A stretch of 36,686 bases of DNA, taken from positions 1 to 36,686 of the forward strand of contig CALVDX010000018.1 of NCBI GenBank assembly GCA_944326425.1, given 5' to 3'. Below the pieces are notes generated by a model, which had not been told where the DNA came from, ran no database searches, and was given only the letters and a program-made list of their open reading frames with translations. The stretch is from Candidatus Gastranaerophilales bacterium. GTDB taxonomy: Bacteria; Cyanobacteriota; Vampirovibrionia; Gastranaerophilales; Gastranaerophilaceae. The number at the start of each line of letters is the position of its first letter. The stretch's first letter is position 1. Positions 1-36,686 of this stretch are shown here, one piece after another. The translations under genes and the position numbers were made by a program.

Positions 1-358
1 CTCTATTCGCTATTTATTCCCTGTGTCGCTTCCGGCTTCCGCGTTTCCTAGAAAACTTTTCGTTTCCCGCGTTGGGCAATCAAATTGTCCAACTCTTCTA
101 TATTATCTGCTCAATTTTCTTTGTCAACATTAAACAGTAATATTTGTTTACAATTTTAAAATTCAGAGCCGCTTTCCGGTTACGGAGTAATCCGCCGCCG
201 GAAAACCTCCAAATTTTTAGTGCTTATTTTATATTTCGGTTTAGTGTAAATGTACGGCGGGCAACCCCGCCCTCAGCGCGCAGTACAGATTAGCTTTCGC
301 GCGCACTATTTATATTAGCACGGGTATTCTTCATTGTCAACTGTTTATTTTTAATTTT
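1..358. other. Non-coding, hairpin-rich intergenic region
   Basis: No convincing gene is present. The sequence contains a row of inverted repeats: arms 71-80 and 84-93 (10 pairs including one G-U, 3-nt loop); a two-part stem with outer arms 173-179/198-204 and inner arms 183-186/191-194; 256-261/266-271 (GGCGGG/CCCGCC); and 276-281/299-304 (GCGCGC/GCGCGC). Parts are clearly more GC-rich than the flanking DNA. None of the stems is followed by a T-run that would make it a standard terminator for the leftward gene ending at 359. A leftward promoter (separate entry) would begin transcription at the first hairpin. Confidence 0.6.
100..127 (-). promoter_or_regulatory. Candidate sigma70-type promoter reading leftward out of the window
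   Basis: On the minus strand a perfect TTGACA (122-127) is followed after 16 bases by TAATAT (100-105). The predicted start near 93 coincides with the outer edge of the 71-93 hairpin, so the transcript would open with a stem-loop. What it transcribes lies mostly beyond the left edge. Confidence 0.5.
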
Positions 359-610
359 TCATTTTTTAAATCGTAATTTTAAAAGTCCGCCGATAACAGC
401 CAGTAAAACACCTATTCCGGCTACTTTAACTATCATTGGAGTTTTGTCTTTTGTTTTATATCTATATCTTTCAATATTATTATTAACTTCGCGTTCAAGC
501 CCATCCATGCGCTGCCGTGCATCTGCACTTCTAATACTATTTGTATGAAGTTTTACATCCGGCCCGCTAACCACCCGCGTAGTAACTATATTTTGCTGTA
601 TTACACTCAT
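359..610 (-). CDS. Small tail-anchored membrane protein of unknown function
   Basis: The 83-residue product is polar and helical for about 58 residues, then has one hydrophobic segment (about residues 59-78, rich in Val, Gly, Leu and Ile) and ends in basic residues (RFKK). This is the architecture of a C-terminally anchored inner-membrane protein with its N-terminus in the cytoplasm. No domain is recognised. An AAAGGTGG ribosome site lies just upstream of the ATG. It starts only 11 bases after the stop of the GNAT-like gene and is probably co-transcribed with it. Both could be driven by the element at 1314-1357. Confidence 0.7.
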   Translation of the reverse strand: MSVIQQNIVTTRVVSGPDVKLHTNSIRSADARQRMDGLEREVNNNIERYRYKTKDKTPMIVKVAGIGVLLAVIGGLLKLRFKK

Positions 611-621
611 AAACCACCTTT

Positions 622-1284
622 TTAAAATAATTGTCTGTATCTTAAAAGTTTTTGAATATTTTCCTTGGGCAGATACATGTACCCGGGAGGCATGCGGAAC
701 TCAAAAATATTTTTTTCAATGCACTCTTTTAATTCTTTATTACTGTCCGGATCTATATACCTAAATCCTAATTTGTAAAAAAATTTGGGACTAGTATCTT
801 CATCAGAAAGCTGAGCCATATACAAGATCACCCTGCCAAGCGTATCATCATCGAGCATGCTTTTTTCTACAAGGGCCTGCATAGCCTCCGTACCTGCCCC
901 CTCATGCGGTGTAGGACTTTCTATATTTGCTAGAAGATAGCAATTATTAAAGTATTTTTGCTCATGCTCTTCATCTACAATACCGGACAAAAAGAAGTTT
1001 CCTTCATGGGTTTTCTCCGGTAAAAAATTCAAACACTGGCGAACACTTTTAATTATAGAGGTTTTTATCCCTTCATCCGTTGAATAATAAGCTTCCGGCA
1101 ATCCGTCCGGTGCTGTTATACAATCAGAAGTTTTTATTTTTCTGTACTTAATTTTTGCTTTTTGTTTTTTCTTTTCCTGTATACTGCCCGCATAACCCGA
1201 AATTTCTCTGGCTCCAAGAGTGGAAATCTTTTGGGATACGAGTTCCTGATAGTTTGTAACAGGAATATTACCCGACACTAACAT
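622..1284 (-). CDS. GNAT-like acetyltransferase fold protein, lineage-specific
   Basis: The 220-residue product has a basic N-terminal stretch (about residues 38-50, many Lys) and a C-terminal half that reads like a GNAT domain: GAGTEAMQALVEKS (the acetyl-CoA pyrophosphate-loop region and following helix), then GRVILYMAQLS, and FFYKLGFRYIDPDSN, which is the typical 'aa-x-x-FY-x-x-LGF' end of GNATs. The R/QxxGxG/A loop is not classical, so substrate and activity are unknown. First gene of a two-gene leftward unit with the 83-aa membrane protein. Its start is preceded by AAAGG and, 30 bases further upstream, by the two-block element also found before the 655-aa gene. Assignment to GNAT is from motif pattern only. 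Confidence 0.55.
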   Translation of the reverse strand: MLVSGNIPVTNYQELVSQKISTLGAREISGYAGSIQEKKKQKAKIKYRKIKTSDCITAPDGLPEAYYSTDEGIKTSIIKSVRQCLNFLPEKTHEGNFFLSGIVDEEHEQKYFNNCYLLANIESPTPHEGAGTEAMQALVEKSMLDDDTLGRVILYMAQLSDEDTSPKFFYKLGFRYIDPDSNKELKECIEKNIFEFRMPPGYMYLPKENIQKLLRYRQLF

Positions 1285-1313
1285 ATACCTTTACCCATAA
1301 TTTAAAAAACTAA

Positions 1314-1357
1314 CCTTATATATATAAAGTAAAAATCCGCCGCGAAATTGCTTATTT
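1314..1357 (-). promoter_or_regulatory. Two-block promoter element, copy 1
   Basis: Plus-strand blocks CCTTATATATATAAAG (1314-1329) and GAAATTGCTTATTT (1344-1357) are separated by 14 bases. Almost the same two blocks, with the same 14-base spacing, lie before the minus-strand gene at 4336-6303. Read on the minus strand this is AAATAAGCAATTTC, 14 bases, then CTTTATATATATAAGG, 30 bases before the ATG at 1284. The TATATA block is well placed to act as a -10 region. Confidence 0.6.
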
Positions 1358-1385
1358 TTAAGGGTTTAGCTTTACATTTCTTCAC

Positions 1386-1426
1386 AAATAAGCAAAAAAT
1401 TTTTTCACGGAGTTATACTAGATAGG
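1386..1426 (+). promoter_or_regulatory. Divergent promoter half facing the GT5-like gene
   Basis: AAATAAGCAA (1386-1395) is an exact inverted copy of TTGCTTATTT at 1348-1357. It is followed after 18 bases by TATACTAGATAGG (1414-1426), which resembles TATATATATAAGG in the leftward element. A strong AGGAGG (1447-1452) and the ATG at 1458 follow. The paired arms suggest one regulator or sigma factor serving both divergent genes. Confidence 0.45.
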
Positions 1427-1457
1427 AAAGTGTTTATTAAAAAATCAGGAGGTTAAA

Positions 1458-4286
1458 ATGAGACTACAGCCCGTAGGTGCAATTAAGAGTGCGCCCATAC
1501 AATCAAGGAACTTAAAAGCAAAGGGGAATAACGCTTTACAGGAAACGAAGACCAATAATGTTAACTTTACCGGCAATCCAAATCATGTAATTTTTTATGT
1601 TGCAGAGTTTCCTGATTACAATAAAAAGGGCGGAGTTGCAAATGTCGGCGGGTACTATGAAAAAATGCCCGGTATTGAAGCAGCTATAGTCCAGTCCTAC
1701 TATAATGGACAAAAAGATTATAACAACAAGGGCGAATATACAGGACTCATTCAACCGTGGCAATTTGATGCTAACTGCCGCTATGAAGGTCTTAAAAACC
1801 AGTATTTTTATGTTAAGTTTGATACAGATAAAAAAAATATTAAAACAGAGACAACAACAAACCTTGCTAATAACATTGAAAAGAAAAATATTGTTATTCT
1901 GAAAAAAATAGCAGAAAAGAATGTAACATACGGAAAACAGCAGCCGGAGGATATTATACTATTCAAAGTAATGAATGCAGTTCCCGTAAAAAATGAAAAA
2001 GGTGAAATTACAGATTACAAACTTGAAGAACTGCCTAATGATCCGGTAACAGGGAAAACAAGAAACCACTTTTTAATATATTCAAAAGGTACAGCGGAAT
2101 TTAAAGTACCTTATGATGACGGCTCATACTCCTCCGATAAAACTAAAAACCCGGAAGCCTTCAGCAAATATAAACCAATGCCTTATCCGGAAAACAACCG
2201 AGCGTTTACAGAATTTAAAAAAGAAATTTGCGATGCAGTAATTACTACGGATAAAAGTAAATTTGATCCAAAAACTATCCACTGTTCTGACCCCCAAACA
2301 GTATACACTGCTTCCTTTATGAGAGAAGCCGCGATTAACGGAAATCCAGAATTCCAGCCGCAGGATGTTTCGCCAGCTTATACTATACATAATTTAAGAA
2401 TGGGATATACCGGAGAATGCGGCGGTTTGGACATGGCTTTGAATCTGGGACTTACTTCCGATGAAGTCGATATTATGCGAAAAGATCCCGAATTTATCAA
2501 GGCAGAAGAAAATGGAACACTTGATAAATATTTTGCAGAATACATGCCGGAATTAAAAGATTTCTTCGGCTCATTTAACCCGACACTTATTGCTTTTAAC
2601 CTCCGCAAAAATGGTTATATGACCGGACTTAACACCGTTTCGGATGGTTATGCAAAAGACGTTGCAAACAATCCCAATATTCCAACAGCCTTGCAGGGAG
2701 ATTGGAAAACCTTAATGGATCAAGAAAAGGCTATTGGTATTATGAACCCGTTTGAAGATCCCGGCTTCCACATCTTTAAAGGTGTTACAGGTATGGATGG
2801 CTATCTCGAAGCCGGAGTTAATAAAGCAAAAGAGCAACTTTCTAAGTTAGGCGGGGAGTATGCCGCTCTTGCCGAAGAAATCCATCCGTTTGCAGTCGTC
2901 GATGAATCTAAATTCCCAAAAGAAGAAAATGGAAATTACAAAGTTACTGAAGAAGCATACGACCATTATATAGACATTAAAAATATTAATAAAAAAGAAT
3001 TCTTAAACAGATTAACATCTAAATTCGATAAACTTAAAGATGCCGACAAAGATTTATATAACACGCTCATTGCCGGACGTGCCAACTGGAATGTTAATTT
3101 AATCGGCCGGATTGATGAAAATCTGCTGACGCCGGAAAAAATAAAGGACTTAAAAGTATACGTTTCCTGGGGCAGACTTGATTCACAAAAATCACCTGAT
3201 ATTGTAATGGATGCTTTTGATAAATATTGTACAGAACATCCCGAAGATGCAAAAAATTGTATTTTAATACTGGGCGGAGAAGCACCCGGAACGGAATATT
3301 CAGACAAAATTCTTGCAAAAGCTGAAATAATGGCAAGTAAATACAACGGGCATTTTAGTTTTATGGAATCTTTTGCTCCGGGTAAAATACTGGTATCTGT
3401 TGCAGAAATGGCATTATTACCATCCAGAGAAGCACCCTGCGAACTCACTGATTTGGAAACAATGCAATTCATGACATTGTTAACCGCAACAAATGCACAA
3501 GGTATGGCTGATAAAAATTTCGATCCTGCTATCGATGGTGAAGATAAAGCAACCAGCTTTAAAACCGAAAGCGGATATTATATTTCCACAAGCCAGATTG
3601 AAAATTGCAAACAAGCCGGTATTGGAGAACAGTGGAAAAAAGAATACGGGAAATTAATGGCGGATATAGCAAATGAACAAGCAAATAGAAAAGCTTCTGC
3701 CTTTAAAACCGATTTAGACTCTAACGAAACTCTTGAAAACTATATTAATGCTAATCCAAAACATAAAAAAGCTGTAGATGAATTGATTGACAAATATCGT
3801 TCCTTAATACTTGCCGCCGGAGTTGCCGTATGTATGGAACGGGGAGTAAGCCTGACAAAAGCTCAAAGAATGAAGATGGCAGAAAATGAATTGAATTTAA
3901 AAACCGGTTGGACAAATAATGAAGTCCTGACTAAACGTGGAAAAGCTTCAGCAGATTTGTATAAAGCAATCTTTGCATCAAAACCGGAGCAAGATACTGG
4001 CAAATACTCTACATCTTTCCTGGGTAAATTAAGAGAACACTTACAAGCAGTAAAGAATGATATAGAAATACGCCAAAATGCAGGTTCAACTCCGTCTATA
4101 AAACCATCATTCTGGGGTAAATACAGAAAAGTCATTACCTGGTCTGCTGCATCTGCGGCAATAGTGGGCGGAGGGGTTTACCTGTTTATGGCAAATAAAA
4201 ACAATGACTCCGGCAATAAACACGGAATGCACATTAAAAAACATCCGGGCAAACCACGCCCGCGGAAAATAAATATGAATGCATAA
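1458..4286 (+). CDS. GT5 glycogen/starch-synthase-like glycosyltransferase with C-terminal membrane anchor
   Basis: The 942-residue product has recognisable GT-B glycogen synthase landmarks: KKGGVANVGG (56-65, equivalent of the N-terminal KTGGLGDV loop), YTIHNL (near 306, equivalent of TVHN), SWGRLDSQKSPD (near 567, the donor-binding R and K), LILGGEAPG, and LLPSREAPCELTDLETMQF (near 653-671). Bacterial GlgA is about 480 residues, so roughly half the protein is insertions and a C-terminal extension ending in a hydrophobic helix (about 892-910) and a basic tail. In the last motif the usual PSR-F-E-PCGL reads PSR-E-A-PCEL, so the catalytic-site Glu is displaced. The N-terminus carries NNVNFTGN (33-40) before the domain, a motif type shared with other proteins here. 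Start supported by AGGAGG at 1447. Family assignment is good; activity is uncertain. Confidence 0.75.
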   Translation: MRLQPVGAIKSAPIQSRNLKAKGNNALQETKTNNVNFTGNPNHVIFYVAEFPDYNKKGGVANVGGYYEKMPGIEAAIVQSYYNGQKDYNNKGEYTGLIQPWQFDANCRYEGLKNQYFYVKFDTDKKNIKTETTTNLANNIEKKNIVILKKIAEKNVTYGKQQPEDIILFKVMNAVPVKNEKGEITDYKLEELPNDPVTGKTRNHFLIYSKGTAEFKVPYDDGSYSSDKTKNPEAFSKYKPMPYPENNRAFTEFKKEICDAVITTDKSKFDPKTIHCSDPQTVYTASFMREAAINGNPEFQPQDVSPAYTIHNLRMGYTGECGGLDMALNLGLTSDEVDIMRKDPEFIKAEENGTLDKYFAEYMPELKDFFGSFNPTLIAFNLRKNGYMTGLNTVSDGYAKDVANNPNIPTALQGDWKTLMDQEKAIGIMNPFEDPGFHIFKGVTGMDGYLEAGVNKAKEQLSKLGGEYAALAEEIHPFAVVDESKFPKEENGNYKVTEEAYDHYIDIKNINKKEFLNRLTSKFDKLKDADKDLYNTLIAGRANWNVNLIGRIDENLLTPEKIKDLKVYVSWGRLDSQKSPDIVMDAFDKYCTEHPEDAKNCILILGGEAPGTEYSDKILAKAEIMASKYNGHFSFMESFAPGKILVSVAEMALLPSREAPCELTDLETMQFMTLLTATNAQGMADKNFDPAIDGEDKATSFKTESGYYISTSQIENCKQAGIGEQWKKEYGKLMADIANEQANRKASAFKTDLDSNETLENYINANPKHKKAVDELIDKYRSLILAAGVAVCMERGVSLTKAQRMKMAENELNLKTGWTNNEVLTKRGKASADLYKAIFASKPEQDTGKYSTSFLGKLREHLQAVKNDIEIRQNAGSTPSIKPSFWGKYRKVITWSAASAAIVGGGVYLFMANKNNDSGNKHGMHIKKHPGKPRPRKINMNA

Positions 4287-4310
4287 AAAAGCGGCAAAGC
4301 CGCTTTTTTT
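4285..4310. terminator. Bidirectional intrinsic terminator
   Basis: GCGGC (4291-4295), loop AAA, GCCGC (4299-4303), flanked by an A-run on the left and seven T on the right. It lies between the convergent GT5-like gene and the 655-aa gene and can serve both. Confidence 0.85.
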
Positions 4311-4335
4311 ATATGTAAACCATCCTAACATCAGA

Positions 4336-6303
4336 TTACGACAATGCTTTATATTGTTCTTGTAATTGAGTGATACGTTCTTCATTTGCTTTTTTCATTG
4401 CATCTAATTCAGAGCCTTCAACTACTGTTCCACGGGTAGCCTGTACAGACTGCGGGTACACCCATCTGTTAAAATTAGAAGTTACATATATTTGAGGTGT
4501 ATTACACTTATTCCAATATTTTTTTATACCGTTACCTGTTTTTTTACCAATAGCAGCTTTTTTATTTAATACTATTTGTAAGAAGCCTTCATTCTTAGTC
4601 TCAAACTTTAACCCTTTGATTATATCATCTACTGATGATATATATGCTTCATCATTAGCAGGAGTGCTTGATAAATACCTTTTAATAAAACTTCTTGCTT
4701 CAGTCTTCTGTGCATCGGTTGAAAGTTGATTCTTAAGAACATTTGCATATCTTGTTAAATCGGCAGCTCTGGACTCTACTATTAAATTTGCTTTCATTGC
4801 TTGCTCTTGCGCCATTATTACTATATCATTGTACGATTTCATAACATCAGCTGTAGTACTTGGATTATTTCTCATTTGCTCCATTTTTGTTAAAGTCTCC
4901 TGAGCTATTTGTTCAAAACGACCTGCAGCACTCTTTTGTTTTGCCGGAGAATTCGCGTTATATAAACTTCTTGTCGCCGCCTTTATTCTGGTCAAAATAC
5001 GAAGTTTAAACTGCTGCTCCGGAGTTGCTGTATTTCCTAAGGCTCTAAGTCCACTAATTTGAGTATCTAAATCCGCCATTTTTTGAGTATAACCGCTTGT
5101 TCCAAACTTAGCAAATCTTACATTATATGCACCACGCGGAGCTATAGATTCCGCCATTTTTATCATATCATCAAATGCTGCAGCCGCCTCATCAGATAAA
5201 CCAGTATTAGAGGTCCTATATGTTTTTGCAGCATTTGCCAGACGTTGTAAATCATCAACTGCTTGTGTATATTCTGCATTTGTCTTTGCCTTATAAATAT
5301 TTTCATAGGCAGCCGCAATATCATCTGCATATTGTCTGTATTCAGTACCGGCACCCGGTATATCAGTTTTAAGTTTATTCAGGTTGTTGGTATATTTGTT
5401 TTCGTAATGAGAATACCCGAATTTAGAAACAAACTTGTCAATGCCTATTTTCATTTGATTAAAGTTTTGCCTGATAGCTTGTTTCATCCCGCCTGCTGCA
5501 CTTATATCCGCCTTAGCAGATTTTAAGCCCAGTTTAAACGATTGATCCAGACGCCATGTCTTAGGTGTTTGTACACCCAACTTATTAGCAGCATTAACAC
5601 CAACTTTTCTTATACCAAAAGCCGCCAATACTGTCTGCAATGTACCGGAACCAATGTTTTGCCAAGCTTTTTCTGCACCTTCATCCGTGGTTGTAGTGAT
5701 GGACTGAACAATACCAGTTCCGAGTGTTAAAGCACCGCCGGCCAAAGCCGCACCTGCAAGAACTGCACCTGCACCAGGTATCAGGAATGCAGCAACGCCA
5801 AGAGCTCCACCGACGACTAATGTTGTTGCGGCTTTCTTAAGACTGAAATGACCGTTTTCATCAAAAAACATATCAGTAACAAGATTAACGCAGCCTTTAC
5901 CGAAGTTGAAAAGTTTGTTTGTCCAGCTGATTTTACCATCATCTTTTCCATCCTCAGCAATATAGCCTGTTTCTTTATTAAAAGCCTCAGCATTTACACG
6001 TTGAACCCCCTGAGAAGTATTAACATCAACATAATCAGATAATTGAGCGCGCAGAGAAAAAGCTTCTTCCAATTGCACTTCTATATCCTTTTTTTGTTGT
6101 GCTTTTTCGGCAGCAGAAGGAGTTGCCGTATGAGTTCCGGAAGTGTCTGAAGATGTCACCGGTATGTATCCCGGCATCCCGCCCATTCCCATATTGCCCA
6201 TAAAATTAAGCGAAGAACCATATTGTTGAGCAGCATTTTGCAACATCCAATAATTCATTGGAGTAAATAATCCATACGGCGAATTTAAAAAATCGACTGA
6301 CAT
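4336..6303 (-). CDS. Large orphan protein with Gly/Ala-rich hydrophobic hairpin
   Basis: The 655-residue product is not recognised. It begins with an aromatic and Met-rich stretch with SLNFMGN (31-37) and a Gly/Met run, then a charged helix (65-90). A long hydrophobic Gly/Ala segment follows (about 160-200, two passes with PGAGAV in the middle), looking like a membrane-inserting hairpin or glycine zipper. The remaining 450 residues are helical and polar, with many Lys, Gln and Ala and probable coiled coils, ending in a Glu/Gln-rich helix. AAGGAG precedes the ATG. It is preceded by copy 2 of the two-block promoter element and ends against the convergent GT5-like gene. A role such as a secreted or membrane-associated structural protein is possible but not shown. 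Confidence 0.75.
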   Translation of the reverse strand: MSVDFLNSPYGLFTPMNYWMLQNAAQQYGSSLNFMGNMGMGGMPGYIPVTSSDTSGTHTATPSAAEKAQQKKDIEVQLEEAFSLRAQLSDYVDVNTSQGVQRVNAEAFNKETGYIAEDGKDDGKISWTNKLFNFGKGCVNLVTDMFFDENGHFSLKKAATTLVVGGALGVAAFLIPGAGAVLAGAALAGGALTLGTGIVQSITTTTDEGAEKAWQNIGSGTLQTVLAAFGIRKVGVNAANKLGVQTPKTWRLDQSFKLGLKSAKADISAAGGMKQAIRQNFNQMKIGIDKFVSKFGYSHYENKYTNNLNKLKTDIPGAGTEYRQYADDIAAAYENIYKAKTNAEYTQAVDDLQRLANAAKTYRTSNTGLSDEAAAAFDDMIKMAESIAPRGAYNVRFAKFGTSGYTQKMADLDTQISGLRALGNTATPEQQFKLRILTRIKAATRSLYNANSPAKQKSAAGRFEQIAQETLTKMEQMRNNPSTTADVMKSYNDIVIMAQEQAMKANLIVESRAADLTRYANVLKNQLSTDAQKTEARSFIKRYLSSTPANDEAYISSVDDIIKGLKFETKNEGFLQIVLNKKAAIGKKTGNGIKKYWNKCNTPQIYVTSNFNRWVYPQSVQATRGTVVEGSELDAMKKANEERITQLQEQYKALS

Positions 6304-6318
6304 AGTTCTCCTTTTTAT

Positions 6319-6364
6319 CCTTATATATATAAAAGATATTTTTTGAAGAGAAATTGCCTTATTT
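6319..6364 (-). promoter_or_regulatory. Two-block promoter element, copy 2
   Basis: CCTTATATATATAAAAG (6319-6335) and GAAATTGCCTTATTT (6350-6364) are separated by 14 bases, as in copy 1 at 1314-1357; each block differs by a single inserted base. It begins 16 bases upstream of the 655-aa gene and overlaps the last codons of lgt, so lgt and this promoter share sequence. Confidence 0.6.
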
Positions 6365-7159
6365 GTAAACTTTTATTAAATTACTTATAAATATAATAAT
6401 TGATATTGTAAAAATAATTAATGAAACAAATGCAGGGAAGGGCAGACCAATAATACTTAAGGTTGAATCTATCCTTATTAGTTCTACAAAGAAACGTATA
6501 AAAGAATATCCCGTGAGATAAATAAGAGCAGATGTTCCGGGTTTCATGTTTGTTTTAACAGTTAAAACATAAAATAAAACAACAAATAAAATTAAATCCG
6601 CTAAACTTTCATATAAAAAAGCCGGATGGAAAAAGCTATTTTCGGTAAAACCATAAGGACGCATCGCAGGGGGTATATAGAGCTTCAAAAAACCATCATA
6701 AGGAATACCAAATGCTTCATTATTGAAAAAATTTCCCCACCTGCCTATTGCCTGACCCAAAATGAGCCCCGGCGAAGCATAATCACACAGAGAAATAATA
6801 CTTATATTTTTTATTTTAGCATATACCAGAAGGGCAATAAAACCGCCTAAAATTGCTCCGTGTATAGACATCCCCCCCGTTCGCAAATTTAAAATTTCAA
6901 AGGGGAATAATACATATTGCTCATAATTAATTAAACAATACCAAACACGAGCTCCTATTATGCCTGATATTACCAAAAACGGAGCAATATCAATAAAAAT
7001 ACCTTTAAAAAAGCGGCCTGATTTATCAGCTAAATAATTTGAAACCAAAGTGCCGGCTAATAAAGCCAGAGCCATAATTACACCGTAATTATAAATATCA
7101 AAACCATTTATTGAGACAAATACTCTGCCGGGAGAGCTTAATATAAGCTCATTTAGCAT
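6359..7159 (-). CDS. lgt: Prolipoprotein diacylglyceryl transferase
   Basis: This inner-membrane enzyme transfers diacylglycerol from phosphatidylglycerol to the lipobox Cys of prolipoproteins, the first step of lipoprotein maturation. The 266-residue product has about seven hydrophobic segments and the Lgt signature GRWGNFFNNEAFG (139-151, including the essential Arg140). It also has GGMSIHGAILGG (95-106, His100 equivalent to the conserved periplasmic His) and HPAFLYES in the C-terminal half. Length is normal for the family. It starts 3 bases after the stop of the TPR lipoprotein gene and is surely co-transcribed with it, so the enzyme and a substrate candidate are made together. Confidence 0.95.
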   Translation of the reverse strand: MLNELILSSPGRVFVSINGFDIYNYGVIMALALLAGTLVSNYLADKSGRFFKGIFIDIAPFLVISGIIGARVWYCLINYEQYVLFPFEILNLRTGGMSIHGAILGGFIALLVYAKIKNISIISLCDYASPGLILGQAIGRWGNFFNNEAFGIPYDGFLKLYIPPAMRPYGFTENSFFHPAFLYESLADLILFVVLFYVLTVKTNMKPGTSALIYLTGYSFIRFFVELIRIDSTLSIIGLPFPAFVSLIIFTISIIIFISNLIKVYK

Positions 7160-7162
7160 ACT

Positions 7163-7780
7163 TTATCCTTCTTCAGCCTGTTGGGTTTCAGTATCAGCAG
7201 CCTGCTTCGGCAGTTGTTTTGTAAGCTCTTCCAGTTTATTTTTAACGGACCCAAGCTGGGTTTCGGCAGAAAGTTTGGAATCTTGTGAAATATCTTTAAA
7301 TGTCAAATATTTTTCCAGAGATTGGATTGCATTTGAATACAACGCAGCAGCTTTCTGTTTATCCTCTAACGAAATTTCTTTGGGTTTATCGTTATCTGTT
7401 TCTTCTTTGTCTGCTTCATCCATATCTTCATCATCTTTTCCTGACATAATATCTTCAGCCGAGTTATACTGTGCAACAGCTAAAGAATAATAAATATCAG
7501 ATTGCTCAGGCTTCATAGAAGCAGCTTTTTCTAAAACAGAAACCGCTTCATCGTATTTTTCCGCATTAATATATGCAACCCCGAGATTATAATTTGTTTC
7601 AAAAATAGTCGGATCAATATCAAGACTGGCCTCAAGTCTGCCGATAGCCGAATCGTAATCACCCTTTGCCATATACTCGGCCGCTTTATTGTTCAATTCC
7701 TGAACAGCAAAATTATTTATACATGCAGTGGACATAATTGCTGCAAACAAAATTGTTACTATTAACAAAGCATTTCTCAT
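7163..7780 (-). CDS. TPR-repeat lipoprotein or exported protein
   Basis: The 205-residue product begins with a signal peptide (MRNALLIVTILFAAIMSTAC). The Cys at about 20 could be lipidated, but STAC is a weak lipobox (Ser rather than Leu at -3). It then has at least two TPR units (about 28-95, with GDYDSAIGRLEASLDIDP and EKYDEAVSVLEKAASMKP), an acidic linker rich in Asp and Glu (about 110-135), a third helical repeat and a Gln/Glu-rich tail. The ATG at 7780 is preferred over the TTG nine bases upstream because GAGG sits 10 bases before it. It heads an operon with lgt. Likely a periplasmic-facing scaffold at the envelope; partner unknown. Confidence 0.8.
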   Translation of the reverse strand: MRNALLIVTILFAAIMSTACINNFAVQELNNKAAEYMAKGDYDSAIGRLEASLDIDPTIFETNYNLGVAYINAEKYDEAVSVLEKAASMKPEQSDIYYSLAVAQYNSAEDIMSGKDDEDMDEADKEETDNDKPKEISLEDKQKAAALYSNAIQSLEKYLTFKDISQDSKLSAETQLGSVKNKLEELTKQLPKQAADTETQQAEEG

Positions 7781-7812
7781 TATAACCAATCCTCAAATCA
7801 AACTTTTTGTAC

Positions 7813-7841
7813 ATTTTAATACAATAATTTTTTTTTGGCAA
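7813..7841 (-). promoter_or_regulatory. Sigma70-type promoter of the TPR-lgt operon
   Basis: On the minus strand TTGCCA (7836-7841) is followed after exactly 17 bases (including an A-run) by TAAAAT (7813-7818), placing the start about 25 bases before the ATG at 7780. Confidence 0.65.
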
Positions 7842-7862
7842 GCCTTCTGCAATTAATACATA

Positions 7863-8819
7863 TTACAGCAAATAAGCTGCTTTCAGGTATTTAATACGCT
7901 TAACAGCATTTTCCGCCAAGGCATATAATTCTTTATCCTGCTTAAAACGTTTATAAATATTATTAATTACTTTTTTAGTTTCTGCGTCACAGGCTCTGTA
8001 TAACAAAATATCTATTCCTGCATGTAAAGCAGCAACAGCCGCTTCTTCCGGAGAAAAGCCGGCAACTCCCCCCATATTCATATCATCCGTTATAATCACA
8101 CCATTGTATCCTAAATTTTTTCTTAAATAAGCTATCGCTTTAGGGCTAAGAGTTACAGGCAGCCCCGGCTCTCCAAAACACTTACAATCCAGATGGGCAG
8201 CCATAATCATAGGAACCCCGGATTGTATTGCCGACTTGAAAGGCGCAATATGTATTTTTTCCATCACTTCAAGCGGTAAATTAATTACCGGAAGCGATTT
8301 ATGACTATCCTGAACAGTATCTCCGTGTCCCGGATAATGTTTCGCGCAAGTTATAATTCCCGTTTTTTTATAAATGTCAAAAACAACTTTTGACGCCTTT
8401 ATGACATCTTCCGGATTATCCCCAAAAGCCCTGTCGCCTATTACAGGATTCTGAGGATTAGTATTAACATCCAGAACAGGAGCAAAATTAAGATTTAACC
8501 CGAAAGATTTTAATTCTCCTGCCATTTCCTCAGTCTGCAATTGTAAATAATCAAGCCCCCTGTTATAAGTCTCTTTAGCAGACAGGCGTCTCGGTCTTAT
8601 ATTCTCTGTTCTCTCTACACGCCCTCCCTCCTGATCTATTGCAAGAAACGGAGGATAAACAGCCTTGGTCTTTACATCACAAATCAACTCTTTAAAATCT
8701 GTTTCAGAGTTTATATCTTTTGAAAAAAATATTACGCCGCCTAATCCTTTTTCCAAAAATTCATCAAGGTAATCTCCGGTACCGGTTATAAATATTTGAT
8801 AAAAATCTTCATCTTTCAT
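7863..8819 (-). CDS. nagZ: GH3 beta-N-acetylhexosaminidase (NagZ type)
   Basis: This enzyme removes N-acetylglucosamine from anhydro-muropeptides or other beta-linked GlcNAc chains in cell-wall recycling. The 318-residue product lacks a signal peptide, as expected for the cytosolic Gram-negative enzyme. Landmarks are AIDQEGGRVER (60-70), the NagZ signature AKHYPGHGDTVQDSHKSLP (159-177, with the mobile-loop Asp-His pair), and ITDDMNMGG (243-251), which carries the Asp nucleophile. Single-domain length matches NagZ rather than multidomain GH3 glucosidases. No ribosome-binding sequence is visible before the ATG, so initiation may be leaderless or weak. It precedes the TPR-lgt pair but is separated by 82 bases and their own promoter. 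Confidence 0.92.
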   Translation of the reverse strand: MKDEDFYQIFITGTGDYLDEFLEKGLGGVIFFSKDINSETDFKELICDVKTKAVYPPFLAIDQEGGRVERTENIRPRRLSAKETYNRGLDYLQLQTEEMAGELKSFGLNLNFAPVLDVNTNPQNPVIGDRAFGDNPEDVIKASKVVFDIYKKTGIITCAKHYPGHGDTVQDSHKSLPVINLPLEVMEKIHIAPFKSAIQSGVPMIMAAHLDCKCFGEPGLPVTLSPKAIAYLRKNLGYNGVIITDDMNMGGVAGFSPEEAAVAALHAGIDILLYRACDAETKKVINNIYKRFKQDKELYALAENAVKRIKYLKAAYLL

Positions 8820-8838
8820 AAAATAATCATATATTTAA

Positions 8839-8877
8839 TTGAGGCAAAAAAGCAAACTTTGTTATAATAATTATAAT
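8839..8877 (+). promoter_or_regulatory. Promoter of the small exported protein gene
   Basis: TTGAGG (8839-8844), 18 bases, then TATAAT (8863-8868); a second TATAAT lies at 8872-8877. The GGTGAG ribosome site and ATG at 8904 follow closely. The region also has to contain the divergent nagZ promoter. Confidence 0.55.
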
Positions 8878-8903
8878 AGTAACGTCAGATTTTGGGTGAG
8901 TAT

Positions 8904-9365
8904 ATGAAGAAGTTTATTATTTTATCGTTGATTGGTGTTTTATTAGGCTCTGTATTTTGCATAGATGCACAGGCAGCAAGAAAAAGCAAAGCAAAGTCCA
9001 AAATATCTAAAGAATTTCTTGAAGAAACAGAAACGGAAATTAACCGGTTAACAACAAAAATATACGGTCACGCACTTTTATCGCCTAAAGACAATGAAAG
9101 TCTTATAACTATAAAAATCAAACTGGATACACAAATGATAGAAGGAAGCGCACCGGAACTTGCCCCTCTTTACTATAAAACAGGAAACATCCTTAAAATG
9201 AGAGAGATGAAAAAAGATGCAATAGAGTGTTATCAAACCGTGCTGGAAAACTTCCCCAACACAGCCTTCGCACCAAAAGCAAAAGCAGCACTTTTAGATA
9301 TGGGCGTCGAAATTAAAGAACCTGAAAACGTAAATGAAGACAATCTTTCAGATCAAATTCAATAG
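8904..9365 (+). CDS. Small exported TPR-like protein
   Basis: The 153-residue product starts with a Sec signal peptide (MKKFIILSLIGVLLGSVFC..., probable cleavage after AQA near residue 24), then a strongly basic stretch (RKSKAKSKISK). The remainder is helical, ending with one clear TPR-like unit (about residues 91-135, KTGNILKMREMKKDAIECYQ...FPNTAFAPKAKAALL) and an acidic tail. The ATG at 8904 is chosen over an in-frame TTG 12 bases earlier because GGTGAG lies four bases before it. It resembles periplasmic YbgF-like TPR proteins in style, but no specific family is certain. Confidence 0.7.
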   Translation: MKKFIILSLIGVLLGSVFCIDAQAARKSKAKSKISKEFLEETETEINRLTTKIYGHALLSPKDNESLITIKIKLDTQMIEGSAPELAPLYYKTGNILKMREMKKDAIECYQTVLENFPNTAFAPKAKAALLDMGVEIKEPENVNEDNLSDQIQ

Positions 9366-9505
9366 CCATAAGTATAATATCTGTTTCCTCCAGCAGAATA
9401 ATAGTAAAATCAACCATTTAGAGGATATCAAACTCCCTAACCGGCTAGTAGTTATTTATTGAAAATAATTTTAAATTAATAAGTGTAGCAAACAGGGAGA
9501 GTTTA

Positions 9506-9709
9506 ATGAAACTTAGAGTCAGCGATTATATGAGTCAGGGCTTTGCAGAATCAGATATAACAGTCTATCCGCAAAATGATATTATTGAAATTGCTAATAT
9601 TATGTTTGATACAAACACCAAATTAGTAAAAGTTGCACTAAGCCCATGGGATAAAACATGTATCGGAATTTTAGATTTTAACAGTATTAAAGAATTTGCC
9701 GGAGGTTGA
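9506..9709 (+). CDS. Single-CBS-motif small protein
   Basis: The 67-residue product matches one CBS motif: VSDYMS at the start, a spacer, an amphipathic helix IIEIANIMFDTN, then the two strands LVKVALSPWDKTCIGILD and a short helix FNSIKEF. CBS domains normally occur in tandem pairs that bind adenosyl ligands, so a lone motif would need to dimerise. CAGGGAGAG before the ATG is a good ribosome site. It stands alone between two intergenic spaces, so its regulatory target is not evident. The stop is TGA, showing TGA works as a normal stop in this genome. Confidence 0.65.
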   Translation: MKLRVSDYMSQGFAESDITVYPQNDIIEIANIMFDTNTKLVKVALSPWDKTCIGILDFNSIKEFAGG

Positions 9710-10080
9710 GCAAAATATACAACATAAACGTATCAGGTATCTGTCTTTAAAACAAATACCGAAAACAATAAACACTATTTTTTTAACAGACTGCTATAGT
9801 ATAACAGCATGAACGTTAACAATATCAGCCAAATTTTACTGTATAAATTTAATATCATTGTAAAAAGGTAGGAGGCAAAAGTTTTAACAAACTAAAACAG
9901 CTATATCCTATAATTAATACAGATTACAGGATATTATTTTATGTAAATTTTTGTAAAAAATTATGATTTAAATAACAAAATAATATATTTAGAGGTTTTA
10001 AAAAATTATCAAAAAGTATAAACTCTAAAGTAGAGGATATTCAATAAGGGTTTATATTTTTAAATTGTGAGGTTGTTTAT
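9710..10080. other. 371-base AT-rich intergenic region without a gene
   Basis: I see no ORF of useful length. There is a strong AGGAGG at 9870-9875 with no start codon in range downstream, a TATAAT at 9909-9914, and several T/A runs. TAGAGGATAT, found before the CBS-motif gene near 9419, recurs at about 10032. The region probably carries the promoter and leader of the acidic-protein gene, whose own ribosome site is GTGAGG. Confidence 0.5.
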
Positions 10081-10539
10081 ATGGTAGATAACAGGTCAGC
10101 AGGATTTTTCGGAATCGGAGGCGCGTTTAATTTTAAAAGCGGCGACATTTCCGGCACTGCGGCCAAAACCAATGACGAAAAATACGGTCCCGGAACAGAA
10201 TACGGAATAATCAACCGCGGCGAAGGAGAAGAAGAACAACTGTATCAGGAAGAATTTACGGACAGAAGCGCACAATTAAGAGCCACTCTTAACTCTCTTG
10301 CCATGATGAATGTCGCGGCCGTAATTAATTCTAAAAAACCCAAAAAGCATGAACAGCTTAATTTTAATGACTTAGAAAACGAAACAGAAGAAATTATTAA
10401 GGAAAATTCAAAACACGGACAAAAAGAAGAAGAGCCGGAAGAAAATAATCAGGAAGATAACCTGCTGGAAGAAAACGAACAAAATATCGATTTATTTCCG
10501 GACGATGAAGATGAGGAATTTGAGGAAGAAGAAATTTAG
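10081..10539 (+). CDS. Orphan protein with long acidic disordered tail
   Basis: The 152-residue product has a Gly/Phe-rich start (residues 8-22, SAGFFGIGGAFNFKS) and a short predicted helix in the middle (about 62-82, SAQLRATLNSLAMMNVAAVI). The C-terminal half is dominated by Glu and Asp (about 100-152), ending EEEEI. No domain is recognised and no signal peptide or membrane segment is present. The acidic tail suggests a disordered binding or charge-interaction region. It lies upstream of the secreted GH13 gene but about 100 bases apart, with promoter-like sequence between, so operon membership is uncertain. Confidence 0.65.
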   Translation: MVDNRSAGFFGIGGAFNFKSGDISGTAAKTNDEKYGPGTEYGIINRGEGEEEQLYQEEFTDRSAQLRATLNSLAMMNVAAVINSKKPKKHEQLNFNDLENETEEIIKENSKHGQKEEEPEENNQEDNLLEENEQNIDLFPDDEDEEFEEEEI

Positions 10540-10644
10540 CAGTATTTGCTATAATTTTTATATATCGTTTTGTTAAAATATTTTTGTTTTGCTGTGTAAA
10601 CTGCAATTGTTTATACTAAAATGTCATCATGGAGGTTTTCATTG

Positions 10645-12729
10645 ATGAATAAAAAGTTTTTAGCATTAACCCTTTTAACATGTTTATGTTTTTATAATAC
10701 AGCAATTCCTGTTTTTCCAAAATTTTTAAAAGCGGATAACAGCGCTAACGAAAGCGTCTTAAATGAGGTAACTGATCAGGAACAAAGCGCAGCACCCAAA
10801 ATGCTTTCAAGGAAAACAGAAAAAGAATTAAAAGCAGCAATAACAAAAGTTTATGGAGCAGAACAAACAGATGAAATTTATTCACATATTCTTGAACTTG
10901 CTAAAAATGCCCGTGAAAATCGCTCCGCAGAGTTAAAACAGCAGGACAAAACAAGACCTTCCGACTGGTACAAAGACGAAATTATTTACATGTTTTACAC
11001 CGACAGGTTTGGGGTTGCCTCTGCAGATAAACCCAATCAGTTTAAAGATACGGCTAAAATGCTGGATTATCTTGAAGATTTGGGGGTAACAACTCTGTAT
11101 ATATTACCGTTTGCAGAATCTCCAATGTCCGATGCAGGATTCGATATAAATAATCCGGATAATGTCCGCGAGGATCTTGGCGGAATGAAACAGTTTGAAG
11201 AGTTTGTAAAAGCCGCAAAAGCTAAAGGCTTTAAAATCAAAGCCGATTTAATATACAACCATTTCTCCGATAAACACGAATGGTTCCAACAAGCACTTAA
11301 GGGAGATTTAGATAAGATAAATTACTTTGTTGTAAAAGAAGAGATGCCCGAGTATCGAAAATATACCGATGAAAAAAAAGGTATTATAGTAGAGTATACA
11401 GAAAGCAACGGGAAAATATCAAAACGCAGATTAATATTCCCTGAAATAACTGAAAACCACTACAGAAAAGTAAAAATTCAGGGCAAAGATTATTATTTCT
11501 ATCATACATTTTATCCTTTCCAACTTGATATAAATTGGCTAAATCCAAATGTTTTGTACTATTGCTTGGAAACGCTTAGCAACTGGGCAAATCGCGGAGT
11601 TGATATATTCAGAATGGATGCAGTTCCATATTTCATTAAAGAGGATGGAACCGATGCCGAAAATAACCCGCTCACACACCAAATATTAAAAATTTTAAGT
11701 ATATATATGCAAATAACGGCGCCAAGCTCAGTAATGATAGCCGAAGCCTGCCAAACGCCCAAAGATATATTGCCATACTTCGGGACAGAACGTAAAACTT
11801 CGGCATTTGTTGATGATACAGAACTCGACTTCAAGCGCACAGACGAATTTCAAATGGCATACCACTTCCCGTATATGCCTGCCTTATGGGCAACACTTGT
11901 AACAGAAGATAGTAAACATTTTACAGAAGCAAATAAAAATACACCGCAAATTCCTCAATCCTGTACGTGGGCAATATTTTTAAGACTTCATGATGAATTG
12001 ACACTTGAAATGATTTCTCCTGAAACAAGAGAAATTATTTACAACTCGCTGGTAAGGAAAGGCGCCGGATTTAGAGAAGGACTCGGCGTAAGCGGAAGAA
12101 TCGCAGACTTCCTGGACTATAACCCCGATAGAATTTCAATGGCTTTTTCTCTCCTTTTATCGCTTCCCGGCACTCCGGTAATCTACTACGGTGATGAAGT
12201 CGGCGCGAAAAACGATATGGAATTTGCCCGGGAATTCGCACGTCAGAGAGAATATATACAAAAGAAAAATAAAATAAGACTTTTAAGCTATTTTGACAGC
12301 CGTGATATACATAGAGGGATTATTCCGCAAAAACTCTTCTACGGATCACTCAAAAACTGGTATAAAAATAACAGTGAAATTTACAACAACGTAAAAGCAT
12401 TAATTGCAATAAGAAAACAATTTCCCGCCATAAGCAGAGGCAGCTTCACATTGCTAAAAGCCAAGAACAAAGAAGCCTTCGCTTATATAAGGGCCGATAA
12501 AAACAATAAAATACTTATTGTAAATAATCTTTCAAATAAAAAAATGATTGCGGAAATTGACCTGCCAGTTAACACGGTATTAAAAAAAGGCAGCAAGTCT
12601 ATACTGTTTAAAAACCTTATGAATAATCGTAAATACCGAGCGAACGTCAGCATTACAAACCGCAAACTTTATATTCCGCTTCAGCCGTACGAATTTTTGT
12701 GGCTAAGCGCCGAAAATGAAGTTTTGTAA
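10645..12729 (+). CDS. Secreted GH13 alpha-amylase family enzyme, TreS/amylosyltransferase-like
   Basis: The 694-residue product has a signal peptide (MNKKFLALTLLTCLCFYNTA...) and about 70 helical residues, then a GH13 (beta/alpha)8 barrel. Conserved regions are DLIYNHFSDKH (region I, near 199), GVDIFRMDAV (region II, near 317-326, with the Asp nucleophile), MIAEACQ (region III, near 363, general acid Glu) and FLRLHDELTLE (region IV, near 443-453). LLLSLPGTPVIYYGDEVG and the small C-terminal beta domain complete it. The LHDELTLE and YYGDE sequences are closest to trehalose synthase-type enzymes, which are normally cytosolic. Region IV has Leu where Asn is usual before HD. The ATG at 10645 has GGAGG (10631-10635) nine bases upstream; an ATG at 10621 lacks a ribosome site. 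Likely acts on alpha-glucans outside the cytoplasm. Confidence 0.85.
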   Translation: MNKKFLALTLLTCLCFYNTAIPVFPKFLKADNSANESVLNEVTDQEQSAAPKMLSRKTEKELKAAITKVYGAEQTDEIYSHILELAKNARENRSAELKQQDKTRPSDWYKDEIIYMFYTDRFGVASADKPNQFKDTAKMLDYLEDLGVTTLYILPFAESPMSDAGFDINNPDNVREDLGGMKQFEEFVKAAKAKGFKIKADLIYNHFSDKHEWFQQALKGDLDKINYFVVKEEMPEYRKYTDEKKGIIVEYTESNGKISKRRLIFPEITENHYRKVKIQGKDYYFYHTFYPFQLDINWLNPNVLYYCLETLSNWANRGVDIFRMDAVPYFIKEDGTDAENNPLTHQILKILSIYMQITAPSSVMIAEACQTPKDILPYFGTERKTSAFVDDTELDFKRTDEFQMAYHFPYMPALWATLVTEDSKHFTEANKNTPQIPQSCTWAIFLRLHDELTLEMISPETREIIYNSLVRKGAGFREGLGVSGRIADFLDYNPDRISMAFSLLLSLPGTPVIYYGDEVGAKNDMEFAREFARQREYIQKKNKIRLLSYFDSRDIHRGIIPQKLFYGSLKNWYKNNSEIYNNVKALIAIRKQFPAISRGSFTLLKAKNKEAFAYIRADKNNKILIVNNLSNKKMIAEIDLPVNTVLKKGSKSILFKNLMNNRKYRANVSITNRKLYIPLQPYEFLWLSAENEVL

Positions 12730-12763
12730 ATATTTGTTAAATAACTGGCAAATATTATTTTTA
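12729..12763 (+). terminator. Weak AT-rich hairpin, possible terminator
   Basis: AATATTTG (12729-12736) and CAAATATT (12749-12756) form an 8-pair stem, followed by ATTTTTAC. It lies directly at the stop of the GH13 gene. The stem is AT-only apart from one pair, so efficiency is doubtful. Confidence 0.35.
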
Positions 12764-12800
12764 CAGTTTTTCATACAAATGTAAAAATAAGGAGTAAGCA

Positions 12801-13238
12801 ATGAAAATTCCGAAGATCAAACAACCAATTAAAGCCATCGGTACAAAAATCAAAAATATACGTATTGAAAAACAACAGGCCGAAATAAACAGGTACATAA
12901 ACATCGAATCCGGTCAGAATAATGATGCCTACAAACAAATTTTTACAGCACAGGAAATGCTGGCAAACTATGCAAAAGCAAAGGATGTCAAAATCCACAT
13001 TGCTGATACTCCAACTTCCGGCGGTAAACTAATTAATATAGAAGTACTGAAAAGAGACGGCAATACTAAAGTCGAAAGTATAAATGCAGATACTAAATTA
13101 ACACTAATGACAGAACGGGATAATAAAAGACTTTTAGAAAACCGTGACGGGCTCGACTACCAGGTAAACGGCAAACTAAAATCAGAGGACACATTTTTAA
13201 GAAACCTTTACAGAGTGGTAGAAAGCTTAACAAAATAG
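12801..13238 (+). CDS. Conserved-looking orphan, small basic protein
   Basis: The 145-residue product is not recognised. It opens with a strongly basic stretch (KIPKIKQPIKAIGTKIKNIRIEKQQ, here given as Lys-rich residues 2-25), continues with mixed helix and strand (for example VKIHIADTPTSGGKLINIEVL, about 64-84), and ends in a charged helix. No signal peptide, membrane segment or catalytic motif is seen. AAGGAG precedes the ATG at normal spacing. A terminator follows it directly, and a weak stem precedes it, so it is probably its own transcription unit. Confidence 0.65.
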   Translation: MKIPKIKQPIKAIGTKIKNIRIEKQQAEINRYINIESGQNNDAYKQIFTAQEMLANYAKAKDVKIHIADTPTSGGKLINIEVLKRDGNTKVESINADTKLTLMTERDNKRLLENRDGLDYQVNGKLKSEDTFLRNLYRVVESLTK

Positions 13239-13273
13239 TATAAATTTTGATTGTGATATATTTATGTTACTCG

Positions 13274-13302
13274 GCACCGGAAACATTTCGGTGCATTTTT
13301 TT
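13274..13302 (+). terminator. Intrinsic terminator after the 145-aa gene
   Basis: GCACCG (13274-13279) pairs with CGGTGC (13289-13294) around a 9-base loop, followed by ATTTTTTTA. The sequence is read through by an upstream extension of the PHP ORF, which is therefore not the real start. Confidence 0.8.
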
Positions 13303-13310
13303 ATTTATGG

Positions 13311-13316
13311 TATAAT
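13311..13316 (+). promoter_or_regulatory. -10 element of the PHP phosphatase gene
   Basis: A perfect TATAAT lies 26 bases before the ATG at 13342 and just after the preceding terminator. No good -35 hexamer is visible, partly because the terminator occupies that position. Confidence 0.5.
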
Positions 13317-13341
13317 TTTGAGCGGAAATACGGAGCAAACA

Positions 13342-14151
13342 ATGTACGCAAATTATCATGCACACACATATTTTAGTGATGATTGTTCAATGCCTATGGA
13401 GACCTGTGTTAAACAGGCTGTAAAAGAGGGGTTGGACGAAATATGTTTTACCGAACACATCGATATAGGTGTATACAGCATGCACGATTGCGACTGCAAG
13501 GCGTATTTAAAAGAGTTTAACAGGATGCAAAAACTGTATGGCAACAGAATAAATTTGAAATTCGGAATGGAGTTTGGAATGCAGTCGCATACAATTCAAC
13601 AGTATGAGAAAATTTTTCATTCTTATGATTTTGATTTTATACTCCTTTCTCTGCATCAAATTAATAACCGTGAATTCTGGTCACAGTCATTTCAGAGCGG
13701 AAAAACACAAAAACAATATATTGAAGAATATTATGATGAATTATACAGAATTGTTTCTAACTACAATAATTACAGCGTTCTCGGGCACATGGATGTTATA
13801 AGAAGGTACGACAGGATGGGAGCATATCCTTTTGAAAAAATTAAAGACAAAGTTGAAACAATACTGAGAAAAGTAATTGAAAACGGTAAAGGGATTGAAG
13901 TTAACACCTCCTGTTACAGATACAATATCGGGGATTTAACACCGTCAATTAATATAATAAAACTCTATAAAGAACTTGGCGGAGAAATTATAACAATAGG
14001 GGCAGATTCACACTATCCTGAACACGTTGTATATAAAATAAAAGATACCGAAAAAATTTTAAAGGATTTAGGGTTTAAGTATATCTGTACATTTGATAAA
14101 ATGATTCCTGCTTTTCATCCGATAATGACCGAACCTGCTGTTAAACAATAA
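13342..14151 (+). CDS. PHP-domain histidinol-phosphatase (HisJ/HisK type)
   Basis: This family hydrolyses histidinol phosphate to histidinol in histidine synthesis, using a trinuclear metal centre. The 269-residue product shows the full PHP ligand set in order: NYHAHTYFSDD (His-x-His, 4-14), FTEHID (near 36), GMEFGMQSH (near 75), LLSLHQI, LGHMDVIRRY, EVNTS and GADSHYPEHV. Length is usual for HisJ. The start at 13342 follows CGGAG and excludes a 26-residue N-terminal extension that would run through a terminator. No other his genes are nearby. Some PHP proteins of this shape have other phosphatase substrates, so histidinol phosphate is the likely but unproven one. Confidence 0.85.
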   Translation: MYANYHAHTYFSDDCSMPMETCVKQAVKEGLDEICFTEHIDIGVYSMHDCDCKAYLKEFNRMQKLYGNRINLKFGMEFGMQSHTIQQYEKIFHSYDFDFILLSLHQINNREFWSQSFQSGKTQKQYIEEYYDELYRIVSNYNNYSVLGHMDVIRRYDRMGAYPFEKIKDKVETILRKVIENGKGIEVNTSCYRYNIGDLTPSINIIKLYKELGGEIITIGADSHYPEHVVYKIKDTEKILKDLGFKYICTFDKMIPAFHPIMTEPAVKQ

Positions 14152-14205
14152 TTTTCCCCTGCCCTTGCAGAGAACATTTATCGGGGGCTGTGTTTTCACA
14201 ATACA

Positions 14206-14240
14206 TAAAAAAACAACCTCCTATTAAGGAGGTTGTTTTT
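14206..14240. terminator. Strong bidirectional terminator
   Basis: AACAACCTCCT (14212-14222) and AGGAGGTTGTT (14227-14237) make a perfect 11-pair stem with a 4-base loop. It has A-rich flank on the left and T-run on the right. It separates the convergent PHP and autotransporter genes. Confidence 0.9.
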
Positions 14241-14254
14241 ATCTATTAATGTTA

Positions 14255-17200
14255 TTATTTACCAAGTTTGTACTGGAAACCGCCCATAAAGCCGATACCT
14301 GTTCTACCACCGTTTCTGATAGTAAATTGAACATAACCGCCAAGTCTTTCTTTGAAGTTTTTAACAACACCTAAACCATATTCAAAATACGGGTGTTTCA
14401 TTCTTACATCATCCAATGTAACCTTTCCGGCTTGACCGTCAACACCGCCCATGATATTAAATACCATTTGCGCTGTACCGTAGATACTAAAGGTCTTTTT
14501 ATTCCAGATAACATTAACCCCTGGCGCTACATTTATACCATTGAGAAATCCTGAGTTCATACTTAAGTTACCGCCAAAAGTAGAACCGTAATTTTGATTA
14601 CCAAATATATTGTAAGCAACCATTGCAGTAGGCTGGATTATGAAGTTTTTCGGTAAATGGAAGTTATATGCTGATTTAGAAGCAACCCCTGCAAACCAGT
14701 TTCCTGTATTATCAGCAAGACCGGTTGCACCATAACCCATATTTCTTACATTCATTTCATTAGCATAGCCGCCGCCGTAAGCTAACAATGAAGTAAAGAA
14801 GTTGCCTTTATAAGCAGTAGCCATAGCACCGATTTGCCCGCCATTTTGATACATGCTTACAAAATCGTAATTTTGATGTCCGCCGTTATAAGCAACATAA
14901 GCGGTAGGAATTAACTTCCAGCCGTCTTTTAATTGTACAACCGGTAAGTCTGCACCTAAGATTGCACCATAAGCGTTGTTATCAACATGGAGCCCCTTCG
15001 TCATCGAAATATTTTCAAAGTTACCATAAGCTTTGAACCACAGACCGCCGTCTTTTTTACTGTATTGATACGGTCCAAATAGCGGATTAGCAGCAGCATA
15101 ACGGTTTGCTATTTCATCATCGCTGCTTGATCCGAATTGTCCGGATACTATTGCTGCATGGTCAAACAACAGGTTATTAAATGCTAATTGATTAGCGTAT
15201 TGGGCAACAGTTGCAACCTGTCCTCGATACATTTGCGGATTAACTGACTGCAATGAGCCGTTTATTACACCGCCGCCACCGCTTGTTGTCGTAACAAGGT
15301 ATTTACCAAGAGCAGTATTTGCCATAAACTGGCTGTCGCCGAGATTTGCAACTCCTGAGCCCGTTGCTGCATCAGCTATTAACTGTGTACCGTCAATAGT
15401 GAATGTATAATTATCCGGAGAGTTAACAAAATTAATACCTGTAATAATTATCTGGCTATCACCATTATAACTGCCGGCTACAATTTGATCCATTGCATCA
15501 CCACGTGGATCGTAATCAAATACCATATTGACATCAGTATTATGGTTTACATTACCATTAACGATAATTGAACCAACACTTCCGTCCTGCATATTGATTG
15601 TAGGAGTAGATGTAACTCCTGTAGAATTATCAATCGTCATGTCGTTGGTAATAGTCATATTGGTGAAGTTATTTAAAACACCATCTCTCAAAGTAAGGTT
15701 ACCTGTAAGAGTAGTCGTATCACCATTAAGAGTTAATTCTGAGTTTTCTCCGGCAATAGAAATAGTTTGACCGGTTACGTCTCCGTTAACTACGGCTGTA
15801 GAATCGCCGTTAACTACAAAATAGTTATTAAAATTAACATCGCCCTGAACAGCAAAGTCTGAACCGTTAGAAACACCGATCATACCATCTGTTGTCAATC
15901 CGCCCAGAACGTTAAGCGTAGAACTATCAACCGCTACATTTTGATTAGTTGATACATTACCTCCAATAGTAACATTACTGCCATTGGTTACCCCTAAAGA
16001 TGTACCGTTAGTTGAATTTTCAGCGATTAAGTCGCCTAAAACATTTAAAGTAGAGCTTTCAATATCAACAGTTCCGATCATTGAAGTAACACTGCCGCCA
16101 GAAGAAAGGCTTGCCCCGTTAACAACACTTATATTTCCTACAGCGCTAACATCCTCTGCTACAGAAACAGCAGCACCGTCTTTAACTCCGAGGGAAGCAT
16201 TATCATTGGTTGTATTTGCTACCAGCAAACCTTCCCCAATACTAACAGAAGTACCTTCACCGCTTGCTTCAAAGAGTTTTGAATCTAAAGCACCGCCGAC
16301 ACTAACAACAGAACCGTCGTGAATACCAATGTTATCTGTTATAATATCTTCCCCAACATTAACAATTGAAGAATTAATATTTATAGCTGAGTTAGGATTT
16401 GCATCCGAACCGCTTCCGAGGCTGCCAAGTATATTGAGGGTACCGTTATCAATATCAATTAAATTTTCAGCTTCAAGAGAATTATTAACAGTTAAAGTAC
16501 CGTTATCAACGATTACCTGCCCGTAGTCGCCGCCGCCGTTAACAAGAATATGTGCATCAGTTGTAAGAGTACTATCGCTTACATTTATTCCGCTGAGATT
16601 TAATACAGCACTCTGATCATCACCCGCTAAATCGAGGGAGCCGCCGGATACATTTATAGAACCGTTATAATTAGCCAGCGATGATTCTATAGAAGTTGAA
16701 CCGGCTCCTGATTTATTGATAGATGCATCAACTGAATCAGAAACAATTGTCGGATTGTAGGCAATATTTGTTGTTTCATTAGCAAAATTCAATTCGGCAT
16801 TGCCGGCAAGATTAACAGTTGAATCTTCTTTTATATAAGCATTATCTTTATATGTTAGAGAGGTTTCATTACCGAGATTAATTGTATCAGCATCAACACC
16901 CGAACCGTCGCCGGCTGTCAGGTGGCTTACGCCCGCACCTTGAACCAATGATATAGAATTATCAGCCGCTTCACCGGCAATAACCGTATTATTAAACAGA
17001 CCTAAACCGCCGCCGGTAACCGTAATACTTTGAGTAGAGCCGTCACTGTTCAAATATGTAAGAGCCCCGTTGGTAATCGCCGTTTCAGCATCAAGAACCG
17101 TTTTGCCTTCAAGCTCATCAGTTCCTGCCTTACCTTGAACAGCGTTATAAATATTTACTGTACCATAACCGCCATTTGTATTTGTTGTAACACCAACACC

Positions 17201-20200
17201 GGATTCAAGGATTGCACCGTCAGCGAGAGTAAGCGTACCGCCGTCAATGGTATTTGTTGCACCGCTTAAAGTCCCGCCATTCTGAATATTAAGCGTACCG
17301 CCATGAACTGTATTAGAGTTCCCGCCAAGGACAGCCCCTTCCTGAATAGTAATAGAGCCGTCATTTAAAATATTATTGCCATTAAAGAATACCGAACCTG
17401 ACTGTGCAATCACTGTACCCATATTTTGAGTGTAGGTACCGGTAAACCCGCTGTTATCAGATTGAATAATAACCGTACCGACGCCTAAAGGATTCTGGGT
17501 AGTTGAACCATCATCTTTTATAACTGTTTCAACAATTTCATCAACCAGAACAGCACCTGTACCGGTAACAACATTATTTTCGGCCAGTATCAACTCTGCA
17601 CCGTTCTGCGGAGCAAGCTGAAGCGTAGACCCGTTCTCAACTTCAAGACCGGAAGCGGTTGTTGCATTATCACTTAAAATCAAATCAACACTTTTAGCGT
17701 CAGTACCTATTGTTAACGGACTGTTTTTATCAGTACCTGAAATATCAGCATTTATTACCGTAACATTTTGAGTTAAGACGTTATCTGTAACGATAACATC
17801 TGTATCATCCATAAAGAAGTTATTTACGTCACCATTAATAGCAATATGGCCATCACCAACCTGCAAACCAGCATTATCAATAGTTGCAGTTTCACCATAT
17901 CTCATGACTAAATCTACATTATCTGTTATAGTAACAACATCATTTTCAGCAATAGAAACATTCCCTATTAATTCAAATGTTCCAGCATCAATTGTCATAT
18001 TTCCGTTTGTTAAATCCAAAGTTGCATTATCTAATGTAAGCGAAGCATTCTCTTCTTTTTGAGAATATGTGTTAAGTGTTAATGTTGTATTAGAGGCAGT
18101 AACACTACCGCTGTTTGTTAAGTTTGCAGATGAATATTCTCCGTTAATAACAACATTTGCACTACTTGCTACTGTAGTTGAACCTTTATCCTCAAATGTA
18201 CCGTTTATAGTAACATTAGCGGCTTCTGCAATAGCAGTAGTTACACCACTCTCTGTAGTAACGGTACTGTCTTCAACTATTTCAGCACCGTCATTAAGAT
18301 TAAATGACCCTGCTTTAATGGTACTTTCACCGCCAAAGAAATCTGAACTAACACTTGTTGTCCCGCTGTCCTGAGTATAAGTACCGTCAAAATCCTTATT
18401 GACAGAACCTTTTTCTAACGCAAGTATAGCCCCGCTGTTAGTTATACTTGTTTCAGCAGCTCCGGCTATCCCGCCTCCGATAGAAACGGTATTAGTTCCG
18501 GTAATATCAACTGAAGCAGCTGCAGATGATACGGAATCAACATCCAGATAAATATCATTAGCCGTACCATTTGCAGTATTACCCGTAAAAGTTATACTCC
18601 CGTCAGCGGTGTCGAGGATTGTTTCACCAGCCGTATAAATGGCACCGCCCGCAGTCGCAGCCTCGTTATTTTTAAAAGTTGTATTTCCTGAAATAGTCAA
18701 TTCATTTTTATTTGTATTTCCATAAGCTGAATTATAAACAGCTCCGCCATAACCATCTGAAGTATTGCCAGTGAAAGTTGCCTCCGCATCAACAGAAACA
18801 CCGCCGCCATAGTTAGCAACAGCACCGCCGTTTCTTGATGCATGATTACCCTCGAATAAAGCACCCGTTCCTATTGATATTGTTGTATCCTTAGTTCCGT
18901 CAAAATCGTTTGCATTAAAATTAAATACCGCACCGCCGAGCGTACCGGAATTATTTACAAACTCAGCATCATTACCAACCACAACGCTTGCCGCCATGTC
19001 TCCGCTGCCGGACTCACTGTAAATTGCACCGCCTGCATATCCTTTGGCAGTGTTATTATAGAACTTCGCGCCATTACCTATTTCTAATTCCGAGCGCTGG
19101 TTATGAACAGCACCACCCTGCCCTTCAGCAGTATTGCCTATAAAACTTACGTTATCACCAATAGTCAATGATGTTTCTATACTTCCGCTGTCGGTATTTG
19201 ATATGGCACCTCCAACACTTGCACTATTCCCTGCAAATGTGACATTATTGCCAATTTCCATAGTCCCGCCGGCATCATTCATTAAAGCACCGCCCATATT
19301 TGCGCTGTTGCCGGAACCTGCCGTCACAGTAATTGTACCGTCTTGGTTAATTGTAATTGAACCTTGCCCGAAAGAAGTACCATCCTGAACTTCCGCATTT
19401 CCTTTGTTGTAAATTGCACCGCCATAGCCTGTTGCAGAATTAGATGTAAAACTTCCACCCACATCAATAGTCGCATCGTTACAGATTGCGCCGCCATTAC
19501 CGGTCGTAGCCTCGTTAGCACTAAATACGGCATTAACAGCATTGAATACTGCATTATCAATTATTGTACCGTCTAAAACAGTATTACTAACAGCTCCGCC
19601 GCTTGCTGCGCTATTGCCGGTAAACGTTGCCCCATTAGCAGTGACAGAGGCTGTTCCGCCGGATTGTACTTCGTTACGGATAGCACCGCCGCTGCCGTTT
19701 GCCTTATTTCCCTCAAAACCAGCACTTCCTATATTCAATGAATAAGATGCATTGCTGCTATATGAAGAATTGTGGATTGCACCGCCATCAGTAGAAGCCT
19801 CGTTTTCAATAAACTGCGTGCCATTCCCTATTAAACTGTTGCCGTCAACCCAATAACTGCCTGTAACAAGCGCACCGCCCGCGCCCCCTTCAGCTTTGTT
19901 ACCGAAGAATACAACCCCTTCGCCGATAGAAGCAGACATATCACCGATATAAACAGCTCCTCCGAGACCAGTTGAAGCATTATTGGAGAAATTTACGCCG
20001 CTGCTAATTGTTAATAGACCACCGCCGCTTGCAGCAGCTTCAGAATAAATTGCACCACCCACCGTTGCTTTATTATTTGATATCTCCGAATTTGCCGCAA
20101 CAGTAATTGCACTCCCGTCCGTCGTAATAACAGCACCGCCGGCAAGCCCTGAAACTGACGAATCAATACCTGACAGACTGCCTACTTCTGTTGGAGTACT

Positions 20201-20311
20201 GCCACCGCCTGTTACAACAACACGATCATCCGCTAATACAGCACTATTAAAAGAGCAGAATGACAACATCAATAAGGATGCAATAACCTGCTTCATTTTA
20301 CTATTTTCCAT
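14255..20311 (-). CDS. Giant autotransporter adhesin with Pmp-like repeats
   Basis: The 2018-residue product has a signal peptide (about residues 1-27, ending AVLA before DDR). A first passenger part (about 45-600) contains sixteen GGA[I/V/L] units alternating with F-x-x-N/GN-x-A units, the pattern of chlamydial polymorphic membrane proteins. A second passenger part (about 600-1720) is low-complexity beta-helix with Thr, Asn, Gly and repeated NVLG-type units. The C-terminal beta-barrel (about 1750-2018) starts near GGLWFKAYGNFE and finishes with alternating strands. The passenger has few Cys or Lys, as expected for a surface protein. GGAG precedes the ATG. It would be secreted by type V secretion and displayed outside the cell, probably for adhesion. 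Parts of the passenger may be released. Several plus-strand ORFs opposite it are by-products of its composition. Confidence 0.9.
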   Translation of the reverse strand: MENSKMKQVIASLLMLSFCSFNSAVLADDRVVVTGGGSTPTEVGSLSGIDSSVSGLAGGAVITTDGSAITVAANSEISNNKATVGGAIYSEAAASGGGLLTISSGVNFSNNASTGLGGAVYIGDMSASIGEGVVFFGNKAEGGAGGALVTGSYWVDGNSLIGNGTQFIENEASTDGGAIHNSSYSSNASYSLNIGSAGFEGNKANGSGGAIRNEVQSGGTASVTANGATFTGNSAASGGAVSNTVLDGTIIDNAVFNAVNAVFSANEATTGNGGAICNDATIDVGGSFTSNSATGYGGAIYNKGNAEVQDGTSFGQGSITINQDGTITVTAGSGNSANMGGALMNDAGGTMEIGNNVTFAGNSASVGGAISNTDSGSIETSLTIGDNVSFIGNTAEGQGGAVHNQRSELEIGNGAKFYNNTAKGYAGGAIYSESGSGDMAASVVVGNDAEFVNNSGTLGGAVFNFNANDFDGTKDTTISIGTGALFEGNHASRNGGAVANYGGGVSVDAEATFTGNTSDGYGGAVYNSAYGNTNKNELTISGNTTFKNNEAATAGGAIYTAGETILDTADGSITFTGNTANGTANDIYLDVDSVSSAAASVDITGTNTVSIGGGIAGAAETSITNSGAILALEKGSVNKDFDGTYTQDSGTTSVSSDFFGGESTIKAGSFNLNDGAEIVEDSTVTTESGVTTAIAEAANVTINGTFEDKGSTTVASSANVVINGEYSSANLTNSGSVTASNTTLTLNTYSQKEENASLTLDNATLDLTNGNMTIDAGTFELIGNVSIAENDVVTITDNVDLVMRYGETATIDNAGLQVGDGHIAINGDVNNFFMDDTDVIVTDNVLTQNVTVINADISGTDKNSPLTIGTDAKSVDLILSDNATTASGLEVENGSTLQLAPQNGAELILAENNVVTGTGAVLVDEIVETVIKDDGSTTQNPLGVGTVIIQSDNSGFTGTYTQNMGTVIAQSGSVFFNGNNILNDGSITIQEGAVLGGNSNTVHGGTLNIQNGGTLSGATNTIDGGTLTLADGAILESGVGVTTNTNGGYGTVNIYNAVQGKAGTDELEGKTVLDAETAITNGALTYLNSDGSTQSITVTGGGLGLFNNTVIAGEAADNSISLVQGAGVSHLTAGDGSGVDADTINLGNETSLTYKDNAYIKEDSTVNLAGNAELNFANETTNIAYNPTIVSDSVDASINKSGAGSTSIESSLANYNGSINVSGGSLDLAGDDQSAVLNLSGINVSDSTLTTDAHILVNGGGDYGQVIVDNGTLTVNNSLEAENLIDIDNGTLNILGSLGSGSDANPNSAININSSIVNVGEDIITDNIGIHDGSVVSVGGALDSKLFEASGEGTSVSIGEGLLVANTTNDNASLGVKDGAAVSVAEDVSAVGNISVVNGASLSSGGSVTSMIGTVDIESSTLNVLGDLIAENSTNGTSLGVTNGSNVTIGGNVSTNQNVAVDSSTLNVLGGLTTDGMIGVSNGSDFAVQGDVNFNNYFVVNGDSTAVVNGDVTGQTISIAGENSELTLNGDTTTLTGNLTLRDGVLNNFTNMTITNDMTIDNSTGVTSTPTINMQDGSVGSIIVNGNVNHNTDVNMVFDYDPRGDAMDQIVAGSYNGDSQIIITGINFVNSPDNYTFTIDGTQLIADAATGSGVANLGDSQFMANTALGKYLVTTTSGGGGVINGSLQSVNPQMYRGQVATVAQYANQLAFNNLLFDHAAIVSGQFGSSSDDEIANRYAAANPLFGPYQYSKKDGGLWFKAYGNFENISMTKGLHVDNNAYGAILGADLPVVQLKDGWKLIPTAYVAYNGGHQNYDFVSMYQNGGQIGAMATAYKGNFFTSLLAYGGGYANEMNVRNMGYGATGLADNTGNWFAGVASKSAYNFHLPKNFIIQPTAMVAYNIFGNQNYGSTFGGNLSMNSGFLNGINVAPGVNVIWNKKTFSIYGTAQMVFNIMGGVDGQAGKVTLDDVRMKHPYFEYGLGVVKNFKERLGGYVQFTIRNGGRTGIGFMGGFQYKLGK

Positions 20312-20483
20312 ACAAAAAATTCTCCACTAATTCCATTTTAATTCCTGTTAAAATTTTACTATAAAATAGAAAATCTTGTCCAGCTATTTAAGAAATTTTT
20401 CAACTTTTTATAGGAAAGGTGTACTACTCCGCAACAGATAATTTATTGGCTGCAATAATTTCACAAATGTAACAATTTTTCTA

Positions 20484-20498
20484 TTTTCTTAACATTTT
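20484..20498 (+). promoter_or_regulatory. Shared upstream box (copy A)
   Basis: TTTTCTTAACATTTT lies 51 bases before the 291-aa gene; its first 14 bases recur at 34424-34437 before the GH15-like gene. TTAACA is repeated at 20489 and 20497. Both downstream genes encode proteins with the N-terminal N-x-x-F motif. An ATAAT-like -10 follows in each case. Could be chance in AT-rich DNA. Confidence 0.3.
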
Positions 20499-20548
20499 AA
20501 CAATTTTTTTTATTCAGGGATTTATCATAATAAAAATCGGAGTTCATT

Positions 20549-21424
20549 ATGCAAATACATCCAATTTTTCGACACAAACCAGAAACAACTAATATGACGT
20601 TCTGCGGTAAAAACCACAATTTATTAGAACTTTTACACAGGAATTATACACTTAATTCAAAAAATATAGCTGATAAAATTATAACAAACGGCCGCCTGAT
20701 TTCAGCAAATGGAGAGAAGGCAAAATATAATATATCACCCGCAGGAAACCCGCCTAAAATTCCCGCAGCAGGGATTATAAAAGGGCTAATGGAAATCATC
20801 ATCGACCGTCCCAAAAAATTGATTACAAGTATAAAAATATTTTCAGGGAAACAGCCGGAAACATTACTTGAAGAAACTCAATATACCTACAACAAAAAAG
20901 GACAAATTATAAGGACACATAAACAAACTTTTTCTCCCAACGGTATTCAGCATAGTATTAAAACCAACATAAAATACGAAGACAACAGTATTACGATGAA
21001 AAAAGAAATAGATGAAGGTGTAAAAGATACTACGACCATTATTACATCAGTAAACGGGAAAAAGCTAATTCTTAAATCCGGCAAAAATCAAAACGGCACA
21101 ATTGAACATTTTAAATATGAAGAGGGGAAAACACTATACTCAAATACTGTCTCAAAACACTCAGGTGGGCAGTTTGAAGCATTCGGAGACCCCCATACGG
21201 GCGAAATGGTATTTTCGCGCAGCACAATTAATCCGACAAATGCCGGCGAATATATAGAGTTATTATCAAACGGCAGCTACGAAAAGCAAGTTCTGTCAAG
21301 GAACGGTCATATAGCGAAAAAAGAAATACCGCCTTCTGTAGCAGACGATTTTATTCATCAGAGAATCGATTTAATCACACCGCAAAATGAAATACTTACA
21401 AAACTTGAAGAGTACGGACTATAA
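20549..21424 (+). CDS. Orphan beta-rich protein with N-terminal NMTFCGK motif
   Basis: The 291-residue product is not recognised. Residues 15-21 (NMTFCGK) match the motif NVNFTGN of the GT5-like protein and NINFTSK of the GH15-like protein. A Pro/Ile-rich section follows, then about 150 residues of probable beta strands with alternating polar and hydrophobic residues (for example [19 protein letters not shown]), loosely like YD/RHS repeats but without a clear repeat period. There is no signal peptide. CGGAG precedes the ATG. Its stop overlaps the convergent rfbA stop by 6 bases with no terminator between. Confidence 0.7.
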
Positions 21425-22282
21425 ATGTCTAACATAATCATAGTACTCACTTGACCCTAAATTTTTTATATCGTCAAGCATCTTTTCTTTGGTAATATAC
21501 CCTTGTCTCCATGCAATCTCTTCCAGACAGGCTATTTTCACTCCCTGATTTTCTTCTATTGTTTGAATATACTGCCCCGCCTTTAACAATGAACTATGCA
21601 GCCCCGTATCAAGCCAGGCAAACCCCCTCGGACATTTAATAACATTAAGCCTGTTTTCATTTAAGTATAACTTATTTAAATCCGTAATCTCCAATTCTCC
21701 CCGTCCTGAAGGCTGCAGTCTGTCCGCCATAGCACTCACTCCTTCGGGATAAAAATACAATCCGGTTACAGCGTAATCAGACTTCGGAAACTCGGGTTTT
21801 TCTTCTATAGAAACAGCACGCATGTTATCATCAAATTCAACAACACCAAATCTTTCAGGATCCTTAACTTTGTATGCAAAAATTGAAGCATATCCCTGTT
21901 TTGCACATTTTGAAGCCTCCTTTAGCATGCCGGAAAAACCGCCGCCGTAAAAAATATTATCTCCTAAAATAAGAGCCGTACTGTCTTTTCCGATAAATTC
22001 TCTGCCCAGTACAAAAGCCTGCGCGATTCCATCCGGCGACTGCTGAACAATATATTGAAGCTTTAAGCCGTACCTGCTTCCATCCTCCAAAAGTTTTCGC
22101 ACACCTTCATCGCTTTGCGGCGAAGTAATAATCAAAATGTCTTTAATACCGGCAAGCATAAGAACAGAAAGCGGATAATAAATCATAGGTTTATCATAAA
22201 CGGGAAGAAGCTGTTTTGAAACAGCAAGAGTACTCGGATAAAGTCTTGTTCCGGCTCCGCCCGCTAAGATTATTCCTTTCAT
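21419..22282 (-). CDS. rfbA: Glucose-1-phosphate thymidylyltransferase
   Basis: This enzyme makes dTDP-glucose from dTTP and glucose-1-phosphate, the first step of dTDP-rhamnose synthesis. The 287-residue product begins [20 protein letters not shown], the nucleotide-binding loop, followed by [17 protein letters not shown]. It has [40 protein letters not shown] and the [10 protein letters not shown] signature, all typical of RmlA. Length is normal. GGAGGTATAACAA precedes the ATG. It is last in the leftward sugar operon but is separated from rfbB by 192 bases holding a dispersed repeat, so its expression may be partly uncoupled. Confidence 0.95.
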
Positions 22283-22350
22283 TTGTTATACCTCCATTTG
22301 ATATTTATTTGTAGTTTAGATTTTATTTATTATGTTTTTTTAGGATATCC

Positions 22351-22400
22351 CCTCACCCCCAGCCCCTCTCCCGTAGGGCGAGGGGTAAAAGTAATAGTAG
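22351..22400. repeat. GC-rich dispersed-type repeat with hairpin inside the sugar operon
   Basis: CCCCTC (22363-22368) plus CCC (22370-22372) pair with GGG (22376-22378) plus GAGGGG (22380-22385) around GTA, with one T-C mismatch. The sequence CCCTCACCCCCAGCCCCTCT before it and GTAGGTTGGGCTTTCAGC after it look like intergenic repeat families seen in many bacterial genomes (from memory, not searched). It is far more GC-rich than its surroundings and lacks a T-run, so it is not a standard terminator. It splits rfbB from rfbA. Confidence 0.55.
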
Positions 22401-22474
22401 GTTGGGCTTTCAGCACCACAAAAACTGATTGATTACTTTAGTCACCAGCCTGTCGGCGAAAAAATATTCTTTTG

Positions 22475-23455
22475 TCATACGGCAAGCATCAATGCACGCT
22501 TGCCGGCATTTATTATCCAATCCTTGTTATTAATGTACCAGTCAATTGTACTTTTTATGCCTTCATCAAACTTCTTTAACGGCACCCAGCCGAGTTCCGA
22601 ACAAATTTTTGTATTATCTACAGCATATCTTCTGTCATGTCCCAATCTATCTTCAACATACTCTATCCGTGATTCATCATACCCGAAATAATCAAGTATT
22701 ATTTTAGCAATTTCCAGATTTGTTTTTTCACAATGCCCGCCAATATTATAAATCTCTCCTACTCTTCCTGATAAAATAACTTTTTCAATTGCAGAACAAT
22801 GATCATAAACATATAACCAATCACGAACATTTAACCCGTCACCGTACAAAGGAATTGTTTTATCGTTCAAAAGACGTGTAATAAAGAATGGAATAAGTTT
22901 TTCAGGATACTGGTTCGGCCCGTAATTATTTGAACATCTTGTAACTGTTACAGGAAGCCCGTAGGTCGTATAATATGACAGCGCAAGAATATCAGCCGAA
23001 GCTTTACTTGCCGAATACGGGCTGTTCGGGGATATCGGCGTCGTTTCCGTAAAGCAGCCGTCTAAAATGCTGCCGTAAACTTCATCCGTTGAAATCTGTA
23101 CAAACCTTTTGCCTCCTGCTTTTAATGCAGCATCTAAAAGATTAAACGTACCTTTTATATTAGTTTCTATAAACGCATCAGGCGAAATAATACTCCTGTC
23201 AACATGAGTCTGGGCGGCAAAATTGACAACACAATCACATTCTTTCATCAGGTCACTGACCAGTACACGGTTGCAAATATTACCATGTACAAATCGATAA
23301 TTTGAATTACCTTCAACCTCCCGTAAATTTTCCGGATTACCGGCATATTCAAGGGCATCAAGATTTATAACTTCCCAATCCGGGTGCATATTAAAAATAT
23401 ATTTTATAAAACAGCTGCCTATAAATCCGGCACCGCCCGTAACCAATAATTTCAT
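22475..23455 (-). CDS. rfbB: dTDP-glucose 4,6-dehydratase
   Basis: This enzyme converts dTDP-glucose to dTDP-4-keto-6-deoxyglucose. The 326-residue product is an extended short-chain dehydrogenase: [18 protein letters not shown] loop at the start, FAAQTHVDRS, STDEVYGS with the catalytic Asp-Glu pair, and YSASKASAD with the Tyr-x-x-x-Lys. NYGPNQYPEKLIP and the substrate-specific RDWLYVYDHC follow. The start at 23455 is chosen because GGGGGTGA lies just before it; a start 30 bases upstream would add ten unconserved residues. It follows rfbC by 50 bases. Confidence 0.95.
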   Translation of the reverse strand: MKLLVTGGAGFIGSCFIKYIFNMHPDWEVINLDALEYAGNPENLREVEGNSNYRFVHGNICNRVLVSDLMKECDCVVNFAAQTHVDRSIISPDAFIETNIKGTFNLLDAALKAGGKRFVQISTDEVYGSILDGCFTETTPISPNSPYSASKASADILALSYYTTYGLPVTVTRCSNNYGPNQYPEKLIPFFITRLLNDKTIPLYGDGLNVRDWLYVYDHCSAIEKVILSGRVGEIYNIGGHCEKTNLEIAKIILDYFGYDESRIEYVEDRLGHDRRYAVDNTKICSELGWVPLKKFDEGIKSTIDWYINNKDWIINAGKRALMLAV

Positions 23456-23505
23456 ACTGTCACCCCCATTTAGTCTGAATATCATAAATTATTTATATTA
23501 TCATC

Positions 23506-24030
23506 TTATTTCAAATGCAAATCTTTTTCTGATAATATCGGCTGGAAATCAATTCCCCAGTCTATTTTTAAAGATTCATCGTTCCAAAATATCCCGCTGT
23601 CTGCTTCCCGATTATATTCAGCATCTGTTTTATACAAAACAACCGCCTCTTCCGATAGAACAACAAACCCATGCCCGAAACCTTTAGGTATATAAAGGGA
23701 ATGCCCGTTTTCTTCAGAAAGTTCTATTCTTAAATATTGTCTAAACGTTCCGGATTCAGGGCGTAAATCGACAGCTACATCAAAAATTCTTCCCTTAATA
23801 CACCTTACAAGTTTTGCCTGCGAATGAGGATTTTTTTGATAATGAATACCGCGCAGCACCCCTTTACATGAACACGAAACATTATCCTGAACAAACTTTG
23901 TATCTATACCGTTTGCCGCAAATTCAGAATACTTATAAAACTCGCTGAAATTTCCGCGGTTATCCTTAAAAATTTTAGGTTTTACAAGTATAAGCCCCTC
24001 CGGCTTAAGATTTACAAACTCAAATGGCAT
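23506..24030 (-). CDS. rfbC: dTDP-4-dehydrorhamnose 3,5-epimerase
   Basis: This enzyme epimerises dTDP-4-keto-6-deoxyglucose at C3 and C5. The 174-residue cupin has the RmlC landmarks FKDNRGNFSEFY (21-32), LRGIHYQ with the catalytic His63, KLVRCIKGRIFDVAVDLR, YIPKGFGHGFVVLS and LYKTDAEYN with the catalytic Tyr. Length is typical. TAAGGAG precedes the ATG and it starts 14 bases after ugd. The next enzyme, RmlD (dTDP-4-dehydrorhamnose reductase), is not in this operon. Confidence 0.95.
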   Translation of the reverse strand: MPFEFVNLKPEGLILVKPKIFKDNRGNFSEFYKYSEFAANGIDTKFVQDNVSCSCKGVLRGIHYQKNPHSQAKLVRCIKGRIFDVAVDLRPESGTFRQYLRIELSEENGHSLYIPKGFGHGFVVLSEEAVVLYKTDAEYNREADSGIFWNDESLKIDWGIDFQPILSEKDLHLK

Positions 24031-24044
24031 AATACTCCTTAAAC

Positions 24045-25349
24045 TTAATAAACTTTTCCTACCTGATAATAAGAAAAACCTTTTTGTATTAATCTTGCCC
24101 CGTTATACTGGTTTCTGCCATCAAAAATTACCGGTTGTTTCAGTAAAGATTTAATTTTTTCAAAATCCGGACGTCTAAACTCGTTCCATTCAGTTAACAG
24201 CAGTAACGCATCCGCGTCTTTAAGAGCATCGTAAGAACTTTTTGCATAGGTAATTTTATTACCAAAAATCAGTTCTGCACAATCAAAAGCTTTTGGGTCA
24301 TAAGCCTGAACTTTAGCCCCCTTATCCAGCAAATCATTGATAATTGTAATCGCCGGCGCTTCACGCATATCATTTGTTTTTGGTTTAAATGCAAGTCCCC
24401 ATACCGCAAAGGTTTTTCCTGTCAAATTTTCGCCAAAATGATTATAAATTTTCTGCAGGAATAATTTTCTTTGTTTTTTATTAACCTTATCAGCCGCTTC
24501 AATAATCTCATAGCCGCATCCGCTATCCTTTGCCGTTTTTAAAAGTGCTTTTACATCCTTCGGGAAACAGCTTCCGCCGTATCCTAATCCCGGGAAAAGG
24601 AACTGTTGTCCGATACGTTTATCAGAGCACATACCTATTCTTACCATTTCGGCATCAGCCCCTACTTTTTCACAAATATTAGCAATTTCGTTTGCATATG
24701 ATATTTTTACCGCGAGAAATGAATTAGCCGCATATTTTGTCATCTCTGCAGATTTCACATCCATTATTATTACAGGATTTCCGGTACGTAAAAACGGAGA
24801 GTATAATTCCTGCATAATATCTGTTGCGCGCTGGGAATCAGACCCGATTACAACCCTGTCAGGCTTAAGAAAATCATCCACCGCCGCACCTTGTTTTAAG
24901 AATTCCGGATTTGATACAACATCAAATTCTTCTTTCGTTTGTGACTTAATAATTTGAGTTACCGCTTCTGCCGTTCCTACAGGTACAGTCGATTTATCAA
25001 CTATAACTTTATAACCGTTCAAAGCTTTTCCTATTTCGCGGGCAACCTGATAAACATATTTTAAATCAGCAGACCCGTCCTCGCCCTGCGGGGTGCCTAC
25101 CGCAATAAAACAAATCAAAGATTTTTGAACAGCCGATGCCAGATCATCCGTAAAACTAAGTCTGTTTTCTGATACATTTACTTTTATAAGTTCTTCTAGT
25201 CCCGGTTCATAAATGGGAACAATACCGCGCTTCAACTGTTCAAGTTTTTCTTTATTATTATCAACACAGATTACGTCATTCCCCATCTCCGCAAGACATG
25301 TACCTGCAACCAAACCTACGTATCCGGTACCTATAACACAAACCTTCAT
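24045..25349 (-). CDS. ugd: UDP-glucose 6-dehydrogenase
   Basis: This enzyme oxidises UDP-glucose to UDP-glucuronate with two NAD+. The 434-residue product starts with the Rossmann loop GTGYVGLVAG, has FIAVGTPQGEDGSADLKYV, the central NEIANICEKVGAD helix, and GLGYGGSCFPKDVKAL with the catalytic Cys near residue 260. AVWGLAFKPKTNDMREAP and DGRNQYN complete the UDP-binding part. Its ATG overlaps the stop of the UDP-xylose synthase gene (TAATG), indicating translational coupling. AAGGAG precedes the start. The product is the direct substrate of the enzyme encoded just upstream in the operon. Confidence 0.95.
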   Translation of the reverse strand: MKVCVIGTGYVGLVAGTCLAEMGNDVICVDNNKEKLEQLKRGIVPIYEPGLEELIKVNVSENRLSFTDDLASAVQKSLICFIAVGTPQGEDGSADLKYVYQVAREIGKALNGYKVIVDKSTVPVGTAEAVTQIIKSQTKEEFDVVSNPEFLKQGAAVDDFLKPDRVVIGSDSQRATDIMQELYSPFLRTGNPVIIMDVKSAEMTKYAANSFLAVKISYANEIANICEKVGADAEMVRIGMCSDKRIGQQFLFPGLGYGGSCFPKDVKALLKTAKDSGCGYEIIEAADKVNKKQRKLFLQKIYNHFGENLTGKTFAVWGLAFKPKTNDMREAPAITIINDLLDKGAKVQAYDPKAFDCAELIFGNKITYAKSSYDALKDADALLLLTEWNEFRRPDFEKIKSLLKQPVIFDGRNQYNGARLIQKGFSYYQVGKVY

Positions 25350-26293
25350 TATTTATTCTCCTTAATTTTACGTTCAAAATATTCGATTGTTTTTGTCAAA
25401 CCTTCTTCTACACTAACTTTGGGTTCCCAGTCAAGTAACTTTTTAGCCCGTGATATATCCGGCCGCCTGCGGCACGGATCATCCTTTGGCAGAGGTCTGT
25501 AAACAAGTTTTGAGTTAGAGTTTGTCATTTTAATAACAAGTTTTGCGAAATCTCCGATTGTAAATTCAGAAGGATTTCCAAGATTAACCGGTCCGATGGC
25601 GTTTTCTGAATTGTTCATCATTCTTATCATACCGTCTACGAGATCTGAAACATAACAGAAAGAACGGGTTTGGGAACCGTCGCCGTATATTGTAATGTCC
25701 TCTCCTTTAAGCGCTTGAACAATAAAATTAGAAACAACACGGCCGTCATTCATATCCATATTAGGCCCGTAAGTATTAAATATCCTTACTATCCTGATAT
25801 CAACTCCGTTTTGACGATGGTAATCCATCATCAGAGTTTCCGCGCAGCGCTTGCCTTCATCGTAACAGCTTCTTATCCCTATCGGATTAACATTTCCCCA
25901 ATAAGACTCAACCTGCGGGTGCACCGCCGGATCTCCGTAAACTTCACTGGTGGATGCCTGCAAAATCGTACCTTTACATCTCTTAGCAAGCCCCAGCATA
26001 TTTATCACGCCAAGTACAGATGTTTTCATTGTTTTTATAGGGTTATACTGATAATGCGGCGGGCTTGCGGGACAGGCCAAATTATAGACCTGATCAACTT
26101 CCGCGTAATATTCCTTAGTAATATCATGCCTCACTAATTCAAAATGGTCATTGGACAAAAGTTCCCTTATATTGTCCTTACAGCCTGTGAAAAAATTATC
26201 CAGACAAATAACATCATTTCCTTCATCGAGCAGCCTTTTGCACAAATGACTTCCAATAAAACCGGCCCCGCCGGTTACAAGTATTCTTTTCAT
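25349..26293 (-). CDS. uxs: UDP-glucuronate decarboxylase (UDP-xylose synthase)
   Basis: This NAD-dependent short-chain dehydrogenase family enzyme decarboxylates UDP-glucuronate to UDP-xylose. The 314-residue product has [16 protein letters not shown], the UXS-specific [19 protein letters not shown] (about 69-87), [15 protein letters not shown], and [11 protein letters not shown] with Tyr-x-x-x-Lys near 143-147. [21 protein letters not shown] and [17 protein letters not shown] complete the pattern. This set separates UXS from the related GalE and RfbB proteins next door. It sits between galE and ugd with overlap to ugd, so UDP-GlcA made by Ugd is passed on. The symbol uxs is by function. Confidence 0.93.
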
Positions 26294-26312
26294 CTATTCC
26301 CCTTACTTCAAC

Positions 26313-27332
26313 CTAACTAATTAATGTTGTATCAAGCATTGCATTTAATTTCTTTTCCCACGCATAAGCTGATGATATACTATCCTGCAAAGTGTGTTTA
26401 GGTGTCCAGCCGAGAGTATTTTTAATTTTATCCGCGTTGGCATAAAGCTTTGCAGGGTCACCGGCTCTTCTGGATACCATTTCTACAGGTATTTCTTTAC
26501 CTATAACTTTTTCACACACCTCAAAAACTTTTTTTACACTATCTCCGTGTTCTGTTCCTACATTAAAAACATCTGAGCTGTTTTCTTTATTAAGATATGA
26601 ATACGCAAGAAAATGTGCTTCAGCTAAGTCCTCTATATTAACATAATCTCTAATACAAGTCCCGTCTATAGTTTCATAATCACTGCCGAAAATTTTAAAA
26701 GATGTCCCTGTTTCACTTAATGCAGATTTCAGAATCGTCGGAATTACATGCGTTTCAGGCTCATGCCATTCGCCGATTCTTGTAGCGGTATCAGCACCGG
26801 CCACATTAAAATACCTTAGTTTTATTGATTTAAGGCCGTAAGCAGTATCATAATCCTTCATAATCCTTTCAACCATAAGTTTTGACGCACCATAAGGATT
26901 AATCGGCGCCTGCGGATGCTCTTCGTCTATAGGTGTGTATTCAGGCTCACCGTATGTTGCACAGGTTGATGAAAACACTATTTTTTTACAGTTATAATTA
27001 AGCATAGTGTTTAAAAGATTTAATGTTCCCGCAACGTTGTTATCATAATACTTTCTCGGGTTTGTTACACTTTCGCCAACCAGTGCAAACGCAGCAAAAT
27101 GTATAACTGCATCAATTTTATTATTTGCAAAAACAGTATCTATATCATCAGCGTTACGGAGATTTCCCTGAACAAACTTAACAGATGAAGATATCTTTTG
27201 AAGTTCTTTAATCGTTTCTATATGCCCTGTTTCAAGACTATCAAATATGAGAATATCTTTAATTCCGTTATTCAAAAAATTAATAACTGTATGGCTTCCA
27301 ATATATCCTGCCCCGCCGGTTACAAGTATCAT
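26313..27332 (-). CDS. galE: UDP-glucose 4-epimerase
   Basis: This enzyme interconverts UDP-glucose and UDP-galactose. The 339-residue product begins [16 protein letters not shown], has FAAFALVGESV, FSSTCATYGEP and NPYGASKLMVER with the Tyr-x-x-x-Lys. LRYFNVAGAD and DGTCIRDYVNIEDLAEAH, the classical GalE C-terminal signature, follow. Length is normal. AAGGGAGG precedes the ATG. It is the first gene of the leftward operon; TATAAT is present on the minus strand at 27408-27413, without an obvious -35. Confidence 0.95.
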   Translation of the reverse strand: MILVTGGAGYIGSHTVINFLNNGIKDILIFDSLETGHIETIKELQKISSSVKFVQGNLRNADDIDTVFANNKIDAVIHFAAFALVGESVTNPRKYYDNNVAGTLNLLNTMLNYNCKKIVFSSTCATYGEPEYTPIDEEHPQAPINPYGASKLMVERIMKDYDTAYGLKSIKLRYFNVAGADTATRIGEWHEPETHVIPTILKSALSETGTSFKIFGSDYETIDGTCIRDYVNIEDLAEAHFLAYSYLNKENSSDVFNVGTEHGDSVKKVFEVCEKVIGKEIPVEMVSRRAGDPAKLYANADKIKNTLGWTPKHTLQDSISSAYAWEKKLNAMLDTTLIS

Positions 27333-27436
27333 AAAACCCTCCCTTTAGAAGTTAATTAATATCCTACATAATTACACAGTTAAAGAACATTGTAAAGTAT
27401 TAAATTTATTATATAAATGCCAGATAAATAACTTTG

Positions 27437-27453
27437 GATAAACCCGTTTTATC
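27437..27453. promoter_or_regulatory. Inverted repeat between galE and merR
   Basis: GATAAA (27437-27442) and TTTATC (27448-27453) are inverted with 5 bases between. A larger pair CAGATAAA (27421-27428) and TTTATCTG (27448-27455) shares the right arm. It lies in the 230-base divergent region and could be an operator or a weak stem-loop. No regulator can be assigned from sequence alone. Confidence 0.35.
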
Positions 27454-27526
27454 TGTTTCCTAACAATATTGTGCACAGTATATAAAAACGTCCGTAACAC
27501 ATTCCCGTAATACAACATTTACCGCC

Positions 27527-27558
27527 AAAATCTTTTATGCTAAAATCTTTTGTGGAGG
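27527..27558 (+). promoter_or_regulatory. Extended -10 promoter and tandem repeat before merR
   Basis: TGCTAAAAT (27538-27546) is an extended -10 element, followed almost at once by GGAGG (27554-27558) and ATG at 27563. AAAATCTTTTATG (27527-27539) and AAAATCTTTTGTG (27542-27554) are direct repeats with a 15-base period. They cover the -10 and start site, a position suited to autoregulation. Confidence 0.5.
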
Positions 27559-27562
27559 CGCA

Positions 27563-27973
27563 ATGTACACTATAAAAGAAGTATCAAAAAAAATGGATGT
27601 ATCCGAGCATACATTAAGGTTTTGGGCTAAATCCGGTTTTTTCCCGTTTGTTACAAGAGACAGAAACAATATCCGTCAGTTTTCAGACAATGACCTTGAA
27701 TGGGTTAAAATTGTAAAATGTCTTCGCTCCGCTGGTACAGAAAATAAAGCTATTAAAAAGTATATTGAACTCTGTATAGCCGGAGACTCAACAGTAAAAG
27801 AACGATACGAAATAATTAAAGCGACTAAACAAAGAGTACTTAATCAGATGGAAAACCTGAAAAAACAACTCGGAACACTTGAATATAAAGAAAATTTTTA
27901 CCAATCTATTATAAATAATAATCTTGAGGATTCCTGGAATCCGATGAATAAAACACTCAAAACAAATATTTAA
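27563..27973 (+). CDS. MerR-family transcriptional regulator
   Basis: The 136-residue product has the MerR N-terminal winged helix: YTIKEVSKKMDVSEHTLRFWAKSGFF (2-27, helix-turn-helix and the start of the wing), RQFSDNDLEWVKIVKCLRSAG (39-59), then a long dimerisation helix (about 85-115). MerR proteins dimerise and remodel promoters with long spacers. The C-terminus lacks clustered Cys, so it is not a metal sensor of the classical type, and no ligand domain is present. It is divergent from galE and 13 bases upstream of a small orphan gene. Targets are unknown. Confidence 0.85.
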   Translation: MYTIKEVSKKMDVSEHTLRFWAKSGFFPFVTRDRNNIRQFSDNDLEWVKIVKCLRSAGTENKAIKKYIELCIAGDSTVKERYEIIKATKQRVLNQMENLKKQLGTLEYKENFYQSIINNNLEDSWNPMNKTLKTNI

Positions 27974-27986
27974 AGGAACTTTATTA

Positions 27987-28307
27987 ATGTTAATATCCAA
28001 CATCACACAAGGAAATAACTATTCCCCGCCATTTCAAAAATTTTTAAAAGTCAAGGGAAAACTCCATCGTCTTGAAAACCTTAAAGATGAAATCCGGCAG
28101 CAAAAACAGAATTTAATACCTTTTATATCAAAACAAAGTCCGCATAAGGGTACATTATATGTTTTAACAGGAAAAGACGCAGATAAATTTCTTGATTTAA
28201 TTCCCCAGGTTTTATTTAGAAACCGGAGAACTAAACCGGAAAAATATATGAAGACAAAAGCAAAAGAAGTAAAACCTTCAAAACTTATTAAAGAACTCAT
28301 CGGTTAA
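27987..28307 (+). CDS. Small basic orphan protein downstream of merR
   Basis: The 106-residue product is rich in Lys, with an N-terminal polar section, a charged helix (about 25-42, RLENLKDEIRQQKQNLIP) and a basic C-terminus (NRRTKPEKYMKTKAKEVKPSK). No domain, signal peptide or membrane segment is visible. AAAGGAAC precedes the ATG, 13 bases after the merR stop, so the two are almost certainly one transcript. Its stop shares the TTAA at 28304-28307 with the convergent tatC stop. Confidence 0.65.
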   Translation: MLISNITQGNNYSPPFQKFLKVKGKLHRLENLKDEIRQQKQNLIPFISKQSPHKGTLYVLTGKDADKFLDLIPQVLFRNRRTKPEKYMKTKAKEVKPSKLIKELIG

Positions 28308-29041
28308 TCTTCTTTTCTGTCAATTAATGAAGCAGCAAAAAGCCCCGCTTCAAACAAGAGCCATGTCGGAACACCCAGCAAAAGCTGACTTACCACATCC
28401 GGCGGAGTGAAAATAGCAGCAAGAATAAGGATACCGACGATAATATAAGGTCTTAAATTTTTTAATGTCTCTACACTGACAAGCCCGAATTTCACTCCTG
28501 CAAGCACTACAAGCGGGAATTGAAACATTATCCCGAAAGCAAGAATTAAGCCGGAGGCAAGGTTCACAAAATTAGCAAGCCCGATTGTAGGTTCTAAATT
28601 TTCACTCATAAACCCTGCAGAAAAATTCATCACAAGCGGAAGTATAAGAAATATACAAAATGCACACCCCGAAGCAAACAGTATTACAAACAATGCCAGA
28701 AACCAGCCTAAAAATTTTCTCTCATTCTCATACAGCGCCGGAAGTACAAATTTCCTTACCTGATATGCAACAAAAGGTGATGCAAAAATAAAAGCAAGTA
28801 CCAGCCCGGCTTTTAATTGAATAATAAAAACCTCCATAGGCGAAAAATAGTGGAGTTTCGGCATAGCATCCGGCATAGAAACAATGACAAGCCAGTCAAT
28901 AAATTTGGGAGCAAAATAAAAACCCAAGGGCGATAAAAGCATCACCGCAAGAATTGAATTCAGCAGTGTATGGCGCAGCGCCTCTAAATGGGCTATAAAA
29001 GACTGGTCGTCTTCAATATTACTATTGTTTGACTTCTTCAT
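28304..29041 (-). CDS. tatC: Sec-independent protein translocase TatC
   Basis: TatC is the membrane receptor for twin-arginine signal peptides. The 245-residue product has six hydrophobic segments and the N-terminal family signature [13 protein letters not shown] (15-27). [45 protein letters not shown] is spread over residues 66-109 (loop and conserved Glu). F-G[12 protein letters not shown] follows, and the end is LL[12 protein letters not shown]. It overlaps tatA by 20 bases. Together with tatA it forms a minimal TatAC system; no tatB-like gene is visible. It is the last gene of the operon that starts with two likely Tat clients. Confidence 0.93.
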
Positions 29042-29240
29042 CTTTCTTTGCTTCGGCTTCTGCAGCCTTTTGAGCGCTGTCTGCTAGTTCTTGTGCTTCT
29101 TTTTTCAAAGTATCCTTAGCATTTTTAAACTCGTAAGATGCTCTGCCGAGCGCCTTTGCAAGTTCAGGTATACGCTTTGAGCCAAAGAGTAACAGTACTA
29201 CAACTATAATTAAAAATATTTCAGTAAATCCGATAGACAT
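29022..29240 (-). CDS. tatA: Sec-independent protein translocase TatA/E
   Basis: TatA oligomerises to form the conduit of the Tat pathway. The 72-residue product has a short N-terminal hydrophobic helix (5-20), the [14 protein letters not shown] hinge and amphipathic helix (19-32), and a polar, Lys/Glu/Ala-rich tail, which is the complete TatA layout. AGGAGA precedes the ATG. It lies 25 bases after the NapH/NapG-like gene and overlaps tatC. Confidence 0.93.
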
Positions 29241-29265
29241 ATCTTCTCCTGTTTCTTAACCAATA

Positions 29266-30576
29266 TTATATCTGAGACTGGGGGTTAATGGCAACTATTT
29301 CTATTGCATCAACCGGACAAATATTCTCACACGCACCGCACCCTATACATTTAGAAGCTATGTATACAGGCATTTGCCCGTATTCATGGGTAATTGCGCC
29401 TTTAGGACATTTAGCGGCACAAAGTCCGCATTTTGAGCATTTGTCGTAATCAAATCTTGCCAGCCCTATTCTGCAATTTTGTTTTTCCTCCAATGTCATT
29501 TTCCTTATAGCACCGGTCGGACACACATCAGAACAGTTTTTGCAGTCAAATTCACACTTGCCGCCCGAAAAATCAATATGAACGGTATCATACTCACCAT
29601 CAGGCTTTTTAAGAATTTTACCTTTACAATGTTCGACACAGAGCCCGCAATTTGTACATTTTTGTACAAAATTCTCTACAGAAACAGCACCCGGCAGACA
29701 AATCGGACGTTTCTTCAGCCCTTCTGCTATCGCAAGCGCAAGTTCTTTTCCTTTTGCAAGAACCCCGATTGCAGCAGCCGCAATTACACCTGTTGCAATA
29801 AAAGTACGTCTTGAAGGAATAAACTTCTCTTTTTCGGGCGCCGTATACTTAATCCCTCCGCCGGGGCATGCCGCAATACAGCGCAGGCAGCGCGTACAGC
29901 GTTCGTTATCAAGATATTTTTCTTTAGAATTAATAGCACCGGCAGGGCATTCTCTCTCGCAAACCCCGCACCCTTTACAAATATCTTTTGATATACAAAG
30001 TCCCCTGGGGCTGAATTTTGCACACAATCCGAGAACAGTACCCACAGGACAAATCGTTGTACAAAAAATCCTGTTTTTCCATATAACAAGCCCGATAATT
30101 ACAACCAGAGGGCTAAAAGTCAATAAAGAAACCGTTTTAATATTAATAAATCCCGTAACAATATTACCGAAATTGGAATACGGGTCTAAAAACCTCAGCA
30201 CAGCCGTTACACCTAACACCATAAAAGCAACGACAATTGCGAGAATCCCGTATCTAATATACGGCAAGTTAATTGTTTTACCTGTTTTACGCCTGAAAAT
30301 AACACCGATTATATCCTGCAAAAGCCCGAACGGACAGAATACCGAACAGTAAAACCGTCCGAAAAAGAAGGCAATAAGCAGGTTTACAGCAACAATAATA
30401 AGCGCCGTGACGGAAAAATCCGCAGCAAGCCTTGCCGCCGCCGGCGCAAAACTAAAAGATAATAATCCTGCAATACTCTTTCCGACAGGGAAAAATGCCA
30501 GAATTTCGGCAAGAAAAAACAAAGACGCCGCGGTAACACGTATCAAATACGGTTTTTTATTTCCTCTAAATTTCAT
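29266..30576 (-). CDS. NapH-NapG-like polyferredoxin fusion with internal Tat motif
   Basis: The 436-residue product appears to move electrons from the quinone pool or cytoplasm to a periplasmic acceptor. Residues 1-190 are a NapH/NosR-type membrane domain with four or more helices and the paired CxxxCP motifs FYCSVFCPFG (76-84) and FCTTICPVG (171-179). Two cytoplasmic-type 4Fe-4S motifs follow (200-210 and 227-238). SRRTFI (255-260), followed by a hydrophobic Ala/Ile segment (to about 275), looks like an internal twin-arginine signal. After it come four more 4Fe-4S motifs (307-317, 341-352, 380-390, 410-420), as in NapG. NapH and NapG are normally separate proteins. It follows the aldo-keto reductase gene by two bases and precedes tatA. 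Confidence 0.8.
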   Translation of the reverse strand: MKFRGNKKPYLIRVTAASLFFLAEILAFFPVGKSIAGLLSFSFAPAAARLAADFSVTALIIVAVNLLIAFFFGRFYCSVFCPFGLLQDIIGVIFRRKTGKTINLPYIRYGILAIVVAFMVLGVTAVLRFLDPYSNFGNIVTGFINIKTVSLLTFSPLVVIIGLVIWKNRIFCTTICPVGTVLGLCAKFSPRGLCISKDICKGCGVCERECPAGAINSKEKYLDNERCTRCLRCIAACPGGGIKYTAPEKEKFIPSRRTFIATGVIAAAAIGVLAKGKELALAIAEGLKKRPICLPGAVSVENFVQKCTNCGLCVEHCKGKILKKPDGEYDTVHIDFSGGKCEFDCKNCSDVCPTGAIRKMTLEEKQNCRIGLARFDYDKCSKCGLCAAKCPKGAITHEYGQMPVYIASKCIGCGACENICPVDAIEIVAINPQSQI

Positions 30577-30578
30577 TA

Positions 30579-31829
30579 CTAAGCCCCTTTAGCCTCAAGA
30601 TATGCTTTGTGAACTTTAACAAGGAGTTCCGGAATATCAAGCTGCTGCGGGCATTTAGGTTTACATAAACCGCACTTTATACACTTATCCGCACGTTCTG
30701 ATTCTTTAAGCGCCTCATAATGGTTTATGAAACTCATATTTTTATTAGCCCTGTCATCATACATATACTGGTTATACAGTGAGAAAAGCCCCGCAATATT
30801 AACCCCGACCGGACATTCACAGTAACGGCAGGCTGTACATCCGATTGCAGACTGCTTTAAGTGAGCGGCAATAGCCTTATCATAAACTTTTTGTTCTTCT
30901 TCCGACAACGGTGTCAGATTTGTAAATGTTTTTATATTGTCCTCCAAGTGTTCCGGAGCACTCATACCGCTAAGCATAGTAAGAATACCGTCAAGCCCTG
31001 CAAGCCATCTGAAAGCCCACGATGCTACACTTGCATCCGGATTATAATCTTTTAATATTTTTGTTGCTTCAGCATTAAGATTGGCAAGCAGGCTGCCGCG
31101 AAGCGGTTCCATTACAACAATAGGAAGATTTGCTTTTCGTGCAATATTGTATTGCTCTTCGCCTCTTGTCGTTTTCCAGTCAAGGCGGTTAATTTGCAAT
31201 TGTACAAATTCCCACTTATCATAATAGTCAATAATTTCCTGTAATAATTCAGGAGTATCGTGGTGAGAAAATCCTAAATGTTTAATTTTGCCTTCTTTTT
31301 TCTTTTTTTCTAAGAAAGGAATAACGTTATACTTTTTAGTATTATCTCAATTTCTTTTGTTTAAACAGTGCACAAGATAGAAATCAAAGTATTCTGTCTG
31401 ACACCTTTTAAGCTGTTCATTAAAGATACGTTCAACATCTTCTTCTTTTTCAAGCATCATAACGGGCATTTTAGTTGTAAGATTAAACGATGCCCTATCG
31501 TAAGGTTTAACCGCACGGCCGGTAATTTCTTCACTCTTGCCGCCCATATACATATAAGCGGTATCATAGTAATTAACCCCTGCAGCCATAGCCCTTTCAA
31601 CCATTTTTCTGTTGAGTTCTTCATCTATTTCTCCGGTTGGTTTCATCGGCATACGCATACACCCGTAACCTAACATTGAAACATCGAGTCCTTTAAATTT
31701 AGCTGTTGTAATTCCGCTCCCCGGTTTAAGTCCGGTGCTGACATTCTTATTATTAAAAGTACACCCGCTTAACAACACTGCACCGGTTGTAAAAAGCAGC
31801 GAATTTTTTATAAAATCTCTTCTGTCCAT
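30579..31829 (-). pseudogene. Tat-lipoprotein aldo-keto reductase with ferredoxin tail, interrupted by an in-frame TGA
   Basis: One reading frame of 417 codons is broken only by TGA at 31347-31349. The upstream part (160 residues) has a twin-arginine signal and lipobox, MDRRDFIKNSLLFTTGAVLLSGC. The AKR start follows, with YGCMRMPM, YYDTAYMYMGGKSEE, LTTKMPVM and FDFYLVHCLN. After the stop the same frame continues through EGKIKHLGFSHHD and INRLDWKTT into the C-terminal Fe-S region (GCTACRYCECPVG and CIKCGLCKPKCP). In related sequences, as remembered, the position after LN-x-x-x is Trp, so TGG to TGA by one base is likely. TGA is a normal stop at 9707-9709 and 36178-36180. GGGAGG precedes the ATG. 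The gene is either a recent nonsense allele, a sequencing error, or recoded. An internal restart giving the 206-residue downstream half is possible. Confidence 0.75.
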
Positions 31830-31877
31830 ATTTCCTCCCTATATTCCATAATTTTAGTGCTTATTTTAATTTAACAT

Positions 31878-31893
31878 TTAGAGTCAACTCTAA
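31878..31893 (-). promoter_or_regulatory. Operator-like palindrome at the Tat/redox operon promoter
   Basis: TTAGAGT and ACTCTAA form a 7+7 inverted repeat with a 2-base centre. On the minus strand it contains the second of two TTGACT hexamers 11 bases apart. The first TTGACT has TTAAAT 18 bases downstream as a weak -10, so the palindrome would lie in the spacer of the promoter. Confidence 0.5.
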
Positions 31894-31906
31894 GTCAAGA
31901 TTTTTT

Positions 31907-33694
31907 TTACATGCCTGCAGCAGCTTTGTCTTTTTCAACGGTATACCTCAACATTTTGTTTAAAAAATGCGGCAGGGTAAAACCTAAAATCGCCATATTG
32001 CTTAATAATGACACCCAGTAAAGTGCGGCACCGATTGTTTTTGTTTTTTTGAGCGCTTCAGGCGGAATGGATTTCATCTTATCAAGTTTTTTAAAGTTTC
32101 TAATACCAAGAGTAAACCCTTTCCAAAAGCCGATTTTCTTATCGCCATACTTATCGGTTTTCATGATTTTGGTACCTAAGTACTTATCAGAAAGTCTGCC
32201 AAGAATATTATTTATCAGGAAATCTCCGCCAAAAAACATAATAAAAGTACCGCCTTCTCTTGCAGTCCTGTCGCGTAATTCATATTTATCACGCGAGGAC
32301 GGAAGCTTTGCAAGAAACCCTGTAAATGCCCATTTTAAAGCATTAACTGTTTTGGACATACTTACACCCGAAGTATAATTAAAATTAGAAGCATTATTTT
32401 TTATAAAATTAGCTTTTGGTGCTGTCAGCCCTTTAGTTACAGATTTTGATATTATTATCCCCGGAATAAAGGCAAACGCAAGAGTTCCGAGTGCGCGTTT
32501 TAATTTACTCTGTCTGTGTTCTTTTTTAGAAACTTCTTTTTCCTCAAGCATATCAAACGTTGCTGAAAAACCTTTTCTGCCCGTTTTTAATTCTGTAATA
32601 CCCGTTGCAATCCATGGAATACTTCCCATTAATAATCCCGTCGACATAAAATCAGAACGTAGAATCCCTTCATGTGCCTTCAAGAGCTTTTGTTTTAATT
32701 CCTCCTCCCTGCCTTTAAATCTTAAAAGAATTTCATCAAACTCTTTTTCAGCCTTTAAAATTTTTGCAGAAGATTTTATGCCTTCAATCATTGTTTTGGT
32801 ATCAGAAGTTAGAAATTCTTTTGAAACCTGAATAATTTTCTTCTCGTTATTTTTAAAATTGGAAACAATCCCGTTATGTTTAAGAAAAAACTTATTGTAC
32901 TTTGGCAGCAAAAACAACGGCATTACAAATGCAAAACTAACACTTAGTGCAGACATACCTATTCTTTCAAGAGCCTCGGCACGTGTATTGGACATTATAG
33001 CGTTAGGAATCGCACACCCGCCGATATTCGTAAGCCCGCGATTTAAAAGTGTATGGTTTTGAATAAATGCTGTAGCATTATAAAGTCCGTTTCCAAACAC
33101 CGGCGAATTTCCGTAAATTCTTTTATCAAGTTTCCTGTAGTCCTCCGGCGTCATATCTTCACTGTAAAACTGTTTTTCATACTCAATCCCTTTTGGAAAA
33201 ACTTTTTGTTTAAGTATTTTATACCCTTCTTCAGGATTATCAGTATTCAGAACCAGTTTTTCAAGCGGACATTTTATTTTGGAGTTTTTATCCAAAACAC
33301 TGTCAACAATTTCATCTGTTTCATATTTTACACCGTTTTTGTCAAAGAGTTCCTTTGCGGATTTTGTCATAACAGGTGTTTGAACATGTTTTGCTCTGCC
33401 GTATACCATAAGCATTGCAGATGCTTTACTGATTCTTCTGTCCGTTATATAACAGTTTGAAAAATCGTTGTTATTATCCTCAAGTGCCAGAAATAACGGT
33501 TTAAGATTTCTTTGGTTATAATACTTTATTTCCCCGTCTTTATAAATTCCAAGGGTATGTTTATCAAGGTTTTTAAGCATTTCTGTCTTAATATCAGAAT
33601 CAGGTATTACCTGCGCCTGTCCGCCGGAAACATTTTCCGCAGGCTGATAATATTTTACCCCCGGGGTTATAGTACTTATTGCGTTACACTTCAT
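31907..33694 (-). CDS. DUF1893 domain fused to a multi-pass membrane protein
   Basis: The 595-residue product has, after a short leader, residues 45-165 that match DUF1893 (a cytidine-deaminase-like fold known from Thermotoga TM1506). The matching parts are TLGIYKDGEIKYYNQRNLKPLFLALE, given as residues 47-72, then DRRISKASAMLMVYG (85-99) and KIKCPLEKLVLNTDNPEEG (139-157). The remainder is basic with about five hydrophobic segments (near 246-262, 347-362, 393-410, 476-495, 565-585). It may be an integral membrane protein, with the DUF1893 part cytoplasmic. No function is known for such a fusion. AAAGAACA before the ATG is a weak ribosome site. It ends 77 bases before the AKR gene starts. Confidence 0.7.
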   Translation of the reverse strand: MKCNAISTITPGVKYYQPAENVSGGQAQVIPDSDIKTEMLKNLDKHTLGIYKDGEIKYYNQRNLKPLFLALEDNNNDFSNCYITDRRISKASAMLMVYGRAKHVQTPVMTKSAKELFDKNGVKYETDEIVDSVLDKNSKIKCPLEKLVLNTDNPEEGYKILKQKVFPKGIEYEKQFYSEDMTPEDYRKLDKRIYGNSPVFGNGLYNATAFIQNHTLLNRGLTNIGGCAIPNAIMSNTRAEALERIGMSALSVSFAFVMPLFLLPKYNKFFLKHNGIVSNFKNNEKKIIQVSKEFLTSDTKTMIEGIKSSAKILKAEKEFDEILLRFKGREEELKQKLLKAHEGILRSDFMSTGLLMGSIPWIATGITELKTGRKGFSATFDMLEEKEVSKKEHRQSKLKRALGTLAFAFIPGIIISKSVTKGLTAPKANFIKNNASNFNYTSGVSMSKTVNALKWAFTGFLAKLPSSRDKYELRDRTAREGGTFIMFFGGDFLINNILGRLSDKYLGTKIMKTDKYGDKKIGFWKGFTLGIRNFKKLDKMKSIPPEALKKTKTIGAALYWVSLLSNMAILGFTLPHFLNKMLRYTVEKDKAAAGM

Positions 33695-33803
33695 TGTTCT
33701 TTTGCTATTTATAAACTACGACACAATTAAATATTAACACTGATAGCTGCTCTAATATCAAGAGGGTTCTATTAATTCAGTAAATTTATGTTATTTTATA
33801 TTT

Positions 33804-34421
33804 ATGAAAAAAATTTTATGTTTTGGCGACAGTAATACATACGGCTACAATCCTGAAACAGGCGGCAGGTTTGGCAAAAATGAGCGCTGGACAGGTATAC
33901 TCCAAACGCTGTGCAGCAGCAAATATAATATTACCGAAGCCGGCTGCAACAACAGAACTTGTTTTCGGGATAATTTTGAGGGCAAAAAATATACAGGTTA
34001 CAAAATACTGCCCGAATACCTTACCGGAGAAAACTATGATATTGTAATCCTCTGGATAGGCTCTAATGATTTACAAAGGTTTTATAATGTTTCTATCCCT
34101 GAAATTCAATATGGAATTGAAAATTTGATAGAAATAACATATAAACTCTCGCCGGACAGCAAAATTCTAATTATTCCGCCGCTAAAAATAAGAGAAGAAG
34201 TATTAACAAGTAAAATATTTTCTTTTTTATTTGACAAAACCTCTATTGAAAAATCCATGTATATAAACAATATTTATAAAACCGCAGCAAAAAAATACAA
34301 CTGTAGTTTTTTAAGTCTGGAAACGGCCATTACCCCGTCAAAATACGACGGATTACATTTTGACAACCGCGAACAAGTTAAAATTGCAGATGCTGTTTAT
34401 AAACAAATTGCTAAAATGTAA
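33804..34421 (+). CDS. SGNH/GDSL-family esterase (arylesterase-like)
   Basis: The 205-residue product is an SGNH hydrolase: block I MKKILCFGDSNTYGYNPETG with Ser10, Gly and Asn positions in TEAGCNNRT, block III LWIGSNDL with Asn88, and block V YDGLHFD with Asp182 and His185, giving a complete catalytic set. There is no signal peptide, so it is cytoplasmic. It most resembles small bacterial arylesterases/acyl hydrolases; the substrate cannot be told. No ribosome site precedes the ATG, and a TATTTT sequence sits seven bases before it, so the transcript may be leaderless. Confidence 0.88.
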   Translation: MKKILCFGDSNTYGYNPETGGRFGKNERWTGILQTLCSSKYNITEAGCNNRTCFRDNFEGKKYTGYKILPEYLTGENYDIVILWIGSNDLQRFYNVSIPEIQYGIENLIEITYKLSPDSKILIIPPLKIREEVLTSKIFSFLFDKTSIEKSMYINNIYKTAAKKYNCSFLSLETAITPSKYDGLHFDNREQVKIADAVYKQIAKM

Positions 34422-34423
34422 AT

Positions 34424-34437
34424 TTTTCTTAACATTT
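34424..34437 (+). promoter_or_regulatory. Shared upstream box (copy B)
   Basis: TTTTCTTAACATTT is identical to the first 14 bases at 20484. It lies 51 bases before the GH15-like gene and directly behind the esterase stop. A TAATAT-like -10 and TAGGAG follow. Confidence 0.3.
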
Positions 34438-34488
34438 CATCCAAAAGAAAAATTTACGATAATATAGCAAGTATAGGAGTTTGTATCT

Positions 34489-36180
34489 ATGAGTATTTCA
34501 ATTTCACCAATCAGGAGTTTCGGGTGTGGTTATTCTGCTGCTTCTAAACAGCAAAAACAAAAAGTAAGCCAACCTGCACAGAATTTTACACAAAACATTA
34601 ACTTCACATCAAAAGTTCCTCAGGCAAAACATATCACCAGAACACTTATAGGTCTCAGCCTGGCTGCATACACCCCGCTAATCAAATCTTTCAGTAATTA
34701 TAGTATTCCTGTTCATAACAAAAATATTTCGGACCGGCTCAAAGAAACATATACTCCGGAAGAATTTAACGAGCTTTACACCTTTGCAGAGAAGAAAGGC
34801 GTTTTTGATTATGTAATGAACGGTAAAACAGGGCTTGTAAAAACTTCTTTTATATCAACAAAAGAAAATCCGTTAATGGCAGATTTAATCTGGATAACAG
34901 ATACCTGCCACAATATGGATTTAGTTAAAAATAAAGAACCTGAAAAATGTACAGAAGTATTCAATAATGTAACCCAGTTCTATGAACACCAGCAGGGGAA
35001 TTTTGATAACACAATATCTAACCCTCAATCATACTGGCATAATGGTTTAATATGGGCTGGAGAGCAACACGGCGGGATTGGCCATTGTTTTATAACCAAA
35101 ACTAAAGAAGCACATCCGTGGTACCCCAAAACCAGACTCGAATCCGTAGGAAACTATCTTCAAACTGCTGCGGATTTAATAACAACAGGACTTAACGGCG
35201 GAAGCTACGGTTACAAAACAACCGATGAAATTCCGGACAGTGTTTGTACCGCCGTTTCAAACTGTACAGCATACTTAAAAGCAATAGAATACCCGACTGC
35301 CCGTTCATGCGGTGCATGGGAGGAACAAACGTTCCTTAATTCACTCACCAGCGATACCTCTATTTGCAATGAAGGGCTTCGTAAGATTATGGGGATTATG
35401 TATGATGAAACCCAAAACCCTGAAATACTCAAACTGCGGGAAAGAATTCTTAATACAAAACACGGAAATGTTTTTAATGATAAAGAAGGGCTTCAGCAAT
35501 TATTATCAAAAGGAGAAAAACGTATAATTGATACACCTGATTACGAAACAACCTGCTATGATAATGTCCCGCCAATTAAACCTGGAGAAGAAAAATGCGT
35601 AGAAAGAAAGTACGATGCGGCAATGAGTTTTATGCCGCAAACAGAAACACTTGTAAAAAATGATATTATAAAAGATTCAGAAAAAAAACTTGAACTTCTG
35701 GATGAACTCAGCTGGGCTATTGTTAGAGAAAACGGTGCAATAAGGTATCCCGGAGATGAATATTTAAAACTTGATTATCATAAAGATAAACACAAGTTTT
35801 CTCAAGACTTTGAAGCTGAATGGTTCTTGGTAACCGAGATTTCAAAAGGATACGGCAGTGTTGCAAAGGAACTTTTAGATGCAAAAGAACGCGGAGAAAA
35901 AACATCAGAAGAGATTAACCCCTTGCTGAACAAAGCCATGACAAAAGAAACAGAATATATTAACCGCGGCTTTGCAAGGATTACGGCTCCAAACAGTATA
36001 AAATCAAACGGCTTTCCCTGTCCGGAATATAAAGTTCCGGAGGCCTACGAAGCAATAACCGGAGCCGATGGAAAAATAAGATATGTTCCTGGCGCACATC
36101 CGCTTGCCTGGGCAGAATCATCATTATACAGCGCCTCAAAACTATTCGCAGAAAATTTGGCCCGATATGCCGGTGTCTGA
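34489..36180 (+). CDS. GH15-like (glucoamylase/phosphorylase-kinase-alpha type) protein
   Basis: The 563-residue product is predicted to be an alpha/alpha barrel of the GH15 family, which cleaves terminal glucose from alpha-glucans or acts as a regulatory domain. Supporting motifs are PTARSCGAWEEQTFLNSL (near 267-284, equivalent to the W-E-E general-acid motif), YDAAMSFMPQTETLV, VRENGAIRYPGDEYL (GH15 R-Y-x-G-D pattern), and HPLAWAESSLYSASKLFAENL (near 536-556, the C-terminal base region). The N-terminus has polar residues with NINFTSK (36-42) and a hydrophobic stretch (52-65) that may be a membrane anchor or signal anchor. It shares the N-terminal motif with the GT5-like protein. TAGGAG precedes the ATG. 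The family call rests on motifs read by eye. Confidence 0.65.
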   Translation: MSISISPIRSFGCGYSAASKQQKQKVSQPAQNFTQNINFTSKVPQAKHITRTLIGLSLAAYTPLIKSFSNYSIPVHNKNISDRLKETYTPEEFNELYTFAEKKGVFDYVMNGKTGLVKTSFISTKENPLMADLIWITDTCHNMDLVKNKEPEKCTEVFNNVTQFYEHQQGNFDNTISNPQSYWHNGLIWAGEQHGGIGHCFITKTKEAHPWYPKTRLESVGNYLQTAADLITTGLNGGSYGYKTTDEIPDSVCTAVSNCTAYLKAIEYPTARSCGAWEEQTFLNSLTSDTSICNEGLRKIMGIMYDETQNPEILKLRERILNTKHGNVFNDKEGLQQLLSKGEKRIIDTPDYETTCYDNVPPIKPGEEKCVERKYDAAMSFMPQTETLVKNDIIKDSEKKLELLDELSWAIVRENGAIRYPGDEYLKLDYHKDKHKFSQDFEAEWFLVTEISKGYGSVAKELLDAKERGEKTSEEINPLLNKAMTKETEYINRGFARITAPNSIKSNGFPCPEYKVPEAYEAITGADGKIRYVPGAHPLAWAESSLYSASKLFAENLARYAGV

Positions 36181-36260
36181 TTATTTTATCAAATTATGCA
36201 CCAATATATACATAAGGTTGTATAACCCCCTGAAAGGGTTTAATAATTTATTTTACCTGT

Positions 36261-36395
36261 GCAGTGCGCCAACATCTCTTTATTAATTTTTGTCCTTCCG
36301 GACAGGATGATGCCTACGGCAGGTCTTCCAGACATGGTCTCTTTTGGCGGCAAAAGAGACGCAAGACCTCAGCGCCTCGCAATAAACGGCACTGC
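36261..36395. ncRNA. Candidate structured RNA or dispersed element, domain A
   Basis: Nested pairs are GCAGTGC (36261-36267) with GCACTGC (36389-36395), AGGTCTT (36321-36327) with AAGACCT (36363-36369), and a perfect 10-pair hairpin GTCTCTTTTG (36337-36346)/CAAAAGAGAC (36351-36360) with loop GCGG. Side hairpins are TGTCC/GGACA (36291-36304) and TGCC/GGCA (36311-36321). This is a closed multibranch fold that also stands out by GC content. No known RNA family is recognised, and strand is undetermined. Confidence 0.4.
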
Positions 36396-36410
36396 TCGGC
36401 TTTCCCTGTG

Positions 36411-36524
36411 CTGCGTTCGCCCATCAATTGTATAATTCAAACCAAGGGACAAACGCGGTACTTCGTACCTTGAACGGTGGCCGCTTTGCTGTTATTTCAC
36501 TAACATTGATGGCTCACTACGCAG
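36411..36524. other. Candidate structured element, domain B
   Basis: CTGCG (36411-36415) pairs with CGCAG (36520-36524), and CCATCAAT (36421-36428) pairs with ATTGATGG (36505-36512), all perfect. The interior contains GGTAC/GTACC (36457-36461 with 36465-36469), competing with GCGG/CCGC (36455-36458 with 36481-36484). It is adjacent to domain A and could be part of one transcript or element. Confidence 0.35.
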
Positions 36525-36672
36525 AGAGTGCATTAAAATTATTTACCCCTACCCTATTTGTAAATTTTTGTAAAAATATCTCTTAAAATACTAAAGTTTT
36601 TCTAATTTATGCCGTTATACACATCATAATGTATATTTGTGCATTAAAGTCTAGAATGTAAGAGAGGTAACA

Positions 36673-36686
36673 ATGAAAAAGCAAAA
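36673..36686 (+). CDS. Start of a gene cut by the window edge
   Basis: ATG at 36673 follows AGAGAGG with normal spacing, and the first four codons read Met-Lys-Lys-Gln, a common start of a secreted or membrane protein. Too short to identify. Confidence 0.5.

What the first reader, a model, noticed from the sequence alone, without database searches (positions are those of the whole stretch)
1458..1580. Recurrent N-terminal N-x-x-F-x-G type motif on unrelated proteins
Four unrelated proteins carry a similar short motif within their first 42 residues, before the recognisable domain: NVNFTGN (GT5-like, 1458), NINFTSK (GH15-like, 34489), NMTFCGK (291-aa orphan, 20549) and SLNFMGN (655-aa, ends 6303). 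AFNFKSG in the acidic protein at 10081 may be a fifth. Two of these are alpha-glucan enzymes. The motif sits in a low-complexity leader unlike a Sec signal. It may be a targeting or sorting tag, possibly undescribed, and common in this lineage.
Basis: partly seen in the sequence, partly recalled or inferred. Interest (0 to 1): 0.65.

Follow-up and report, generated by a model that had tools for sequence, protein, structure and literature searches.

The report
Lineage-specific two-part N-terminal protein leader
Many unrelated proteins of a group of non-photosynthetic gut relatives of cyanobacteria begin with the same kind of short, disordered two-part tag (about 'MKInpI ... [V/I/P][N/S/A]F-x-G'), which looks like an undescribed sorting or export label; the machine that reads it is not known, and a second flagellar-type export gate found across the group is the leading candidate.

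Summary
N-x-x-F-x-G is not enriched near N-termini. A refined signature is: box 1, M-[K/R/Q]-[I/V]-x-x-[I/V], a variable polar linker, then box 2, [P/I/V]-[N/S/A/T]-F-x-[G/S/A].

In polar N-termini box 2 is enriched in this genome (26 proteins; shuffles 8.0, reversed pattern 6) and in held-out genomes of the same order (22; shuffles 11.0, reversed 6). It is not enriched in class-level outgroups or other phyla. In GT5 orthologs both boxes are as conserved as the enzyme (74%, 75%), while the linker is not (27%). Carriers are diverse: GT5, GH77, GH15-like, AAA, metallophosphatase, PLD, exonuclease, RelA/SpoT-like and PRPP-synthetase proteins, and orphans. Some duplicate housekeeping enzymes. The lineage is Gastranaerophilales (Vampirovibrionia).

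Best reading: an N-terminal sorting leader. BMC shells are absent. Genomes of the order keep a flagellar-type export gate even where flagellin is missing. I favour export through that gate, but the link is circumstantial; which machine reads the leader is the most doubtful point.

The parts
1458..1478 (+). Box 1 (MRLQPVG) of the GT5-like protein's leader
   Evidence: Mean pairwise identity 74% across 7 genus orthologs, as high as the enzyme domain (73%); M-[KR]-[IVL]-x-x-[IV] in GT5 orthologs of other families and in public Gastranaerophilales loci
1479..1556 (+). Variable polar linker of the leader
   Evidence: 27% identity in the same alignment; GT5 leaders are N/S/Q-rich and D/E-poor
1557..1577 (+). 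Box 2 (NVNFTGN) of the GT5-like protein
   Evidence: Residues 35-39 75% identical, F invariant in 7 of 7; VSFTG, VNFKG, ISFAG, ISFRS, INFRG in others
1458..4286 (+). GT5-like (glycogen/starch-synthase-like) protein, 942 aa, in addition to an ordinary GlgA elsewhere in the genome
   Evidence: Pfam PF08323 E 4e-7, over cut-off; TIGR02095 E 2e-14, below cut-off; GT-B fold matches on a low-confidence model; unleadered GlgA at L046:13017
4336..6303 (-). 655-aa protein with box 2 but a Y/M/N/Q-rich leader and no box 1
   Evidence: Orthologs keep LAFTG, FAFTG, PSFMG, PSFTG
6193..6213 (-). Box 2 (SLNFMGN) of the 655-aa protein
10123..10143 (+). AFNFKSG in the 152-aa acidic protein; doubtful member (no box 1, orthologs not tested)
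20549..20569 (+). Box 1 (MQIHPIF) of the 291-aa orphan
   Evidence: MQIHPI kept in three genus members, MKITPIS and MKIYSIS in others
20591..20611 (+). Box 2 (NMTFCGK) of the 291-aa orphan
   Evidence: TFCGK / NFCGK / TFCGK / NFKAT, then GFQNK and GFQNL in two
34489..34509 (+). Box 1 (MSISISP) of the GH15-like protein
   Evidence: 83% identity in five genus orthologs; MSIS[IV] in all
34594..34614 (+). Box 2 (NINFTSK) of the GH15-like protein
   Evidence: INFTS, INFTS, INFGT in three of five genus orthologs, lost in two; PAFEA, PTFSG, VSFGK, PSFKG in other genera
34489..36180 (+). GH15-like protein, 563 aa (family assignment tentative)
   Evidence: GAWEE and WAES motifs conserved in orthologs but no match in Pfam, NCBIfam or PDB sequences
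28026..28040 (+). Possible degenerate box 2 (PPFQK) of the 106-aa protein at 27987, which also has a box-1-like start (MLISNI)
   Evidence: Similar protein in G012 (L204:13291) with NIHFEKF (by eye)
33674..33694 (-). Box-1-like start only (MKCNAIS) of the 595-aa DUF1893 protein
   Evidence: G004 ortholog starts MKCNSIN; no box 2

Best explanation
These proteins share a two-part N-terminal leader that works as a sorting (most likely export) signal in Gastranaerophilales. Shown: a conserved first seven residues (M-[K/R/Q]-[I/V]-x-x-[I/V]), a free polar linker and a conserved [P/I/V]-[N/S/A/T]-F-x-[G/S/A] box just before the folded domain, on dozens of unrelated proteins, restricted to this order in the sample. 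Inferred: the leader is disordered and a receptor reads both boxes. Inferred and less certain: the receptor belongs to the second flagellar-type (type III-like) export gate that these bacteria keep even when they have no flagellin, so that duplicated enzymes, among them alpha-glucan enzymes, are delivered out of the cell or into another cell.
For: Enrichment in own and held-out genomes, none in outgroups or other phyla. Co-occurrence of the boxes: odds ratio 3.6, p 5e-4 with the strict box 2; with the loose box 2, 37 polar leaders of the order have both boxes against 0 of 363 in controls. Box 1 in 44 of 1820 proteins of the order against 7 of 1380 in controls, p 1e-5. Conserved-variable-conserved pattern in GT5, kept across families and in five loci from public genomes, two of them titled Gastranaerophilales. 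Leader rich in N, S, Q and poor in D, E, G, as in type III signals (general knowledge). Leadered second copies of GlgA and PRPP synthetase beside unleadered ones. Member genes lie next to each other (11 adjacent pairs, 3.3 expected, 0 of 1000 permutations). FliP in every genome of the order searched; the 25 without flagellin all have FliP, 24 have FlhA/SctV and 24 FlhB. Precedent for glycogen-metabolism enzymes as secreted proteins or type III substrates in Chlamydiae (PMC3722199, PMC7935935, PMC9251005).
Against: Nothing links leader and gate directly. Class-level outgroups G071 and G076 have two FlhA, FliP and FlhB copies but no enrichment of the motif. The own assembly has a second FliP and FlhB but not FlhA2/FliF2, perhaps an assembly gap. 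Two GH15-like orthologs lost box 2. The G060 sample had no strict hit, though loose examples are visible. With a loose box-2 pattern, box-1 proteins hardly exceed shuffles. AAA ATPases, PRPP synthetase and RelA/SpoT-like enzymes are odd cargo unless delivered into a cytoplasm.
Confidence: 0.38

Rival explanations
1. The leader is a cytoplasmic docking motif: the two boxes bind a hub (membrane, cell pole, scaffold, polysaccharide granule or a non-BMC shell) and concentrate a set of enzymes there without export.
For: Several carriers need cytosolic substrates (GT5, PRPP synthetase, AAA, RelA/SpoT-like). Alpha-glucan enzymes recur (GT5, GH77, GH15-like, amylase-like), which would fit a glucan granule. 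Box 2 lies at the leader-domain border, as a short linear motif might.
Against: The conserved first seven residues point to a signal read from the N-terminus. Exonuclease, PLD, metallophosphatase, M16 peptidase and kinase-like carriers do not form one pathway. No BMC shell; encapsulins not searched.
Confidence: 0.3
2. The leader is a processing or stability signal (for example cleavage at F-x-G by a dedicated peptidase, or a degron or chaperone site), with location unchanged.
For: Conserved box at the leader-domain border, free linker.
Against: Spacing from box 2 to the domain varies, no candidate peptidase found, and duplicates of housekeeping enzymes would not obviously need it.
Confidence: 0.12
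3. The leader is a signal for the canonical flagellar export system.
For: Own genome has a full flagellar gate and flagellin.
Against: A genome without flagellin and without the canonical FlhA (G012) still has leadered proteins, though its count of 7 against 4.1 is weak alone.
Confidence: 0.07
4. Chance: N/S/Q/I/K-rich low-complexity N-termini throw up F-x-G by composition, and orthologs share it by descent.
For: The literal motif is not enriched; loose patterns are near shuffled levels; the core pattern was sharpened by eye on this genome.
Against: Held-out genomes, reversed pattern, substitution of F and composition-keeping shuffles all speak against it; the linker diverges to 27% identity while both boxes stay at 74-75%.
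Confidence: 0.08

Closest known systems
Type III secretion signals and effectors (for example the shared N-terminal translocation motif of SPI-2 effectors; chlamydial GlgE, TreS-Mak and phosphoglucomutase; secreted chlamydial GlgA)
   Same: Disordered polar N-terminus rich in N/S/Q; unrelated enzymes, orphans and alpha-glucan enzymes as cargo; a flagellar/type III-type gate in the genomes
   Different: Two defined boxes shared across an order; substrate status untested; outgroups with the gate lack the boxes; the second gate is flagellar-like and below the cut-offs of both FlhA and SctV models
Organelle transit peptides (plastid, mitochondrial)
   Same: Divergent N-terminal extension with weak consensus on duplicated housekeeping enzymes
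   Different: Bacterium, no known target compartment, no amphipathic helix shown
Encapsulation peptides of bacterial microcompartments and N-terminal cargo-loading segments of family 2 encapsulins
   Same: Terminal tag on unrelated enzymes
   Different: No BMC-domain protein in 59 genomes; encapsulins not searched; far more cargo types than usual
Sec/Tat and lipoprotein signal peptides
   Same: N-terminal position
   Different: No hydrophobic core; ordinary Sec-type leaders occur on other proteins of the same window and genome

Membership tests
Type III secretion substrate | Disordered, polar, uncleaved N-terminal signal within the first ~30-60 residues | tested here: inconclusive
   Composition fits; residues 1-75 of the GT5 model have pLDDT under 50, but the whole model is poor (mean 53); cleavage not testable
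Type III secretion substrate | Export gate (FlhA/SctV, FliP/SctR, FlhB/SctU) in the genome | tested here: met
   Own genome has two FliP and two FlhB genes and one full FlhA; second set found across the order
Type III secretion substrate | Signal tracks presence of the system | tested here: inconclusive
   Every searched genome of the order has at least part of the gate, so there is no variation to test; outgroups with a second gate lack the boxes
Type III secretion substrate | Dedicated chaperone or co-regulation | not tested
   -
Type III secretion substrate | Shown to be secreted by the system | not testable with these tools
   -
Sec signal peptide | Hydrophobic core after a basic N-terminus | tested here: not met
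   The window's leaders have none; those of the GT5-like, GH15-like and 291-aa proteins pass the hydropathy filter
BMC encapsulation peptide | BMC shell genes in the genome | tested here: not met
   PF00936 absent in 59 genomes, own included; controls ring
GH15 (GH15-like protein) | Match to the family profile | tested here: not met
   No Pfam, NCBIfam or PDB sequence match; only WEE-type motifs conserved
GT5 (GT5-like protein) | Match to PF08323 over cut-off | tested here: met
   30.4 bits against 22.7; KxGG and other blocks invariant in orthologs

The most novel reading that the evidence does not exclude
Gastranaerophilales carry a flagellum-independent type III-like secretion machine, retained across the order even where flagella are lost, and export dozens of enzymes (including alpha-glucan enzymes and duplicated housekeeping enzymes) marked by a new two-box N-terminal signal, perhaps into other cells of the gut.
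Probability: 0.2. Interest if true: 0.9.

Novelty: new variant of a known kind. Interest (0 to 1): 0.6.

Why it matters
If it is a sorting signal, it gives a sequence handle on dozens of unannotated proteins per genome in a common but little-studied gut lineage, and it makes a question testable: what the partial flagellar gene sets of non-motile Gastranaerophilales (noted in PMC5877343 and PMC3787301 and read there as reduction or incompleteness) are for.

Tried and rejected
Literal N-x-x-F-x-G: not enriched. Profile from GT5 box 2 over all proteins: only a weak tail, because the box is short and most proteins lack the leader; the leader filter was needed. BMC shell: absent. Anti-phage defence: only generic AAA matches (IetA/TRIP13-like) for leadered ATPases, nothing for the five window proteins. 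GH15 by PDB sequence or profile: nothing. Structure of the GT5 protein: poor with six sequences. Literature: no paper found on such a leader or on a type III system in Melainabacteria/Vampirovibrionia.

Full report
Where the window lies. The window is contig C18 of a 2.01 Mb genome. Its GT5-like protein has relatives in loci titled 'Candidatus Gastranaerophilales bacterium' (two), 'Cyanobacteria bacterium SIG29' and two less precisely titled genomes, so the genome belongs to that order of Vampirovibrionia (Melainabacteria). This is inferred from those matches.

The observation. The five strings are present as stated. The literal pattern N..F.G is not enriched in N-terminal 60-residue segments (8 against 11.2 expected from internal sequence and 7.8 from shuffles). 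The narrower N..F[TCMK][GS] is (10 against 2.8; 7 against 2.6 without the window).

What is conserved. Orthologs of the GT5-like protein from several families of the order have a completely diverged leader that ends in VNFTG, VSFTG, VNFKG, VSFQG, MSFGG, LAFKS, ISFAG, ISFGG, ISFSG, LSFKG, ISFGN, LAFTG or LSFSG and, in the public loci, VSFKG, ISFKG, VSFRG, ISFRS and INFRG. The leader usually begins M-[K/R]-[I/V/L]-x-x-[I/V]. In seven genus members the first seven residues are 74% identical, the linker 27%, box 2 75% and 100 residues of the domain 73%. Glycogen synthases of other phyla mostly start directly at the domain, as does the ordinary GlgA of this genome (L046:13017). The GH15-like, 291-aa and 655-aa families show the same with variations: the GH15-like family keeps box 1 in five of five genus members but box 2 in three; the 655-aa family keeps box 2 in a Y/M/N/Q-rich leader without box 1.

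Statistics. The pattern [PIVL][ANSVGTP]F.[GSA] was written down from this genome and the ortholog families, then counted in samples of other genomes. Restricted to proteins whose N-terminus is polar and non-hydrophobic, it is found in 26 of 132 here (reversed pattern 6, shuffles 8.0+-2.6), in 22 of 179 in samples of four other genomes of the order (G012, G037, G058, G060; reversed 6, shuffles 11.0+-3.3, 1 of 300 shuffles as high), in 7 of 116 in three class-level outgroups (reversed 11, shuffles 6.4), and in 7 of 247 in loci of other phyla (reversed 7, shuffles 14.2). Replacing F by another residue removes the excess in this genome (65 per thousand F against 15-28 for L, I, V, Y, W, M, K, N, Q, E). 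The two boxes go together (strict box 2: odds ratio 3.6, p 5e-4; loose: 5.0, p 7e-7), and no control protein has both (0 of 363). The box-1 expression is met by 44 of 1820 proteins of the order and 7 of 1380 controls. Caveats: patterns were tuned by eye on this genome; orthologs between genomes are not independent; with the loosest box-2 pattern, box-1 proteins hardly exceed shuffles; G060 had no strict hit. The excess over shuffles in this genome (18 in 722 proteins) suggests some 40-50 true carriers per genome; this is an estimate.

Carriers. Pfam finds a metallophosphatase/5'-nucleotidase, three AAA ATPases, an M16 peptidase, an LRR-like and an amylase-like protein (the last two weak) among carriers of this genome, and GH77, AAA, RNase T, PLD, metallophosphatase, DHH, RelA/SpoT-like and PRPP-synthetase proteins among carriers of relatives; a kinase-like protein was seen by eye only. 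Most others have no family. The leadered PRPP synthetase of G058 is one of two copies; the other resembles the single copy of most genomes tested, and G037 has the same pair. Member genes are adjacent more often than expected (11 pairs, 3.3 expected); tandem paralogs contribute to this.

Candidate machinery. FHIPEP (FlhA/SctV) occurs in 76 of 79 genomes, mostly in two full copies; one class scores about 790-890 bits, the other about 670-740 and lies in an operon FliE-FliF/SctJ-like-unknown-FliH/SctL-FlhA2. FlhA2 is below the NCBIfam cut-offs for both FlhA and SctV. FliP and FlhB also come in two copies in most genomes with flagellin. In the 25 genomes of the order without flagellin, FliP is present in 25, FHIPEP in 24 and FlhB in 24. 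The own genome has two FliP and two FlhB genes, but FliF2 and FlhA2 are missing from its assembly, although FliF2 is 95-98% identical among its six congeners; an assembly gap is likely but unproven. Papers on the group describe partial flagellar gene sets and interpret them as reduction or incompleteness (PMC5877343, PMC3787301); none found describes a type III system. BMC shell proteins are absent.

Interpretation. That the leader is real and lineage-specific I hold at about 0.85. That it sorts proteins follows from position, conservation pattern and duplicates, but is inferred. That it is an export signal for the second gate rests on joint presence, on a type III-like composition and on the chlamydial precedent (PMC3722199 reports GlgA in host cytosol and suggested Sec; PMC7935935 reports preliminary type III secretion of GlgE and TreS-Mak; PMC9251005 a phosphoglucomutase as type III substrate). 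The outgroups, which have the gate and not the boxes, speak against a simple link. A cytoplasmic docking motif is nearly as likely.

Noticed in passing
L167:5108-11062, L168:5080-11066, L169:9978-15735, L170:5690-11578, L171:4433-12210: A second flagellar/type III-type export operon (FliE, FliF/SctJ-like, unknown, FliH/SctL, FlhA2, in L171 also FliI), kept across the order including genomes without flagellin; FliF2 is 95-98% identical within the genus where the GT5 protein is 65-75%.
   Followed up: partly
L051:11078-12547: A 489-aa protein whose C-terminal two thirds match the FlhA cytoplasmic domain; a similar partial match occurs in many genomes of the order.
   Followed up: no
window 4336-6303; hits: The 655-aa protein contains a 'DGKDDGKI' segment followed by a Gly/Ala-rich hydrophobic hairpin that recurs in many otherwise different proteins across the order.
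   Followed up: partly
window 14255-20311 (-): A 2018-aa autotransporter-like repeat protein with an ordinary signal peptide.
   Followed up: no
L132:6283-7311 (-) (G058) and G037:C2:469164-470141: A second, leadered PRPP synthetase about 43-45% identical to the housekeeping one.
   Followed up: partly
window 4150-4283: The GT5-like protein ends in a hydrophobic segment (VITWSAASAAIVGGGVYLFM) and a basic tail, so it may be membrane-anchored at its C-terminus; orthologs L018 (G053) and L021 (G058) lack it.
   Followed up: no
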